A DNA stretch of 64,000 nt, taken from positions 1 to 64,000 of the forward strand of contig NZ_AULF01000016.1 of NCBI RefSeq assembly GCF_000425145.1. Reading direction: 5' to 3'. A program made the translations under genes and the position numbers. Below the pieces are notes generated by a model. It made no database searches, had not been told where the DNA came from, and saw nothing but the letters and a program-made list of their open reading frames with translations. How positions within the stretch are numbered: position 1 is the stretch's first letter; every line of letters begins with the position of its first letter. Below, piece after piece: positions 1 to 64,000 of the stretch. Source of the stretch: Pedobacter glucosidilyticus DSM 23534. GTDB taxonomy: Bacteria; Bacteroidota; Bacteroidia; Sphingobacteriales; Sphingobacteriaceae.

Positions 1-111
1 ATCAAGCATAATCATGGCTTTAAGAGATTTATGCTCAGAGGTAAGAAAAAAGTGGAAATAGAATGGGGTTTAATCGCTATTGCTCATAACTTAAGAAAAA
101 AAGCAGCTTAG
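1..111 (+). pseudogene. IS1182-type transposase, C-terminal fragment cut by window edge
   Basis: An open frame enters at base 1 and ends at TAG 109-111, giving 36 residues. They include GFKRFMLRG and IEWGLIAIAHNLRKK, which resemble the conserved C-terminus of IS1182-family DDE transposases (Gly-Leu-Ile-Ala-x-Ala-His-Asn-Leu-Arg-Lys-Lys). The rest of the gene lies outside the window, so whether the transposase is intact cannot be judged; the feature is typed as a fragment for that reason. About 130 bp downstream is a terminal-repeat-like sequence that fits the right end of such an element. No insertion is visible inside any neighbouring gene. Confidence 0.75.
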
Positions 112-220
112 AAAAGCTGTTTTCTCCCATTTTAAGGCTTTAGCTTCTCTATTGAGCCATTACATATCTAAGTAATAAGCCTAAACAAAAAATACTTGAC
201 AAATTTGATGGAAAATAAAA

Positions 221-258
221 AAGCTGCCTCAGTTTATTTCTGAGACAGCCTCTTTTTT
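221..258 (+). terminator. Hairpin with T tract at the IS right end
   Basis: GCTGCCTCAG (223-232) pairs with CTGAGACAGC (240-249) around a 7-nt loop, followed by TCTTTTTT. It can act as an intrinsic terminator for the transposase and it also contains the probable IS terminal repeat, so it shields the next gene from IS transcription. Confidence 0.6.
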
Positions 259-334
259 ATTTTAAAAAAATCCATATTCATTATAACCTCGTAAATAGTT
301 CTAAAAATTAGTAAATAACCTTAAAAGAACTATT

Positions 335-1855
335 ATGACAACAACAGTTAACTATCCAACAGCTAAGCTTAAACTACTTTGCTTTTTAATTATAGCTACG
401 CTATTTGCTGCCTGTAAAAAAGATGATGATGGTATCAGAAAGCCAGATGTATTTTTTTACGCTTTAAGCAGCAATAACCAATTGGTACAATATAATGCCA
501 ATAATACCCAAATGCCTGTTGGCAATACCCTAACAATTTCTGGTTTACAAGCTTCAGAAACTATTTTAGCTATAGATTTTAGACCTGCAACTGGTCAGCT
601 TTATGGTTTGGGTAGTTCTAGCAGAATTTATGCTATTAATTTAAATACAGGTACCGCAACAGCTATTGGAGCTGGTGCTTTCTCTCCCGCAATAGCAGGT
701 AATGTAATAGGTTTTGATTTTAACCCAACTGTAGATAGAATTAGGTTGGTAACTTCCACCGGGCAGAATTTACGTTTACATCCAGAAACTGGAGTAGTTG
801 CAGCGGTAGATGGTAATATCAATGGTATAAATGGTGTAGCTATTTCATCATCTGCCTACACGAATAATAAAGCTGGGGCTACTTCAACCACTTTATTTAA
901 TATAGATGTAGTGACTCAGAAATTATATAAGCAAGATCCTCCTAATGATGGTACTTTAGTTGAAGTAGGGTCTTTAGGTATTCCAGCTTCTTCAGGAAAT
1001 TCTGGTTTCGATATTTCGCCAGAAGGAATTGCTTTGGCAAGCATAGCCAATGGTTCTAGTACTACCCTTTATCAGGTTGATGTAAATACAGGTACAACAA
1101 TTAATCTTGGAAATTTAGCCAATAATGCTGTAGGCATTGCTATACCTACAGAGCCTGTTGCTTATGCGGTTGATGATACAAATAACCTTCTGATTTTTAA
1201 TCCAGCTAATCCAAACGTAATCACCAAGGCTATAACAGGCTTGGGCAATGGAGAAAATATTGTAGGAATAGATTTTCGTCCGGTTAATGGACAGTTATAT
1301 GCTTTAAGTAGTGGAAGTAGGTTATATACCATCAATCTGGCAAGTGGAGCTGCTGCTGCAGTTGGTTTGCCACCTTTATTACCTTACTTATCAGGAACAT
1401 CTTTTGGTTTTGATTTTAATCCAACGGTAGATAGAATAAGAGTAGTAAGTAATACCGGACAAAACTTACGCCTTAATCCTAATGATGGAGCTTTAGCTGC
1501 AACAGATGGTGCGCTTAATCCAGGAACTCCAACAGTAAGTGCTGCGGCCTATACCAATAATTTTGCTGGGGCTACCAGTACAGTGTTATTTGATATTGAT
1601 GTTAATAGTGACAGGTTATTCACACAAATTCCGCCAAATGATGGTACTTTGGTGGGTGTTGGTACTGGCTTGGGTGTAAATGTTGACGCCGCTAACGGGT
1701 TTGATATTGGTGGAACATCTGGTGTAGGATACGCTATACTAACATCAAGTAATGTAACTAAGCTTTATTTGATAAACTTAAACAGCGGAACCGCAACTGC
1801 GATTGCTGATTTTCCTAAACAAGTACGTGGTTTTGCTTTAGGTTTAGGATTCTAG
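335..1855 (+). CDS. DUF4394-domain lipoprotein, tandem duplicate
   Basis: This 506-residue protein starts with a lipoprotein signal: a hydrophobic stretch and the lipobox LFAAC with Cys27, followed by KKDDD. The mature part carries two homologous DUF4394 modules, about residues 75-215 and 305-455. Each has the series IDFRP, GQLY, FDFNPTVDRIR, TGQNLRL, AYTNN and PPNDGTLV. The fold is probably a beta-propeller-like surface domain, but no reaction is known for the family. Aspartates after the lipidated Cys suit a membrane-anchored, possibly surface-exposed lipoprotein. It is followed by its own terminator and appears monocistronic. The start is the first ATG before the signal peptide. Confidence 0.8.
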   Translation: MTTTVNYPTAKLKLLCFLIIATLFAACKKDDDGIRKPDVFFYALSSNNQLVQYNANNTQMPVGNTLTISGLQASETILAIDFRPATGQLYGLGSSSRIYAINLNTGTATAIGAGAFSPAIAGNVIGFDFNPTVDRIRLVTSTGQNLRLHPETGVVAAVDGNINGINGVAISSSAYTNNKAGATSTTLFNIDVVTQKLYKQDPPNDGTLVEVGSLGIPASSGNSGFDISPEGIALASIANGSSTTLYQVDVNTGTTINLGNLANNAVGIAIPTEPVAYAVDDTNNLLIFNPANPNVITKAITGLGNGENIVGIDFRPVNGQLYALSSGSRLYTINLASGAAAAVGLPPLLPYLSGTSFGFDFNPTVDRIRVVSNTGQNLRLNPNDGALAATDGALNPGTPTVSAAAYTNNFAGATSTVLFDIDVNSDRLFTQIPPNDGTLVGVGTGLGVNVDAANGFDIGGTSGVGYAILTSSNVTKLYLINLNSGTATAIADFPKQVRGFALGLGF

Positions 1856-1878
1856 CTTTTATTTTAATTTAATGGTTG

Positions 1879-1909
1879 GCCATCAGGATATTATTCTGAT
1901 GGCTTTTTT
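1879..1909 (+). terminator. Intrinsic terminator after DUF4394 gene
   Basis: GCCATCAG (1879-1886) pairs with CTGATGGC (1896-1903), followed by six T. This hairpin lies inside the longest open frame of the next gene, which argues that the frame's first 37 codons are not translated. Confidence 0.8.
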
Positions 1910-1982
1910 GTTTTGTAACAATTGCATGAAAAAAAACACAATCTTGTTTTTAACGTTAATTTTGAATCATAACACTATTAAA

Positions 1983-4151
1983 ATGAAGAAAATCAAATTA
2001 TTTGCAGTTTTATCGCTTGCTTTTTTATTACTTCTGGGTAATCTAGCTAAAGCTGATGAAGGGATGTGGATTCCGATGCTGATTGGTAAAAATTATGATC
2101 AGATGAAAAAACAGGGTTTTAAATTAACACCTGAGGACCTATATAGTATAAATAAAGCCAGTTTAAAAGATGCGATTGTTTCCTTTGGAGGTTTTTGTAC
2201 CGGAGAAATTGTTTCTAAAAACGGGTTGATATTTACCAATCACCATTGCGGTTACGATGCCATCACTTCAAAATCTACACCACAAGATAATATTCTGGAT
2301 AATGGTTTTTATGCTAAAAACTATGGTGAAGAGAAACCAATCCCAGGTCTTTTTGTGAACTTTTTAGTGAAAATGGAAGACGTTACCCAAAAGGTAATGG
2401 ATGCGACTAAGGGCTTGTCTGATAAAGAAAAAGCTGCAAAAATTATGGAAGTGGGTAAAAGTTTAGCGGCAGAAGCTACTAAAGGAACCAATTATGAAGC
2501 ATTTGTCAGAGATTTTTATAAAGGCAACCAGTATTTTCTTTACATTTTTGAGAAATTTAATGATATCAGATTGGTGGGTACTCCACCGCAATCTATTGGC
2601 AAATTTGGCGGCGATACAGATAACTGGGAATGGCCACGTCATACAGGAGATTTTTCAGTTTTTAGAGTTTATGCAGATAAGGATAATAAACCAGCAGCTT
2701 ATGCTGTCGATAACAAACCATATACACCTAAAAAATATCTACCTATCTCCATTAAAGGTATAGAAAATGGTGATTTTGCTATGGTTTATGGTTTCCCTGG
2801 AAGAACAGACAGATTTTTAACATCTCATGGCGTAAAACTCGCTACCGAATATGTTTCTCCTGAAATAGTAAAATTAAGAGATATACGCTTAAAAGCATGG
2901 AAAGAAGAAATGGACAAGGATGTAGCTTTTAGACTAAAAATTTCTTCTCAATATGCTCGTATTGCCAATTATTGGAAATATTTTATTGGCCAAACAGAGC
3001 AGTTAAAAAGGTTAAAAATTTACGATAAGAAACAACAAGAAGAAGCTAATTTTACTACTTGGGCAGCAAATACACCAGAATACGCTTCTTTAATGCAAAA
3101 GTATAGCGACATTTATAAAGCGTATGAAGCCTATGCTGTACATAGAACTTTTATTAATGAAGGTTTTATGGCTTCAGAATGGGTGAAAATAGGTATGCAA
3201 TTAGCTCCAATTGTTAATGCTTTAGAAAGAGCAAAAAATAATCCAGAAGCTTTAAAGAGTATCAAAGATAGGGTAGAGGAGACTGTGACCGCTTATGAAG
3301 CAGTTTATAACGAATCTGCTGATAAGAAGATATTTGCACAAATATTGAACGCTTTTTATACCGATGTTCCAAAAAATCAGCATCCACAATTTATCACATT
3401 AATTGTAGAGAAATATTGGGATGGCTCACCAGAAGCTACGTTTAAGAAGTTTGCTAACGAGGTTTGGGAAAAATCTTTGATTGTTAAACCAGAATCTTTA
3501 AGAGCTTTTTTAAATAATCCAGATTTAAAAGCTTTAGAGAAAGATCCAGGATATCAATATGCGAAAAATTTAATTCCATCAGAATATATTAAAACTAATT
3601 TCGGAAGTATCATTACTGAGTTTGAAGAAAGTAAAGCGAAACTAGATCATTTGTATATTCAAGCCCTATTAAAGAAAAATGAAGGTAAACTCATGTTCCC
3701 TGATGCAAACTCAACCATGAGGATTTCTTATGGTAATGTCCAAAATTATTCTCCTAAGGATGGTATCTTATATCAAACCACAACTTCTATTGATGGGATG
3801 ATGCAAAAGTACGTTCCTGGCGATGATGAGTTTGATTTACCACAGAATTTAATAGATGCTTACAATGCTAAGAACTTTGGAAGATATGGTAAAAACGGAT
3901 CTTTAACAGTTGGTTTTATTAGTAATAATGACATAACTGGTGGTAACTCGGGTTCTCCGGTAATTAATGGTAAGGGAGAGCTTATTGGATTAGCATTTGA
4001 TGGTAATTGGGAAGCTATGAGTGGCGATATCGCTTTTGACAAAAACTATAAACGTACCATAAATGTGGATGTAAGATTTGTTTTATGGTGTATTGATGTA
4101 CTTGGCGGTGCAAAAAATATCATTGATGAATTAGATATTAGGACTAAATAG
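1983..4151 (+). CDS. S46-family dipeptidyl-peptidase, DPP7-like
   Basis: This is a secreted serine exopeptidase that would remove dipeptides from oligopeptide N-termini in the periplasm. The start at 1983 gives 722 residues, normal for the family, and places a signal peptide (MKKIKLF to LAKA) before DEGMW. An upstream in-frame start at 1872 would translate through a terminator. Chymotrypsin-like elements are visible: NHHCGYDA with the catalytic His pair at 87-88, the tryptophan-rich NWEWPRHTGDF block, and GGNSGSP with Ser656. Sixteen residues after the serine is Phe and eighteen after is Gly. In the known family Gly at that site marks DPP7 (hydrophobic P1), while Arg marks the Asp/Glu-specific DPP11. 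The specificity is therefore inferred from one residue. Confidence 0.92.
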   Translation: MKKIKLFAVLSLAFLLLLGNLAKADEGMWIPMLIGKNYDQMKKQGFKLTPEDLYSINKASLKDAIVSFGGFCTGEIVSKNGLIFTNHHCGYDAITSKSTPQDNILDNGFYAKNYGEEKPIPGLFVNFLVKMEDVTQKVMDATKGLSDKEKAAKIMEVGKSLAAEATKGTNYEAFVRDFYKGNQYFLYIFEKFNDIRLVGTPPQSIGKFGGDTDNWEWPRHTGDFSVFRVYADKDNKPAAYAVDNKPYTPKKYLPISIKGIENGDFAMVYGFPGRTDRFLTSHGVKLATEYVSPEIVKLRDIRLKAWKEEMDKDVAFRLKISSQYARIANYWKYFIGQTEQLKRLKIYDKKQQEEANFTTWAANTPEYASLMQKYSDIYKAYEAYAVHRTFINEGFMASEWVKIGMQLAPIVNALERAKNNPEALKSIKDRVEETVTAYEAVYNESADKKIFAQILNAFYTDVPKNQHPQFITLIVEKYWDGSPEATFKKFANEVWEKSLIVKPESLRAFLNNPDLKALEKDPGYQYAKNLIPSEYIKTNFGSIITEFEESKAKLDHLYIQALLKKNEGKLMFPDANSTMRISYGNVQNYSPKDGILYQTTTSIDGMMQKYVPGDDEFDLPQNLIDAYNAKNFGRYGKNGSLTVGFISNNDITGGNSGSPVINGKGELIGLAFDGNWEAMSGDIAFDKNYKRTINVDVRFVLWCIDVLGGAKNIIDELDIRTK

Positions 4152-4176
4152 TATTCCTTATATCCTTTTATCCTAC

Positions 4177-4219
4177 TGTCTTCTATGTTTGTTTTACAAA
4201 CGTAGAAGACATTTTTTTT
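4177..4219 (+). terminator. Strong intrinsic terminator after S46 peptidase
   Basis: A stem of about 15 pairs is formed by TGTCTTCTATGTTTGT and ACAAACGTAGAAGACA with a short loop, followed by eight T. Confidence 0.85.
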
Positions 4220-4580
4220 GAATAGCGCTTCAAATGAATGGTTTAATAATTTTAGTATTTTTAATACAAAGGGTCAATTTAAATAGATTAAATGTAAATC
4301 ATTTAGTATACACAAAATTGGATAGTATTAATTTTTGATGATATGAAGTGTTGTAGCATTAAACTCTGAGGATATTAAACTTAAGCTACTATTTTACTGT
4401 ATTCAGTTGGCTCTAAGCCATAGTCTACCTATAACTAATACTTGCTATAAGGTTGCTGTAATGTTGCTATAACCTTTCTATAAGGTTGCTATAACTAGGT
4501 TTGGGTTTTGAAAAGGTATATTAAAATGTTAAATTGCTTAAGCTGTTTTAACAGTATAAATCTACTAAAATAATCTATTT
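4220..4580. other. AT-rich intergenic stretch with short repeats
   Basis: No gene is visible. At about 4443-4497 there are two near-copies of CTATAAGGTTGCT plus GTTGCTATAACC in inverted relation, giving several alternative small hairpins. No clear TAnnTTTG promoter box was seen before the next gene. Confidence 0.5.
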
Positions 4581-5288
4581 ATGGCAATAATTAAACAAAT
4601 ACCTGTTATTAGGCCCATTCCCCACGGTGCAAATCCTGATGACTATGTAGCAGTAAATACTGAGAAAGGCATTTTATACCGTAGGAAGAGAAAAAAGGGT
4701 TCTGTTCTTAATACCGTTTGCAAACTAAATCAGCAAAAATTAGAAATTGCCAGTGCAGAAAGCCGAAAAATAAGATTGGCTTTGTATGCTATTATAGAAA
4801 AGAAACTTAGAAGAACCTTGCATTACCGTATAAATAGTGCATTAATGAAAAGTTTAAAGCATGATTCTATGGTAAATTTAAAATGGTTAAATCATTTTAA
4901 ATTGATGGATGAGCCTATTAAAAGCCAAACTAAAAGATTACAAATTGTTTATCATGTAAGAATAGTGGACGATTCTTTTATTTTAAAGTTTCCTTATTTG
5001 CCTCAAAAAGAAGATTTATTTAAGCTAAATAAGTATTTGGATAGTTTAAAATATACTGTATTACTTATTCAGTTTATCAGCGATAAGGACACTTATGAGG
5101 TTGTGGCAGAAACTTCCAATACATTTAATCTTGATGAAGAGTTTAATGGATGGAATTTTACACAACCACTATTACATTCCGCAAATTATTTACTGTGCTT
5201 AAAAGTAGAAGGGATGCATAAGCAGTTTATCATTAATGAAGATAAAACTAAATTTATAGAGATTGCTCTAGCAGGTCATAAATCTTAA
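4581..5288 (+). CDS. Hypothetical protein, basic N-terminal half
   Basis: I do not recognise this 235-residue protein. It has no signal peptide or membrane segment. Residues 50-130 are rich in Lys and Arg (RRKRKKGS, KKLRRTLHYR) and largely predicted helical. The C-terminal half alternates hydrophobic strands (YTVLLIQFI, YEVVAE) and ends in FIINEDKTKFIEIALA. A short basic protein of this kind could bind nucleic acid, but no motif supports that. It stands alone between a terminator and the convergent purM gene. Codon use looks like its neighbours, so it is probably a real lineage-specific gene. Confidence 0.6.
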   Translation: MAIIKQIPVIRPIPHGANPDDYVAVNTEKGILYRRKRKKGSVLNTVCKLNQQKLEIASAESRKIRLALYAIIEKKLRRTLHYRINSALMKSLKHDSMVNLKWLNHFKLMDEPIKSQTKRLQIVYHVRIVDDSFILKFPYLPQKEDLFKLNKYLDSLKYTVLLIQFISDKDTYEVVAETSNTFNLDEEFNGWNFTQPLLHSANYLLCLKVEGMHKQFIINEDKTKFIEIALAGHKS

Positions 5289-5388
5289 TATAATGGTATA
5301 TGAGGATTAGATCATCTACCTGTTCAATTCATTATAGGCTAAATAAAGTTTTTAGAATTAATTTATATACTGTTATTTAGCTAGCAGG

Positions 5389-6567
5389 TTAATGATAAAT
5401 AAATGTACCGTATTCACTCTTAACAGTTACTTGCTTCTTATCCGATACCTCTACTCTTCCTATAATTTGTGCTTTAACACCAAAAGATGTTGATATTGCT
5501 ATAATATCTTGAGCGATATTTTCATCTACATACAATTCCATACGATGTCCCATATTGAAAACTTTATACATTTCTTTCCAGTCTGTACCAGATTGTTCTT
5601 GTATCAATTTAAATAAAGTAGGGGTAGGGAATAAATTATCTTTTATCACATGTAGGTTTTCTATAAAATGGAGCACCTTTGTTTGTGCGCCTCCACTACA
5701 ATGTACCATGCCGTTTATTTGACTTCTGTATTTGTCTAATATTTGCTTGATGATAGGGGCATAAGTTCTTGTTGGAGATAAAACTAATTTTCCGGCGGTT
5801 AAAGTGGTAGTATCATCAACTTTAATTTCATCGGTTAATTTTTTACTGCCCGAGAATAATAAATCATAAGGAACTGCTGGGTCATAACTTTCTGGATATT
5901 TTTCTGCTATATACTTATGAAAAACATCATGTCTGGCAGAAGTAAGACCATTAGATCCCATGCCTCCATTATAAAAGCTTTCGTAATTGGCTTGTCCATC
6001 TGAAGCTAAACCAACAATTACATCACCAGCTTTTATGGTATGGTTAGAAATAACATCAGAACGTTTCATTCTGCATGTAACGGTAGAGTCTACAATGATG
6101 GTTCTAACAATATCCCCAACATCAGCTGTTTCTCCGCCAGTTGAGTAGATATTTACACCCATAGAGCGTAAATCAGCTAAGATTTCCTCGGTACCATTGA
6201 TAATTTCGGCAATAACTTCACCTGGGATTAAGTTTTTATTTCTTCCTATGGTTGATGATAATAGAATTTTATCAGTTGCGCCAACGCAAAGTAAATCATC
6301 CAAGTTCATGATGATAGCGTCTTGTGCTATACCTTTCCATACAGATAAGTCTCCGGTTTCTTTCCAATAGATATAAGCTAGAGAAGATTTTGTTCCGGCA
6401 CCATCGGCATGCATAATATTGCAATAAGCATCATCATCACCTAAAATATCAGGAATGATTTTGCAAAAAGCTTGTGGGAAAATTCCTTTATCTATATTTT
6501 TTATTGCGTTATGTACGTCCTCTTTACCGGCAGAAACGCCTCTTTGATTGTATCTATTATCACTCAT
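5389..6567 (-). CDS. purM: Phosphoribosylformylglycinamidine cyclo-ligase (AIR synthetase)
   Basis: This ATP-dependent cytoplasmic enzyme closes the imidazole ring to make AIR in purine synthesis. Visible hallmarks are the N-terminal RYNQRGVSAGKEDVH, the ADGAGTKSSLAY nucleotide and metal region, STGGETADVGD, and the later GLASDGQANYESFYNGG segment. At 392 residues it is the longer form found in Bacteroidota. The ATG at 6567 is preferred over the TTG at 6576 because the promoter box TATCTTTG (6574-6581) overlaps that TTG. It is transcribed alone and is unlinked to purL and purEK elsewhere in the window. Confidence 0.93.
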   Translation of the reverse strand: MSDNRYNQRGVSAGKEDVHNAIKNIDKGIFPQAFCKIIPDILGDDDAYCNIMHADGAGTKSSLAYIYWKETGDLSVWKGIAQDAIIMNLDDLLCVGATDKILLSSTIGRNKNLIPGEVIAEIINGTEEILADLRSMGVNIYSTGGETADVGDIVRTIIVDSTVTCRMKRSDVISNHTIKAGDVIVGLASDGQANYESFYNGGMGSNGLTSARHDVFHKYIAEKYPESYDPAVPYDLLFSGSKKLTDEIKVDDTTTLTAGKLVLSPTRTYAPIIKQILDKYRSQINGMVHCSGGAQTKVLHFIENLHVIKDNLFPTPTLFKLIQEQSGTDWKEMYKVFNMGHRMELYVDENIAQDIIAISTSFGVKAQIIGRVEVSDKKQVTVKSEYGTFIYH

Positions 6568-6573
6568 GGTTTG

Positions 6574-6581
6574 CAAAGATA
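6574..6581 (-). promoter_or_regulatory. purM -7 box (TATCTTTG)
   Basis: On the minus strand this is a perfect match to Bacteroidota TAnnTTTG, six bases before the purM ATG. Transcription would begin at or next to the start codon. The region where the -33 element should lie is occupied by a GTAGAAA repeat. Confidence 0.65.
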
Positions 6582-6583
6582 AT

Positions 6584-6621
<38 letters not shown>

Positions 6622-6739
6622 GAATGACTTATGTAAATAATTTACCTTAAGGATTATCTCTAAGGGATGTATCTGAGCTTAAAGCAAAAGGCCAAAAGCT
6701 GAAATTTCATTATAAGAAGAGATCGATTTTTGAAAAAAA

Positions 6740-6777
6740 AATAAAAGCGTATCCAGAAATATAGATACGCTTTTATT
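6740..6777. terminator. Bidirectional terminator downstream of glnN
   Basis: AATAAAAGCGTATC (6740-6753) pairs with GATACGCTTTTATT (6764-6777). Both sides carry A or T tracts, so on the minus strand the stem is followed by a run of T, as needed to end glnN transcription. Confidence 0.8.
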
Positions 6778-6817
6778 TTTGCTTTAAGCCTTTAGCTTTG
6801 TGCTTTAGGCTTTCTGC

Positions 6818-8992
6818 TTATTTGATAAACAATAGCTCTCTGAATTTCGGTAGAGGCCATAAAGTATCATCAACTAATAGTTCTAATTTATCAATGTGAT
6901 ATCTGATTGGCTCAAAGTAAGATTTAACTTTCTCGTCGTAGGCAATAGCTTTTTCACGGCTATCTTCAAGAACGTTAGCTTTTTTACGCTCTTCAACCAT
7001 TTGCTCCACGTTAGATTTAATGAAGTTGATATGTTTTGATAAACGCTCAATAATTTCTAATTGAGAAGCATAAGTATCTTTAGCTAATCCTAGATCTTTC
7101 AGTCCTTTTACGTTAGTAATCAATTCTGTTTGATATTTAACAGCAGCAGGAAGAATTACGTTAGTTACCAGTTCACCAATTACGCGAGCTTCGATTTGAA
7201 GTTTTTTGTAATAAGCTTCCAATAAGATTTCGTGTCTTGCATGAGCTTCTCTTTTTGTAAATACGCCAGTTTCCTCAAAAATTTTCTCTGTTTTTTCAGA
7301 AACTAATGCGTCTAAAGCTTTAGGCGTAGTTTTGATGTTATTTAAGCCACGTTTTTCTGCTTCAGCAGCCCACTCATCACTATATCCATTACCTTCAAAA
7401 CGAATATTTTTAGATTCTTTGATGTATTTTTTAAGGATAGTTAAGATAGCAACATCTTTTTTGTCTCCTTTTTTGATTAATTTATCAACATCTGCTTTAA
7501 ACTTGATTAATTGATCAGCAACAATCATATTTAACACAGTCATTGGGCTAGAAGAGTTTGCAGAAGAACCTACAGCTCTAAGCTCAAATTTATTTCCTGT
7601 GAAGGCGAAAGGAGAAGTACGGTTACGGTCTGTATTATCCAAAAGAATCTGAGGGATTTTTGGAATACTGTGCCACATAGCAGAATCTTCTTTTGCTTTT
7701 TTAGAAATTCTTGAAGTTTCGATTTCATCAAGAACATCATTTAACTGCTCGCCTAAGAAAATAGAGATAATTGCTGGTGGAGCTTCGTTAGCACCTAAAC
7801 GGTGGTCGTTACTTACCGATGCGATTGATGCTCTTAATAAATCTGCATGCTCATAAACAGCTTTGATGGTATTCACAAAGAATGTTAAGAACATCAAGTT
7901 ATTTTTAGGAGTTTTACCAGGAGCAAGTAAGTTTTTACCAGTGTTAGTAATTAAAGACCAGTTATTATGTTTACCAGAACCATTAATACCAGCATAAGGT
8001 TTCTCGTGTAATAAAACTTTGAAATGATGTCTCTTAGCTACTTTTTCCATTAAATCCATTAATAATTGGTTATGGTCAATAGCTAAGTTTATCTCTTCAT
8101 AAATAGGAGCGCACTCAAATTGAGATGGAGCAACCTCGTTATGACGAGTTTTCAAAGGAATACCTAATTGTAACGCTTCAGTTTCAAAATCTTGCATGTA
8201 AGCTAACACTCTTTCAGGGATAGAACCAAAGTAATGATCCTCTAATTGTTGTCCTTTAGCTGATGCGTGTCCAAATAAAGCTCTTCCGGTTAAGAATAAA
8301 TCTGGTCTTGCATTAAATAATGCTAAATCAACTAAGAAGTATTCTTGTTCTATACCTAAAGAAGCATTTACTTTTTCGATGCTTTTATCAAAATAGTGGC
8401 AAACTTCTGTAGCAGCTTTATCCATTACAGATAATGCTTTTAATAAAGGAGCTTTATAATCTAAAGCTTCGCCAGTATAAGAAACAAATACTGTTGGTAT
8501 ACATAAAGTTTTACCAAAAATGAATGCTGGAGAAGATGGATCCCAAGCAGTATAACCACGAGCTTCAAAAGTACTACGAATACCACCATTAGGGAAACTG
8601 GAAGCATCTGGTTCTTGTTGTACTAAAGCATCACCAGCAAATCTTTCAATAGCTTGACCGTCTGATGCCGGTTCAAAGAAAGAATCATGTTTTTCTGCAG
8701 TAGTTCCGGTTAAAGGTTGAAACCAGTGAGTATAGTGTGTAACACCTTTACTCATGGCCCAAGCTTTCATAGCTGAAGAAATTTGATCTGCAATTTCTCT
8801 ACTTATAGGAGAACCGCTCTCAATAGAAGCAAGTACTGCCTTAAAAGTTTCTTTAGGGAGATAATCCTGCATTTTCTTCTTATCGAAAACTTTTGAACCA
8901 TAAAAATCAGAGATTTTAGATGATGGTTGTTTTACCTCAGGAATAGTTCTGGTTAAAACAGTTTGTAAAGCTTGAAACCTGATTGTTGACAT
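6818..8992 (-). CDS. glnN: Glutamine synthetase type III
   Basis: This cytoplasmic enzyme makes glutamine from glutamate, ammonia and ATP, the entry step of nitrogen assimilation. At 724 residues it has the long GSIII form rather than GSI (about 470). Motifs include GIEQEYFLVD (metal-binding Glu region), the ammonia/glutamate segment NEVAPSQFECAP, KPYAGINGSGKHNNWS (nucleotide and glutamate site) and NRTSPFAFTGNKFELRAVGSS. The ammonium transporter lies divergently about 500 bp away, so the two probably share nitrogen control. The start is the ATG at 8992; no better upstream start is seen. Confidence 0.95.
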   Translation of the reverse strand: MSTIRFQALQTVLTRTIPEVKQPSSKISDFYGSKVFDKKKMQDYLPKETFKAVLASIESGSPISREIADQISSAMKAWAMSKGVTHYTHWFQPLTGTTAEKHDSFFEPASDGQAIERFAGDALVQQEPDASSFPNGGIRSTFEARGYTAWDPSSPAFIFGKTLCIPTVFVSYTGEALDYKAPLLKALSVMDKAATEVCHYFDKSIEKVNASLGIEQEYFLVDLALFNARPDLFLTGRALFGHASAKGQQLEDHYFGSIPERVLAYMQDFETEALQLGIPLKTRHNEVAPSQFECAPIYEEINLAIDHNQLLMDLMEKVAKRHHFKVLLHEKPYAGINGSGKHNNWSLITNTGKNLLAPGKTPKNNLMFLTFFVNTIKAVYEHADLLRASIASVSNDHRLGANEAPPAIISIFLGEQLNDVLDEIETSRISKKAKEDSAMWHSIPKIPQILLDNTDRNRTSPFAFTGNKFELRAVGSSANSSSPMTVLNMIVADQLIKFKADVDKLIKKGDKKDVAILTILKKYIKESKNIRFEGNGYSDEWAAEAEKRGLNNIKTTPKALDALVSEKTEKIFEETGVFTKREAHARHEILLEAYYKKLQIEARVIGELVTNVILPAAVKYQTELITNVKGLKDLGLAKDTYASQLEIIERLSKHINFIKSNVEQMVEERKKANVLEDSREKAIAYDEKVKSYFEPIRYHIDKLELLVDDTLWPLPKFRELLFIK

Positions 8993-9041
8993 TGCTTAGG
9001 TTATTTTAATGAATAAATTATGTTTTTGATTAAATTTTGGC

Positions 9042-9071
9042 TAAAAGTACGGTGTTTTTCCCAATTCGCAA
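9042..9071 (-). promoter_or_regulatory. Possible glnN promoter
   Basis: On the minus strand TACTTTTA (one mismatch to TAnnTTTG) at 9042-9049 is preceded by TTG at 9069-9071 with a 19-base spacer, matching the Bacteroidota -33/-7 layout. It would give a leader of about 45 nt for glnN. Confidence 0.4.
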
Positions 9072-9495
9072 TAAAAAATTAAAAAAATATGTCAAGAATT
9101 TGTGCTTTTTATTGAAAATACCATTTTTCCATTGATATTTTTTGTTTTGCCTTCATTTTTTTGAGTCTTATCTGACGTTTTTAAGAGTTTTTTTCTCAAA
9201 AGCTTCTTAAAAATATGATGTTGGTAATTGATTTACTTTAGAGAAAATATAAAATTTCGGTTTTTTATTTAAAAAAAACTCAATATCACCTTAAATTATA
9301 TGTCTTTATTTAAAATTATACTAAAAAAATAGAAATATTTTCAAAAATTTTGTATTAAATTATAAAATATACAATTTAGCAGTGTCAAAAGTGATGAATT
9401 TTTAAATAAACTTTTAGATAATTGATAATTCAAAAATTAAAATTCAATTATATAATTAATTATTAAATACAAATCCTAAACTAAATTAATCAAAC
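9072..9495. other. Long AT-rich divergent intergenic region between glnN and amt
   Basis: No coding potential is visible in about 420 bp of very AT-rich sequence with many A and T tracts. Such a length between two divergent nitrogen genes suggests regulatory sites. No recognisable operator and no convincing TAnnTTTG box for amt could be picked out by eye. Confidence 0.4.
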
Positions 9496-10809
9496 ATGAA
9501 CAACACTTTTATTCAAATCAGTAGTAGTTTGACCGAGTTGGTGAGTTTAACACCTAACTTACTCATGATGCAGGCTGCCGAAACGGTGGATGCTGCTAAA
9601 GAAGCTTTTTTAAATGCGAGTAACATCTGGATGATGGTATGTACAGCATTGGTATTTATCATGAACTTAGGCTTTGCGAGTGTAGAAGCGGGTTTCTCTC
9701 AAACTAAAAATACAGTTAACATTCTGTTTAAAAATGCTATTACTCCTGTTTTGGGTATTTTAATGTATGCCTTAATGGGATTCAACTTAATGTACCCTGG
9801 TTTTGGTGATACACCGGGTTGGTTTGGTTTTGCAGGTTGGAGTTTAGTATTACCAGAGAACGGAAATACTTCAGCTTATGCGGCTAGTGGAGGTTATACT
9901 TATTATACTGATTTCCTTTTCCAGGCAATGTTTGCCGCTACCACTGCAACTATCGTTTCAGGAGCTGTTGCTGAGCGTATCAAGTTTAGTGCTTATTTAA
10001 TCTTTACTGTTGTATTTGTTGGTGTTATTTACCCAATTATGGGTAGCTGGCACTGGGGTGCTGGTGTAGTTGCATCTTGGGGTTTCCATGATTTTGCTGG
10101 TTCTACTTTAGTACACTCAGTAGGTGGTTGGGGAGCCTTAGCAGGTATTATTTTATTAGGTGCCAGAAAAGGGAAATTTGTAGACGGTAAGGTTCATACT
10201 TTCCCTGCTTCTAACATGGCCTTAGGTACTATAGGTGTATTTATCCTTTGGTTAGGATGGTTTGGTTTTAATGGTGGTTCTGTTTTATCATCAGATCCTG
10301 GAATGACTTCATTAGTATTGGTAAACACAACTTTAGGTGCGTGTGCTGGTGCTATGGGAGCATTCATCCTAGCACTGATTTTAAATAAAACTTATGATTA
10401 TGGAATGGTGCTTAACGGTATTCTTGCTGGATTGGTTGGTATTACCGCAGGAGCTGATGTTGTAACTCCTATGGAGGCCATCATTATCGGTTTAATAGCA
10501 GGATTATTAGTTGTACTAGCTGTTAAAGCATTAGATGCACTAAAACTTGATGATGTGGTGGGTGCAGTACCAGTACACTTGGTATGTGGTATATGGGCCA
10601 CTCTAGCTACAGGTATTTTTGGAGAAGGTATGGATGTAGTTGCTCAAATCAAAGGAATAGCCGTTTATGGTGCAGCAGCATTCGGAGGGTCTTTTATAAT
10701 TTTTACAGCCTTAAAATACACTATGGGTATCAGAGTTTCTGAGCAAGAAGAAATTGAAGGTTTAGATAAATACGAACACGGTATAGATGCTTACACCACT
10801 TCAAAATAA
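9496..10809 (+). CDS. amtB: Ammonium transporter (Amt family)
   Basis: This inner-membrane channel imports ammonium. The 437 residues form about 11 hydrophobic segments. The twin pore histidines are present as STLVHSVGGW (His207) and PVHLVCGIW (His361). Further Amt hallmarks are GFASVEAGF, GSWHWGAG and GWFGFNGGS. The first 40 residues before the first core helix may be a cleaved signal sequence. No PII (glnK) gene follows, unlike the usual amtB-glnK pair. Instead an outer-membrane porin comes next after a terminator. The start is the ATG preceding MNNTFIQIS. Confidence 0.95.
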   Translation: MNNTFIQISSSLTELVSLTPNLLMMQAAETVDAAKEAFLNASNIWMMVCTALVFIMNLGFASVEAGFSQTKNTVNILFKNAITPVLGILMYALMGFNLMYPGFGDTPGWFGFAGWSLVLPENGNTSAYAASGGYTYYTDFLFQAMFAATTATIVSGAVAERIKFSAYLIFTVVFVGVIYPIMGSWHWGAGVVASWGFHDFAGSTLVHSVGGWGALAGIILLGARKGKFVDGKVHTFPASNMALGTIGVFILWLGWFGFNGGSVLSSDPGMTSLVLVNTTLGACAGAMGAFILALILNKTYDYGMVLNGILAGLVGITAGADVVTPMEAIIIGLIAGLLVVLAVKALDALKLDDVVGAVPVHLVCGIWATLATGIFGEGMDVVAQIKGIAVYGAAAFGGSFIIFTALKYTMGIRVSEQEEIEGLDKYEHGIDAYTTSK

Positions 10810-10818
10810 TTAAAATAT

Positions 10819-10864
10819 TGAAGTCGGGTTATTATTCTCTCTTTATTAACCCGGCTTCATTTTA
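10819..10864 (+). terminator. Terminator between amt and porin
   Basis: TGAAGTCGGGTTA and TTAACCCGGCTTCA pair around an AT-rich loop and are followed by TTTTA. The T tract is short, so some readthrough into the porin gene is possible. Confidence 0.65.
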
Positions 10865-10904
10865 AACAACAATAAAAACAACTTAAACTAAACAACAAAC
10901 AAAC

Positions 10905-11951
10905 ATGAAAAAATTATCCTTATTATCACTATTATTAGCAGCGGGTTTATATACTGCACATGCACAAGATAGCACAGCAACAAGCGCTTTAGAAATTTCT
11001 GGTTCTGTTGATGCTTATTACAAATATGATTTCGCAAAGCAAGCAAATATTGGTACTAGCTTTGCCTCAGATCAAAACTCTGTTTCTTTAGGTATGATTG
11101 ATATTGCTTTAAAGAAAACCACTGGTAAAGCATCATTTGTAGGTGAGGTTTCTTTTGGTCCTAGAGGTCAGTATCAATCAATTTTAACGGGAGATGCAAA
11201 TGATGGGTCTAATACATTCCACATTCAAAATTTATATGCTACCTACGCTTTTACAGATAAATTTAGCATGACAGCAGGTTTCATGGGTACTTTTGTGGGT
11301 TATGAAGTAATATCTCCAGTAGGAAATTTTAATTATTCTACTTCTTATTTATTCACTAACGGTCCTTTCCAAAATGCGGGTATCAAAGCTAATTATGCTA
11401 TATCAGATAAAGTTGGGGTAATGGTAGGATTATTCAATGATTCTTGGAATACCTTTCAAGCTAATCCATCTTTTGGTGTAAACACTTTTGGTGCTCAACT
11501 ATCATTATCTCCTGTTGAAGGATGGAGCGCTTACTTAAATGTGTTATCAGGTTCACAAAGCGGAACCATTTTAGATTTGACAACTGCTTACCAAATCACT
11601 GATAAATTTAAATTGGGTTTAAATGCAGCTGATTGGTCTGGTATTAATGACGATGAAGGTTACACAGGTGTAGCTTTATACCCTTCTGTAGCTATTACTG
11701 ATGGTTTTGCTTTAGGTTTAAGAGGCGAATATTTCAAAGCCAAAGAAAATGCAACAGCTTTATTTGGAGCATCTGCTGACGAGTCTACAACAGCATTAAC
11801 TTTAACTGCTAATCTTAAACATGGTGGTTTAACTTTCATCCCAGAGTTTAGATTAGACAATGCAAGTAATGAGCAATTCTTAAAAAGTGATGGTTTAACA
11901 GGTACTAAATCTGCATCACAATTTTCTTTAGCTGTAGTGTACGCATTTTAA
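10905..11951 (+). CDS. Outer-membrane beta-barrel porin (OmpL/BBP2-like)
   Basis: The protein begins with a signal peptide cleaved after Ala20 (MKKLSLLSLL to AHA|Q) and then has alternating amphipathic strands rich in Tyr, Phe and Gly to the C-terminal VVYAF, the aromatic end typical of barrel proteins. The start of the mature part (EISGSVDAYYKYDFA) resembles putative beta-barrel porin-2 family members. Its place directly after the ammonium transporter suggests a pore for small nitrogenous solutes; that is inference from context. Length is 348 residues, enough for a 16-strand barrel. It is not a TonB-dependent receptor, since no plug domain is present. Confidence 0.8.
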   Translation: MKKLSLLSLLLAAGLYTAHAQDSTATSALEISGSVDAYYKYDFAKQANIGTSFASDQNSVSLGMIDIALKKTTGKASFVGEVSFGPRGQYQSILTGDANDGSNTFHIQNLYATYAFTDKFSMTAGFMGTFVGYEVISPVGNFNYSTSYLFTNGPFQNAGIKANYAISDKVGVMVGLFNDSWNTFQANPSFGVNTFGAQLSLSPVEGWSAYLNVLSGSQSGTILDLTTAYQITDKFKLGLNAADWSGINDDEGYTGVALYPSVAITDGFALGLRGEYFKAKENATALFGASADESTTALTLTANLKHGGLTFIPEFRLDNASNEQFLKSDGLTGTKSASQFSLAVVYAF

Positions 11952-11975
11952 TCACTTCATAATTAATTCTGAAAG

Positions 11976-12008
11976 TCGTCTCTGTGAAAACAGGGGCGAT
12001 TTTTTTTG
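11976..12008 (+). terminator. Intrinsic terminator after porin gene
   Basis: TCGTCTCTG (11976-11984) pairs with CAGGGGCGA (11991-11999) with one G-T pair, followed by nine T. Confidence 0.85.
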
Positions 12009-12068
12009 CATTTTATTTGGATTTTCTGATTAATATTTTATATTTTTAGTAAAACAATTCTACTCTTT

Positions 12069-12914
12069 ATGTTATACTCAAAATTTAATTTAAATAAGAT
12101 TGAGTGGCTTAATCTTATTTTTGATGGCAGAAACCAAGTTTACGGAGCTTATGAGCTCAGAAAGAATTCTGGTAACTACCTAGCTAAGGCATTATTTATA
12201 GCTTCATTCGGCTTTGCTGCGCTCATTATTGGTCCATCTGCGTATTATTTTTATAAGCAAACAACGGTAGATGTTTCACCAAATGATATTCCTAAGAAAG
12301 ATGATGAGAAGCTTTATCGCGTTCATAAAATAGAACTTCCTCCAAAAACTTTAAATTCTGCTAAAGCAGGTACGCAAGTAACTACCCCAAAAGAAGCTGC
12401 ACAAAAAGAAATTAAGTATACTTCTTTTAAACCAACCCCCGATGATTTAGTTGCGAAAGAAGCACCTACTTTAGAGGAATTAGAAACAGGCATTATAAGT
12501 TCTGTAGATAAAGCTGGTGAAGCTGGAGGATTAAATGCTACTCATACAGAGGGTACAAATGGTACTTTAGATGCAGGTACAACTACAGACTCAGGAAATG
12601 AATATTTAGTTTCTGCAGAAGAAATGCCAGAGTTTCCTGGAGGAATGACAGCTTGGGCTAAGTATTTAAATAGAAACTTACAATATCCTGCTGTAGCTAG
12701 AGAAAATGAAATACAAGGGCGTGTTACTGTATCTTTTGTGGTAGAAAGAAACGGAGAAATTACCAATATTAAAGTTTTAAGAGGTATAGGCGCCGGCTGT
12801 GATGAAGAAGCAATACGAGTGATAAAAAAATCTCCATTATGGAAGCCTGGTAAGCAAAATGGTAAAGCGGTGAGGGTTTCTTATGTGATTCCTATTGTTT
12901 TTAGGTTGGATTGA
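12069..12914 (+). CDS. TonB family energy transducer
   Basis: The protein links inner-membrane proton motive force to outer-membrane receptors. Order of parts in 281 residues: a cytoplasmic N-terminal motif NLIFDGRNQVYGAYELRK, typical of Bacteroidota TonB proteins; one membrane helix at about 39-62; a periplasmic linker rich in Lys, Pro, Thr and Gly; and a C-terminal TonB domain (about 200-281) with PEFPGGMTAWAKYL, YPAVARENEIQGRVTVSF and the closing YVIPIVFRLD. No ExbB or ExbD gene is adjacent. It is one of probably several TonB paralogues in the genome and appears monocistronic. Confidence 0.93.
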   Translation: MLYSKFNLNKIEWLNLIFDGRNQVYGAYELRKNSGNYLAKALFIASFGFAALIIGPSAYYFYKQTTVDVSPNDIPKKDDEKLYRVHKIELPPKTLNSAKAGTQVTTPKEAAQKEIKYTSFKPTPDDLVAKEAPTLEELETGIISSVDKAGEAGGLNATHTEGTNGTLDAGTTTDSGNEYLVSAEEMPEFPGGMTAWAKYLNRNLQYPAVARENEIQGRVTVSFVVERNGEITNIKVLRGIGAGCDEEAIRVIKKSPLWKPGKQNGKAVRVSYVIPIVFRLD

Positions 12915-12939
12915 TGATATTTTAATTTATTTATTACTT

Positions 12940-12975
12940 TTAAAGATTCTTGAATTACTAATTAAGAATCTTTAA
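12940..12975 (+). promoter_or_regulatory. Perfect 12-bp stem-loop abutting a start codon
   Basis: TTAAAGATTCTT (12940-12951) pairs perfectly with AAGAATCTTTAA (12964-12975), and the next base begins the ATG of the deacetylase gene. It may be the tonB terminator, though it lacks a T tract, or a structure that limits initiation at the first polysaccharide gene. Confidence 0.55.
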
Positions 12976-13977
12976 ATGTCAAATTATTTCATCAGATTCT
13001 TTTTAAACTTGATAAGCTTTGAGGTTTTAAAGAGCTTATCAAGTCATAAAATTATACTACCCCTTTACCATACTGTAAGTGATAGGAGACTTCCTCACAT
13101 AGAGAATTTATATAAAGTTAAAACTATAGCAGAATTCAGAAGAGATTTAGATTTTTTTCTGAGAAACTATCAATCTGTAGATATTAAAGAAATTATCAAT
13201 TCAACTAAAGATGGTCATAAATTTAGTAGACCAGTATTTCACTTAAGTTTTGATGATGGGCTTAGGGAGGTAAGAACGATAATAGCTCCAATTCTTTTGG
13301 AGCAAGGAATTCATGCTACTTTTTTTATAAACCCAAGTTTTCTTGATAACAAATCTTTGTTTTATCGTTTCAAGGTTTCATTAATTATAGATGCCTTGAA
13401 GCGATTTGATTTTTCTGATTCTATTTTAAATAAAATAAAATCTTGTTTGTCTCCTATCGACGGTAGTTCTGTTCAGAGACAATTATTAAATCTTAACTAC
13501 AATGATACAGATGTATTGGATGAAATTGGTGGATTATTAAATGTTTCTTTTGAGGAGTATTTGGAAAAAGAGTCGCCATTTCTTTCTATTGATGATGTAC
13601 ACTGGCTTATTAGTAAGGGTTTTACCATAGGAGCTCATAGTTTAGATCATCCTAAGTATTCGGATATAGCTTTGGAAGAGCAAATTCGACAAACAAATTG
13701 TAGCTTGGAATATTTAATCAATCAATTTGATATTGAGAATAGATTATTTGCATTTCCTTTTTCAGACAATAATGTTACTTTAGATTATTTTAACCATAAA
13801 GATTTAATACAAAATTATAGTTTTGGAACAAGTGGATTTAAAGAAGATAAAATTTTTTCTAATTTCCACAGAATACCGTTTGAGCATTATTACTTAAATG
13901 CAGAATCAATTATTAAGATTTGCCACTTGAAATTCTTAATAAGAAAGTTAAACAATAGTAATTTTGTTGTACGATGA
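12976..13977 (+). CDS. Polysaccharide deacetylase family protein (NodB-like)
   Basis: This is a carbohydrate esterase 4 type protein likely to remove N- or O-acetyl groups from a surface polysaccharide intermediate. Motif 1 is HLSFDDG with the catalytic and metal Asp at 93-94. Motif 2 is H221-S-L-D-H225, the metal-binding H(S/T)xxH. An N-terminal PLYHTV precedes them, as in many family members. No signal peptide is evident, so it may act in the cytoplasm on precursors. It opens a four-gene run with 1-17 nt overlaps (stop and next ATG share bases here), indicating one transcript. Base composition is markedly more AT-rich than tonB upstream. Confidence 0.82.
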   Translation: MSNYFIRFFLNLISFEVLKSLSSHKIILPLYHTVSDRRLPHIENLYKVKTIAEFRRDLDFFLRNYQSVDIKEIINSTKDGHKFSRPVFHLSFDDGLREVRTIIAPILLEQGIHATFFINPSFLDNKSLFYRFKVSLIIDALKRFDFSDSILNKIKSCLSPIDGSSVQRQLLNLNYNDTDVLDEIGGLLNVSFEEYLEKESPFLSIDDVHWLISKGFTIGAHSLDHPKYSDIALEEQIRQTNCSLEYLINQFDIENRLFAFPFSDNNVTLDYFNHKDLIQNYSFGTSGFKEDKIFSNFHRIPFEHYYLNAESIIKICHLKFLIRKLNNSNFVVR

Positions 13978-14738
13978 TAAAAATGATTCTTAGGTACTTT
14001 GTAAAAAAAAAGTACCGCTTAGTTATAAGGCGTATTTTAAATAACTTTCGTGGCTTTTACTATCTAGGAAGTAAATTTTATTGTATTTGTTGTAATCGTT
14101 CATTTCGTGAATTTCTTCCCTTTGGTAATATAAAAAGAGCTAATGCCAAATGTCCGAAATGTGAATCATTAGAAAGAACAAGGTTACTTCAGTTTTATTT
14201 GAAAAATGAAACAGATATTTATTTTGAAGATAGAGCAATACTTCACTTCGCTCCAGAATATATGCTATCAAGGAGACTTAAAGAATCATCTAAAAAGTAT
14301 ATTTCTGTTGATATTGAAAAGGATTTAGCTGATAGGGTTGAAGATATTCAAAATTTGAGTTTTAAAGATATGACTTTTGATTATGTCATTTGCTCATGTG
14401 TTTTAGGTCATGTGTCTGATGAAACTAAAGCAATTGACGAAATATATAGAGTGTTAAAAATTGGAGGTAAGGCATTTATTTTAACGGTTATTGATTTGAA
14501 TAGACTTGATACATATGAAGACAAAAATATTATTACTGATAGTAATAGATTGAAATTTTACGGAGAGAAAGATTTATTAAGGTTGCATGGAAGAGACTTT
14601 ATTAACCGATTAAAGCGAACAAATGGTATTGTTCGAGAAATAGATTATGCACAATCATTTAGCGATGATGATAAAAAAAGGTATAGTTTAGGTAATAAGG
14701 AAAGAGAACTGATTTTTGAGATTGAGAGGATTGGGTAA
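13974..14738 (+). CDS. SAM-dependent methyltransferase with N-terminal zinc ribbon
   Basis: The 254-residue protein starts with a basic segment, then four spaced cysteines (C37-x2-C40 and C60-x2-C63) that would form a zinc ribbon. A class I methyltransferase domain follows: ILHFAPE, then YISVDIE, FDYVICSCVLGHV and the VLKIGGKAFIL strand. The SAM-binding loop is FAPEYML rather than the usual glycine-rich DxGxG. This variant is seen in methyltransferases of polysaccharide clusters. The ATG overlaps the previous stop (ATGA), and a second ATG lies three codons on. The substrate is unknown, but context indicates a surface sugar or its lipid-linked precursor. Confidence 0.75.
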   Translation: MIKMILRYFVKKKYRLVIRRILNNFRGFYYLGSKFYCICCNRSFREFLPFGNIKRANAKCPKCESLERTRLLQFYLKNETDIYFEDRAILHFAPEYMLSRRLKESSKKYISVDIEKDLADRVEDIQNLSFKDMTFDYVICSCVLGHVSDETKAIDEIYRVLKIGGKAFILTVIDLNRLDTYEDKNIITDSNRLKFYGEKDLLRLHGRDFINRLKRTNGIVREIDYAQSFSDDDKKRYSLGNKERELIFEIERIG

Positions 14739-15691
14739 TGTTAGAAAAGATAACTGCATTAGAATTTGATAAGATTATATCTGGTTCTATTTACACCAAT
14801 ATACAATATATGGAAATAACAGCAAAGGTGATGGAAGCTGATGCTGTTTATTTTGTGTTTTTTAGAAATGATTTACCTCAAGTTGCTTTTGCATTGTTTG
14901 AGAAAAATAATAAAATTATTCTCCCTAATTTTTATCCACTATATTCTGGTATTTGGCTGAATGGAAGCTTAGAAAAGTTGAGTTTAAGAGATGATTTTAT
15001 TAAAAGTATTTCAGAATTAAAGAAGATCTATAAATGTATTAAAATCAGTGTACCACCTGATATTCAAGATTTGAGAGCATTTATTTGGAACGGGTTTGAT
15101 GTTGAATTACGCTATACATATCTAAAAAATATATCTGCTGAAAACTATAAAAGGAATGTTTTAAAAAATTATAGAAAAGCTAATAATGAATATGATTTTG
15201 AATTTATTAAATCTGGTTTAAATGATGAGTTATGGGAGGGCCATGTAAAACAATTGAGTTCTATTGGCTTTAAAAACTCTAATTTAATCTCATTAAGAAG
15301 GTGGCTTATTGAATTAGAAATGGTTAATTTGATAACTACTTTTAGAATAGGTATTAAATCTAAAGGTTATCAAGGTAGTGGAATTGTTTTATTGGATAAA
15401 CGTTGGAAAAATGCAGGATTTTTATTGAGTCATGTTCCTAAAACTGAATATGTTTCTTTAACTAATGCCTTTTTACATGTTCAAATTAATAATTGGTTAA
15501 GTGATAATAAATTTGAATCTATAGATTATTTAGGAGCAAATACAAAAAGTATAGCTGATTTTAAAAGTAGGTTTAATCCACAGTTGAAGAGTTATTTTAT
15601 AGTGACTATTAGTATTTCAAGGGCAAAAAAAATTCTTTTATGGTTTAAAAATATTTCAAAAAACTCTTTAAATTATGTCTTTAGTGTTTAA
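14738..15691 (+). CDS. FemAB/GNAT-like acyl or aminoacyl transferase
   Basis: The start overlaps the previous stop by one base (TAATG). The 317 residues lack a signal peptide and show the FemAB-like pattern of two GNAT halves. The C-terminal segment IDYLGANTKSIADFKSRF resembles the conserved acceptor-side motif (GANxxSIxxFKxxF) of this group in capsule and exopolysaccharide clusters. The YLKNIS and LKNYRKANNE stretch in the middle is also typical. Such enzymes add an acyl or amino-acid group to amino sugars. The donor is not evident from sequence. Confidence 0.6.
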   Translation: MLEKITALEFDKIISGSIYTNIQYMEITAKVMEADAVYFVFFRNDLPQVAFALFEKNNKIILPNFYPLYSGIWLNGSLEKLSLRDDFIKSISELKKIYKCIKISVPPDIQDLRAFIWNGFDVELRYTYLKNISAENYKRNVLKNYRKANNEYDFEFIKSGLNDELWEGHVKQLSSIGFKNSNLISLRRWLIELEMVNLITTFRIGIKSKGYQGSGIVLLDKRWKNAGFLLSHVPKTEYVSLTNAFLHVQINNWLSDNKFESIDYLGANTKSIADFKSRFNPQLKSYFIVTISISRAKKILLWFKNISKNSLNYVFSV

Positions 15692-17123
15692 AGCTATAAA
15701 GTTTTATGATTTTTTTCCAGAGAAATCTACGGCATTGATTTTTGGAAATCTAGCTTTAACTTCATTAAATTTTCTTACGGTTGTCGTTTTATCTAACGAG
15801 CTTAATATAAATATCTATGGACAAATTAGAGAAATTATGCTCTATGCTAGTTTTATCTTTCTTTTTTGCTCGGCAGGATTTTCACAGACACTTTATTATT
15901 TTTTAAATAAAACTGATAACATATTAGAAGTCTTAAGGATTACAGGAACTTTAAGATTTTTAACTTTCATATTCTCATTGTTTGTTTTTTCTATAACGGC
16001 TGTATACCTTTTTAATTTTTCAACTTCTTTAACTTTATACGAGTTAATACTTTTAGCAATTTATTTAGTTCCACTTATTTTAAGTTCTATAGATTTAAAT
16101 CTAAATTACTATCATAAGAGAGAAAAACAATTTTTTCTTGCCAATATAGTTGTTATTACGCTAAAGCTGATTTTGCTTTCATATTTTACTAAATATGAAT
16201 TTAGTATTATTAACTTTTTATTGATTTTGGCAGTAACACAATGGCTGTCAGTTTTTTATTCTATTTATTTGTTGAAGGAAAGATATTTTGGGATTTTTAT
16301 TTTAGGTTCTGATTTTTCATTACTGAAAAAACAAATTATTTATGCATACCCAATTACATTTAGTGCTATTATTGGTTTTTTAGTACTCAACACAGATAAA
16401 ATTATAGTTAGTTTTTCAAGTATAACAAAAGATAAATTAGCAATTTTAAGTAATATTTCTTTTGAAGCACCCATTATATCTACCATTTATTTATCATTCT
16501 TTACAATCTCACTACCTTATATGATTAAAGCATTTGATAAAGGCGATTTTGAACAAGTTTTATCAGAAAGATTTGATTATATATTTAAAGTGGCTAAAAT
16601 AATCCTACCAGTTGTTGTAAGTTTTATAGTTTGGAGTAATGATTACATGGTCTTAATATTTGGAGCTACTTATAAAGAATATGGGGGACTTTTTGCTATT
16701 TTTTCTACGATTAGTCTTTTAAGATTTTGTAGTCATCACGATATTTTTTTAGCAACTAATAACACGTCTTACATATTATTTTATCAGATTATTGAGTTAG
16801 TATTTCAGGTAATTTTATCAATCTCATTATATTACTTTTTTGATTTATTAGGTTTAATTATAGCATCAGTAATAACAAATTATGGTTATATGTTTTTTGT
16901 TAATCTCAAAAGTAGTAAAATATTAAAAGTGAAATTTAAAGATATATTACCTTTTGCTTTTTTGATAAAGAGGATGGTAACTTTATCTATTTCTGCAATT
17001 ATAGTAAAGTATGTTTTTGAAAACATTTTTACCAATATCTTCTGGATGATACCATTAATTATTTGGCTTTTAATTATTGCTTTCGTTGAGTTTCGTATTC
17101 TTAAAGGTCAAAATAGTCAGTAA
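15675..17123 (+). CDS. Wzx-type oligosaccharide flippase (MATE/PST superfamily)
   Basis: This 482-residue integral membrane protein has about 12-14 hydrophobic helices separated by short basic loops, consistent with a polysaccharide exporter or lipid-linked oligosaccharide flippase. It overlaps the preceding gene by 17 nt and is the last of the plus-strand run. Its 3' end also overlaps the convergent methyltransferase by 54 nt. No polymerase (Wzy) or glycosyltransferase is present in the window, so the cluster is incomplete or works with genes elsewhere. The sequence is very AT-rich. Confidence 0.8.
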   Translation: MSLVFKAIKFYDFFPEKSTALIFGNLALTSLNFLTVVVLSNELNINIYGQIREIMLYASFIFLFCSAGFSQTLYYFLNKTDNILEVLRITGTLRFLTFIFSLFVFSITAVYLFNFSTSLTLYELILLAIYLVPLILSSIDLNLNYYHKREKQFFLANIVVITLKLILLSYFTKYEFSIINFLLILAVTQWLSVFYSIYLLKERYFGIFILGSDFSLLKKQIIYAYPITFSAIIGFLVLNTDKIIVSFSSITKDKLAILSNISFEAPIISTIYLSFFTISLPYMIKAFDKGDFEQVLSERFDYIFKVAKIILPVVVSFIVWSNDYMVLIFGATYKEYGGLFAIFSTISLLRFCSHHDIFLATNNTSYILFYQIIELVFQVILSISLYYFFDLLGLIIASVITNYGYMFFVNLKSSKILKVKFKDILPFAFLIKRMVTLSISAIIVKYVFENIFTNIFWMIPLIIWLLIIAFVEFRILKGQNSQ

Positions 17124-17762
17124 GTCTTGCTTATTTTGTAAATTATGAATTTCCCAATTTAAATTTTTAGCATTTTTTAATAAGAATATATTCCAACTTT
17201 CTTTACTCCAGAAATTAATATGACCTTCAAAACTATCTATTCTACCATTAGGTATAGTAATTATTAACTTTCCATTGGTTTTTAATTGTTTTAAAAGTTG
17301 ATTTAGCGTTTTTTCTGGATATTCTAAATGCTCTAAAACGGATAGGCAAAAAATTAAATCATACTTTTCTGTAGAATCATCTTCTAGATTAGCTTCTACA
17401 AATACAATATGAGGATAATTTTTTTTTGCTATTGATATAGCAATAGGTGAGAAATCAGAGCCTACAATTTTTTTAGCTTTAGTTTTTTCATAAATAAAAT
17501 TGGTGAAACGTCCTGGTCCACAGCCAGCGTCTAAAATTTTATTGTCCTTTGTTATTTCTAAATTATCAAGAAAGGATAATATTTCTTCATATGATTTAAT
17601 TCTTTGTTTACTGTAATAATTTATAACACTATTTGATGATTGATAAAATTTATTGGCACTATCTTTAGAGTTATATTCAACTGCATCGTTTATTATAGGT
17701 TGTAGTCTAATGATTTTGTAACCTAAAAACTCAATTACTTTGAGGATGATTTTTTTTATCAT
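17070..17762 (-). CDS. Class I SAM-dependent methyltransferase (UbiE/Coq-like)
   Basis: The 230-residue protein holds a clear SAM site, ILDAGCGPGRFTNFIY, then VGSDFSP (acidic residue for the ribose), FCLSVLEHLEYP and the IITIPNGRID strand. A hydrophobic N-terminal stretch (IILKVIEFLGYKII) may bind a membrane. It begins 3 nt after the stop of the C25 peptidase gene and is surely co-transcribed with it. Its last 54 nt are read through in the opposite direction by the flippase gene. It may methylate a glycan or lipid linked to the neighbouring polysaccharide genes, but the substrate is not known. Confidence 0.8.
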   Translation of the reverse strand: MIKKIILKVIEFLGYKIIRLQPIINDAVEYNSKDSANKFYQSSNSVINYYSKQRIKSYEEILSFLDNLEITKDNKILDAGCGPGRFTNFIYEKTKAKKIVGSDFSPIAISIAKKNYPHIVFVEANLEDDSTEKYDLIFCLSVLEHLEYPEKTLNQLLKQLKTNGKLIITIPNGRIDSFEGHINFWSKESWNIFLLKNAKNLNWEIHNLQNKQDLLTILTFKNTKLNESNN

Positions 17763-17765
17763 AAG

Positions 17766-20700
17766 TTATTTTAAAAGATAAATTTTGCCAATTTTATTTT
17801 TGAAAAACTTATCCCCTTTTGTATTTCGGTGTTTTAAATCGCCATCATTATCTTCAATTATTACTTTATAGAAGTACACTCCATTAGCAAGTCGGTCACC
17901 AAACATATCTGTACCATCCCAAGTAAAATCAGAAATATTATTACCAATTTTTATTGTACCCAACTCTTCTTTTTTAATCTCTCTGATTACTTTTCCTGAA
18001 ATTGTTAAAATTTGGATTTTCATTTTGTCTGGTACTTTTTCTCCTGTTAAAGTAAACACGAACTTCATAGCTGTAGTTACAGGATTTGGATAAGGATAGA
18101 AATTTGATATACTTGATTCATTAATAACCTCGAATGATATTTCATAATCATTAGGGTTGGAGTTGTTGGAAGCATCTTTACTATTTACCTTCATTGTATA
18201 TTTTCCATCTCTTAGGCGAGTTGGTTTATATTCAAGGGTTAGTTTATTCTCTTCTTCATTACTTGTAGGTATTAAATTGATTTGTCCTGAAGAATAATTA
18301 ACTCTTTGAAAATTAGTTTCTTCATCTTTTCTTATGAATATATTTAAATAAGAACTATCATTTATCATAAGGAATTTATTCTCATCACGTAGGGTAATAT
18401 TAATTGTTGGTTCTGGAGAAATAATCTCTCCATTAACAATAGTTTTACCGTCAAAAACAACATTAATAATTGGGTCTTTTATATCTTCTTGTATATTATA
18501 ATTTAGCCCAATAGAATTATTAAATTCCAATAAATCGCCAGTTTGTTCTTGTTTAATATTCAATCGGATATTATTAAGGCCCTTGAAATTTAGAGTTCCT
18601 TCTTTTATTTTGATTGATGTAGCTTTATAAGCCTCTAAACCTGCTATAGGTGTTAGTGTTTTTGTTACTAATGTATTATCACTTTTTCTTATGGTATATG
18701 AAAGATTTAAGTTGCCAGAATTATATTTAGATAAATTAGTTATGCCTATATCCCATTGTATAGAATCTCCTTCTTGTATGTTTTCTTTATAAAATATGTT
18801 TTTTATTTCTGGATTAAAGCTGATTTCTGCCAAAGGCTCGTAGTTGAATTTAAAAAAATTAATCTTTGGAACTGTTCTTAATTGAGAATTTTTTATAAAG
18901 GCTTTAATTTTAATATATGGATAAGTTAGTGGATTAATGGATGATAAGTCGATTGAGTTGTTTGTAAGATTATTAAATATTATATCTTCACTATTATTAG
19001 TACTATTAATGCCAATAATAGTATATTTAATTTCATCTTGTGGTCTCTCTAAAAAACTAATATCAGCTTTTATCCATTTTTTAGAAGGCCCTATCTTTTC
19101 AGTTGTTATAGAGCCGTTATCAAATCTATAGTTTAAATCAACAAAGTTTCTAATTAATTGCGATCTTGGAGGTATTGTTGCTGAATAATCTGCTGTAACC
19201 TCAATTGCACTTCCCGGAGAAGCGCCTTTTCTCCCCCAGAACATGTAAGGTTCACCTCTATTAATTTGATTAAACTTATTTAAACCTAGGTTTGTTAATT
19301 CTTGTTTAACGGAGTTGGGTAATTCATTAAATGCAGCATTAAAACCATTATACCCTATTACATGATAACCTGTAGGAATTTGTTGTAAGTATCTTAAAAG
19401 TGAATCTGTTTGGATGACGTTATTGGTATCCCAATAATATTGGCCTGTATAACCGATTATAGGTCCAGAATCATTAATGAAGTTAAACGGGCTTGGATAG
19501 CTAAATCTGTTTCCATAAATTATAGGGTTATAACTGACAATAGTAATTCCCGGTGATTCCGGGTTATTATATCCTAAACCTAAACCTTGATATCTAAATC
19601 TTCTCTCATCAGCCATAGATGCGTCATCTCCTCGGGTTTGTATAGATGTAGAAAAAATATCAGGCACAAAATTTAAAGATCCATTATTTTCTCTTATAAT
19701 GTTAATTAAAGCTATTTGACTAAGCTGGCCTTTATGTGATTGCATAAATCCTTCTTCTTTATTAACGTAAGTAAAGCTAGCATTTCTCCATTGTTCACTA
19801 GGACCACTATTTATTTTTGCTCGCCAATAATAAACTTTATTATTTTCGAGTTTTATGTTAGGTTTCCAAGATGGGAATATTCCGGCCTGAATCTCTCCTG
19901 AAGAGATTTTAAAATTACTAGAAAAGTTTTCTACTGTATCTATTTCAAAGATATAGCTAGTTGTTTTTGTGAATAAATTGTCTGGTTGGGCTTTTAAAGT
20001 AAGTGTATCTGTATCTACAATTCCATTATTATATGGATATATCAGATTTAACCCATTTCCTGCTAAAAAGAAATCTACTATAGATTGATTATTAATTTTA
20101 CTTGATTCATCTAATTTGTTGTTAGGGTCTATTAAGATGGAAAGTTTATTATTTCCTGCAGATTGTAGTCCTGTATTGTCTAATTTTAATTTAATAGTGT
20201 CAAGGTTATAAATAGGTGGGATTTTGTAAATGGGATAATTTAAAATGCTTCTATCTGGCAATGTTCTGCTTACTTGAATTGGAATACTGTCAATAATAGC
20301 TTTTCCTGAATTCTTAATTATTACATTATAATCTATAATTTGACTATTTGCATTTTGACTTGGATTCGTTAAATAAACCGAAGAATTATTGATAGCATAA
20401 TCAACTTTATCTGGAGAATAGAATTTTAATGATGGATCTCCCAGATAAATAAATTGCCTAACATGAGCTATGTTCAATTTATCAGTGGTTAGCTGGTAAT
20501 TTTTTAAACCTTCTATTATGCTTTTTCCTGCAGACTCCCCATACATGTTTTTAAACCAATTATTGTAAAAGTTGCTAGATATACCATTTAAATAAGAAGC
20601 TACTCCTTCACTAGTAGTGCCTATCCAAGCAACTGCCCCAAAATCTTTTTGTAATACGAATTGCTCACCTAGAGAATTAGCCGAGGTAAAAACATTTCCT

Positions 20701-22649
20701 GTACTACAGCCATTAACTAAGTAAAATGTTGGCTTGTTTTTATTGTTTAAATTAGCAATATCTCCTAATAAAATCTCAGTAGTAGTAGTACTACCATGAC
20801 CTAAGAAAGAAATTAATGCAGCCCCATCTCGGGTTTCTTTAACTATCCTATCTGTTAAATTTTCTGTCACAGGTTCTGTTACATTTTTACGAATATTTAC
20901 AATACTTGCTCCAAAAAAATCCTTTTTTGCTTTTTCGTATAATATGTTTTGGTAATTGATGAAACTCAAATTCTCTGATGAGCTTCTCCCGCCAGATATA
21001 TGAACAAGTTTTTTTCTCCAAATAGAATCAGGAAGATTGTTATAAATTTTCAATTTGCCTAAATAATTTTCAACCTCTTCATTAGTTTTAGCAGGTACTC
21101 TTCCGGTAGCTAAACCGGGTTCAAGATTACTGCCGTTTAAGCCAGAAGTAAGCATGTTGTCTGATGCAGGATAGCCCATTGTTGGTACCAAATCATTACT
21201 AAAATTGCCTTTAGAAATTTCCATTCCTTTTCCTAGTAACAATAGATATTCGGGTTTGGTATTCCCTCTGGCTAATGCCCAAGCGCAAAAGTTTTTTAAT
21301 GCTAATGGATGATGAAAACCATAATAAAACTCATTATATAAGTCATCTGTATAAGCAATAGTGGTTTCAATATTTCTGGTATCGTTATAAGCTTTATAAT
21401 TGTTAGCTCCTGCGGTAAGTAACTTATTCGAAACCATTAAAAAAGGCTTTACTTCAGTTGGTAAGAAATTTCTAAAAGTTACATTTACAAGGCTCGTTGG
21501 TTTTAAATTATCCAAATCAGCTAAAAAATAATTTTTTTGCTGATTGGTGGTGTTAATTATAAAATCAGCATTTGTTGAACTTTTTATTCCTTTAACCATA
21601 AAATCGCTTGTTAAATCCCATAAAACAGGACTTAAAAGGGCCGAGTTCCTAAATTTTAAATAACTCAAGGGTTTATTATTGTTTAATGAAAACCTTAAAT
21701 TTTGAGTGTTGGTAATATTGGTTCCGCGGGCATAAGTAATTTCGGCATAAGAGATAGCCTGAAAATCTGTAAGCGCTCCTAAATCATCAATAGCAGAAAA
21801 TGTTATCTGATTATTTGTTGTCGTAAGATTTATTGGGAGTGTTTTTCTAACTGTTTTATATCCTCTAAATAAAGTGTCAAATACGATGTTGTTATTTAAA
21901 AGAATTCTTAGATGGTGATTAAAGCCACTAGCATTTGTAGAAGACGCATTTGACCTGCCTGCGACATAAAAAGATAATTGTGGTTGAAAGCTACTACTCA
22001 CAATATCTGCTACATTTATATTTAAGTTGGTGCTTTGTCCTTTTGCAAAAGTATTACTCATAAAGCCTTCTCCTTCAATATATTCAGAAAGGCTCATGGC
22101 TGAAAGAATGAACTCGCCCGGATAGTAGCTATCAGAAAAATTAACCCTACTTTTGGATAGGATAAAACTTTCTTCTGTAAGACCGTTATTAGTTTCTGCG
22201 AATTCTTTTATACGCAAGCCATCTCTGCTTTCATTATAGGTTAAGAAATAGTAATTATCATTTTCAAAAAGACTAACTTCATCATTAGGTAAATCAGCTG
22301 GATTATTGTATAAAACTTTATCAAGAGAAGCATCATTAGCTTTGCCGTAAAAAACTATTTTATCATTGCTGTCAAAGTTATTATCAGTATCTCCTGTTAC
22401 CAAAATGGCAACTTCTTTTCCCTTATTAAAAAGTTGAAATTTTTTTGGATTGATGTTTTGTGTAACTAAACCAGCCTGAATAACTTGGTTTACATCTATC
22501 CCATATAAACCTTCCTCGGATATTTTTATTTTTACGTATTTTTGAGATGGAACAATCCACTCATTACCAAATGGTTGTGCGTACAAGTGGTTACAAAAAA
22601 ACAAACAACTCAATAATAGAAATACTCTAATAAACTTAAGTTTTAGCAT
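17766..22649 (-). CDS. Gingipain-fold C25 peptidase, PorU2-like type IX secretion protein
   Basis: This 1627-residue protein starts with a signal peptide (cleavage near HLYA|Q25). The N-terminal part (about 30-400) is beta-rich, as in PorU. The C25 caspase-like domain spans about 405-735, with catalytic His618 in FLGHGS and Cys648 in NGCSTGN, plus YLGDPSLKF at its end. Ig-like and CARDB-like beta domains follow. The C-terminal 100 residues (YPYPNPVTTAMKFVF, WDGTDMFGDRLANGVY) look like a FlgD/type IX sorting fold. PorU cuts the sorting signal from secreted proteins and attaches them to lipopolysaccharide. PorU2 is a longer paralogue whose role is less clear. No other por or gld core secretion genes lie beside it. 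Confidence 0.82.
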   Translation of the reverse strand: MLKLKFIRVFLLLSCLFFCNHLYAQPFGNEWIVPSQKYVKIKISEEGLYGIDVNQVIQAGLVTQNINPKKFQLFNKGKEVAILVTGDTDNNFDSNDKIVFYGKANDASLDKVLYNNPADLPNDEVSLFENDNYYFLTYNESRDGLRIKEFAETNNGLTEESFILSKSRVNFSDSYYPGEFILSAMSLSEYIEGEGFMSNTFAKGQSTNLNINVADIVSSSFQPQLSFYVAGRSNASSTNASGFNHHLRILLNNNIVFDTLFRGYKTVRKTLPINLTTTNNQITFSAIDDLGALTDFQAISYAEITYARGTNITNTQNLRFSLNNNKPLSYLKFRNSALLSPVLWDLTSDFMVKGIKSSTNADFIINTTNQQKNYFLADLDNLKPTSLVNVTFRNFLPTEVKPFLMVSNKLLTAGANNYKAYNDTRNIETTIAYTDDLYNEFYYGFHHPLALKNFCAWALARGNTKPEYLLLLGKGMEISKGNFSNDLVPTMGYPASDNMLTSGLNGSNLEPGLATGRVPAKTNEEVENYLGKLKIYNNLPDSIWRKKLVHISGGRSSSENLSFINYQNILYEKAKKDFFGASIVNIRKNVTEPVTENLTDRIVKETRDGAALISFLGHGSTTTTEILLGDIANLNNKNKPTFYLVNGCSTGNVFTSANSLGEQFVLQKDFGAVAWIGTTSEGVASYLNGISSNFYNNWFKNMYGESAGKSIIEGLKNYQLTTDKLNIAHVRQFIYLGDPSLKFYSPDKVDYAINNSSVYLTNPSQNANSQIIDYNVIIKNSGKAIIDSIPIQVSRTLPDRSILNYPIYKIPPIYNLDTIKLKLDNTGLQSAGNNKLSILIDPNNKLDESSKINNQSIVDFFLAGNGLNLIYPYNNGIVDTDTLTLKAQPDNLFTKTTSYIFEIDTVENFSSNFKISSGEIQAGIFPSWKPNIKLENNKVYYWRAKINSGPSEQWRNASFTYVNKEEGFMQSHKGQLSQIALINIIRENNGSLNFVPDIFSTSIQTRGDDASMADERRFRYQGLGLGYNNPESPGITIVSYNPIIYGNRFSYPSPFNFINDSGPIIGYTGQYYWDTNNVIQTDSLLRYLQQIPTGYHVIGYNGFNAAFNELPNSVKQELTNLGLNKFNQINRGEPYMFWGRKGASPGSAIEVTADYSATIPPRSQLIRNFVDLNYRFDNGSITTEKIGPSKKWIKADISFLERPQDEIKYTIIGINSTNNSEDIIFNNLTNNSIDLSSINPLTYPYIKIKAFIKNSQLRTVPKINFFKFNYEPLAEISFNPEIKNIFYKENIQEGDSIQWDIGITNLSKYNSGNLNLSYTIRKSDNTLVTKTLTPIAGLEAYKATSIKIKEGTLNFKGLNNIRLNIKQEQTGDLLEFNNSIGLNYNIQEDIKDPIINVVFDGKTIVNGEIISPEPTINITLRDENKFLMINDSSYLNIFIRKDEETNFQRVNYSSGQINLIPTSNEEENKLTLEYKPTRLRDGKYTMKVNSKDASNNSNPNDYEISFEVINESSISNFYPYPNPVTTAMKFVFTLTGEKVPDKMKIQILTISGKVIREIKKEELGTIKIGNNISDFTWDGTDMFGDRLANGVYFYKVIIEDNDGDLKHRNTKGDKFFKNKIGKIYLLK

Positions 22650-22702
22650 ATAATTTTATAAAGAAGATATTAAAATCTCTTTTAGTAACTGATTTGAATT
22701 CA

Positions 22703-22710
22703 TACCTTTG
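22703..22710 (+). promoter_or_regulatory. purL -7 box (TACCTTTG)
   Basis: Perfect TAnnTTTG match. Its last three bases are the TTG that would otherwise be the first possible start of purL, so translation must begin downstream. Confidence 0.65.
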
Positions 22711-22737
22711 AGGCCTAATTCAAATATACGTATCAAA

Positions 22738-24960
22738 TTGGAAAATAATAACCTTACCACCTTAGAAACCGCAAAAGATTTAGGTTTACGTCCTGAAGAG
22801 TTCGAAAAAATAAAAGAAATTTTAGGCAGAACACCAAATTTTACAGAATTATCTATATTCTCTGTGATGTGGAGCGAGCACTGTTCCTACAAAAACTCTA
22901 TCACTTGGTTAAAAACGCTACCTAAAGATGGTCCTAGAATGCTAGCCAAAGCAGGTGAAGAAAATGCAGGAATGGTAGATCTTGGCGATGGTATAGCTTG
23001 TGTTTTTAAAATAGAATCTCATAACCACCCTTCAGCTTTAGAGCCTTATCAAGGTGCAGCAACAGGGGTAGGCGGTATTAACCGTGATATTTTTACGATG
23101 GGAGCAAGACCTATCGCTCAATTAAATTCATTAAGATTTGGAGATCCAAATCATCCCAAAACACAATGGTTAATTAAAGGCGTTGTAAAGGGAATTGGTG
23201 ATTACGGAAATGCCTTTGGTATTCCTACCGTAGGTGGTGAAGTGTTTTTTGATGAGTGTTACCATGTTAATCCATTGGTGAATGCCATGTCTGCTGGTAT
23301 TGTAAAAGTAGGGGAAACAGTTTCAGCAACATCACACGGAGTAGGTAATCCGGTCTATATTGTAGGTTCTGCAACGGGGAAAGACGGTATAAACGGAGCT
23401 GCTTTTGCTTCAAAAGATATTACTGAAGATTCTGTAAATGATTTACCAGCAGTGCAAGTGGGAGATCCTTTTCAAGAGAAATTATTATTAGAAGCTTCAT
23501 TAGAAGTGATAAAAACAGGTGCTGTAGTGGGTATGCAAGATATGGGTGCAGCAGGTATTATCTGTTCAAACTCAGAAATGTCTGCAAAAGGCGAGCATGG
23601 TATGCGTATAGATTTAGATAAAGTACCTACACGTCAACAAAATATGCTTCCTTTTGAGATTTTATTATCAGAATCTCAAGAGCGTATGCTTATTGTGGTA
23701 GAAAAAGGAAAAGAAGCTTTAGTTGAGGCTGTTTTTGAGAAATGGGATTTAAACTGCGCCATTATAGGTGAAGTAACAGATACCAAAAGACTACAATATT
23801 TTATGAATGGTGAGTTAGTTGCTGACGTTCCTGCTGATGATTTAGTTCTAGGTGGGGGTGCTCCAGTTTACCAACGAGAATATAAAGAGCCTGCTTATTA
23901 TCAAGAATTCCAGAAGTTTAATATCCATGATGTTAAAGAGCCGGAAGATTTAAAAGCTGTAGCTCAACATTTAACCAATCATCCAAATATTGCATCAAAA
24001 AGATGGGTTACCAATCAGTATGATTCTATGGTTGGTACAGCTAATATGGTAACCAATAAACCAAGCGATGCTGCGGTAGTTTCTGTAAAAGATACCAATA
24101 AAGCTATCGTGTTAACAGTAGATTGTAACTCTAGATATGTAAACGCAGACCCTCAAAAAGGCTGTGCTATAGCTGTAGCAGAGGCGGCAAGAAATATTAC
24201 ATGTGCTGGTGGTGAGCCTGTAGCTATCACCAACTGTCTTAATTTTGGTAATCCTTATGTGCCAGAAGTTTACTGGCAATTTGTTGGAGCTATCAAAGGT
24301 ATGGGTGAGGCTTGTACAAAATTTGAAACTCCTGTAACCGGAGGAAACGTTTCTTTCTATAATCAATCATCAGATGAAGGACCTGTTTTTCCAACACCAA
24401 CAATTGGTATGTTAGGTGTGATGGATGACATCAACAACATGATGACTTTAGACTTCAAACAAGAGGGAGATTTAATTTACTTAGTGGGTGAGTCTGTGAA
24501 TGATATTGCATCATCACAGTATTTAGCATCTTATCATAAAATAGCGGCGTCCCCTGCTCCGTATTTTGATTTGGATAAAGAATATGAAACTCACCAAGTA
24601 ATCAAACAATTAATCAGCAATAAGCTAATTCAATCTGCTCATGATGTTGCTGATGGCGGTTTATATATTGCCCTGTTGGAAGCTTCTATGCCAAATCAAT
24701 TAGGTTTCAATATCAACTCTGATTCAGAAATTAGAAAAGATGCTTTCTTATTTGGTGAAGCTCAAGGACGTATTGTGGTAAGTGTTAAACCAGAAGAGCA
24801 GGAAGCTTTTGTAGAGTTTATGGCAACTACTGAAACAGAATTTAGCTTATTAGGTCATGTAACCGGAGGCTCATTATTGGTAGATGATGAAAGTTTTGGT
24901 TCTGTACAGGACGCTAAATCAACTTATGATAATGTATTGCACAATATCTTAGGAGAATAA
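22738..24960 (+). CDS. purL: Phosphoribosylformylglycinamidine synthase, small PurL type
   Basis: This ATP-dependent enzyme converts FGAR and glutamine-derived ammonia to FGAM in purine synthesis. At 740 residues it is the Bacillus-type PurL, which needs separate PurS and PurQ; neither is in the window. Motifs include [41 protein letters not shown] (substrate and Mg site), [11 protein letters not shown] and [10 protein letters not shown]. The start is assigned to TTG 22738 ([16 protein letters not shown]) because the upstream TTG at 22708 sits in the promoter box and no ATG is available. It is monocistronic, with a terminator directly after. Confidence 0.92.
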
Positions 24961-24981
24961 ATTTATTCTCTTATCAGCATA

Positions 24982-25020
24982 AATGCTCTTTTAACGTTAA
25001 AGTTGAAAGAGCATTTTTTT
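24982..25020 (+). terminator. Intrinsic terminator after purL
   Basis: AATGCTCTTT (24982-24991) pairs with AAAGAGCATT (25006-25015), then T continues to 25020. Confidence 0.85.
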
Positions 25021-25056
25021 GTTTACATCAGTTGCTTTTATGGTCTTTTAAAAAGC

Positions 25057-25064
25057 TAAATTTG
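25057..25064 (+). promoter_or_regulatory. trmN6 -7 box (TAAATTTG)
   Basis: Perfect TAnnTTTG match ending four bases before the ATG at 25069, with TTG at 25032-25034 as a -33 candidate (22-base spacer). The predicted transcript is leaderless. Confidence 0.6.
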
Positions 25065-25068
25065 TTAT

Positions 25069-25782
25069 ATGTCGGTATTTCATTTTAAAGAGTTTGTAGT
25101 TAATCAGGAAAATTGTCCTATGAAAATTAATACCGACGGGGTGTTATTAGGGGCATTATGTGACGTTGAAGATGCTATAAGTATTTGTGATATTGGAACA
25201 GGGACCGGCGTGATAGCGTTAATGTTGGCGCAAAGAAATCATCAAGCTAAAATAGATGCATTAGATATAGATTATAGAGCTGTTGATACTGCTAGTATTA
25301 ATTTTCAGAATTCTTTATTTCATGAGCGTTTAGCGGCTCATCATCATAGTTTTATTGAGTTTTTTGAGATGCATCCATCTAATAGATATGATTTAATTAT
25401 CTCAAATCCGCCTTTCTTTCTTCATGCATTAAAATCTCCTCATCATCAAACTAATTTAGCTAAGCATACAGACGAGACTTTTTTTATAAATTTACTAAGA
25501 GTAGCATCAACCCACCTTCATGATAAGGGTAGTTTAGAAATTATTGTACCTGTAGAAATCTCTTTACTTTTGCAGCACTTAGCAAACGATTACTATTTAC
25601 ATCTCGAAAGAAAAATAGTTGTTAAATCTTTTCAGGGTAAAGAAGCTTTTAGGCATATTTTAAAGCTTCAAAAAAATCCTTCATTAGAAGTGCAAACAGA
25701 GGTTTTTACAATTTATGAAAAAGAAGGCGAGCATTCTTTGCAATATAGAAGTGCGCTTAAAAATTTCTTTACTATTTTTTAG
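25069..25782 (+). CDS. trmN6: tRNA1(Val) adenine-37 N6-methyltransferase
   Basis: The 237-residue protein matches the YfiC/TrmN6 family: FHFKEFVVNQENCPMKINTD at the N-terminus, the SAM loop ICDIGTGTGVIALMLAQR, acidic LDID, and the catalytic NPPFF motif of N6-adenine methyltransferases. It would methylate A37 of tRNA-Val in the cytoplasm. The first gene of a likely operon, it is followed 8 nt later by a phosphoesterase and then fbp. The start codon lies directly after a promoter box, so the ATG at 25069 is secure. Confidence 0.88.
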   Translation: MSVFHFKEFVVNQENCPMKINTDGVLLGALCDVEDAISICDIGTGTGVIALMLAQRNHQAKIDALDIDYRAVDTASINFQNSLFHERLAAHHHSFIEFFEMHPSNRYDLIISNPPFFLHALKSPHHQTNLAKHTDETFFINLLRVASTHLHDKGSLEIIVPVEISLLLQHLANDYYLHLERKIVVKSFQGKEAFRHILKLQKNPSLEVQTEVFTIYEKEGEHSLQYRSALKNFFTIF

Positions 25783-25790
25783 TATTTATT

Positions 25791-26285
25791 ATGGTTAAAA
25801 TTGGCTTATTATCAGATACGCACAGTTATTTAGACGATGCTGTTTTTAAATATTTTGATACCTGTGATGAGATATGGCATGCTGGAGATTTTGGTACTTT
25901 AGCTCTGGCTGATGAATTAGCTGCTTTTAAACCTCTAAGAGGCGTTTACGGAAATATAGATGATCAAGCAGTAAGAACAGTTTATCCAGAGCATTTGAAA
26001 TTTACTTGCGAAAAAGTTAATGTCTGGATGACGCATATAGGTGGTTATCCAGATAGGTATAGCCCAGCTGTGAAAAAAGAAATTTACACTAAGCCGCCAC
26101 AGTTATTTATTTCTGGTCATTCGCATATTTTAAAAGTGATGTTTGATAAGAAAATACAATGCTTGCATATTAACCCAGGTGCTGCGGGTAAAATAGGATG
26201 GCATAAGCAGAGAACTTTAATCAGATTTTGTATTTCCGAAGAAAAAATTCATACTTTAGAAGTCGTCGAATTAGGCGTAAGATAA
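25791..26285 (+). CDS. YfcE-like metallophosphoesterase
   Basis: The 164-residue cytoplasmic protein has the complete calcineurin-like metal set: IGLLSDTHSY (DxH), WHAGDFG (GD), YGNID (GN[HD] variant), MTHIGG and SGHSHI (GHSH), then INPGAAG. These are the marks of the YfcE/MJ0936 phosphodiesterase family, which act on small phosphodiesters in vitro. The physiological substrate is unknown. It lies 8 nt after trmN6 and 24 nt before fbp, so all three are probably one transcript. Confidence 0.87.
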   Translation: MVKIGLLSDTHSYLDDAVFKYFDTCDEIWHAGDFGTLALADELAAFKPLRGVYGNIDDQAVRTVYPEHLKFTCEKVNVWMTHIGGYPDRYSPAVKKEIYTKPPQLFISGHSHILKVMFDKKIQCLHINPGAAGKIGWHKQRTLIRFCISEEKIHTLEVVELGVR

Positions 26286-26309
26286 TGTAAATTATACACT
26301 AAGGTATTT

Positions 26310-27329
26310 ATGAATGGAGTTACAACACTAGGTCAGTTTATTATAGAAAAACAAGCAGATTTTCCTTACGCGAAAGGAGAACTTTCCCGTCTTTTAAGAG
26401 ACATTGGTATTGCAGCCAAAATTGTTAACAGAGAGATTAATAAAGCTGGGTTAGCAGACATTTTAGGCGAATCAGGCATTGTAAATGTACAAGGCGAAAC
26501 ACAAAAAAAATTAGATGTTTATGCTAATGAACAATTTATTTCTGCTTTAAGCAGTGGGGGAGAGTGTTGTTTGGTAGCTTCAGAAGAAAATGAAGAGATT
26601 GTATTATTAAATAAAGAAGTTTCTAAAAATGCTAAATATGTAGTTGCCATAGATCCTTTAGATGGTTCATCTAATATAGATGTTAATGTTGCTGTAGGTA
26701 CTACGTTTTCTATTTACCGAAGAAAAAGTAACGAAGGCCCTGGTGTTTTGGAGGATATATTGCAAAAAGGAACGGAGCAAGTTGCAGCAGGTTATATCAT
26801 TTATGGTTCATCAACCATGTTGGTTTATACCACAGGTAAAGGAGTAAACGGTTTTACCTTAGATCCTTCAATTGGTGAGTTTTGTTTATCGCATCCAGAA
26901 ATGAGAATTCCGGAAACTGGTTCTATTTATAGTATTAACGAGGGTAATTATGTACATTTTCCTGAGGGTGTAAAAAAATACATTAAGTATTGCCAAGTAG
27001 AAGATGAAGCTACTTTAAGACCATACACATCAAGATATATTGGTTCTATGGTGGCTGATTTACATCGTAATCTTATTAAAGGAGGAATTTATATTTATCC
27101 TTCTACGGCAAGTGCACCTCATGGTAAATTGAGATTGGTTTATGAGTGTAATCCTTTAGCTTTTATTATTGAACAAGCAGGAGGGCGAGCTACCAATGGT
27201 TACGAAAGAATTTTAGATATGGAAGTAACGGAGATTCACCAAAGAGCAGCTATTTTTATTGGCTCTACCAAAATGGTTTTAGAGGCTGAAGAAATGATGC
27301 GTGAATATTCGCCTTTAGTGATGTCTTAA
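26310..27329 (+). CDS. fbp: Fructose-1,6-bisphosphatase class 1
   Basis: This gluconeogenic enzyme hydrolyses fructose-1,6-bisphosphate. The 339 residues contain the metal-binding core [15 protein letters not shown], the upstream ASEENEE acidic site, and the substrate segments [17 protein letters not shown] and [15 protein letters not shown]. Length and motifs are those of class 1 enzymes. It closes the trmN6-yfcE-fbp run and is followed by a bidirectional hairpin shared with convergent rnhA. The start is the ATG at 26310, 24 nt after the preceding stop. Confidence 0.95.
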
Positions 27330-27340
27330 AATATAAATAT

Positions 27341-27375
27341 CAATAAGACTGTTATAAAATGGTCTTATTGTTTTT
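27341..27375. terminator. Bidirectional terminator between fbp and rnhA
   Basis: CAATAAGAC (27341-27349) pairs with GTCTTATTG (27362-27370), followed by TTTTT. The right arm lies inside the last codons of rnhA on the opposite strand. Confidence 0.65.
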
Positions 27376-27825
27376 GTTTTCTATTTCAAAAACAGTGTCT
27401 ATTTTCAAATCTTTCCCTTTAGCTGCTAACACAGCTAGTTGGTCGCATCTTTCATTTTCTGGATGCCCAGCATGCCCTTTTACCCAAACAAACTTTACTT
27501 GATGCAGTTTATATGCGTTTAAGAATCTTAACCACAAATCTTTATTTTTTTTTCCTTCAAAACCCTTTTTAACCCAACCAAATACCCACTTTTTTTCTAC
27601 AGCATCTATGACATACTTAGAATCAGAAAAAATAGTTACTTGTTGATTTAAGCTTTTTAAAGCTTCTAGGCCAACGCAAGCAGCTAACAGCTCCATTCTA
27701 TTATTGGTGGTTAACCTAAATCCTTCTGCAAGTTCTTTATAATGATGACCAGACCGTAAAATTACACCGTACCCACCTGGTCCGGGGTTACCGCTAGAAG
27801 CACCATCTGTAAAAATTTCAATCAT
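27352..27825 (-). CDS. rnhA: Ribonuclease HI
   Basis: It cleaves the RNA strand of RNA-DNA hybrids. The four acidic active-site residues are present: Asp7 in IFTDGAS, Glu45 in NNRMELLA, Asp68 in FSDSKYV and Asp128 in ENERCDQLA. KGHAGHPEN carries the catalytic His. At 157 residues it is normal length. The extreme C-terminus (NKNNKTIL) is encoded within the shared terminator hairpin. It is transcribed alone, convergent to fbp and divergent from tRNA-His. Confidence 0.94.
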   Translation of the reverse strand: MIEIFTDGASSGNPGPGGYGVILRSGHHYKELAEGFRLTTNNRMELLAACVGLEALKSLNQQVTIFSDSKYVIDAVEKKWVFGWVKKGFEGKKNKDLWLRFLNAYKLHQVKFVWVKGHAGHPENERCDQLAVLAAKGKDLKIDTVFEIENKNNKTIL

Positions 27826-27926
27826 TTAACGAAGATAAAGAAAAGACTAAATACCTCAAGCAAATAAAATAATACGGCTAACTATCAATAATTTAGTTTT
27901 ATTATTAAAAAAATGTTTGAACAAAA

Positions 27927-27958
27927 TTTGGCATATATCATAAAAGATTCTACTTTTG
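27927..27958 (+). promoter_or_regulatory. tRNA-His promoter, full -33/-7 match
   Basis: TTTG (27927-27930), a 20-base spacer and TACTTTTG (27951-27958) match the Bacteroidota consensus exactly. The mature tRNA begins 11 bases after the box. Confidence 0.85.
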
Positions 27959-27969
27959 CAACACTAAAC

Positions 27970-28044
27970 GGCGGTTGTAGCTCAGTTGGTTAGAGCATCG
28001 GTTTGTGGTGCCGAGGGTCGTGGGTTCGAGCCCCATCGACCGCC
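27970..28044 (+). tRNA. tRNA-His (anticodon GTG)
   Basis: The cloverleaf is complete: acceptor GCGGTTG with CGACCGC (one G-T pair), D arm GCTCAGTTGGTTAGAGC, anticodon stem TCGGT/GCCGA around loop TTGTGGT, and T arm GTGGGTTCGAGCCCCAT. The extra G at position -1 opposite C73 is the histidine identity element. The 3' CCA is not encoded. Confidence 0.95.
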
Positions 28045-28052
28045 CTTCTTAA

Positions 28053-28085
28053 AAAGATTGTCTTGAAAAAAGACAATCTTTTTTT
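28053..28085 (+). terminator. Terminator after tRNA-His
   Basis: AAAGATTGTCTT (28053-28064) pairs with AAGACAATCTTT (28070-28081), then T to 28085. Confidence 0.9.
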
Positions 28086-28116
28086 GTTTACAGTGCTCAA
28101 GAGAAATCATATAAAC

Positions 28117-28147
28117 AAAAAAAAAGCTCTTACAAATTGCAAGAGCC
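28117..28147 (-). terminator. Terminator of the small lipoprotein gene
   Basis: GCTCTT (28126-28131) pairs with AAGAGC (28141-28146). On the minus strand the stem is followed by nine T (A at 28117-28125). Confidence 0.75.
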
Positions 28148-28176
28148 TTTTCTTAAAATCTTTAAAAGATTTTTGC

Positions 28177-28365
28177 TTACATAGCAGCAGCAGTATCAAC
28201 AGCAACTGAATCAGCAGCAACTGTATCAACAGCAGCAGTGTCAACTACAACAGAATCAGTAACAACTGAATCAGTTGCTTCTTCAGCTGGTTTGTTAGAG
28301 TTACAAGCAACTACTGATAAAGAGATAGCTAAAGCAAAAAATCCGAATTTTAATAAATTTTTCAT
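28177..28365 (-). CDS. Small acidic lipoprotein with Val-Asp-Thr/Ser repeats
   Basis: This 62-residue protein has a full lipoprotein signal (MKNLLKFGFFALAISLSVVAC, lipobox Cys21) followed by a low-complexity acidic tail. Variants of D(S/T)V and DTAAV repeat about every five residues (TDSVV, VDTAAVDT, VAVDTAAAM). There are no catalytic features. Small abundant lipoproteins of this shape exist in Bacteroidota and may act as spacers in the cell envelope, but no function is established. It has its own promoter box and a strong terminator, so it is likely expressed well as a single gene. Confidence 0.75.
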   Translation of the reverse strand: MKNLLKFGFFALAISLSVVACNSNKPAEEATDSVVTDSVVVDTAAVDTVAADSVAVDTAAAM

Positions 28366-28410
28366 GTTAATTTCTTTTTTTAATTTTTGATAATTTAATC
28401 GTTAATACTG

Positions 28411-28418
28411 CAAAGGTA
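28411..28418 (-). promoter_or_regulatory. -7 box for the small lipoprotein (TACCTTTG)
   Basis: Perfect minus-strand TAnnTTTG, about 45 nt upstream of the ATG. No clear TTTG lies at -33. Confidence 0.55.
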
Positions 28419-28705
28419 AAAAGGTAACCCGATTTTTAAATATTTTTTTAATAAAAAAAGAAAAATCACGCTAAGTGCTAATAAATCAGGGTTTTTATTG
28501 CGAAAATAATTTTTAGAAATACTTTAACTAAATGATTAGGTCTTATTTTGTATTTATATTTTTAAGAATAGCTTGTAGTTTTTCAGCATTATCCTCATCT
28601 AAAACTTATAGTGCATTATTGTTTCAGATGTTCTTTATATTTTAATTGGCTAAAAGTTTTTTTTTACCAACTTTGGGTTACAATTTCGTTTAAATCGTAT
28701 TAACA
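28419..28705. other. Intergenic stretch before the sigma factor gene
   Basis: About 290 AT-rich bases without an open frame. CTTTGGG at about 28671-28677 lies near the sigma gene, but no matching TAnnTTTG box was found, so a promoter recognised by an alternative sigma factor is possible. Confidence 0.35.
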
Positions 28706-29284
28706 TTGAATAAAAAGATAAATCATTCGAAGCCAACAGATAGTGAAATTATTTTAGGTATTCTGAATAATTCATCTTCCATTTTAAAGCATTTGTATCT
28801 GGCATATTTTCCCATGATACTACAACTTGTTATCAATAACAATGGTGATGAGGACGATGCTAAAGATATTTATCAGGAGGCAATTATTGTGTTGCATGGT
28901 AAAATTAAAAGTGGAGATTTTGAATTAAGTAGTAAACTAAAAACTTTTATATACTCTGTTTGCAGAAGATTATGGTTAAAGAAGTTAAGTCAGAAAAGTA
29001 GATTTAGCGGCGATATTAAAGATTATGAGGATTATATTCCGGTAGAGCAGGAGATAGAACATCATCAAGAAAAGGATAGACAATTTGCGATGATGCATAC
29101 TGCGCTTAAAGATTTAGGAGAGCCGTGTAAAACTATTATTGAAGATTTTTATATACATAACCGTTCTATGCAAGAAATCTGCGAAAAATTTGGTTATACC
29201 AATGCAGATAATGCTAAAACGCAAAAGTATAAGTGTTTACAACGATTGAAAAAATTATTTTTTAATCAAAAAAATGAAAAATGA
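28706..29284 (+). CDS. ECF-type RNA polymerase sigma factor
   Basis: The 192-residue protein has sigma region 2 (DAKDIYQEAIIVLHGKI, then LKTFIYSVCRRLWLKKL) and region 4 (ALKDLGEPCKTIIEDFYIHNRSMQEICEKFG, ending in a helix-turn-helix with KTQKYKCLQRLKKL). Region 3 is absent, as in ECF factors. No ATG exists near the N-terminus, so TTG 28706 is taken as start; the next Met, 36 residues in, would cut into region 2. Its stop overlaps the start of the next gene (ATGA), meaning translational coupling with a membrane protein that probably controls it. Confidence 0.85.
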   Translation: MNKKINHSKPTDSEIILGILNNSSSILKHLYLAYFPMILQLVINNNGDEDDAKDIYQEAIIVLHGKIKSGDFELSSKLKTFIYSVCRRLWLKKLSQKSRFSGDIKDYEDYIPVEQEIEHHQEKDRQFAMMHTALKDLGEPCKTIIEDFYIHNRSMQEICEKFGYTNADNAKTQKYKCLQRLKKLFFNQKNEK

Positions 29285-30378
29285 ACAGTGAGTTAGCATT
29301 GATTAAAAGAATTGAAGCCTACCTGTATCAGGAAATGTCTGATGAGGAGATGATGCAATTTGAGCAGGAGAGAGCAGAGCAGCCAGATTTGGATAGCAAA
29401 GTAATCGCCCATTTGGATTTCTTAAAATCATTAAAAGGTTATGGCGAGGTTCAGGAACTAAAATCATCCATGGATAGTTTCCATAACGAGCTGGATATTG
29501 TTTCTTTAAAAGAAGAATTGCAGGAAAAGGAATCAGCATTTGTGTTATACTTCAGGAAATATCAAAGAAACTTTGCTGTGGCTGCATCGGTAGCTATTTT
29601 AGCTACTTTGATAACTCTTATATCTACCGGACAGTTTAGAAAATCTGGTAACTCCTCTACCTATAATGCATTAAAGAGAGATATGGAGTCTATCAAAAAA
29701 TCTCAAAATGCTCTGATTAGAAATATCAACTCTAAATCTCCTAATAAAGAAATAGCACCTAGCCAGTTTGGTGGTACAGGTTTCGCACTATCATCAAATG
29801 GTTATTTGGTTACCAACTATCATGTTGTACAGGGGGCAGATTCTGTTTATATCCAAAACAATAAAGGTGAGTCTTTTAAAGTGCAAACTATTTATATAGA
29901 CCCTTCTTATGATATTGCCATTTTACAAATTGTAGATCCGCTGTTTGAGTCATTATCACCTTTGCCTTATACCTTTAAAAAGTCATCTTCAGATTTAGGT
30001 GAAGATGTTTATACTATTGGATATCCTAGAGATGAGGTAGTTTATGGAAAAGGTTATTTAAGTGCGCAAACTGGTTTTGGTGGAGATTCTATTGCTTATC
30101 AAGTTTCTATACCGGTTAATCCGGGTAACTCTGGAGGTCCTTTAATGGATAATAGAGGAAACGTAATTGGTGTTATTAGTGGTAAACAAACTCAGGTTGA
30201 TGGTGCTGCATTCGCCATAAAATCAGATTATTTGTTGAAAGCGATAGAAAATATCCCTCAGGATTCTTTGAAGAAAAAGCTTAAAATAAACTCTAAAAAT
30301 AGCTTAGCATCATTTAATAGAACACAGCAAATTAAAAAGATGCAAGATTATATTTTTATGGTTAAGGTATATAATTAA
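29281..30378 (+). CDS. Membrane-anchored anti-sigma-like protein fused to a trypsin-like protease
   Basis: This 365-residue protein has three parts. Residues 1-95 are acidic and helical (IEAYLYQEMSDEEMMQFEQE, LDSKVIAHLDFLKSL), resembling the cytoplasmic domain of Bacteroidota anti-sigma proteins. Residues 98-116 form one membrane helix. A short coiled coil (about 127-150) leads to an S1C/HtrA-type protease domain (about 160-320) with a full triad: His181 in TNYHVVQ, Asp211 in YDIAIL and Ser284 in NPGNSGGPL. There is no PDZ domain. The protease would face the periplasm and the N-terminus would hold the co-encoded sigma factor. That topology and role are inferred from order, charge and coupling, not shown. 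Confidence 0.78.
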   Translation: MNSELALIKRIEAYLYQEMSDEEMMQFEQERAEQPDLDSKVIAHLDFLKSLKGYGEVQELKSSMDSFHNELDIVSLKEELQEKESAFVLYFRKYQRNFAVAASVAILATLITLISTGQFRKSGNSSTYNALKRDMESIKKSQNALIRNINSKSPNKEIAPSQFGGTGFALSSNGYLVTNYHVVQGADSVYIQNNKGESFKVQTIYIDPSYDIAILQIVDPLFESLSPLPYTFKKSSSDLGEDVYTIGYPRDEVVYGKGYLSAQTGFGGDSIAYQVSIPVNPGNSGGPLMDNRGNVIGVISGKQTQVDGAAFAIKSDYLLKAIENIPQDSLKKKLKINSKNSLASFNRTQQIKKMQDYIFMVKVYN

Positions 30379-30397
30379 GATTAACCTAATCACAAAT

Positions 30398-30431
30398 AAA
30401 AAAAGCTTCGAATTTTGTCGAAGCTTTTTTT
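30398..30431. terminator. Bidirectional terminator between protease gene and nuoD
   Basis: AAAAAAAGCTTCGA (30398-30411) pairs with TCGAAGCTTTTTTT (30418-30431), with A and T tracts on both sides. Confidence 0.9.
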
Positions 30432-30449
30432 ATTATCAAATTCCTCAAG

Positions 30450-31637
30450 CTACCTATCAACTTCTCCAAGCACAATATCTATAGAACCAATAATAGCAAC
30501 TAAATCTGCTATTAAAACACCTTTAGAAATTTCTGATATAACTGATAGGTTATTAAAACTTGGACCTCTTGATTTTACTCTGAAAGGTTTGTCAGATTTG
30601 CCATCGGCTATAAAATAGAAACCAATTTCTCCCTTAGGATTTTCTGCTCTGCAATAAAAATCTTGTTGCTTTGGTACTACTTTTTTAGGTACTAAAGCTC
30701 TAGGGTCAAAATCTGGTGTACGTTTATGTTCATGCTGTAATTTTATGGCACATTGCTCAATAATTTTTAAAGACTCTGCAATTTCATCTATCCTTACTTT
30801 ATAGCGATTCCAGCAATCACCTACAGTTCCAATTTCACCTTTAGCGTAAGGAATTTCAAAATCTAATTCTGGGTAAACCGAGTACTCATCCTCACGTCTT
30901 AAATCGTATTTTAAGCCAGATCCACGTAGCATAGGACCAGAACATCCATAATTTATGGCCACATCCAAAGGTAAAACACCTACGTTTGCGGTTCTGGAAA
31001 TAAAGATTTGATTTTCTGTAAGCAGCTCATTCAGCTCCTTCATCTTAGGTTTGAAGTATTTTACAAATTCTACACAACGTTCTTCAAAGCCTACAGGAAC
31101 ATCGTAAAACAAACCGCCAACCCAAATATAATTATATAGCATTCTGGCACCAGAAGTCCACTCTAACATATTCATGATATGCTCACGGTCTCTAAAACAC
31201 CATAAAAATGGAGTGAAAGCACCAATATCAATACCATAAGTACCTATAGCAATCAGGTGCGATGCAATGCGGTTAAGCTCGCAAACTAGCACCCTGATGT
31301 ATTCAACTCTTTTCGGGATCTTATCTTCAATACCCAGCATCTTTTCCACACCCATAACAAAAGCATGGTTATTGTTCATAGATGCCATATAATCCATCCT
31401 ATCTGTAAAAGGAATAATCTGGCTGTAATTAAGCGCCTCAGCATGTTTTTCAAAACATCTGTGTAGATAGCCTAAATGCGGGATTACTTCTTTTACGATT
31501 TCTCCATCAGTAATTAATTCTAGACGTAAAACACCATGCGTACTAGGATGCTGTGGTCCTAAATTAAGTACCATTTCTTCTGAAGAAACGCTATTAATTT
31601 TATGCTGATACCTTTCTAATGCTTCTGTATATTTCAA
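30450..31637 (-). CDS. nuoD: NADH-quinone oxidoreductase subunit D
   Basis: This 49-kDa-type subunit lies in the peripheral arm of complex I near the quinone site. Hallmarks are [38 protein letters not shown], and the C-terminal [13 protein letters not shown]. At 395 residues it is of normal length and not fused to NuoC. It starts one base after the nuoC stop. It is the last gene of this minus-strand run: a terminator and a convergent gene follow, so nuoE onward must lie elsewhere in the genome. Confidence 0.95.
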
Positions 31638-31638
31638 C

Positions 31639-32139
31639 TTACAAGTCTATTTTAATGTTATGATATTGCTCTGCTGTTTTATAATCTTTCCTTAAAGGAT
31701 AGCCTTCCCAATCATCTGGTAATAAAATTCTTCTTAAATCTGGATGACCTTCAAAATAAATCCCTAAAAGATCAAAAGCTTCTCTTTCATGCCAATCTGC
31801 TGTTTTCCAAACGCTTGTAACAGATTTAAATACAGGTAAATTTTGCTCGTCTCTATCATTTTGTTGATAGACTTTTAAAACCAGTTGATGCTTTTTAAGG
31901 ATAGATGATAGGTGATAAACTACGCCAAATTTCTGAGCTTCTACACCATAATCAACACCGCTTAGGTTAGACAAGAAATCAAACCAGGTGTTTTCGTTAT
32001 CTCTCAGCATTAAACAAACCTCAACAATATGGTCTTTTTTGATAACTAAAGCAGGTTGTAAGCCTTGTGTTTCCTCTGCTTCAATACTATCAGGACCAAA
32101 TTTTTGTATTAAGAGTTCTTTTATTTCAGTAAATGTCAT
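31639..32139 (-). CDS. nuoC: NADH-quinone oxidoreductase subunit C
   Basis: This 30-kDa-type subunit of complex I carries the signature [29 protein letters not shown] (split here: [12 protein letters not shown] and HPDLRRILL) and the ending YPLRKDY. The ATG at 32139 is chosen because it overlaps the pdxH stop as ATGA and gives a standard 166-residue protein; an upstream in-frame codon would extend into pdxH by eight residues. It is directly followed by nuoD. Confidence 0.93.
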
Positions 32140-32792
32140 GGAGCAAGCCTTTCTATAGTCCAAGATTCGTCTTTTTGTCTTTTATAGATAATCCTGTCGT
32201 GTAAACGGTTAGATCTTCCTTGCCAAAATTCTATCAAATTAGGGATTAGTCGGTAACCTCCCCAAAAGTCTGGCTTTGGAATAATTTCGTCGTTTTTATA
32301 CTGTTCTTCTAGTTTTTTTAAGTTCAATTCTAAAAACGCTCTATTAGGGATTACGCTACTTTGTGGAGATGCCCAAGCGCCGAGCTGGCTTCCTTTTGGT
32401 CTAGAGTGATAGTAAGATGTTGATTCGTGGATGCTTATCTTTTCTATCACACCTTCAATGCGGATTTGTCTTTCTAAATCTCCCCAAAAAAATACCAGTG
32501 CTGCGAAAGGGTTTTCTGCTAATTGCTGCCCTTTATTGCTGCTATAATTGGTAAAAAAAGTGAAGCCATCCTCATCATAATCTTTCAAAAGAACAATTCT
32601 TGCTGATGGTATACCTTCTTTAGATGCAGTAGCCAAGGTCATGGCATTAGGCTCTAAAATTTCTGCTTTTAGTGCATCTTTAAACCATTTTTCAAACTGT
32701 TTTAAAGGTGTTTTTTCGATATCTTCCTCCAGAAGAAAGGAAGAGCGATAATCTTGTCTTAAATCTTTTAAATTTAATTTTTGCTCACTCAT
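32136..32792 (-). CDS. pdxH: Pyridoxine/pyridoxamine 5'-phosphate oxidase
   Basis: This FMN enzyme makes pyridoxal phosphate. The 218-residue form from ATG 32792 begins MSEQKLNLKDLRQDY. It shows ARIVLLKDYDEDGFTFFTNY (FMN and substrate region), SYYHSRPKGSQLGAWAS, and the conserved C-terminal EFWQGRSNRLHDRI and WTIERLAP. A longer frame upstream lacks homology and runs through a promoter box (32799-32806), so it is rejected. The stop overlaps nuoC, placing a vitamin B6 gene at the head of a nuoCD transcript. Confidence 0.94.
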   Translation of the reverse strand: MSEQKLNLKDLRQDYRSSFLLEEDIEKTPLKQFEKWFKDALKAEILEPNAMTLATASKEGIPSARIVLLKDYDEDGFTFFTNYSSNKGQQLAENPFAALVFFWGDLERQIRIEGVIEKISIHESTSYYHSRPKGSQLGAWASPQSSVIPNRAFLELNLKKLEEQYKNDEIIPKPDFWGGYRLIPNLIEFWQGRSNRLHDRIIYKRQKDESWTIERLAP

Positions 32793-32798
32793 TTTATA

Positions 32799-32806
32799 CA
32801 AACTTA
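32799..32806 (-). promoter_or_regulatory. pdxH -7 box (TAAGTTTG)
   Basis: Perfect minus-strand TAnnTTTG, six bases before the pdxH ATG, so a leaderless mRNA for pdxH-nuoC-nuoD is predicted. Confidence 0.65.
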
Positions 32807-32908
32807 CGAATTGCAAATTGGGATAAAAATAATTTAAAATAAATGACATGAATCAGTATTTATTACGATTTTTAAAATCTAAATCGATACATCTTCGTTT
32901 ATATACAT

Positions 32909-33472
32909 ATGCTGAGTAAAGTTTTACCTAAAGTTGGAGATTTATTAATATCAGAGCCTTTTATGCTTGATGAAAATTTCAAGCGTTCGGTTGTTTTATT
33001 AACCGAGCGAGGTGATGAAGGTGATGTTGGCTACGTACTAAATCATAAAAGTAATTTACTGCTGAAGGATATTGTTGCAGATTGCTGGGATGCTAATTTT
33101 TTGGTTCATATTGGTGGGCCTGTAGCTACTGATACCTTAAATTTTATACATTGTTCTCCGGATAAAATCCCAGGAGGGATACCTATAGGAAAGGATTTAT
33201 TTTGGGGTGGTGATTTTGAAACGCTAAAGCTCCAGATTAATAGTTATAATATTACAGAGGCTGAGATTAAGTTCTTTATGGGTTATTCTGGTTGGGATAA
33301 AGGGCAATTGGTGACTGAGATAAATGAAAATAGCTGGATAGTATCTGATCAATACCACCCAGCTATGGTTTTTGAATATTCTGATAAAAATATCTGGAAA
33401 GAAGCTATTTTAAATCTAGGCGTTAAATATGCCCATGTAGCTAATTTTCCTGAAAATCCGGAATGGAATTAA
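32909..33472 (+). CDS. YqgE/AlgH family protein
   Basis: The 187-residue protein matches the YqgE/AlgH family: [22 protein letters not shown] at the start, GYVLNHK, HIGGPV, and [12 protein letters not shown]. The family is widespread and its biochemical role is not established; AlgH was once proposed as a regulator. It is the only plus-strand gene between the two minus-strand nuo segments, divergent from pdxH and overlapping the 3' end of purE by 4 nt in convergent orientation. Confidence 0.9.
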
Positions 33473-33981
33473 AAGGCAGAAGGGTATCCTTCTGATTTTA
33501 AGCTCTCTGCCGATTCTTCAATTTTTGCTTTTAAATCGTTTTTAAATTTAGATACCTGTTGTGCTAAATGATCATCAGCGGTAGCTAAAATTTGTGCAGC
33601 TAATATCCCAGCATTTTTAGCAGCATTAAGCGCTACTGTAGCTACAGGAATACCATTTGGCATTTGTAAGATAGATAAAACAGAATCCCAGCCATCAATA
33701 GAATTGCTTGATTTTACCGGTACACCAATAACCGGAAGTGTAGTGATAGAAGCCACCATGCCTGGTAAATGAGCTGCACCACCAGCACCAGCAATGATAA
33801 CTTTTAAGCCTCTCTCTGCTGCTTTACTAGCATATTCAAACATTCTTTCTGGGGTACGGTGTGCCGATACCACGGTTAACTCGTAAGCTACACCTAATTC
33901 TTTTAAAACATTTGCGGCCTCTTCCATGATAGGAAGATCAGACCGGCTACCCATGATGATACCAACTTTTGGCTTATACAT
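33469..33981 (-). CDS. purE: N5-carboxyaminoimidazole ribonucleotide mutase
   Basis: It moves the carboxyl group of N5-CAIR to give CAIR in purine synthesis. The 170 residues show the class I PurE signature [46 protein letters not shown] and [12 protein letters not shown]. The start codon overlaps the purK stop by one base (TAATG), so the two are translationally coupled. The pair is embedded in a nuo transcript downstream of nuoB. Confidence 0.96.
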
Positions 33982-35120
33982 TATGATTTAACTTTTAATT
34001 TTTCTTTAACAAATTGTGCTTTTTCTATAGCAGCGTTTCTATCTTGATCTACAATGGTAACATGACCCATTTTACGGAAAGGTTTAGTGAAAACTTTACC
34101 ATATAAATGCACATAAACACCTTCTTTTTGTAGTACCTCTTTTAAACCTTCATATTCTGCCGGGCCTTCATAGCCAGCTTCACCTAAAAGATTAATCATC
34201 ACAGCATTTGCGATACTTGCAGTACTACCCAAAGGTAAATTTAAAATGGCTCTTAAATGCTGCTGAAATTGCGAGGTAACGTTTCCTTCTATGGTATGAT
34301 GACCGCTATTATGCGGACGAGGAGCTAACTCGTTAACTAAAATTTCGCCATTTTTAGTAACAAACATTTCTACTGCTAACAAACCTACAATGTTTAGGCA
34401 ATCTGCAATATCTCTAGCGATTTTATCTGCTTTTTGTTGTATTTCAAAATTGTAGGTTGATGGACTGATCAGAAACTCAACTAAATTAGCTTCTTTATTA
34501 AAATCCATTTCTACCAAAGGAAAAGTTTCTGTTTGGCCATTTTCATTTCTGGCAATAATAACGGCTATTTCCTTTTCAAAATCAATCCATTTCTCAACTA
34601 TGGAAGGCTGCTCAAAAGCTTTGTTTAAATCAGATTCATCAACAATTTTAACTACGCCTTTACCATCATAACCATCTTTTCTTAGTTTTTGGATATAAGG
34701 AAAAGGTATTTTATCAGTTAGTAACTGCTCTTTGTTAGCAATAAGCTGAAACTCTGATGTTGGGATATCATTTTCTTTAAAGAATTGTTTTTGAAGGCCT
34801 TTATCTTGTATCAACCTGATGATTCTAGGTTGAGGGAAAACTGTTACACCTTCTTTTTCTAAATCTTCTAAAGCCTCGATATTTACTTTTTCTATCTCTA
34901 TGGTGAGTAAATCAAGGTTTTTTCCGAAGTTATATACGGTTTCATAGTCGCTAATAGATCCAACTTCAAAATAGTCGCAGATGTTTTTACAAGGTGCATT
35001 TGCATCAGGATCAAGAATGCTGATAGAAAGATTAAAATTAATAGCTTCCTGAATGAGCATTCGGCCTAATTGACCACCACCTAAAATACCCAAACGGGTT
35101 TGTGTAATATTTGATTTCAT
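33981..35120 (-). CDS. purK: N5-carboxyaminoimidazole ribonucleotide synthase
   Basis: This ATP-grasp enzyme uses ATP and bicarbonate to make N5-CAIR from AIR. The 379 residues contain [31 protein letters not shown], the ATP-grasp core [18 protein letters not shown], and [15 protein letters not shown]. It is followed by purE with a one-base overlap and begins 33 nt after nuoB, with no terminator between, so it is likely read from the nuoA promoter. Confidence 0.95.
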
Positions 35121-35153
35121 TTATATATTCAAAAGCTCTGTGTTAAACAAAAC

Positions 35154-35636
35154 TTAAATTGTACTTAAAGATTGAGTGCTGATTTTCTTTTGTAATTCTA
35201 AAATACCACCTATTAAAGCTTCTGGCCTTGGTGGGCAGCCTTGCACATAAATATCCACCGGAATAATTCTATCAACACCTTTTACTACATGGTAGCCATG
35301 TTCCCAGTAAGGGCCTCCACAATTAGAGCAAGAACCCATAGAAATTACATATTTAGGTTCTGGCATTTGCTCGTAAAGTCGTTTTATTCTTTCGGCCATT
35401 TTAAATGTTACCGTACCAGCAATAATAATCACGTCTGCCTGGCGTGGACTAGGTCTAGGGAAAACTCCAAACCTATCTAAATCATAATTAGAAGCCATAG
35501 AGCCCATCATTTCTATGGCGCAACAGGCAATACCAAAACTTAATGGCCATAAAGATGATAATCTTGCCCAGTTTAGCAAATCATCTAATTTGGTAACTAC
35601 AACACCACCATTTTCTAATTGCTGTTCTAAGCTCAT
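35154..35636 (-). CDS. nuoB: NADH-quinone oxidoreductase subunit B
   Basis: This complex I subunit carries the N2 4Fe-4S cluster. Motifs are [11 protein letters not shown] (tandem Cys), [13 protein letters not shown] and [15 protein letters not shown], giving the four ligands. At 160 residues it is normal. Its ATG overlaps the nuoA stop (ATGA). It is separated from nuoC by purK, purE and a gene on the other strand. Confidence 0.96.
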
Positions 35637-36217
35637 GATTTTTTAAATCTTGGGACAAATTTTGGTTTTATATTTTCTGTTTCGATGTTGTTTTCCTGTA
35701 CAATCGGGCTGTTTTCTAGCTGTTTATTTTTTAAGCCGGGCTGATATTTTTCCTCATTAATAGCTTGATAGGCGCTCAATGGAATTTTGGTATCAACGGT
35801 TGGTAGTTTTAAAACAGGTTTTATCCAATCTAAATCTTTTTTTCTCCAAACATAAACCAAGCCTAATAATAAGATACTTATGAAAATCAACATTTCAGTG
35901 AAACTTAGCCATCCCCAACGTTGGTCTTGTGCAATTAGATTAGCATCGCTAAAAACGGTTGCCCAAGGGAAAATAAATACCATTTCTACATCAAACAACA
36001 AGAAAATGAGCGCTATAACGTAAAAGCGGCTGTTAAATTGAATCCATGAACTACCGATAACTTCCTCGCCACATTCGTAAGAGCTATTTTTTTCTGGATT
36101 TGGCTTATTTGGAGCAATAATTTTATTGGTGATAAAAGCCAGCATCACAAATACAATTCCCATAATAAGGAAAATGAGAACTTTACCGAATGCCGAAATT
36201 TGGGAGTATTCTTCCAT
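35633..36217 (-). CDS. nuoA: NADH-quinone oxidoreductase subunit A with C-terminal extension
   Basis: This membrane subunit of complex I has three helices. Core motifs are [20 protein letters not shown] and [20 protein letters not shown], followed by the third helix at about 107-125. The family normally ends soon after (about 120-130 residues), but here a hydrophilic tail of about 60 residues continues (residues 135-194), rich in Lys, Glu, Asn and Pro, ending VPRFKKS. The tail lies on the side following the VWRKKDLDW basic patch. Its stop overlaps nuoB. Confidence 0.93.
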
Positions 36218-36227
36218 GATTTGTTAC

Positions 36228-36259
36228 AAAAATAAGATTATTAAGCCAAATGCTGCAAA
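36228..36259 (-). promoter_or_regulatory. nuoA promoter, -33 and -7 elements
   Basis: On the minus strand TTTG (36256-36259), a 20-base spacer and TATTTTTG (36228-36235) match the Bacteroidota consensus. The ATG follows 10 bases later. Confidence 0.75.
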
Positions 36260-36275
36260 CTTAAGCCGGATATTC

Positions 36276-36307
36276 TTTGGTGATGCTTCATAAAAATCTC
36301 ATTTTTG
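36276..36307 (+). promoter_or_regulatory. Promoter of the FAD oxidoreductase gene
   Basis: TTTG (36276-36279), a 20-base spacer and CATTTTTG (36300-36307), one mismatch to TAnnTTTG, end four bases before the ATG at 36312. It interleaves with the divergent nuoA promoter. Confidence 0.55.
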
Positions 36308-36311
36308 CTGC

Positions 36312-37511
36312 ATGTTAGAAACTAAATACGATGCCATTATTATTGGAGGTGGGGCTTGTGGTCTCATGTGTGCAGCACAAGCAGGATATTTAGGTAAGAA
36401 AACATTAATATTAGAAAAAAATGCTCAAGTAGGTGCCAAAATATTGATTTCTGGTGGCGGTAGGTGTAATTATACCAATTATTATACATCGGCGCAGAAT
36501 TTTATTTCAGAGAATGAGCACTTCTGTAAATCGGCTTTATCACAATGGACGGTGGATGATACCATTAGTTTTTTTGAAACTTATGGCATCATAGGGCAAG
36601 AAAAAACCTTAGGACAACTTTTTCCTACCAGTAATAAAGCGAAAGATATTGTTGAGGTTTTTAAACAAATTTGTCATGATTTTGGACAAGATGTTTACTT
36701 AAATAGTAATGTTTTAGCCGTTGAAAAGCTAAACAAGCTTTTTAAAATTACTTTTGAAAGAAACGGAAAAACAGAAACTTTGTACAGTCCCAAAGTGGTG
36801 ATGGCTAGCGGTGGTTTGCCTATTGCTAAAATGGGTGCTACAGATTTTTCTTTGAAAATTGCTAAACAATTTGGACTACAGGTAGTGCAAACAGCGCCAG
36901 CTTTGGTTCCTTTAACCATTACAGGTAAAGATGCAGATTGGTTTGCCCATTTATCTGGCAATAGTATGCCTGCTGTTGTGAGTAATGATGAGATAAGCTT
37001 TGAGGAGAATATTTTGTTTACACATTGGGGTTTAAGTGGCCCAGCTATTTTGCAAATTTCTTCTTACTGGCGACCGGGCCAAAGTATTGTTATTGATTTA
37101 TTGCCACATCAAAATATACAAGAACTGATAGAGCAGGAGCGAAATGCTAATGGTAAAAAGTTGTTGGCTAATTATTTAACTTTATTTTATACTCGCAAAT
37201 TTGTTGATGCTTTAGGCGATATTTTACCTACTCATAAGAATCTAGCCTCTTTAACAAAAGATGATTTTGCTGTTATTAACGAGTTTATCCATCATTTTAA
37301 AGTAAAACCAGCAGGAGATAAAGGTTACGATAAAGCTGAGGTAATGCGTGGAGGCGTAGACACAAACGAATTATCATCTAAAACACTAGAAGCTAAAAAA
37401 GTACCCGGTTTATATTTTGGTGGAGAGTGTGTGGATGTTACCGGATGGTTAGGCGGATATAATTTCCAATGGGCTTGGGCTAGTGGTTTTGTTATTGCGA
37501 ATAGTGTTTAG
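36312..37511 (+). CDS. HI0933-family NAD(P)/FAD-dependent oxidoreductase
   Basis: The 399-residue flavoprotein starts with a Rossmann dinucleotide fold (DAIIIGGGACGLMCAAQAG), then ILISGGGRCNYTN, which is diagnostic of the HI0933/BaiN/YhiN family. GGLPIAKMGATDFS, ILFTHWGLSGPAILQIS and the C-terminal GLYFGGECVDVTGWLGGYNFQWAWASG complete it. The reaction is not known for most members; BaiN acts on bile-acid intermediates, and no such pathway is visible here. It is monocistronic. Its stop codon lies inside a short tandem repeat. Confidence 0.9.
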   Translation: MLETKYDAIIIGGGACGLMCAAQAGYLGKKTLILEKNAQVGAKILISGGGRCNYTNYYTSAQNFISENEHFCKSALSQWTVDDTISFFETYGIIGQEKTLGQLFPTSNKAKDIVEVFKQICHDFGQDVYLNSNVLAVEKLNKLFKITFERNGKTETLYSPKVVMASGGLPIAKMGATDFSLKIAKQFGLQVVQTAPALVPLTITGKDADWFAHLSGNSMPAVVSNDEISFEENILFTHWGLSGPAILQISSYWRPGQSIVIDLLPHQNIQELIEQERNANGKKLLANYLTLFYTRKFVDALGDILPTHKNLASLTKDDFAVINEFIHHFKVKPAGDKGYDKAEVMRGGVDTNELSSKTLEAKKVPGLYFGGECVDVTGWLGGYNFQWAWASGFVIANSV

Positions 37512-37566
37512 TTGGTTAGGTGTTAGTTGGTTAGGTTATTAGTTTATTAGGTGTTAGTTTGTTAGT
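37504..37566 (+). repeat. Minisatellite of 15-16 bp units
   Basis: About four imperfect units of the type GTGTTAGTTGGTTAG run in tandem, the first covering the stop codon of the oxidoreductase gene. There is no coding role after the stop. Confidence 0.8.
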
Positions 37567-37626
37567 TTCTGTAATTGTCAAATACCTAATAAGTTAAATT
37601 ATCAAAATTATTAACTAAATAAGCTC

Positions 37627-37638
37627 TAGTATATACTA
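37627..37638 (+). promoter_or_regulatory. Palindrome upstream of antitoxin, possible operator
   Basis: TAGTATATACTA is a perfect 12-bp palindrome about 20 nt before the antitoxin ATG, where a ribbon-helix-helix antitoxin would bind to repress its own operon. The assignment is inference. Confidence 0.5.
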
Positions 37639-37658
37639 AAAATATATGCTTTTGTAGT

Positions 37659-37889
37659 ATGAAAGTGCTATCATTAAAATTGGATGATGAAATCTTCAAT
37701 GAGGCTGAGGAGATTACTCATGAGCTACGTATAGCTAGAAATCGTTATATCAACGAGGCAGTTAGAATTTATAATCTTGTTCAAAAAAAGAGGTTATTGA
37801 AGAAGCAACTTGCTAAAGAATCTGCATTAACAAGTAAAGAATCTATGGATGTTCTTCATGAATTTGAACGCTTGTTAGATGAAAATTAA
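37659..37889 (+). CDS. Ribbon-helix-helix antitoxin
   Basis: This 76-residue protein starts with a beta strand (MKVLSLKLDDEIFNEAEEI) and two helices, including RIARNRYINEAVRIYN, the arrangement of CopG/Arc-like DNA-binding antitoxins. The charged tail (KKRLLKKQLAKES to HEFERLLDEN) would bind the toxin. It is followed, with an 11-nt overlap, by a PemK/MazF-type toxin reading frame that is now broken. It is probably still functional as a DNA-binding protein, since its own frame is intact. Confidence 0.75.
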   Translation: MKVLSLKLDDEIFNEAEEITHELRIARNRYINEAVRIYNLVQKKRLLKKQLAKESALTSKESMDVLHEFERLLDEN

Positions 37890-38213
37890 GCAATACGATA
37901 TTTGGCTAGCAGACCTTAATCCGAGTAGTGGCACAAAGCCGGCAAAATAAGACCAGTAGTGGTTATTCAAACTAATTTATTGAATGATATTCATCCATCT
38001 GCCATTATTTGTCCTATCACTACCTATGTACAGCAAGATATACAAATATTGAGGGTTCATCTAAAGGAAAATCAATTGGATGAATTAAGTGATATCTTGG
38101 TAGACCAAATCCGGGCGATTGACAACAAAAGGCTCATAAACAGACTAGGGGAATTAACTCAAAACCAAAAAGAAAAGCTAAAAGCTAACCTAAGAATTGT
38201 GCTTGATATTTAG
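37879..38213 (+). pseudogene. Frameshifted PemK/MazF-type toxin
   Basis: The ATG at 37879 encodes MKIKQYDIWLADLNPSSGTKPAK, the classic N-terminus of PemK/MazF RNases, then meets TAA at 37948-37950. Shifting back one base gives GKIRPVVVIQTNLL, then IHPSAIICPIT and SDILVDQIRAIDNKRL, up to the stop at 38213, the rest of the toxin. The break is one missing base around 37939-37946 (CCGGCAAAA where CCGGGCAAAA is expected). A single-tRNA slip on AAAA before the TAA could in principle restore the frame, so a real deletion, a sequencing error and recoding all remain open. Confidence 0.82.
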
Positions 38214-38380
38214 CTAGCATCATCGTACCATCTTCGCTACTTGTTCGCAAAAATGGGGTGTTTTGCGAAGGTGTTACGAACAAGGTGCGAACAAATAGCG
38301 AAGAATTTGTTGGGGTACTGAAGAAGAAAGGTATATCGGAACAAAGACAAGAAGTTAAAAAGGCAAACGACATCTTGTAA

Positions 38381-38571
38381 GATCCTTATCTTTTAGAGTT
38401 TTTAAATGTTGTAGAAGACCACCAATTTTTAGAAATTGAAGTGGAAGAAAGGCTGAATTCAAATCTTCGACAATTTTTGCTGGTAGACAAATTAATTTTC
38501 AAAACATTCTGTACTGCACCAATCGTACAACAACTATCTTTCATTGATGGAAAACTTCTAAAAGTTAAATA
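38381..38571 (+). pseudogene. YhcG-type (DUF1016/PDDEXK) nuclease remnant
   Basis: The frame from 38381 reads DPYLLEFLNVVEDHQFLE, then LNSNLRQFLL, which closely follows the conserved DPYVLEFLGL...LQHFLLE segment at the entry to the nuclease domain of the YhcG family. The codon just before (38378-38380) is TAA where the family usually has Lys, and the PDDEXK motifs that should follow are missing; the frame ends at TAG. The in-frame sequence upstream (about 38219-38377) is open but not recognisable. I call it a decayed fragment. Confidence 0.5.
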
Positions 38572-38574
38572 GGT

Positions 38575-39048
38575 TTTAGATAAACTGCCGTTAAAGGGTC
38601 AAGCGTAATGGATACTATACCTTAAATTTGTATTTACTCCATACATACAATAAATTCTTCTTTAAAATCAGTTAATAAACACTTTAAGGTTTAAAAATTA
38701 TTATGATAGGAACTATCCTTTTTTTAATGTTAAAGTGATATTTTAATTGCTATTCTGCTTTTATTATAAAGAAATCAACATCTTTATTTCTAAAGTTAAA
38801 TCTGCTTTTTGAATTTGTGTTATAGATACATGTTTCGGACGAATAAAATCGCATTCACAACTGACAGTAAAAAAATAAGTAAGGATAAATTTTAAAGCTA
38901 TTGTTTTATTTAAAAACTAGAATAAATTCCTAAAATACATTTAGGGTTAGTTACATATTGGGTTATCAAGTATCATATTTGGGATAAATCTTCACTTTCA
39001 CCAAGCCCAAAAACATTATATTTATGAATCAATATTCACTTAACCAAT
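38575..39048. other. Non-coding stretch after the pseudogene
   Basis: No gene, tRNA, repeat or convincing terminator is visible in about 470 AT-rich bases. TATATTTA at about 39019-39026 is one mismatch from a -7 box and may serve the MORN gene. Confidence 0.4.
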
Positions 39049-40437
39049 ATGAAAAAGTTATTTTTATTATTCCTGTTAACATTTTTCTGCTTTTGCTCTT
39101 ATGCTCAAGAGAAACTTAGTTTTATATGTCCTTCAAACTCTAATCAAACCATAGCGTATTTTGGAGCAGTAAAAAATGGTAAGGCAAATGGATATGGTGA
39201 AGGAATTGTGAGATATTTGGGTAAACCTGGGGGCTCTTATAAAGGATACTGGAAAGATAATTATTTTCATGGGCAAGGAACTTTTGACTATGGACATATC
39301 AATGCACCAAAGGGGGATAAATACGTAGGAGAATGGGCGTATGGAAAATTCCACGGAAAAGGAACTTATTTTTACCAAATAGGGGATAAATATGAAGGTG
39401 AGTGGGTAAATGGTCAAAAAATGGGAAAGGGAACTTATTTCTTTATTAGCGGAAATAAATATGAAGGGGAGTGGCAAAATAGTTATCGGACGGGATATGG
39501 TAAATTTACGTATGCTAATGGAAAAGTTGAGGAAGGTCTATTTGATAAGAATAAATTTATAGGAAGCCATTCTAAAGTTGCATCAGTGCCATTAAACAAT
39601 CAAAATAAAACTTCTCCAAATGTAGTTGCAAGTAAATCGGTTGGAAAGCTTGTTCTTAATGTTGGTATATATGAAGGTGAATTACAAAATGGTAAAGCTA
39701 ACGGAAAGGGAAAAATGGTTTATAATGATGGTAGGATATTAGAAGGGGTTTTTCAAAATAATTCACCAAATGGAAATGGAAAAATGATAGATTCTTCTGG
39801 TAAATTAATTTATGAAGGAGATTATTTAGATGGAAAGCCGAACGGGAAAGGAAAACTTTGGTATCAGAACGGAGATTATTACGAGGGCGATTTTGTCATG
39901 AATGTTAAACAAGGAAAAGGAATTTATACCTTTAAAAATGGTGAAGTTTATGAGGGCGATTTTGACAATAATACCATGCATGGCAATGGTAAAATGAAAT
40001 ATAGAAATAGTATGATTTATGTAGGCCAATTCAAAAATGGATTGGAAAATGGATTTGGTACCATTACTACATCTCTTGATGTTTATAAAAGTGAATTCCA
40101 AAATGGGAAGTGTATAGGTAAAGGCACTATTTCTTATAAAAATGGAAATAGGTTTGAAGGAAAACTTGTCTCGTTAGTTGTAGGAGGAGTTCCTGTACCG
40201 TTAAATGGCATAACTTTTTACCCTAATGGAGATTTTTTTGAAGGAGAACATAGTCTTTTTGGAGAGTTTAAAGGTACGCTGTATTATAAATCTTCAGGGA
40301 AAAAATACGTAGGTGAAGTGGGTTATGGATTACCAAACGGAAAGGGAATTATGTATGATAAATCTGGTGAAATTTTAAATAATGGTTGTTGGAAGAAAGG
40401 TGTTTTTGATGCCTTAGATAAAAGCTGTGGATTGTAA
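39049..40437 (+). CDS. Exported MORN-repeat protein
   Basis: The 462-residue protein has a signal peptide (cleavage after SYA, before QEKLSF) and then many MORN repeats of the form Y-x-G-x-(W/F)-x-x-G-x-x-x-G-x-G. About five run from residue 50 to 165, a spacer with SKVASVPLNNQNKTSP follows, and about nine more run from residue 205 to the end. MORN arrays make elongated beta-sheets that bind lipids or proteins. In bacteria their roles are mostly unknown. The signal peptide puts it in the periplasm or outside. No partner gene is adjacent. Confidence 0.82.
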   Translation: MKKLFLLFLLTFFCFCSYAQEKLSFICPSNSNQTIAYFGAVKNGKANGYGEGIVRYLGKPGGSYKGYWKDNYFHGQGTFDYGHINAPKGDKYVGEWAYGKFHGKGTYFYQIGDKYEGEWVNGQKMGKGTYFFISGNKYEGEWQNSYRTGYGKFTYANGKVEEGLFDKNKFIGSHSKVASVPLNNQNKTSPNVVASKSVGKLVLNVGIYEGELQNGKANGKGKMVYNDGRILEGVFQNNSPNGNGKMIDSSGKLIYEGDYLDGKPNGKGKLWYQNGDYYEGDFVMNVKQGKGIYTFKNGEVYEGDFDNNTMHGNGKMKYRNSMIYVGQFKNGLENGFGTITTSLDVYKSEFQNGKCIGKGTISYKNGNRFEGKLVSLVVGGVPVPLNGITFYPNGDFFEGEHSLFGEFKGTLYYKSSGKKYVGEVGYGLPNGKGIMYDKSGEILNNGCWKKGVFDALDKSCGL

Positions 40438-40587
40438 ATATTCTAAATTACCAGAAATTTTCACCTCAAATAAGGTAGAGACTTTAAATATTCATTAAAA
40501 TTCAACGGAACACGAACGTCCCATGCATAAATTTAAGTTTCATGTTTGCTATAAATGACTTATCAATAAACTTTATGATGTTAGTTT

Positions 40588-41058
40588 TTAAACCTTAACC
40601 AATTCTTTCTCCTTTACATCCTCTAAGCTGATCGTATCAATAAGTTCGTTTTCTAAAACTTTTATCCAAGTTTTTAGATATAAAATGACATCTACTTTTT
40701 GGTTATGCTTCAAATATTTTCTATCTGCTGGTAACTGACGTAAGATTTTTGGGTCTGATAATTTTTCTAAATGGGCTAAATCTGCTCTGGTGAAACCGAA
40801 GGCAACCATTTCATCAATAATATGATCTATGGGTAAGCCGCTAGTAGGGCAATAGTCTATCAGTTGTTCATTCCAATCGCCATGTCTGCTACGCATTGCA
40901 GATTTATGAATTTCAGCTTTATCTCTATTGGTAATTACTTGAGCCAAATTACCACAGTTGCAGCTCCCCATGTGTCCCCACTGGTATGCAGCGCCTTTTT
41001 CTAGGTTTTCAACCGTTTTAAGCAGCGCTTGAATTACAGAAATTGATGCCTTTGCCAT
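40588..41058 (-). CDS. Conserved hypothetical protein with cysteine motif
   Basis: I do not recognise this 156-residue cytoplasmic protein. It has GSCNCGNLAQVI near residue 32 and DYCPTSGLPIDHIIDEM near residue 68, giving three Cys and nearby His that might bind metal. A charged segment (DPKILRQLPADRKYLKHNQK) and a helical YLKTWIKVLENELI follow. It looks like a real, ordinarily composed gene with a good ATG. There is about 95 bp to its upstream neighbour. Fe-S or zinc binding is a guess from the Cys spacing only. Confidence 0.6.
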   Translation of the reverse strand: MAKASISVIQALLKTVENLEKGAAYQWGHMGSCNCGNLAQVITNRDKAEIHKSAMRSRHGDWNEQLIDYCPTSGLPIDHIIDEMVAFGFTRADLAHLEKLSDPKILRQLPADRKYLKHNQKVDVILYLKTWIKVLENELIDTISLEDVKEKELVKV

Positions 41059-41154
41059 TTTTTATGTTTTGAGTATTTTTCTTCTAAACTAAATGTTTAA
41101 TATAAAGTCTTTAACATTTAGACTTGCTTTTTTGTTCTTTAAAAATACAAATTA

Positions 41155-41847
41155 TCACGATTTTAAACTCAACCTTGCTAAATACTGGTCGCTACCATCA
41201 TCAAATAAAACTTCCATTTGGTAGCCGCATTTGGTAGCAATTTCTTCCATGATATCTCGGGCAACGTAAATCCAAGTGAACCAATCTCCTTTTTTGCCTT
41301 TATACTCGTATTGATAATCTATCTCACCATAATAACCATCATCTTCATACTTTTTATTTTCGTACAGATACAAAACATCCGAGGAATCGAATAAAATTTG
41401 TCCCTCTGGTTTTAATAGTTTTTTAGCATGATGTAAAAAGCGTTCAATCTCATCCAGATATTGGCAAAAACCAATACCATTCATCATTAACAATAAAGTA
41501 TCATATTGCTCATCCTGATAATCAAAAATATTGGTATTGATGATTTTTTGAACGCCTCTTTTTTGCATTACCTCTGCTGCGCCGGGTGATATTTCTAAAG
41601 CTGTAACATCAAAACCTCTTTTTTGCAAAATAAGAGTTATAGCGCCAGCACCTGCGCCAATATCAAGTACTTTGCCTTTACATTGCCTAAGGGCGAAAGC
41701 TTCCAAATCGGTAATTTCATAGGCTTTACGGAAGAAAACTTCGGCAGGCATTTCTTCTGCCTCAGCGTAATTGTTGTGCAGCCAAATGGTAGAAGTTTTT
41801 CCTTTAGCGAGGTAATCTTTCAAAAAATCGCCATAAACATCATTCAT
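41155..41847 (-). CDS. Class I SAM-dependent methyltransferase
   Basis: The protein (230 residues from ATG 41847) has the SAM loop VLDIGAGAGAITLILQKRG, acidic ALEISPGA, MMNGIGFCQYLDEI and the LLKPEGQILFDSSD strand. The GTG at 41853 is rejected as start because it falls in the promoter box 41853-41860. The substrate is unknown; the N-terminal TIWLHNNYAEAEEMP and late WFTWIYVARD suggest a small-molecule enzyme. It is divergent from a DUF3820 gene. Confidence 0.8.
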   Translation of the reverse strand: MNDVYGDFLKDYLAKGKTSTIWLHNNYAEAEEMPAEVFFRKAYEITDLEAFALRQCKGKVLDIGAGAGAITLILQKRGFDVTALEISPGAAEVMQKRGVQKIINTNIFDYQDEQYDTLLLMMNGIGFCQYLDEIERFLHHAKKLLKPEGQILFDSSDVLYLYENKKYEDDGYYGEIDYQYEYKGKKGDWFTWIYVARDIMEEIATKCGYQMEVLFDDGSDQYLARLSLKS

Positions 41848-41852
41848 AAGCA

Positions 41853-41860
41853 CAAAGGTA
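41853..41860 (-). promoter_or_regulatory. -7 box (TACCTTTG) of the methyltransferase gene
   Basis: Perfect minus-strand TAnnTTTG, five bases before the ATG at 41847; a leaderless mRNA is predicted. Confidence 0.6.
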
Positions 41861-41904
41861 AAATCTATTCCTCATGTTCGGTATTAAATTACTTAATTTG
41901 AGCT

Positions 41905-42117
41905 ATGAACCCCGAGATACTGTTAGATTTAGTTAAAGTGCGTATGCCTTTTGGTAAATATAAGGACCGTATTTTGTGCGATTTACCAGTAAGTTACTTA
42001 GAGTGGATGTATACCAAAGGTTGGCCAGCTGGTAAATTGGGGCAACAGCTAGCAACCATTTACGAGATTAAAATTAATGGCTTAGAGTATTTATTAAAGC
42101 CTTTAAGAAATAGATGA
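41905..42117 (+). CDS. DUF3820 family protein
   Basis: This 70-residue protein has the family core RMPFGKYKDRILCDLPVSYL and EWMYTKGWPAGKLGQQL. The motif (M-P-F-G-K-Y-K-G, then L-P-x-x-Y-L-x-W) also occurs next to exonuclease domains in other bacteria, where it may bind nucleic acid. Here it stands alone. The function is unknown. It ends one base from the convergent gene that follows. Confidence 0.85.
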   Translation: MNPEILLDLVKVRMPFGKYKDRILCDLPVSYLEWMYTKGWPAGKLGQQLATIYEIKINGLEYLLKPLRNR

Positions 42118-42118
42118 T

Positions 42119-42325
42119 TTATTTTTCACTTAGATGATCTATATCTCGGTCTTCTAAAAATCTGCCTTTTGCGATGATGTCATCATCATCCCAAATTTTA
42201 GAGAAAAAAGCTTTTTCTGATTGTATCCTCTTCAAAAGCGCATGGATAAAAGATAAATCGAACTCTTGTTTATTGAGTTTTATCAGGTATTCCTGTTCTG
42301 TGATTTCTAAAACTGAGTTTTGCAT
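42119..42325 (-). CDS. Small hypothetical protein
   Basis: A 68-residue acidic-basic protein with a strand-like start (VLEITEQEYLIKLNKQEFD) and one helix (LSFIHALLKRIQSEKAFF), then an acidic tail (WDDDDIIAKG). Size and charge resemble small antitoxin-like or regulatory proteins, but no DNA-binding motif is clear and no toxin gene is adjacent. It lies between the DUF3820 gene and the lysS terminator. Confidence 0.55.
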   Translation of the reverse strand: MQNSVLEITEQEYLIKLNKQEFDLSFIHALLKRIQSEKAFFSKIWDDDDIIAKGRFLEDRDIDHLSEK

Positions 42326-42353
42326 AATATTTTATCTTAATTTTTCCTAAAAT

Positions 42354-42389
42354 AAAAAAGGCCGAATAACTTATCGTTAATCAGCCTTT
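42354..42389 (-). terminator. lysS terminator
   Basis: AAAGGCCGAATAAC (42357-42370) pairs with GTTAATCAGCCTTT (42376-42389) with one mismatch and one G-T pair. On the minus strand T follows the stem. Confidence 0.85.
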
Positions 42390-42410
42390 AAGCTTTTGTT
42401 AAGTTTTAGC

Positions 42411-44129
42411 TTATTTAAACCACTCCATAACTTCCTCTTTTTGAGGCATGGTTAAATCTAATTTTAACTTTTTGCGCATTCCACCTAAATCATTAAATAC
42501 TTTGTTAGGGTTTGCAGCTTTTAAATCTTCTATGGTATTGATACCCATTTTACGAATAACTTGTACCCATGCTTCAGGAACGCCTGCTGCTACAAAATCT
42601 TCATCAGTAGTTACTTTGGCTTTTTTCTCTGGGCGCATTTGCGGGAAGAATAATACTTCCTGTATGGATGATTGGTTGGTCATCAACATCACCAAACGGT
42701 CTATACCAATACCTAAACCTGCAGTTGGAGGCATGCCATATTCTAAAGCTCTAATGAAGTCATCATCCATAGCCATAGCTTCATCATCACCACGAGCGGC
42801 TAAAGTTAATTGATCTTCAAAACGCTCTTTTTGGTCAATGGCATCATTTAACTCAGAATAAGCATTAGCAATTTCTTTACCCTGTACAAATAGCTCAAAA
42901 CGCTCTACCAAACCTTCTGTAGTACGGTGTTTTTTAGCTAAAGGTGTCATTTCTATAGGGTAATCGGTAATAAAAGTAGGTTGAATTAAGTTGTGTTCTA
43001 CTTTCTCGCCAAAAATAGCATCAACCAATTTACCTTTACCCATACTAGCATCAACCTCAATATTTAAGCTTTTGCAAGTATCTATCAATTGCTGCTCGTT
43101 CATCTGTGAAACGTCTATACCTGTATATTTCTTAATAGAATCATACATGGATAATTTCTCGTAAGGGCCAGCAAAATCAATTTCATCGTTCCCAACTTTG
43201 ATAGTTGTTGTGCCATGAATAGCTGTAGTAACTTTTTCTAAACACTCTTCTACCATGCCCATCATCCAGATGTAGTCTTTATAAGCTACATAAATTTCCA
43301 TGGATGTAAACTCTGGGTTATGGGTACGGTCCATACCTTCGTTTCTGAACATTTTACCAAACTCGTAAACGCCATCAAAACCTGCAACAATAAGTCTTTT
43401 TAGGTAAAGCTCGTTAGCAATACGCAAGAAAAGAGGCATGTCTAAGGTATTGTGGTAAGTGTTAAATGGCCTTGCTGCTGCACCACCATGTATGGCCTGT
43501 AAAATAGGTGTTTCTACTTCCATCCAACCTTGCGAATCAAAATAATTACGCATAGTACTGATGACTTTAGAACGTGTTTTAAATATTTCTTTAAACTCCG
43601 GATTAACCGTTAAATCTACATAACGCATACGGTAACGCATCTCTGGGTCGGTAAAGCCATCATAAACATTACCATCATCGTCGCGTTTTACAATAGGCAA
43701 TGGTTTTAAAGATTTACTTAAGACCTTAAATTCTGTTACATGTATAGAAATTTCTCCGGTTTGTGTAGTAAAAACAAAACCATTAACACCAATATAATCA
43801 CCAATATCTAAAAGCTTTTTAAATACGGTATTGTATAAAGTTTTATCTTCTCCGGGGCAAACATCATCTCTTCTGATATAAGCTTGGATTCGGCCTGTAG
43901 CATCTTGTAATTCCACAAAAGAAGCGTTTCCCATAATTCTACGGGTCATGATTCTGCCAGCTAAGCTGATATTTTTATAAGAAGTTTTATCTCTTTCGTA
44001 ATTTGAAGTAATATCTAAAGCATTTGCATTAATCTCAAATGCCTCTGCAGGATAGGGATTGATACCTAAATTTCTTAGTTCTTGTAAAGACTGGCGTCTT
44101 TGTATTTCCTGTTCTGAAAGTATACTCAT
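42411..44129 (-). CDS. lysS: Lysine--tRNA ligase, class II
   Basis: It charges tRNA-Lys in the cytoplasm. From ATG 44129 it has 572 residues: an OB-fold anticodon domain (about 55-150, ISLAGRIMTRRIMGNASFVEL), then the class II core with motif 2 FRNEGMDRTHNPEFTSMEIY and motif 3 GLGIGIDRLVMLM. It is longer than the usual 500 residues because of a C-terminal extension after motif 3 (ADVTTDEDFVAAGVPEAWVQVIR style; about 70 residues with a helix-hairpin-helix look, IEDLKAANPNKV), as in other Bacteroidota. A TTG at 44150 is excluded because a promoter box covers it. Confidence 0.95.
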   Translation of the reverse strand: MSILSEQEIQRRQSLQELRNLGINPYPAEAFEINANALDITSNYERDKTSYKNISLAGRIMTRRIMGNASFVELQDATGRIQAYIRRDDVCPGEDKTLYNTVFKKLLDIGDYIGVNGFVFTTQTGEISIHVTEFKVLSKSLKPLPIVKRDDDGNVYDGFTDPEMRYRMRYVDLTVNPEFKEIFKTRSKVISTMRNYFDSQGWMEVETPILQAIHGGAAARPFNTYHNTLDMPLFLRIANELYLKRLIVAGFDGVYEFGKMFRNEGMDRTHNPEFTSMEIYVAYKDYIWMMGMVEECLEKVTTAIHGTTTIKVGNDEIDFAGPYEKLSMYDSIKKYTGIDVSQMNEQQLIDTCKSLNIEVDASMGKGKLVDAIFGEKVEHNLIQPTFITDYPIEMTPLAKKHRTTEGLVERFELFVQGKEIANAYSELNDAIDQKERFEDQLTLAARGDDEAMAMDDDFIRALEYGMPPTAGLGIGIDRLVMLMTNQSSIQEVLFFPQMRPEKKAKVTTDEDFVAAGVPEAWVQVIRKMGINTIEDLKAANPNKVFNDLGGMRKKLKLDLTMPQKEEVMEWFK

Positions 44130-44147
44130 TAATTTGAAAATTTCGGA

Positions 44148-44155
44148 CAAAAATA
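44148..44155 (-). promoter_or_regulatory. lysS -7 box (TATTTTTG)
   Basis: Perfect minus-strand TAnnTTTG, 18 bases before the ATG at 44129. Confidence 0.6.
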
Positions 44156-44234
44156 AGCTTTTCTTTGTTTATTTATAGTCTAAATACAACACCGAAAAGC
44201 CTATTGTTTTAATGAGTAAGAAATAGGGGATAAA

Positions 44235-44429
44235 TTATGAGTTACCTTTTGCTTTTTGAGCTATCAATTCGGCCAATAGAGGGTTTAACTGATGTTTTGT
44301 GATTAAGAAGTTAATGATTTCCTCGCAATCTGGTTTACCACTTTTTCTAATAGTTTCTATCCAATACTCTAAAGGATGACCGGTATTTTCTTCAATAGCG
44401 GTCATCAAAGTTTCTGTTGTTGGGTTCAT
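44235..44429 (-). CDS. DUF4287 domain protein
   Basis: The 64 residues fit the small DUF4287 domain: MTAIEENTGHPLEYWIETIRKSG, then EEIINFLITKHQLNPLLAELIAQ. The fold is an all-helical bundle of unknown function, often found alone or with DUF5655. It is read on the minus strand between the helicase gene and lysS. Confidence 0.75.
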   Translation of the reverse strand: MNPTTETLMTAIEENTGHPLEYWIETIRKSGKPDCEEIINFLITKHQLNPLLAELIAQKAKGNS

Positions 44430-44484
44430 AGCCAGTGTTTATAAAAACTTACAGCTATAATTTTGCCAAAAAATGCAGACTCAA

Positions 44485-45780
44485 CTAATTGGTTTCTTTT
44501 CTTTTTCTAAAGAACTTCTTTTTAGCAGTTGGAGCAGCATGATTTTTAACATTTCCTTGTGCAGACTTATGCGAGATAGAAGCATTACTTCTTCCAGATT
44601 TACCAGTTTTTTTAGCACTTGGTGTAGCAGTAAACTTAGTCATCGGAAATGGGTTTTCTTCTGCTTTAGGGATAGTTTTCCCTATAATTTTTTGGATATC
44701 TTGTAAAAACTCTTTTTCATCTATATCACAAAAAGAAAAGGCTGTTCCGTTAGCACCAGCTCTACCTGTTCTACCAATACGGTGTACATAAGTTTCGGGG
44801 ATGTTAGGGATTTCATAATTTACTACATAAGCTAAATCATCCACGTCTATACCTCTTGCAGCAATATCTGTAGCTACCAGAACTCTTATTTTATGAGACT
44901 TAAATTCTTCTAAAGCCCTTTGTCTGGCATTTTGAGATTTATTACCATGTATGGCTGCAGCTTTAACACCGTGGTTAAGCAGCATTTTTACCACTTTATC
45001 TGCCCCATGTTTGGTTTTCGTAAATACCAAAGCGGTTTTAATGTTTTTATCTTCTAAGATATGGATTAACAATTTATTCTTATTATCCCTATCTACCATA
45101 TAAACAAATTGATTAATGGTATCTGCCGTAGAAGATTCTGGTGTTACTTCAACTTTTACTGGGTCTTTTAATATTTCTGATGCTAGTTTCTGAATAACAG
45201 GAGGCATGGTAGCAGAGAAAAATAAAGATTGTCTTTTTGCAGGTAAAGCTGCTATCAGCTTTTTAACATCATGAATAAAGCCCATATCTAGCATACGGTC
45301 TGCCTCGTCTAAAACAAATAAACTAATACTTTTTAGGCTAATGTAGCGCTGATTCATCAAATCTAACAACCTACCTGGGGTAGCAATTAAGATATCTACA
45401 CCTTTAGCTAAAGCATCTGTTTGTGCTTTTTGCCCAACACCGCCAAAAATAACAGCGTATTTTAAAGGCGTATTTTTACCATAAGCAGCAAAGCTATCTG
45501 CAATTTGTATAGCCAATTCTCTGGTTGGAGTTACAATTAAAGCTCTAATAGCTCTTGTACCTTTAGCTTGTTGGTGCGATGAGTTATGCAACAATTGGAT
45601 AATTGGTATGGCAAATGCAGCAGTTTTACCTGTACCTGTTTGTGCGCAACCTAATAAATCATTTCCGTCTAAAACTAATGGAATTGCTTGTGCCTGAATA
45701 GGAGTGGGTTTGGTATAGCCTTCTGTTTGTAAGGCTTTTTTTATCGGATTTATTAAATCCAATTCATCAAATGAAATCAT
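44485..45780 (-). CDS. DEAD-box RNA helicase, RhlE-type
   Basis: This ATP-dependent RNA-unwinding protein of 431 residues has a complete motif set: [14 protein letters not shown] (Q motif), [57 protein letters not shown] and [11 protein letters not shown] basic, low-complexity tail (about 375-431, [10 protein letters not shown] to [12 protein letters not shown]) would bind RNA. Such helicases support rRNA maturation and cold growth. A second RhlE-like helicase is encoded at 53949. There is no tight operon partner. Confidence 0.93.
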
Positions 45781-45915
45781 AAATGGGGTTAAGGCAAAAT
45801 CCCATTATTGATATCAAAATAGGCAAACCTTCTTTTTAAATTTTTACAAAGGTGCTTATAATTTCTGGGATTGTTGCTTTTGATGATGATGTTGTTACTT
45901 TTGAGGTATACTTAC

Positions 45916-46536
45916 TTACTCATTATCAGCTAATAAGCCTTTAACTAAAGATTTCCATTGGAAATAAGAAAAACCCAAAAAAGAGCCTAAAGCAACCAAT
46001 ATGTTTCTGATTTTTCCTGCTAAACTATGTACAAAGGTATTGGGTGTTTCATTTCTACCATGCACCAAAGCGGTAATTTTAGTGCCTTTACGTAGTACAG
46101 AAAAGGTAGAACTTGCCTTGTCATCAAAAAAATGAGCGGTTTCTGTATCAAAAGGAGGGCTAGCAGGCTTTACCAGCATAGAAAATATTTGTTCATCTTG
46201 CTGCTGGTTATTTTCTTCTTTTAGTTCTTGTACCTGTACCCAATCATACCCCTTTCCACTGTCTAAACCAGGGAAAGGGATGTTAATTTGAAAATAATCG
46301 CCTAAAGTAACTTGACGCTTTACTTCAATGCCGTTTTTATCACGTAAAGTAAATTTAGTTTCTAGATGTTGAGTAACTAAATGCCAGTGATTTACATCTT
46401 TTAAGCGGTTTACAGCTACTTCATAAAACTGAATAGCTTCTTCTAAACCAGATAAAGTAATGCTTTCTTTGATGTCTGTAGCTATACCTTTTTGTTGTTT
46501 AGGTATAATTTCGTTTTGATTTTCCATATTATCCAT
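45916..46536 (-). CDS. Hypothetical protein linked to an SDR
   Basis: I do not recognise this 206-residue protein. The middle (about 60-170) alternates strands, including TKFTLRDKNGIEVKR, DYFQINIPFPG and FSVLRKGTKITALVHGRNETPN, which suggests a beta-sandwich. The C-terminus has a modestly hydrophobic stretch (IRNILVALGSFLGFSYF) that could be a weak membrane anchor. Its ATG overlaps the stop of the dehydrogenase gene by 8 nt, so the two are co-expressed and possibly stress-related. An alternative ATG is three codons on. Confidence 0.6.
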   Translation of the reverse strand: MDNMENQNEIIPKQQKGIATDIKESITLSGLEEAIQFYEVAVNRLKDVNHWHLVTQHLETKFTLRDKNGIEVKRQVTLGDYFQINIPFPGLDSGKGYDWVQVQELKEENNQQQDEQIFSMLVKPASPPFDTETAHFFDDKASSTFSVLRKGTKITALVHGRNETPNTFVHSLAGKIRNILVALGSFLGFSYFQWKSLVKGLLADNE

Positions 46537-47407
46537 TTACTACTTCGCCACCATTAGGATGCATCATTTGTCCGGAGATATAAGAAGACTCATCAGAAGC
46601 TAAGAAAACATAGCAATAAGCTACTTCATTGGGTTGCCCAGGGCGTTTCATAGGAACGTTAGAACCAAATTTAGAAACCTTTTCTGCATCAAAAGTTGCT
46701 GGGATTAAAGGTGTCCAAATAGGACCAGGGGCTACACCGTTTACACGGATACCTTTTTCTACTAAAGACATAGACAAAGACCGTGTAAAAGCTACAATAG
46801 CGCCTTTTGTTGATGAATAATCTAATAATTGAGGATTGCCTTTGTAAGCTGTAACAGATGCTGTGTTAATAATTGATGAACCTTCTTTAAGATGGGCTAG
46901 TGCAGCTTTTACAATATAAAACTGAGAAAAAATATTGGTTCTGAAAGTTTGTTCTAGTTGCGATGAGCTTATATCCTCGATACTTTCTTGCGGGAATTGT
47001 ACAGCAGCATTATTCACCAAAATATCAATTTTACCAAATTTCTCTATGGTTTTATCAATAATCAATTGGCAGTGTTTTTCTTCAGAAATATCACCTGCAA
47101 TTAATAAACAGGCTGTACCATATTCTTCAACTTCTTTTTTGGTGAGTTCTGCATCTTCAAATTCATTTAAGAAGGAAATAACTACATGAGCACCTTCTTT
47201 AGCGTAGGCAACGGCAACAGCTCTTCCTATACCGCTATCTCCACCGGTTATAATAGCAACTTTTCCATTTAAACGTTTCCCGGTTTGTATAACACTTTCA
47301 AATTCTGGTTTCGGATTCATTTCCGATTCAATACCTGGTTGCTGGTTTTGCTCTTGTGCTGGTAATGTTTGTTCGTTTTTCATAGCGTGATGTTTTTCGG
47401 TAATCAT
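46529..47407 (-). CDS. Short-chain dehydrogenase/reductase
   Basis: This 292-residue NAD(P)-dependent oxidoreductase has TGGDSGIGRAVAVAYA (cofactor loop), LVNNAAVQ, the catalytic Ser in NTASVTAYKG, YSSTKGAIVAF (Tyr-x3-Lys) and the C-terminal SGQMMHPNGGEVVNG. The 40-residue N-terminal extension before KVAIITGG, with PGIESEMNPKPEF, marks the YhxC/YghA subgroup, often stress-induced and annotated as general-stress or glucose dehydrogenase-like. The start is ATG 47407; the ATG at 47383 (MKNEQTLPAQ) is equally possible. Confidence 0.88.
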   Translation of the reverse strand: MITEKHHAMKNEQTLPAQEQNQQPGIESEMNPKPEFESVIQTGKRLNGKVAIITGGDSGIGRAVAVAYAKEGAHVVISFLNEFEDAELTKKEVEEYGTACLLIAGDISEEKHCQLIIDKTIEKFGKIDILVNNAAVQFPQESIEDISSSQLEQTFRTNIFSQFYIVKAALAHLKEGSSIINTASVTAYKGNPQLLDYSSTKGAIVAFTRSLSMSLVEKGIRVNGVAPGPIWTPLIPATFDAEKVSKFGSNVPMKRPGQPNEVAYCYVFLASDESSYISGQMMHPNGGEVVNG

Positions 47408-47409
47408 GC

Positions 47410-47417
47410 TATTTTTG
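47410..47417 (+). promoter_or_regulatory. -7 box (TATTTTTG) for the Smr gene
   Basis: Perfect plus-strand TAnnTTTG, 57 bases before the ATG at 47475, giving a leader of about 50 nt. Confidence 0.45.
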
Positions 47418-47474
47418 TACCAAACCTGTTCTTTAGGCAGATATTAAACTTATATTGTACAAAAATTAGAAAAG

Positions 47475-48422
47475 ATGAATTTTAAGCTGGGCGAATTTGT
47501 AAGATTTGTTGATGAAAATAGAGAAGGTTATATCACCAAAATTATTGATGAGCAGTTGGTAGGTGTAACAGGTGAAGATGATTTTGAGATTCCTGTTTTA
47601 GTTACACATATTACCCGTGTTCATGGACGTCAGTATCAGGATGTTGAAGATTTAACTAGCATTGCGCCCCAGCAAACTGTGGCGGATAATTTTGTTAAAA
47701 GAGGTATTCATTTAGCGGTTATCCCTGATGCCAACAAGGGGTCTATTGTACATTTTTATATTATCAATGAAACTTCTTTTCAGCTTTTAACAGCTGTGCA
47801 AGCAGATAAAAATAATAAAATAAAAGGCGAGTTTGCGGGTTTGATAGAGCCTCATCAAAACAGAAAAATTTATTCGGCAGCTTTGCCAGAATTAGATATT
47901 TGGCCTACTTTACATATTCAAGTTTTAACTTATGCTACGCAGGATGTTAAATCTTTAGAGCCTTTAAACACGAGTTTTAAATTTAAGGCTAAGGATTTTT
48001 CTGGTGCTAAAGTAAATGTGCCACAAATAAAGCAAAATGGTTGGTTGTTAAGGATTGATGAAGACGAGCTTAAAATAGATGTTAACAAATTAAAAGAAAG
48101 CTTTTTTAAACCTAGCACAGAAAAAATAGCCTTAGAAAGGCCAGCCAAAGAACTTGACTTGCATATAGAAAAGTTGAGAGAAGATTATCAGTTTTTAAAT
48201 AAAAACGAGATTTTAACCATTCAACAAGACATCTTTACAAAGAGTTTAGATGCTGCAATAGCACATAAATATCCTCAAATGATTTTTATCCATGGGGTAG
48301 GCAACGGTGTTTTAAGAGATTTTATTCACAAAACGGTAAGTAAGCATCCGCAAGTAAAAACCTTTATGGATGCTCAAAGGGAAAAGTTTGGCTATGGTGC
48401 TACTCAAGTTGTTTTTAAATAA
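47475..48422 (+). CDS. DUF2027-Smr domain protein
   Basis: The 315-residue protein joins an N-terminal DUF2027 region (about 1-230; KLGEFVRFVDENREGYITKI, then beta-rich) to a C-terminal Smr domain (about 235-315). The Smr domain has ELDLHIEKL (DLH) and IFIHGVGNGVLRD (HGxGxG), the nicking-endonuclease motifs seen in MutS2. There is no MutS ATPase here. The DUF2027-Smr pairing is characteristic of Bacteroidota, and its substrate, DNA or RNA, is not settled. It is followed 49 nt later by a lipase-like gene. Confidence 0.87.
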   Translation: MNFKLGEFVRFVDENREGYITKIIDEQLVGVTGEDDFEIPVLVTHITRVHGRQYQDVEDLTSIAPQQTVADNFVKRGIHLAVIPDANKGSIVHFYIINETSFQLLTAVQADKNNKIKGEFAGLIEPHQNRKIYSAALPELDIWPTLHIQVLTYATQDVKSLEPLNTSFKFKAKDFSGAKVNVPQIKQNGWLLRIDEDELKIDVNKLKESFFKPSTEKIALERPAKELDLHIEKLREDYQFLNKNEILTIQQDIFTKSLDAAIAHKYPQMIFIHGVGNGVLRDFIHKTVSKHPQVKTFMDAQREKFGYGATQVVFK

Positions 48423-48471
48423 AATAAACCAAATAATAGGGTTATACGTATTTTGAGTTAAACATTTAAAG

Positions 48472-49551
48472 ATGAAAAATATATTTACGCTTGTTTTTTT
48501 TATCTTTTTCGGATTTTCTTCTTTTGCGCAGTTAAAACCAGGTTTCATGGTTGATGAATATTTGGAAATGTTAAGCGTTTCCAGAGGACATATAGATACT
48601 ATTATTCCGGGGGATAAAACCCCAGCATCAACACGGTTTAAAAAATCGTATCGCTCTAAAGAAGTGGGGCTTTTAAATAGATGGGAGTTATGGGAAGATG
48701 CCACAACTGCGGTGATTAGTATAAGAGGTACAACTGCTGATTTACCTAGCTGGATGGAAAATTTCTACGCCGCTATGGTACCCGCTACAGGAAGTATAAA
48801 ATTAGAAAATAGCTTTACTTTTAATTATCAATTAGCTAAAAGCGAAGAAGCGAAAGTTCATGTAGGTTGGTTGCTAGGTTTGGCTTATTTACAAAGAGAT
48901 ATTTTACCAAAACTAGATTCTTTAGATAAAGTAGGGAAACATCAAATTTTGATTATGGGGCATAGCCAAGGTGCTGCTTTGTCTTATTTATTGCGTTCTC
49001 ATTTACATTATTTACAACAGCAGGGTAAACTTAATAAAGCTTTCCAATTCAAGACTTTTTGCAGTGCGCCACCCAAACCGGGTAATTTATATTATGCTTA
49101 TGATTTTGAAGCTATTAACTATGGTGGCTGGGCTTTTTCTGTTATCAATTCGGCCGATTGGGTGCCTGAAACTCCATTTTCTATACAAACGTTAAGAGAT
49201 TTTAATCCAACCAATCCTTTTGTTAATCTAGATAAAGCGTTAAAAAAACAGCCTTTATTGGTTCGCTTATATGCTAAAAGATTATTTAATAGGATTGATA
49301 AAAGTACTAGCAAAGCACAGCAAAGATTTGAGCAATATATGGGTACTCAGGTCTTTAAAATTCTAAAGAAAACTTTCCCTGAGATGGAAGAACCACAATA
49401 CGAGTCTTCTAATGCTTATACCCGAGTAGGTACGCCTATTATTTTAACGCCAGATGAAAAATATTTAAAAGAACGCCCTTTAAAAGACGGTAAAGTTTTT
49501 TCTCATCACACCTATTGGGCCTATTATCAACTGGCTTTAAATCTAAAATAA
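48472..49551 (+). CDS. Secreted class 3 lipase-like hydrolase
   Basis: The 359-residue protein has a signal peptide (cleavage near FAQ|LKP) and an alpha/beta hydrolase of the class 3 (fungal) lipase type. The oxyanion region is ISIRGTTADLPSW, the nucleophile elbow IMGHSQGAALSYLL holds Ser165, and SADWVPETP and SHHTYWAYY supply likely Asp and His. It probably hydrolyses lipid esters in the periplasm or envelope. The ending FSHHTYWAYYQLALNL suits a complete protein. It sits directly after the Smr gene. Confidence 0.82.
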   Translation: MKNIFTLVFFIFFGFSSFAQLKPGFMVDEYLEMLSVSRGHIDTIIPGDKTPASTRFKKSYRSKEVGLLNRWELWEDATTAVISIRGTTADLPSWMENFYAAMVPATGSIKLENSFTFNYQLAKSEEAKVHVGWLLGLAYLQRDILPKLDSLDKVGKHQILIMGHSQGAALSYLLRSHLHYLQQQGKLNKAFQFKTFCSAPPKPGNLYYAYDFEAINYGGWAFSVINSADWVPETPFSIQTLRDFNPTNPFVNLDKALKKQPLLVRLYAKRLFNRIDKSTSKAQQRFEQYMGTQVFKILKKTFPEMEEPQYESSNAYTRVGTPIILTPDEKYLKERPLKDGKVFSHHTYWAYYQLALNLK

Positions 49552-49553
49552 GC

Positions 49554-49561
49554 TATTTTTG
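49554..49561 (+). promoter_or_regulatory. -7 box (TATTTTTG) for the DUF4268 gene
   Basis: Perfect plus-strand TAnnTTTG immediately after the lipase stop, seven bases before the ATG at 49569. Confidence 0.55.
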
Positions 49562-49568
49562 TGCCTTC

Positions 49569-50033
49569 ATGTATACAAGAGAAGAAGCCTCAAGAATAAA
49601 GGAAGAATTTTGGACTAGCTTTGGCAAGTATCTAGCGCCTCATCAATCAATCTTTGGCACTAAAGTAAATTGGGTTAATTATAAAACCGGGGTAAAGGAT
49701 ATTTATTTCAGGATGCAAGCTGATAAAAGAACCGCATCAATTTATATAGCCATCACTCATGCAGATTTAGGTCTTCAAGAGCTATTTTTTGAACAGTTCC
49801 AAGAATTTAAGTTACTTTTAGAGCAAGCCTGTAAAGAAGAATGGAATTGGCAATTACATACTCAAGATGATTATGGCAGAACCATATCTCGCATTGGCTT
49901 AGAGCTCAATCAAGTAAATGTTTTTAATAAACAAGATTGGCCGGCTATCATTTCTTTTTTTAAACCACGTATCATAGCGCTTGATGATTTTTGGTATGAT
50001 GTTAAAGATAATTTTGTTGAGCTAAGTAGATAA
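49569..50033 (+). CDS. DUF4268 family protein
   Basis: The 154-residue protein from ATG 49569 matches DUF4268: REEASRIKEEFWTSFGKYLAP, VNWVNYKTGVKDIYFRM and PRIIALDDFWYDVKDNF. DUF4268 also appears at the C-terminus of predicted nucleases, but here it is a stand-alone domain of unknown function. The longer frame reaching back to 49515 overlaps the lipase gene and a promoter box and is rejected. Confidence 0.85.
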   Translation: MYTREEASRIKEEFWTSFGKYLAPHQSIFGTKVNWVNYKTGVKDIYFRMQADKRTASIYIAITHADLGLQELFFEQFQEFKLLLEQACKEEWNWQLHTQDDYGRTISRIGLELNQVNVFNKQDWPAIISFFKPRIIALDDFWYDVKDNFVELSR

Positions 50034-50098
50034 ATTTTTTTGTCTTGTTTCTGGCATCATTTATGGTTTATTCATGATGAACTAAAATTAAGATCATT

Positions 50099-50392
50099 AT
50101 GGATAAGTTGAAAAAATTTGCATTGATGGAGAAGATCTCACATGAGCTAGAAGATCTTAAAAATAGCCAAATAGCTGTTTTAAATAAGATGGCAAAGATT
50201 GAGATTGATAATATGGAGCTTAACAATAAAAAGCTTGAAGATAAATTGCCCGATATGCATCAAAGTGCAGCCGATATGGTTGATAGTATTCAGGAAATAT
50301 TAGGCGATTTTGAAAGTATTAAATCTTCTTACGAGAGTAAAAACAATATTGACGCTTTAAAAGAGCAAGAATTAGTTAATAGTGTAAAATAG
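50099..50392 (+). CDS. Small coiled-coil hypothetical protein
   Basis: This 97-residue protein is almost entirely helical, with heptad-like spacing (KISHELEDLKNSQIAVLNKMAKIEIDN is split as KISHELEDLK and IAVLNKMAKIEI). It has no Cys, signal peptide or membrane helix. It could be a dimeric scaffold, but there is no evidence for a partner. It is the last plus-strand gene before the hscA terminator, about 65 nt after the DUF4268 gene. Confidence 0.55.
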   Translation: MDKLKKFALMEKISHELEDLKNSQIAVLNKMAKIEIDNMELNNKKLEDKLPDMHQSAADMVDSIQEILGDFESIKSSYESKNNIDALKEQELVNSVK

Positions 50393-50526
50393 AAAGTACA
50401 GGGTTTAAATTATGAAGTACAGAGTATATAGACCCTAGAAGCCGGATATCTAGGAGATAATCTTAAACATTAAATAGAAATTCCTGAAGAACGAAGGGTT
50501 TAAGAAGTATTATATTGAGCCAAAAC

Positions 50527-50557
50527 AAAAAGAGCCGTTTCATGAACGGCTCTTTTT
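50527..50557. terminator. Bidirectional terminator downstream of hscA
   Basis: AAAAAGAGCCGTT (50527-50539) pairs with AACGGCTCTTTTT (50545-50557) around a 5-nt loop, with U tracts possible on both strands. Confidence 0.9.
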
Positions 50558-50569
50558 ATTTTATGGGTT

Positions 50570-52408
50570 TTATATGTTTTTACCTTTCATAGCTTGGGCA
50601 ATGGCTTGGTCCATTAGTCTTTCTGCAAATGGTCTGGTATATTCATTTAAAATATCAATGTTATTTAAGATGGCGTCTTTATCTGCTTTACCTAAACTTT
50701 CTTTTAAAGCTTCAATAAGTTTTTGGGTTTCGGCAATTTCTGCTTCGTTTAGGTAAGCGCTGTTTTTAGCAATAAATCTTTCTGCGGTATAAACCATTTG
50801 TTCGCCTTCTGTTCTGGCTTCTATTATCATACGCTGGGCAACATCATCTTTTGCATGGGTTACAGAATCTAAAAGCATTTTTTCTACTTCTTCATCTTTT
50901 AAACCGTACGTTGGCACTACATCAATTTCTTGCTTTATACCAGATCTTAATTCCACAGCTTGTATTTTTAGGATACCATCTGCGTTAAGCAAAAAGTTAA
51001 TATCTACTTTAGGGAAACCAGCGGGCATAGCAGGGATACCTTTTAAATCAAACTCTGCAAGTTTTCTGTTCTCTTTTACCAAATCTCTTTCGCCTTGGTA
51101 AACTGATATTTTCATGTTTACCTGCCCATCTATAGAAGTAGTATATTGTCTGCCAGCTTTGGTAGGTACTTTAGAGTTACGCGGAATAATGACATCCATT
51201 AAACCGCCCATGGTTTCTATTCCTAAGGAAAGTGGTGTTACATCCAATAATAAAATATCTTTTCTATTACCAGCTAAAACATCAGCTTGTATGGCAGCAC
51301 CTAAGGCCACAACTTCATCGGGGTTTATGCTATCGTTAACAGTTTTATTAAAGAAAGCAGCAACTTTTTGTTTAACCAAAGCTGTTCTGGTAGAACCGCC
51401 AACCATTACTACTTCATCAATATCGGTAATACTTAAGCCCGCATCTTGCAAAGCATTTTGGCAAGCTTTAATAGTTAAATCAACTTTATCAGCAATTAAG
51501 TTTTCAAAAGTATGTTTATCTATAGCACAAGCTATATCCCCAATTTTTTCGTTAAATAAGTTTTGATGACTTAAAGCTTTTTTAGCTTCCTCTGCTTTTA
51601 ATCGCAAGGCTTGCATAGGAATAGCATCTCCAGCAAGATTATTTTGTGTTACCCAATAATCTATAATGGCTCGGTCAAAATCATCGCCACCTAAAAATGT
51701 ATCTCCATTAGTTGCTAAAACCTCAAAAATGCCATTTTGTATTTTAAGTATTGATACGTCAAAAGTTCCTCCACCAAGGTCGTAAACGGCAATGGTTTTA
51801 GATTCATCAGGATTTAACCCGATACCATAAGCTAAAGAAGCGGCTGTTGGCTCGTTCACAATACGTAAAACGTCTAAGCCTGCTAGTTTACCGGCATCTC
51901 TAGTCGCTTGTCTTTGCGAATCGTTAAAGTAAGCCGGAACGGTAATAACTGCTCTGGTAACTTTTGTTTTCAGGCTGTGTTCTGCTCTTTCTTTCAGTTC
52001 TTTTAAGATGAGTGACGAAAGTTCTATAGGGGTATAAAATTGTTCGCCAACTTTAATTTTAACTAAAGATTCATCGTTATCATCATCAATAACTTTATAA
52101 GAGAAATAATCCTCGTGTTTTTGGATGTCTTTATAAGAACGGCCTAAAAGTCTTTTAACAGAAAATATGGTGTTTTGCGGGTCGCTAATTAAGTATTCTT
52201 TAGCTTCATTACCTACAATGGTTTGGTTATTTTGGAAGTGTACAATAGAAGGAACCAAAACGCCCCTGCCCATATCATTAATAACTTGTGCATTTCCATC
52301 AGGATTGATAAAAGCCACCAAAGAGTTCGTGGTACCTAAATCTATTCCTACAATAATATCCTCTTTTTGTAAAGAGCCTGTTGCCAGGTTAATTGAAACT
52401 TTAGCCAT
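50570..52408 (-). CDS. hscA: Hsp70-type Fe-S assembly chaperone HscA
   Basis: This specialised Hsp70 helps transfer Fe-S clusters from IscU. The 612 residues start [11 protein letters not shown], an N-terminal extension before the ATPase core that separates HscA from DnaK, then [47 protein letters not shown] and [12 protein letters not shown]. The substrate-binding part has [14 protein letters not shown] and ends MKGKNI without the acidic EEVD-like tail. Its client motif LPPVK occurs in IscU encoded at 58332, supporting the name. The HscB co-chaperone is not in the window. Confidence 0.9.
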
Positions 52409-52425
52409 AATTAATTAACAGGCTG

Positions 52426-52433
52426 CAAAGGTA
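52426..52433 (-). promoter_or_regulatory. hscA -7 box (TACCTTTG)
   Basis: Perfect minus-strand TAnnTTTG, 17 bases before the hscA ATG. Confidence 0.6.
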
Positions 52434-52489
52434 ATGAGTTTTAAATTAGGGTATGTTATTAAAATGTCATTCAAAGGGATGTTAATGAA

Positions 52490-52521
52490 TTTTCCTGTCT
52501 AAAAAAGCTTAGACAGGAAAA
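52490..52521. repeat. 13-bp inverted repeat between hscA and pyrC
   Basis: TTTTCCTGTCTAA (52490-52502) and TTAGACAGGAAAA (52509-52521) form a perfect stem, but no T tract follows on either strand, so it is a weak terminator candidate for pyrC or a different RNA structure. Confidence 0.6.
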
Positions 52522-52535
52522 AATGCTTGTAGTTA

Positions 52536-53873
52536 TTACCTACTAAAAGTTAATCTCTTTCCTTTTACAGATTCATCAAATTTACCATGTTCATAAGCTA
52601 AATGCCCGCTTACAAAAGTGTGGGTAATTTCTGAGTGGAAAGTTGTACCTTCAAAAGGAGACCATTTACATTTTGCTAAAATATTATCCTCTTTAACGGT
52701 GTATGAAGCGTTTAAATCTACCAAAACTAAATCTGCCCAGTAGCCTTCTGTGATAAAACCTCTATCAGCCAATTGGAAACAAATAGCTACGTTGTGGGCC
52801 ATTTTCTCAACTATTTTTTCAAGGCTTATTTTGCCTTGTTTGTGCATTTCTAACATCGCATTTAATGCATGCTGTACTAATGGACCGCCAGAAGGAGCGT
52901 TTAAATAAGTTTGTTGTTTTTCCTCTTTGGTATGCGGAGCGTGGTCGGTTGCAATTACATCTATTCTGTCATCTAACAAAGCTTTTAAAATTTCATCTCT
53001 ATCTTCAATAGTCTTAACAGCAGGGTTCCACTTGATCCAATTTCCTTTGGTTTTATAGTCTCCATCATGAAACCATAAATGGTGTATACAAGCTTCTGAA
53101 GTTATTTTTTTATCGGCTAAAGCCGTTTTATTATCAAACAAGAAGGTTTCTTTCCCGGTAGAAATATGTAAAATATGTAATCTGGTTTGGTGTTTTTTAG
53201 CTAAATCAACCGCAAAAGAAGAAGACAAATAACAAGCTTCTTCATTTCTAATAATGGGATGCATTTCTGGGGTAATAGCATCACCATATTTTTCTTTAAA
53301 TAATTGTAGGTTATGTCTTATGGTAGCTTCGTCCTCGCAATGTGTTGCTACTAACGTAGGGGCGTTTTTAAATATACCTTCTAAAGTTTTTTCATCGTCT
53401 ACCAACATGTTTCCTGTAGAAGAACCCATGAAAACTTTAATTCCGCATACATTTTTAGGATCAGTCTTTAAGACTTCATCTAAATTGGTATTGCCAGCAC
53501 CCATGTAAAAAGAATAATTGGCTAATGATTTTTGCTGGGCAATTTGATATTTATCTGCTAACAATTCTTGCGTTAAAGCATTAGGTACAGTGTTTGGCAT
53601 TTCCATGTAAGTAGTAATACCTCCAGCAACAGCCGCTTTTGCTTCGGTATAAATTTCTCCTTTATGGGTTAAACCAGGTTCTCTAAAATGGACTTGGTCA
53701 TCAATACAGCCTGGTAATAAATATTTACCTTCGGCATTAATTTCTTTAGCTTCTGGAGCGCTCAGCTGACTCCCAATTTTTGCTATTTTACCATCTTTAA
53801 TGAGAACATCTGCAACGGTTTGTTTGCCTTCGTTTACAAGCGTTGCTGCTTTGATAAGGATTGAATTTGCCAT
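52536..53873 (-). CDS. pyrC: Dihydroorotase, class I
   Basis: This zinc enzyme of pyrimidine synthesis interconverts carbamoyl-aspartate and dihydroorotate. The 445-residue amidohydrolase has LPGCIDDQVHFREPGLTHKG (metal ligands), MEMPNTVPNALT, the bridging Lys region GIKVFMGSST, VATHCEDE, and IATDHAPHTKEEK. Length and the DDQVHFREPG motif place it with class I, monofunctional forms, as in other Bacteroidota. It is read alone, divergent from the helicase gene at 53949. Confidence 0.94.
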   Translation of the reverse strand: MANSILIKAATLVNEGKQTVADVLIKDGKIAKIGSQLSAPEAKEINAEGKYLLPGCIDDQVHFREPGLTHKGEIYTEAKAAVAGGITTYMEMPNTVPNALTQELLADKYQIAQQKSLANYSFYMGAGNTNLDEVLKTDPKNVCGIKVFMGSSTGNMLVDDEKTLEGIFKNAPTLVATHCEDEATIRHNLQLFKEKYGDAITPEMHPIIRNEEACYLSSSFAVDLAKKHQTRLHILHISTGKETFLFDNKTALADKKITSEACIHHLWFHDGDYKTKGNWIKWNPAVKTIEDRDEILKALLDDRIDVIATDHAPHTKEEKQQTYLNAPSGGPLVQHALNAMLEMHKQGKISLEKIVEKMAHNVAICFQLADRGFITEGYWADLVLVDLNASYTVKEDNILAKCKWSPFEGTTFHSEITHTFVSGHLAYEHGKFDESVKGKRLTFSR

Positions 53874-53935
53874 GTTGCGAATATAAATAAAATCTAAAAT
53901 CGTGTTCTAAAAATCGTAGCTAGATTTGTATTTTG

Positions 53936-53943
53936 TATCTTTG
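53936..53943 (+). promoter_or_regulatory. -7 box (TATCTTTG) of the second RhlE gene
   Basis: Perfect TAnnTTTG, five bases before the ATG at 53949; a leaderless mRNA for helicase, membrane protein and gldC is predicted. Confidence 0.65.
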
Positions 53944-53948
53944 CCGCT

Positions 53949-55280
53949 ATGTCCAAAACATTCGAGGATTTTAATTTCAATAAACAGGTTCTTAACGCTA
54001 TTGCTGATGCAGGTTATGAAACGCCAACCCCCATTCAAATAAAAGCGATTCCGCCTATTTTAAATGGGCAAGATGTTTTAGGAATAGCGCAAACCGGGAC
54101 AGGGAAAACCGCAGCTTACGTTTTGCCTATGATTATGAAATTAAAATATGCACAAGGAAATGATGTTAGAGCTTTAATTGTTGCGCCAACCAGAGAATTA
54201 GCAATACAGATAGAAGAGAATGTTAAACTTTATGCTAAATACACCGATTTAAGAATTGTTTCACTTTATGGCGGTTTAGGACCTAAAACACAAATAGAGC
54301 AACTGGCAAAAGGTTTAGATATTTTAATTGCTACACCTGGAAGATTTACAGATTTATACCTAGAGGGGCATATTGCAACAAAGAAGCTACAAATATTAGT
54401 TTTGGATGAAGCTGATAAGATGATGGATATGGGCTTTATGCCACAAATCAATAAAATCTTAGAAGTGGTACCTCAAAAAAGACAAAATTTGCTTTTTTCT
54501 GCTACCATGAGTGCTAAAGTTGAGAAACTGTCAGAAAACTTTTTGCTATGGCCTACAAAAGTAGAAGTAAGCTTACAAGCAACACCAGCAGAAACTGTTA
54601 CACAGGAACTTTACTTTGTGCCTAATTTTAAAACTAAAATTAACTTATTAAAGGTTTTTGTAGAGGACGACCCTAGTGTAGAGAAGCTTATTATCTTTTG
54701 TAAGAGCAGGGCTAATGCAGAAAATGTTTATAAATTTCTTTTAAGAAGATTTAATGATAGCCATGTAAAGGTTCTACATGCCAATAAAGGGCAAAATACG
54801 CGTATAAATTCTATTAATGCGTTTAAAAACGAAGAAGTTAGAATTTTAGTAGCTACGGATGTTGCTGCCCGAGGTATCGATGTTAGTAATGTTACGCATG
54901 TCATAAACTTTGATGTACCCGTGGTTATAGAAGATTATGTACACCGTATAGGCAGAACCGGCAGAGCGTTAAAGGTTGGTAAAGCTGTTACCTTTTGCAA
55001 TCCGGCAGAAGAGCTTTATATCCGTAAGGTGGAGAACCTCATCCGGCAAACCATACCTGTTTATGATATTCCAGAGAAGGTTTATATTGAAGAAACACCT
55101 TACGAGGAGCGCCAAAGCATAGCTAGGGAAATAGATGATCAAAAGAAACGTGAAAATCCAGATTTTAAAGGGGCTTTTCATGAGAAGAAAACGCAAAACC
55201 AAAAAGCTAAATTTAAAGCGCAACGAGCTAAGGCTACAGGTAAAAGACCTGTTTCATCAAGCAAAAAAAGGAAAAGATGA
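53949..55280 (+). CDS. DEAD-box RNA helicase, RhlE-type, coupled to gldC
   Basis: The 443-residue helicase has all motifs: [73 protein letters not shown] and HRIGRTGR. The C-terminal 50 residues are strongly basic. It is only moderately similar to the helicase at 44485, so this is an old paralogue rather than a recent copy. Its stop overlaps the next start (ATGA), leading a three-gene unit that ends in gldC. Confidence 0.92.
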   Translation: MSKTFEDFNFNKQVLNAIADAGYETPTPIQIKAIPPILNGQDVLGIAQTGTGKTAAYVLPMIMKLKYAQGNDVRALIVAPTRELAIQIEENVKLYAKYTDLRIVSLYGGLGPKTQIEQLAKGLDILIATPGRFTDLYLEGHIATKKLQILVLDEADKMMDMGFMPQINKILEVVPQKRQNLLFSATMSAKVEKLSENFLLWPTKVEVSLQATPAETVTQELYFVPNFKTKINLLKVFVEDDPSVEKLIIFCKSRANAENVYKFLLRRFNDSHVKVLHANKGQNTRINSINAFKNEEVRILVATDVAARGIDVSNVTHVINFDVPVVIEDYVHRIGRTGRALKVGKAVTFCNPAEELYIRKVENLIRQTIPVYDIPEKVYIEETPYEERQSIAREIDDQKKRENPDFKGAFHEKKTQNQKAKFKAQRAKATGKRPVSSSKKRKR

Positions 55281-55546
55281 AGAATTTGAAGTTTACACCC
55301 TTAACCTTAGTCATTGCTTGCTGTATCACCTACTCATGCTATATGCTTTTAGGTTTTGATGCCTCTAAAAATGCAGGAATAGGAGTAAATTCAAAAGTTT
55401 TTTTTACACTATTACTAGCCGTTATTCTTTGGCTTACCGATTTACTTTTTAGAAGATTTGTTCTTGATAAAAGATGGCTTTGGTTGATACAAGGCTCTTT
55501 TATCATACTTATAATATTAATGATTTTAATTTTTCAAACGATATGA
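55277..55546 (+). CDS. Small membrane protein
   Basis: The 89-residue protein has three hydrophobic segments, at about 9-26 (PLTLVIACCITYSCYML), 42-57 (VFFTLLLAVILWLTDL) and 68-87 (WLIQGSFIILIILMILI). Basic residues between the second and third would face the cytoplasm. No family is recognised. It is sandwiched by ATGA overlaps between the helicase and gldC, so it is translated with them. A link to motility or the envelope is inferred only from that position. Confidence 0.75.
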   Translation: MKNLKFTPLTLVIACCITYSCYMLLGFDASKNAGIGVNSKVFFTLLLAVILWLTDLLFRRFVLDKRWLWLIQGSFIILIILMILIFQTI

Positions 55547-55875
55547 AGAAAGCAGAAATAAAACTAACGATAGAGCTTGATGATAATAATGTTCCTGAAA
55601 ATATTACTTGGGAATCTAGTGATGCAGAAAACAAAGAAGCTTTGGCAGTAAAATCAATGATGTTAGCCTTATGGGATCATAATTTTAAAAATAGTTTAAG
55701 AATTGATTTGTGGACGAAAGATATGCCTGTAGATGAAATGAAGAGATTCTTTTATGAGACTTTACAAACCATGGCCGATAGTTTTTTAAGAGCTACAGGA
55801 GAAAAAAATATTGTTGAAGATTTAAGAGATTACTGTGCCCATTTTGCAGAAAAAATGGAAATCATGGAGAAATAA
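55543..55875 (+). CDS. gldC: Gliding motility protein GldC
   Basis: From ATG 55543 the protein has 110 residues: KKAEIKLTIELDDNNVPENI, ITWESSDAENKEALAVKSM, LWTKDMPVDEMKRFFYETL and a final DYCAHFAEKMEIMEK. These match GldC, a small cytoplasmic protein found across Bacteroidota gliders and non-gliders, which supports gliding but is not a core type IX secretion part. The start overlaps the previous stop (ATGA). A longer frame from 55474 runs through the membrane-protein gene and is rejected. GldB is not adjacent. Confidence 0.88.
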   Translation: MKKAEIKLTIELDDNNVPENITWESSDAENKEALAVKSMMLALWDHNFKNSLRIDLWTKDMPVDEMKRFFYETLQTMADSFLRATGEKNIVEDLRDYCAHFAEKMEIMEK

Positions 55876-55883
55876 TCAAAAAT

Positions 55884-55918
55884 AAAAAGCAGACTGGATT
55901 AATCCATGTCTGCTTTTT
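55884..55918. terminator. Bidirectional terminator of gldC and the acyl-CoA ligase
   Basis: AAAAGCAGAC (55885-55894) pairs with GTCTGCTTTT (55908-55917), with an inner GGATT/AATCC extension. It overlaps the last codons of the ligase on the minus strand. Confidence 0.8.
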
Positions 55919-57812
55919 CTAAATACATATCCTCAATAGCTTCAGCGTATTTTTTCTCAATCACTTTACGCTTTGCTTTCATGGTTGGTGTCATCTCACC
56001 TTCTTCAATACTAAAAGGGTTTCTTTTAATTTTAAAGTTTTTGATACGCTCAAACTTGGCTAATTCGTTAGAGAAGCGTTTAATATCATCTTCAATCCAT
56101 TTATGAATAGTTTCATCTTCAATAAATAGATCAGCTTGCTCAAAAAAACTGTTATTTAAATTGAAAGTTTCTTGCATCGTTTCTCTGGCAGGGGTGATGA
56201 TAGCTGTAACGTATTCTTTTTTGTCGCCAATGAGGAAAACACTTTCAATTTTAGGACTTTTTAAATAGGTATTTTCAACTGGTGTTGGATAAATGTTTTT
56301 ACCGAAAGCATTTACCAGCATATTCTTTAACCTATCTGTAATTTGCAGGTTGCCTTTGTAAAATCTCCCTATATCTCCGGTGTGGAACCAGCCTTCAATA
56401 TCAATAACAGAAGCAGTTTCTAAAGGCTTGTTCCAATAACCCTGCATCACACAATGTCCTCTTACACAAATTTCTCCTTCTTTGCTGGTATAATCTTCTT
56501 TAAAGGTGTCATGTGTTTGAATAGTTATAAACTCTTTAGTTTCTACATCTTGTATACCAACTTCTATCCCCGGAATTACCCTACCAACGGTGCCATAAAC
56601 CTGACGTTGGTATTCTGTAACAGACATTACTGGCGAGGTTTCTGTTAAACCAAAACCTTCCAAAATTTTGATACCTAGGTTTCCGAAAAACTCACCTACG
56701 TTTTTAGGTAAGGCAGCTCCGCCTGATATCATAAATTTTAATCGTCCGCCAGTTTTTTCTTTTATTTTACTAAAAACCAGTTTTTCTGCAATATTTTGTT
56801 TTAATGATAATAGGAAACCTGGAGTTTTACCAGATTCTAAAACCATACGATGTGCTTGTCCAACTTCCAAAGCCCATAAGAATATTTTAGCTTTTGTGCC
56901 ACCGGCTGCTGTTCCGCTTTTAATGGCTTTATCATGTATTTTTTCCAGTAGTCTGGGTACGCAAGACATTACCGTTGGTTTTACTTCTCCCATATTGCTG
57001 GCTAGAAGCTCTAGACTTTGCGCAAAAGCTATTTGGCAACCTACCGTACAGCAAACATGATAAGTTGCTGTTCTTTCAAAAACATGAGATAGGGGTAAGA
57101 AGGATAAAAATAAATCGTTCTTATCTATAACTGGAATTTGCTCTAAACAAACTTTAACATTTTCAACAAAGTTAGCGTGGCTAAGCATAACGCCTTTAGG
57201 GGTACCAGTTGTACCTGATGTATAAATTAATGCAGATAAATCATTAGGTAAAACAGCTGCTCTGGCTAAAGTTATTTCGGCTTGATTTTTATTTACAGAT
57301 AAGCGTCCTTCCTGTATAAGTTCATCGAAACTAATTACACCAGCTTGTAAATCGGCTTTTTCAATAATTTTATGATAATCGTCAAAGTTGGCTACGATTC
57401 TAATTAAGGAAGGGCAATTATTCGCAATTTTTATGATTTTCTTTAATAAGAAGTGAGTTCCTACCAAGAGAGTTTTTATACCCGAATCATTAATAATATA
57501 TTCTATTTCATGTTCTGTAAGCGTAGGATAAATGGAGGTATTTATAGCACCTAGTTGTTGTAAGCCTTGGTCGAAAAATACATATTCAGGGCAGTTTTCT
57601 AGAATAAAGCCAAGCCTGTCTCCCTTCTTAATTCCCATTTCTAAGAGGTAAGAAGATACTGCATCAGCATTTTCTAAGGTTTTTTGGTAAGATATTTCTT
57701 CCCAATAATCCTTTACCTTTCTTTTAAGAAAGGTACGGTCAGCAGGATGAATTTTATCGACAACATTTCTTAATAAATGCGGTATAGTAGTTTTCTCTGT
57801 TATTAAATTCAT
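55899..57812 (-). CDS. Long-chain acyl-CoA synthetase (AMP-forming)
   Basis: This 637-residue ANL-superfamily enzyme activates fatty acids to acyl-CoA. Motifs are LIYTSGTTGTPKGVMLSH (P-loop), FLPLSHVFERT, FGLTETSPVMS, GWFHTGDIGRF and DRLKNMLVNAFGKNIYP. The size and the ERT segment after LPLSHVF place it with the FadD15/long-chain type found in Bacteroidota. It is single, on the minus strand, 120 bp from iscA, with a terminator between, so it is a separate transcript. Confidence 0.92.
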   Translation of the reverse strand: MNLITEKTTIPHLLRNVVDKIHPADRTFLKRKVKDYWEEISYQKTLENADAVSSYLLEMGIKKGDRLGFILENCPEYVFFDQGLQQLGAINTSIYPTLTEHEIEYIINDSGIKTLLVGTHFLLKKIIKIANNCPSLIRIVANFDDYHKIIEKADLQAGVISFDELIQEGRLSVNKNQAEITLARAAVLPNDLSALIYTSGTTGTPKGVMLSHANFVENVKVCLEQIPVIDKNDLFLSFLPLSHVFERTATYHVCCTVGCQIAFAQSLELLASNMGEVKPTVMSCVPRLLEKIHDKAIKSGTAAGGTKAKIFLWALEVGQAHRMVLESGKTPGFLLSLKQNIAEKLVFSKIKEKTGGRLKFMISGGAALPKNVGEFFGNLGIKILEGFGLTETSPVMSVTEYQRQVYGTVGRVIPGIEVGIQDVETKEFITIQTHDTFKEDYTSKEGEICVRGHCVMQGYWNKPLETASVIDIEGWFHTGDIGRFYKGNLQITDRLKNMLVNAFGKNIYPTPVENTYLKSPKIESVFLIGDKKEYVTAIITPARETMQETFNLNNSFFEQADLFIEDETIHKWIEDDIKRFSNELAKFERIKNFKIKRNPFSIEEGEMTPTMKAKRKVIEKKYAEAIEDMYLEKADMD

Positions 57813-57874
57813 TTTAATAAAGACTTTTTATAACTGGTTGTTTAAAGACAATATTATGTTATTTAAAGTAATAA

Positions 57875-57908
57875 AACAACAAAAGGCATCCTTTATAGAA
57901 TGCCTTTT
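57875..57908 (-). terminator. Terminator downstream of iscA
   Basis: AAAAGGCAT (57881-57889) pairs with ATGCCTTTT (57900-57908). On the minus strand the stem is followed by T-rich sequence. Confidence 0.75.
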
Positions 57909-57931
57909 AATATTGTAATATCAATAATACT

Positions 57932-58258
57932 TTATACAGAGAAGCTTTCGCCGCATCCGCAGGTTCTGCTAGCGTTTGGATTGATAAAGTTAAATCCTTT
58001 GCCATTTAAACCATCAGAAAAATCAAGTTCGGTGCCAGCTAAATAAAGAAAAGATTTCATGTCTAAAACAATCTTAACTCCTTTATCTTCAAAAGCTTGG
58101 TCTCCTTTTTGAGTTTCGTTATCAAAATCCATATTATAAGATAAACCAGAACAACCACCACCTTTAACAGAAACTCTTAAAAAATAAGAACTATCTAGGC
58201 TAGCTTCTGACATCAGCTCCTCTACTTTTTGCTTTGCTTTATCTGTTATTGTAACCAT
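57932..58258 (-). CDS. iscA: A-type Fe-S carrier (IscA/HesB family)
   Basis: The 108-residue protein has the three cluster-binding cysteines: Cys36 in KGGGCSGLSY and Cys100/Cys102 in RTCGCGESF. It accepts Fe-S clusters from the IscU scaffold and delivers them to targets. It ends the iscS-iscU-iscA run, 73 nt after iscU. The distinction between IscA, ErpA and SufA cannot be made from sequence alone; context favours an Isc role. Confidence 0.9.
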   Translation of the reverse strand: MVTITDKAKQKVEELMSEASLDSSYFLRVSVKGGGCSGLSYNMDFDNETQKGDQAFEDKGVKIVLDMKSFLYLAGTELDFSDGLNGKGFNFINPNASRTCGCGESFSV

Positions 58259-58331
58259 ATTTTTTAGTATTGGGTATTAAGTAATGAGTACTGCGAAGTC
58301 TCATTACGCAATACGTTAAACGCAATACAAA

Positions 58332-58745
58332 TTAATGATGTGATTTTTCCAACTCTAAAGCTGGTAAACCATTTTTAACTCTGTAATCATTGATTGCAGA
58401 CTTGATTGCATCTTCTGCTAAAACTGAACAGTGAATTTTTACCGGAGGTAAAGCAAGTTCTTCTACAATATCCATGTTATCAATAGTGATAGCATCATCA
58501 ATAGATTTGCCTTTTAACCACTCTGTAGCTAAAGAAGAAGAAGCAATTGCAGAACCACAACCAAAAGTTTTAAACTTTGCATCAGTAATGATATTGTTTT
58601 CATCAACTTCGATCTGTAAGCGCATTACGTCGCCACACTCTGGTGCACCAACTAAACCTGTACCTACATTTTTTTTGCTTTTATCTAAAGTACCCACGTT
58701 TCTTGGGTTACTGTAGTGGTCGATTACTTTATCTGAATATGCCAT
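58332..58745 (-). CDS. iscU: Fe-S cluster scaffold IscU
   Basis: The 137-residue scaffold assembles 2Fe-2S clusters with sulfur from IscS. The ligands are Cys37 (APECGD, with the conserved Asp39), Cys63 (FGCGSAIASSS) and Cys106 (IHCSVLAEDAI), and His105 is present. The motif LPPVK at about 99-103 is the HscA recognition site, and hscA lies about 6 kb away. It sits between iscS (131 nt) and iscA (73 nt). Confidence 0.95.
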   Translation of the reverse strand: MAYSDKVIDHYSNPRNVGTLDKSKKNVGTGLVGAPECGDVMRLQIEVDENNIITDAKFKTFGCGSAIASSSLATEWLKGKSIDDAITIDNMDIVEELALPPVKIHCSVLAEDAIKSAINDYRVKNGLPALELEKSHH

Positions 58746-58876
58746 TTTATTTAAGATTTAAGATTTACGACTTTCAATCTAGAGCCGTAAATCAGTGTTT
58801 ACATTTTTATGTTAATCTAATTTTAGATTTCATAAGTGAAAATCCAAAATCGTAATTCATTTATTCGTAATTAAGA

Positions 58877-60091
58877 TTAATGTTCTGCCCATTCAATAGA
58901 ATCTAAGTCTATTCCTTCTTTAAACATTTCCCAAAGCGGAGAAAGTTCTCTTAAGTGGTTAACAGCTTTTTTAGTGTTTTCTATTGCAAAATCAACTTCT
59001 TCTTCTGTTGTAAAGCGTCCTAATCCAAATCTGATAGAAGAATGTGCTAAATCATCAGATAAACCAAGATTTTTTAACACATAAGAAGGTTCTAAAGATG
59101 CTGATGTACAGGCAGAACCAGAAGAAACTGCCATGTCTTTCATAGCCATCATTAATCCTTCACCTTCAACGTATTTGAAAGAGATATTAGTTGTATGAGG
59201 CAATCTATTTTGTTTGTTACCATTAACGTAAGACTCTTCTAATTCTATCAAACTGTTCTCTAGTTTATCTCTTAAAGCAGAAAGCCTTTTAGCATCTTGT
59301 TCCATTTCTAATTGGCAAAGTTCGCAAGCTTTACCAAAGCCCACAATACCAGGAACGTTTAATGTGCCAGAGCGCATGCCTCTTTCGTGGCCACCGCCAT
59401 CCATTTGAGAGGTTACTTTAACTCTTGGATTTTTTCTTCTTACGTAAAGTGCACCAACACCTTTTGGTCCATACATTTTATGACCTGTAAAAGCCATCAA
59501 ATCAATACCATCTTCATTTACATTAACAGGTATTTTACCTACTGCTTGTGTAGCATCAGAGAAAAATAAGGCTCCGTGTTTGTGTGCTATAGCAGATATT
59601 TCTTTTATAGGTTGGATAACACCAATTTCGTTATTTCCGTACATCACAGAAACTAAGATGGTTTGAGGAGTCATAGCTGCCTCTAATTTTTGTAAATCTA
59701 GTAAGCCATCAGACTCTACTTCAAGGTACGTAACCTGAGCGCCCAATTTTTCTAAGTGTTTACAAGTGTCTAAAACAGCTTTATGCTCAGTTGTTAAGGT
59801 AATGATATGATTACCTTTGTCTTTATACATTTCGTAAACGCCTTTGATAGCTAAGTTGTCAGACTCTGTAGCGCCAGAAGTGAAAATGATTTCTTTTTCT
59901 GAAGCACCAATCAATTTTGCAACTTGTTCACGAGCATAATCAACAGCCTCTTCTGCAACCCAGCCAAATGGATGGTTTCTGCTGGCAGCATTTCCAAATT
60001 TTTGAGTGAAATAAGGTAGCATCGCTTCTAGTACCCTAGGGTCCATAGGCGTTGTAGCATTATTATCTAGATATATGGGTGTAGTTAACAT
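58877..60091 (-). CDS. iscS: Cysteine desulfurase IscS
   Basis: This PLP enzyme strips sulfur from cysteine for Fe-S clusters and tRNA thiolation. The 404 residues show [49 protein letters not shown], the Lys site [11 protein letters not shown], and the mobile-loop Cys in [18 protein letters not shown]-terminal [13 protein letters not shown] follows the IscS type. It leads iscS-iscU-iscA; no iscR repressor or ferredoxin is seen. Promoter box 60127-60134. Confidence 0.95.
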
Positions 60092-60126
60092 CTTGTGTAT
60101 TATTTAGAATTATTTTAAATCAATAA

Positions 60127-60134
60127 CAAAGATA
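60127..60134 (-). promoter_or_regulatory. iscS -7 box (TATCTTTG)
   Basis: Perfect minus-strand TAnnTTTG, about 35 bases before the iscS ATG. Confidence 0.6.
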
Positions 60135-60212
60135 AGAAAAAAGTTTTGGAGAGGGTATATATATTGTCTATATAGCTATAGGTAAATTAGTCATAAAAAT
60201 GCAATTTTGAGT

Positions 60213-60614
60213 ATGAAGAAATTAGACCACGTAGGTATTGCAGTACAGAATTTGAAAGATGCTATCCCGGTTTTCGAAGCTGTTATGAATACGAAAGTTT
60301 ACAAAGAGGAAGATGTGCCAGAACAACAAGTGAGAACTGTTTTTTTACAAGCCGGAGAAAGTAAAATTGAACTCTTGGAAGCATTAAGTGATGAAAGTGC
60401 TATTGCTAAATTTATAAATAAGAAAGGGGAGGGTGTGCATCATTTGGCTTTTGAAGTTGATGATATTTTTGAAGAGATTAAAAGACTGCAAGCTTTAGGT
60501 TATGAACTGATTAATCCTGAACCCAGAAAAGGTGCTGATGATAAATGGATTGCCTTCTTACATCCTAAAAATACTAAGGGTGTTTTGATAGAAATTTGCC
60601 AGCAAATAGGGTAA
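60213..60614 (+). CDS. mce: Methylmalonyl-CoA epimerase
   Basis: The 133-residue glyoxalase-fold protein interconverts (R)- and (S)-methylmalonyl-CoA in propionate metabolism. It shows KKLDHVGIAVQNL (metal His), ESKIELLEAL, GVHHLAFEVDD (second His) and NTKGVLIEICQQ (Glu ligand). The ATG at 60213 is used; the TTG at 60207 is part of a CAATTTTG sequence resembling a promoter box. Methylmalonyl-CoA mutase is not in the window. Confidence 0.92.
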   Translation: MKKLDHVGIAVQNLKDAIPVFEAVMNTKVYKEEDVPEQQVRTVFLQAGESKIELLEALSDESAIAKFINKKGEGVHHLAFEVDDIFEEIKRLQALGYELINPEPRKGADDKWIAFLHPKNTKGVLIEICQQIG

Positions 60615-60635
60615 TTCAAAAAAAAGTAGAATTCA

Positions 60636-60668
60636 TTTGAATTTTCAGATAATAAATTAATATATTTG
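60636..60668 (+). promoter_or_regulatory. rpmE2 promoter, full -33/-7 match
   Basis: TTTG (60636-60639), a 21-base spacer and TATATTTG (60661-60668). It leaves a leader of about 33 nt with GGGACTGAAAGGAACTGA, long enough for regulation, unlike most neighbours. Confidence 0.7.
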
Positions 60669-60706
60669 CCCCTCTTAAAAATGGGACTGAAAGGAACTGA
60701 AATATA

Positions 60707-60955
60707 ATGAAAAAAGATTTGCATCCATCAAACTACAGATTAGTTGTTTTTAAAGATATGTCTAACGAATATGCTTTCTTAACTAAATCTTGTATCAATA
60801 CAAACGAAACCGTTAAATGGGAAGACGGTAATGAGTACCCTCTAGTAAAATTAGAGATTTCTCATACTTCACACCCTTTTTACACTGGTAAAATGAAGTT
60901 GGTAGATACTGCCGGACGTATTGATAAATTCAAAAATCGTTACGCAAAAAAATAA
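60707..60955 (+). CDS. rpmE2: 50S ribosomal protein L31 type B
   Basis: The 82-residue protein matches L31 type [21 protein letters not shown], the [25 protein letters not shown] region (shown as [10 protein letters not shown] and DTAGRIDKF) and the final RYAKK. Type B lacks the zinc CxxC pairs of type A; only one Cys is present. It is often the sole or the zinc-independent L31. It is flanked by its own promoter and terminator. Confidence 0.94.
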
Positions 60956-60979
60956 TTTCATAGAAAAGATATTTTTTAT

Positions 60980-61017
60980 AAAGTCTCGGCTAGTTTGTCG
61001 GGACTTTTTTGTTTTTT
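60980..61017 (+). terminator. rpmE2 terminator
   Basis: AAAGTCTCG (60980-60988) pairs with CGGGACTTT (60999-61007) with one G-T pair, followed by a long T tract. Confidence 0.85.
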
Positions 61018-61023
61018 TGCAGC

Positions 61024-62208
61024 ATGGCAGTCATTCTATTTGATGATCAATCCAGGGAAAGTTTATTCCCTTTGACATTTACCCGCCCAGTAGCAGACCT
61101 TAGAATTGGTATACTCACCATTTCAAAAAAATGGGAGCATTATTTCCAACAAGAATCATCTTACTTAACCAAAGATTATCTTCAGATCAAATATCCAACG
61201 CTAATTCAAGCACAGAATATTTTTATTAATGGTTCTGTTCTTCCAAATAAATCCTTATTAGAAGCTATTGATGCTTTAAAAGAGGCAGAGCTTTTGATTA
61301 AGGATGATATTATTTTGGCTATTAAATTAGCTGAAACAGATGCAAAAACTTTTAATCTTCATGATTTAGGTAAATATGCTAAGGTAAATTTTGAAGGTGC
61401 TTTTACCAAATTGGCTTATCCTGAAGATATTTTTAAATATAACGACCAAGAGATAAGAGCAGATTTTGATTTGTTAACCAAAAACAGAACATCAGCTACT
61501 TTAAGTAATACCAATACCATTATAGGCGAGCGTATTTTTATTGAGGAAGGTGTGGAAGCAGAATGCTCTTCATTTAATACTAAAAATGGTCCTATATATT
61601 TGGGTAAAAATGCTCAGGTTTGGGAAGGTACACATATAAGAGGAAGTTTTGCGCTTTGCCATGATTCTCAGGTTAAAATGGGAGGTAAAATATATGGAGG
61701 AACAACTATTGGACCTTATTGTAGAGTTGGTGGAGAAATTAATAATGCTGTTATCTGGGGGCGCTCATCAAAAGGGCATGATGGTTATTTAGGAAACGCT
61801 GTTGTAGGAGAGTGGTGTAATATAGGTGCGGATTCTAATAACTCTAATCTCAAAAATAATTACGACGAGGTAAAACTATGGGATTATAACAGCCAAAGAT
61901 TTAGAAAAACTGGTTTGCAATTTTGTGGCTTAATTATGGCAGACCATGCCAAATGCGGTATCAATACCATGTTTAATACAGGAACTGTAGTAGGTGTTAG
62001 CGCTAATGTATTTGGTGCGGGTTTCCCTAGAAACTTTGTGCCGGATTTTGCCTGGGGTGGCGCACATGGTTTTGAGGTTTACCAATTAAAAAAAATGTTT
62101 ATTACCGCAGAGGAAGTTTTTAAAAGAAGAGATCACATCTTTAATGATGTTGAAAAAGATATATTAACACATATTTTCAATTATACAGAAGCATACAGAA
62201 GATTTTAA
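61024..62208 (+). CDS. GlmU-family sugar nucleotidyltransferase-like protein
   Basis: From ATG 61024 the protein has 394 residues. The N-terminus (VILFDDQSRESLFPLTFTRPVADLRIGI) is the Bacteroidota GlmU-like form, with TRP rather than the usual nucleotide-binding GxGTRM. The C-terminal half (about 160-370) is a left-handed beta-helix with hexapeptide repeats, such as GPIYLGKNAQVWEGTHIRG and NTMFNTGTVVGVSANVFG. It is proposed to be a nucleotidyl or acyltransferase on a sugar. Loss of the pyrophosphorylase signature makes the first activity doubtful. It is one base from tpiA, co-transcribed. Confidence 0.8.
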   Translation: MAVILFDDQSRESLFPLTFTRPVADLRIGILTISKKWEHYFQQESSYLTKDYLQIKYPTLIQAQNIFINGSVLPNKSLLEAIDALKEAELLIKDDIILAIKLAETDAKTFNLHDLGKYAKVNFEGAFTKLAYPEDIFKYNDQEIRADFDLLTKNRTSATLSNTNTIIGERIFIEEGVEAECSSFNTKNGPIYLGKNAQVWEGTHIRGSFALCHDSQVKMGGKIYGGTTIGPYCRVGGEINNAVIWGRSSKGHDGYLGNAVVGEWCNIGADSNNSNLKNNYDEVKLWDYNSQRFRKTGLQFCGLIMADHAKCGINTMFNTGTVVGVSANVFGAGFPRNFVPDFAWGGAHGFEVYQLKKMFITAEEVFKRRDHIFNDVEKDILTHIFNYTEAYRRF

Positions 62209-62209
62209 C

Positions 62210-62977
62210 ATGAGAAAAAAAATAGTTGCAGGAAACTGGAAAATGAATAAAGATTATACCGAGGGAATGAGTTTATTTTCTGAGGTAGTAAATATGGTAA
62301 ATGATGAGGTACAAGGCCAGCAAGAGGTTGTTGTTTGTGCACCTTATATCCATTTACATAGCTTAGTAGCTTTAGGTAAAGGTAATCAAAAGGTTGCTGT
62401 TGGTGCACAAAACTGTCATCAAGAAGCAGCAGGTGCTTATACAGGAGAAATTTCTGCTGGTATGCTTACATCTATAGGCGTTCAGTATGTGATTTTAGGT
62501 CACTCAGAACGTAGACAGTATTTTGGTGAGGATAATGCGCTTCTAGCTAAGAAGACTGATATCGCTTTAAAGAACAACTTAAAGCCTATATTTTGTATAG
62601 GAGAGACTTTAGAAGAACGTGAGAGTGGAAAGCATTTCGATATCATTAAATCACAATTAGCGGAAGCAACTTTCCATTTATCAGCAGCAGATTTTTCGAA
62701 ATTAGTGATTGCTTACGAGCCTGTTTGGGCAATTGGTACAGGCGTTACAGCCTCTTCTGAACAAGCACAAGAAGTACATGCTTTTATCAGAAAAGAAATA
62801 GCATCAAAATATGGAGAGGCTGTTGCAGAGGCGACAACGATTTTATATGGTGGCAGTTGTAATCCTAAAAATGCGGCAGAATTATTTTCCCAAGCAGATA
62901 TTGATGGAGGTTTAATTGGTGGTGCATCTTTAAAATCAAGAGACTTTTTAGATATCGTAAAAGTTTTCAATCAATAA
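62210..62977 (+). CDS. tpiA: Triose-phosphate isomerase
   Basis: This glycolytic enzyme interconverts glyceraldehyde-3-phosphate and dihydroxyacetone phosphate. The 255-residue barrel has AGNWKMNKD (Lys), VILGHSERRQYFGE (catalytic His), IAYEPVWAIGTG (Glu) and LYGGSCNPKNA plus GGLIGGASL (phosphate). It starts one base after the preceding stop, so the GlmU-like gene and tpiA form a transcript ending at a terminator. Confidence 0.97.
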   Translation: MRKKIVAGNWKMNKDYTEGMSLFSEVVNMVNDEVQGQQEVVVCAPYIHLHSLVALGKGNQKVAVGAQNCHQEAAGAYTGEISAGMLTSIGVQYVILGHSERRQYFGEDNALLAKKTDIALKNNLKPIFCIGETLEERESGKHFDIIKSQLAEATFHLSAADFSKLVIAYEPVWAIGTGVTASSEQAQEVHAFIRKEIASKYGEAVAEATTILYGGSCNPKNAAELFSQADIDGGLIGGASLKSRDFLDIVKVFNQ

Positions 62978-62995
62978 CCTTCATCTTAAAATTTC

Positions 62996-63037
62996 AAAAC
63001 TTACAGTATATTTATCAATAGCTGTAAGTTTTTTTTT
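62996..63037 (+). terminator. tpiA terminator
   Basis: AAAACTTACAG (62996-63006) pairs with CTGTAAGTTTT (63022-63032), then T to 63037. Confidence 0.85.
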
Positions 63038-63054
63038 GCCATAAATTCATCATC

Positions 63055-63891
63055 ATGAACTATTACGAATTGGTATTTACCCTTATTTCTGCCGAAGATT
63101 TCCATCAAGATTTACTGATTAATGAGCTTGCAGGAATAGGTTTTGACACTTTTGAAGAAACAGATTTAGGCTTTAAAGCTTACATAAAATCCGTAGACTT
63201 TGATAAAGAGCAAATAGATCAGGCTTTAAAGGCTTACCATGAAATGTTTACTTTTAATTATGAAATCAATCTTATTCCTCAGAAGAACTGGAATGAAGTG
63301 TGGGAAAGCAATTTTTCTCCGATAGAATTAAAAGATCAGATTTACATTAGGGCAACTTTTCACGAGCCTAAGCCGCATTTTCCTTATGAGATTGTGATAG
63401 ACCCAAAAATGGCTTTTGGTACCGGTCATCACCAAACTACAGTTTTAATGTTAGAATGGTTATTAGAAACGGAGTTGAAAGATAAAACTGTTTTAGATAT
63501 GGGTTGCGGTACGGGTATTTTAGCTATTCTGGCATCTAAACTAGGTGCTAAATCAGTTGATGCTATTGATTACGATGAATTGAGTTATGATAGTGCTTTA
63601 GAAAATGCTGTCTTAAATGATATTCAAAATCTTACAGCCATTTGTGGTTCTAAAGAGGTTATTCCAAGCAAAACTTATGATATTATTTTGGCTAACATCA
63701 ATAGAAATATTCTGCTAGACCAAATAGAGCGCTATGCTATTGCGTTAAAAGTAGGTGGAGAGCTGTTTATGAGTGGTTTCTATCAGGAACCCGATTTAGA
63801 AATCATTGTGGATGAAGCAAGAAAGCATGATTTGAAATTTATTTCGCATAAGGAGTTAAATAATTGGGTTTCAGCTAAATTTATAAAGTAA
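63055..63891 (+). CDS. prmA: Ribosomal protein L11 methyltransferase
   Basis: The 278-residue methyltransferase modifies L11. It has the N-terminal substrate domain (about 1-95), then PKMAFGTGHHQTTVLMLEWL, the SAM loop VLDMGCGTGILAILASK, acidic AIDYDE, and the catalytic NPPY-like ILANINRNIL motif. The order and the FGTGHH signature are those of PrmA. It is seven bases before the next gene's TTG start. Confidence 0.94.
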   Translation: MNYYELVFTLISAEDFHQDLLINELAGIGFDTFEETDLGFKAYIKSVDFDKEQIDQALKAYHEMFTFNYEINLIPQKNWNEVWESNFSPIELKDQIYIRATFHEPKPHFPYEIVIDPKMAFGTGHHQTTVLMLEWLLETELKDKTVLDMGCGTGILAILASKLGAKSVDAIDYDELSYDSALENAVLNDIQNLTAICGSKEVIPSKTYDIILANINRNILLDQIERYAIALKVGGELFMSGFYQEPDLEIIVDEARKHDLKFISHKELNNWVSAKFIK

Positions 63892-63897
63892 AAAATT

Positions 63898-64000
63898 TTG
63901 AGAGTACATTTTATCGCCATTGGGGGTGCTGCTATGCATAATTTAGCTATTGCACTACATTTAAAAGGATTTAAGGTTACAGGTTCTGATGATGTTGTTT
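63898..64000 (+). CDS. Mpl/MurC-like ligase, N-terminal part cut by window end
   Basis: From TTG 63898 the frame reads RVHFIAIGGAAMHNLAIAL, then HLKGFKVTGSDD. This is the ATP/UDP-fold start of MurC or Mpl-type ligases (HFIAIGGxAMHNLAxAL is typical of the Bacteroidota Mpl form, which attaches recycled peptides to UDP-MurNAc). Only 34 residues are visible. No nearby ATG is available in frame except the internal one at residue 13, so TTG is the likely start. Confidence 0.75.
   Translation, partial: MRVHFIAIGGAAMHNLAIALHLKGFKVTGSDDVV

What the first reader, a model, noticed from the sequence alone, without database searches (positions are those of the whole stretch)
28706..30378. ECF sigma factor coupled to an anti-sigma-like membrane protease fusion
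The sigma gene ends in ATGA shared with a 365-residue protein. Its order is an acidic helical N-terminus, one membrane helix, a coiled coil and a complete S1C triad (His181, Asp211, Ser284), with no PDZ. A classical anti-sigma is separate from the proteases that degrade it. Here a periplasmic protease seems welded to the anti-sigma itself. It could cleave a partner or itself on envelope stress, or the protease domain could be the sensor. The sigma gene also uses a TTG start and has no standard promoter box, which fits autoregulation by its own factor.
Basis: partly seen in the sequence, partly recalled or inferred. Interest (0 to 1): 0.72.

Follow-up and report, generated by a model that had tools for sequence, protein, structure and literature searches.

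The report
Sigma switch with protease-bearing anti-sigma factor
A gene-switch protein and, right beside it, a membrane protein that joins a likely "off" clamp for that switch to an active-looking protein-cutting enzyme on the outside of the membrane form a conserved module in hundreds of Bacteroidota genomes, and the module appears to control mainly itself and a tiny lipoprotein next door.

Summary
Window 28706-29284 encodes an ECF sigma factor; 29281-30378 encodes a 365-residue protein with a helical N-terminus, one membrane helix and an HtrA-type (S1C) protease domain without PDZ. Across 181 distinct pairs the sigma gene is always directly upstream and His181/Asp211/Ser284 never vary. In the host order, 393 of 401 genomes carry a copy. 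The N-terminus resembles class I anti-sigma domains, though each test is individually weak. The only invariant membrane-helix residues are an (V/I)AA motif, the kind ClpXP recognises after site-2 cleavage of other anti-sigma factors. I therefore read it as a regulated-intramembrane-proteolysis anti-sigma factor carrying its own probable site-1 protease. Self-cleavage is inferred, not shown.

The sigma gene has a near-universal promoter, GGGTTAC-N15/16-GTATTAA (179 of 180 loci). The same promoter, facing away, drives a 62-residue low-complexity lipoprotein (28177-28365, minus strand). The exact motif occurs only twice in the 4.0-Mb genome, both here. Related genomes add tandem lipoproteins and a secreted DUF4294 protein.

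Closest precedent: RsgI9 of Clostridium thermocellum, whose ectodomain includes an S1C-like domain. New variant of a known kind.

The parts
28706..29284 (+). ECF sigma factor gene, 192 aa, TTG start
   Evidence: TIGR02937 1.4e-20, Sigma70_r2 2e-7; directly upstream of the protease gene in 247 loci / 181 distinct pairs
29281..30378 (+). anti-sigma-like membrane protein with periplasmic S1C protease, 365 aa
29281..29535 (+). residues 1-85: four-helix class-I anti-sigma-like domain
   Evidence: 49 of 78 relatives hit zf-HC2 PF13490; 11 hit NF052375 and 7 hit PRK13920, both anti-sigma models; the best Foldseek hits of its model are RslA, with RskA fourth, not significant
29572..29625 (+). residues 98-115: single membrane helix
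   Evidence: AF2 helix 86-115; mean 3.2 K/R and 0.2 D/E on the N-side flank against 1.2 and 0.9 on the C-side flank
29578..29586 (+). residues 100-102, VAA: XAA motif at the cytoplasmic side of the membrane helix
   Evidence: A101 and A102 invariant in 181/181; X = V 124, I 48; XAA is a ClpXP recognition motif in RsgI anti-sigma factors (PMC12203970)
29626..29760 (+). residues 116-160: periplasmic linker with helix 127-148, candidate site-1 region
   Evidence: low-confidence helix; least conserved part of the protein
29761..30255 (+). residues 161-325: S1C/HtrA protease domain (His181 29821-29823, Asp211 29911-29913, Ser284 30130-30132)
   Evidence: Trypsin_2 3.9e-25; DegS-deltaPDZ, HhoA, MucD, HtrA1 and RsgI9 folds; triad invariant 181/181
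30319..30375 (+). residues 347-365: conserved C-terminal helix and strand (..QDYIFMVKVYN)
   Evidence: AF2 H347-357 and E358-364; a similar tail occurs in sigma-free secreted relatives
28675..28703 (+). sigma promoter GGGTTAC-N15-GTATTAA
   Evidence: 179 of 180 loci; one of only two exact hits in the whole genome; 0 expected in shuffles of the window
28402..28430 (-). divergent promoter GGGTTAC-N15-GTATTAA of the small lipoprotein gene
   Evidence: same layout with a small lipoprotein in 115 of 121 loci
28177..28365 (-). small lipoprotein gene, 62 aa, lipobox SVVAC, tail of D/S/T/A/V repeats
   Evidence: found in 10/10 tested genomes with the sigma pair and 0/13 without

Best explanation
A self-contained regulated-intramembrane-proteolysis switch. 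At rest, residues 1-85 hold the ECF sigma factor at the inner membrane, with the protease domain in the periplasm. On an envelope signal (unknown; plausibly linked to the small lipoprotein or to outer-membrane biogenesis) the S1C domain becomes active and cuts the flexible linker (about residues 116-160) of its own or a neighbouring subunit, acting as a built-in site-1 protease. The site-2 protease (one M50 homologue in this genome) then cuts in the membrane helix, exposing the invariant (V/I)AA end. ClpXP removes the anti-sigma fragment and frees the sigma factor. The sigma factor reads GGGTTAC-N15/16-GTATTAA and switches on its own operon plus the divergent tiny lipoprotein, and in many relatives extra lipoproteins and a secreted DUF4294 protein. 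Shown here: gene pair, invariant triad, predicted fold, XAA invariance, promoter motif and the genes behind it. Inferred: sigma binding, self-cleavage, S2P/ClpXP steps, promoter recognition, signal.
For: Linkage in every full-length locus that could be read, 181 distinct pairs. A copy in 393/401 genomes of the order. Triad invariant 181/181. Protease fold nearest HtrA/DegS-type domains, DegS-deltaPDZ among the top five hits, and RsgI9 S1C at rank 21. Anti-sigma models are the most frequent family hits of the N-terminus, and 4 of 8 Foldseek hits are RslA/RskA. N-in charge bias and A101-A102 invariant 181/181, matching the XAA motif through which ClpXP degrades RsgI anti-sigma fragments (PMC12203970). 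E. coli RseP cleaves RseA efficiently only after site-1 cleavage, and its PDZ domains are proposed to exclude bulky substrates (PMC10202637), so a ~200-residue ectodomain would probably have to come off first. M50 protease present. Promoter in 179/180 loci, two exact copies in the genome, both here; motif present in 108/108 family genomes with the pair and 0/13 without.
Against: No direct evidence of sigma binding: covariation was inconclusive (Neff about 104; 17 of the top 50 sigma couplings fall in residues 1-85 against 25% expected), and the Foldseek E-values of the N-terminal domain are not significant (5 or worse). No conserved cleavage site is evident in the linker. No PDZ, so the way the protease would be gated is unknown. 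Secreted relatives of the protease exist without any sigma link, so the domain can have other work.
Confidence: 0.5

Rival explanations
1. Classical RIP with an outside site-1 protease: the N-terminus is an anti-sigma domain and XAA the S2P/ClpXP end, but another periplasmic protease makes the first cut. The fused S1C domain is the sensor or the gate (for example it binds a peptide or the lipoprotein), as the S1C-like domain of RsgI9 is thought to be a ligand-binding unit.
For: RsgI9 has an S1C-like ectodomain able to bind polysaccharide, autocleaves, and carries an IAA motif (PMC12203970); 7sjy is a clear structural hit. No recognisable cleavage site in the linker.
Against: The catalytic triad is invariant in 181/181 proteins, which is hard to explain if only binding matters.
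Confidence: 0.2
2. Bifunctional protein: the N-terminus controls the sigma factor, while the protease is a separate envelope quality-control enzyme tethered there, for example acting on the small lipoproteins or on secreted proteins. Sigma release does not depend on its catalysis.
For: The same protease-plus-tail unit occurs in sigma-free secreted proteins with other N-terminal parts, including MORN repeats. The lipoprotein tails are unstructured-looking and rich in Ala/Val/Thr/Ser, as an HtrA substrate might be.
Against: The strict covalent and operon link over the class, and the invariant XAA in the membrane helix, point to proteolytic release of the sigma factor.
Confidence: 0.17
3. The N-terminal domain does not inhibit the sigma factor; the two proteins are co-expressed for another reason, for example the sigma factor simply drives expression of a membrane protease.
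For: Direct binding evidence is lacking.
Against: Anti-sigma families dominate the weak hits of the N-terminus; one copy paired with one sigma factor; RIP-type membrane helix.
Confidence: 0.08

Closest known systems
RsgI9 anti-sigma factor of Clostridium thermocellum (S1C-NTF2 ectodomain, PDB 7sjy)
   Same: Cytoplasmic anti-sigma part, one membrane helix with an XAA motif (IAA), S1C-fold ectodomain; matched by structure (PMC12203970).
   Different: RsgI9 is of the SigI/RsgI class, an orphan without a paired sigma gene, has an NTF2 domain, autocleaves by its own periplasmic region and binds polysaccharide. Here the partner is an ECF sigma factor, there is no NTF2 part and the triad is strictly kept. 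Whether RsgI9 keeps a full triad was not tested.
E. coli RseA / DegS / RseP / sigma-E
   Same: Same logic: ECF sigma factor, membrane anti-sigma factor, S1C site-1 protease, site-2 protease, ClpXP (PMC10202637).
   Different: DegS is a separate PDZ-gated protein; here the protease sits on the anti-sigma-like protein itself and lacks PDZ, and no RseB partner is apparent at the locus.
Class I anti-sigma factors (ASDI; RskA, RslA, RsiW, ChrR)
   Same: Three-helix bundle plus a further helix, then a membrane helix; weak profile and fold matches.
   Different: Non-zinc, sequence very diverged. Only 6% of Bacteroidetes ECFs were reported next to an ASDI (PMC7406223).
Secreted Bacteroidota S1C proteases with the same C-terminal tail (L172-L182, L193)
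   Same: Protease domain and C-terminal helix-strand tail.
   Different: They begin like exported proteins (signal-peptide-like N-termini), have other N-terminal regions (two of four scanned with MORN repeats), and no sigma gene of this type was found nearby.

Membership tests
ECF sigma factor | sigma2 and sigma4 regions only, no sigma1.1/sigma3 | tested here: met
   TIGR02937 over residues 27-183 of 192; Sigma70_r2. Pfam sigma4 models do not reach threshold, the region being diverged.
ECF sigma factor | recognises its own promoter | tested here: inconclusive
   Conserved GGGTTAC-N15/16-GTATTAA upstream in 179/180 loci; recognition itself needs an experiment.
Class I anti-sigma factor | ASDI helical domain | tested here: inconclusive
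   Most frequent weak hits are anti-sigma models; four-helix AF2 model; Foldseek RslA/RskA best but E of 5 or worse; no anti-sigma match by profile in PDB sequences.
Class I anti-sigma factor | encoded next to its sigma factor | tested here: met
   181 distinct pairs.
Class I anti-sigma factor | binds and inhibits the sigma factor | not testable with these tools
   Covariation was tried and was inconclusive; binding needs an experiment.
S1C (HtrA-type) serine protease | trypsin fold with His-Asp-Ser triad and GNSGG | tested here: met
DegS/HtrA protein | C-terminal PDZ domain | tested here: not met
   No PDZ match in Pfam or NCBIfam; the AF2 model ends with one helix and one strand.
RIP substrate anti-sigma factor | single N-in membrane helix with XAA end for ClpXP | tested here: met
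   Charge bias and XAA in 181/181; M50 protease in the genome. Met as a sequence feature only.
RIP substrate anti-sigma factor | cleaved at sites 1 and 2 in the cell | not testable with these tools
   Needs immunoblots in S2P and Ser284 mutants.
RsgI anti-sigma factor | pairing with a SigI factor, N-terminal RsgI domain | tested here: not met
   No RsgI match among Pfam or NCBIfam hits; the partner is an ECF sigma factor.

The most novel reading that the evidence does not exclude
A single protein is at once anti-sigma factor, stress sensor and its own site-1 protease: cleavage within or between its subunits starts RIP and frees a sigma factor whose regulon is almost only the module itself and tiny low-complexity lipoproteins. 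Those lipoproteins feed back as ligand, substrate or competitor of the protease, making a stand-alone envelope homeostat.
Probability: 0.35. Interest if true: 0.85.

Novelty: new variant of a known kind. Interest (0 to 1): 0.68.

Why it matters
In the well-studied RIP pathways the anti-sigma factor and the site-1 protease are different proteins; here they are one chain, in a module present in nearly every sampled genome of an order and in several other families of the class. ECF regulation in Bacteroidetes is poorly explained (only 6% of ECFs were reported next to a class I anti-sigma domain, PMC7406223), and this gives a compact, testable case with a defined promoter motif, a very small predicted regulon and one active-site serine to mutate. 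It would also give a function to the small lipoproteins and a lead on DUF4294, for which the paper library held nothing.

Tried and rejected
1. Mean-field DCA between sigma and partner on 181 pairs: too few effective sequences; the periplasmic part served as internal control, and residues 1-85 were only slightly above expectation. Not used as evidence.
2. PDB sequence search with the N-terminal profile: only chance-like hits (SUMO, PPAR-delta), no anti-sigma factor.
3. The C-terminal VKVY(N) tail as a DegS-type activating peptide: set aside, because a similar tail occurs in sigma-free relatives.
4. Lipoprotein C-termini as PDZ ligands: they mostly end in K, M, H or Q and the protease has no PDZ.
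5. Further regulon members from two-mismatch hits in the own genome: numbers are close to the control (35 against 28), except one site upstream of the DUF4294 gene that relatives support.
Paper searches found no description of this pair, motif or lipoprotein, but most subscription papers are not held; the large ECF reclassification paper did not come up in the library.

Full report
CHECK OF THE OBSERVATION. The sequence is as described. The sigma ORF matches the ECF superfamily model over residues 27-183. The second protein carries a Trypsin_2/HtrA-type domain from residue 165 and no PDZ match. The window lies in a genome near Pedobacter glucosidilyticus: a metagenome-assembled genome of that name is 100% identical over the protein.

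HOW GENERAL IT IS. In Sphingobacteriaceae almost every sampled genome has a full-length copy. In the order, 393 of 401 genomes match, all but one with a single copy. In the class, full-length copies occur in roughly a dozen families. In a phylum sample, no match from outside the class covers the whole protein. Among loci with enough upstream sequence the sigma gene is always directly upstream: 247 loci, 181 distinct pairs. The three full-length exceptions are L057 and L135, cut off at contig ends, and L196, whose promoter lies on another contig. His181, Asp211 and Ser284 are invariant in all 181.

ARCHITECTURE. AlphaFold2 on an 80-row alignment gives helices 2-15, 21-33, 35-70 and 73-80, a long helix 86-115 that includes the membrane segment, a low-confidence helix 127-148, a trypsin fold at 162-323, and a C-terminal helix and strand. 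Foldseek places the protease with HhoA, MucD, HtrA and DegS-deltaPDZ; the RsgI9 S1C-NTF2 structure 7sjy is rank 21 (E 1.7e-11). The N-terminal 90 residues folded alone (pLDDT 86) give only eight PDB hits, none significant, but four of them are the anti-sigma factors RslA and RskA. Scanned one by one, 49 of 78 relatives hit the zf-HC2 anti-sigma model (best 1.6e-4), 11 hit NF052375 and 7 hit a putative anti-sigmaE model. Together this makes an anti-sigma domain likely, not proven. Covariation with the sigma factor was inconclusive.

MEMBRANE HELIX. The N-side flank carries on average 3.2 basic and 0.2 acidic residues against 1.2 and 0.9 on the C side, so the protease is predicted to be periplasmic. 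That agrees with the signal-peptide-like N-termini of its sigma-free relatives. Within the helix only A101 and A102 are invariant (181/181), preceded by V, I, L, A, M or F, an XAA motif. In RsgI anti-sigma factors such XAA ends are what ClpXP recognises (PMC12203970). The genome has one M50 site-2 protease candidate. RseP is reported to cut RseA efficiently only after site-1 cleavage, with its PDZ domains proposed as a size filter (PMC10202637), so the attached protease domain probably has to be cut off first. That the attached protease makes this cut is the simplest reading, but it is inference.

PROMOTER. Upstream of the sigma gene, 179 of 180 loci have GGGTTAC (or AGGTTAC) followed after 15 (160 loci) or 16 (19 loci) bases by GTATTAA or a close variant. 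The one exception by that scan is L152. In 121 loci the start codon lies only 2-3 nt after this box, which suggests a leaderless or almost leaderless mRNA and may explain the conserved GTG/TTG start (inference). In the 4.02-Mb genome the exact motif occurs twice, both between 28402 and 28703, with no control hits; none is expected in shuffles of the window. In 121 family genomes the motif is present in 108 and absent in 13; the 13 are exactly those without the sigma-protease pair (Fisher 1e-17). Caution: the parts are adjacent and the genomes are related, so these are not 121 independent events.

TARGETS. The second copy points away from the sigma gene to a 62-residue lipoprotein gene at 28177-28365 on the minus strand: signal, lipobox SVVAC, then repeats such as VDTAAVDTVAADSVAVDT. 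A motif plus a small lipoprotein lies divergent to the sigma gene in 115 of 121 loci with at least 900 bases upstream; median length 65 residues, tails 19.5% Ala, 18.6% Thr, 11.6% Asp, 11.1% Ser, 9.5% Val, almost no aromatics. The lipoprotein is found in 10 of 10 tested genomes with the pair and in 0 of 13 without. Extra motif copies in other genomes precede further tandem lipoproteins (L326-L332) and, in several genera, a secreted DUF4294 protein (L333-L335, L337, L342, L306, L308, L314; the family was confirmed by Pfam for L333). In the own genome the DUF4294 gene has a degenerate site, GGGTTAC-N15-GTAATTA, ending 28 bases before its ATG.

MECHANISM. I favour a self-contained RIP switch: anti-sigma domain, S2P/ClpXP-type membrane helix, and an attached site-1 protease acting in cis or between subunits. 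The gating signal is unknown. Because a lipoprotein is the main predicted output, it is a natural candidate for feedback, as ligand, substrate or competitor. Rivals: an outside site-1 protease with the S1C domain as sensor, or a protease whose catalysis does not bear on the sigma factor.

NOVELTY. An S1C-type domain on an anti-sigma factor is not new (RsgI9). Catalytically conserved S1C on an ECF-type anti-sigma protein, its promoter, and its coupling to tiny lipoproteins were not found in the papers searched. I rate it a new variant of a known kind. The large ECF reclassification paper did not come up in the library, so an earlier mention there cannot be excluded.

Noticed in passing
   Followed up: yes
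window 28696-28708 (+): The -10 box ends only 2 nt before the TTG start of the sigma gene; similar 2-3 nt spacing in 121 loci suggests a leaderless mRNA with a GTG/TTG start.
   Followed up: partly
L326-L332: Up to three small lipoprotein paralogues in tandem, each with its own GGGTTAC promoter, in Mucilaginibacter-type and other genomes.
   Followed up: partly
L276 and L352 (own genome, contig C2 near 196457-197119): DUF4294 gene with a degenerate copy of the promoter, followed by genes that look like a glutathione peroxidase and a BshB-type deacetylase (from their sequence; not tested by profile).
   Followed up: partly
L172-L182, L193: Secreted Bacteroidota S1C proteases that share the conserved C-terminal helix-strand tail and have varied N-terminal parts, two of the four scanned with MORN repeats; no sigma gene of this type nearby.
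   Followed up: partly
L340: In one genome the motif precedes a ~281-residue lipoprotein that looks DUF4349-like (not tested by profile).
   Followed up: no
genomes G007, G008, G010, G023, G024, G032, G033, G043, G049, G060, G070, G080, G1077: Family genomes without the pair, motif or lipoprotein; most are small (1.3-2.4 Mb), suggesting the whole module is lost together.
   Followed up: partly
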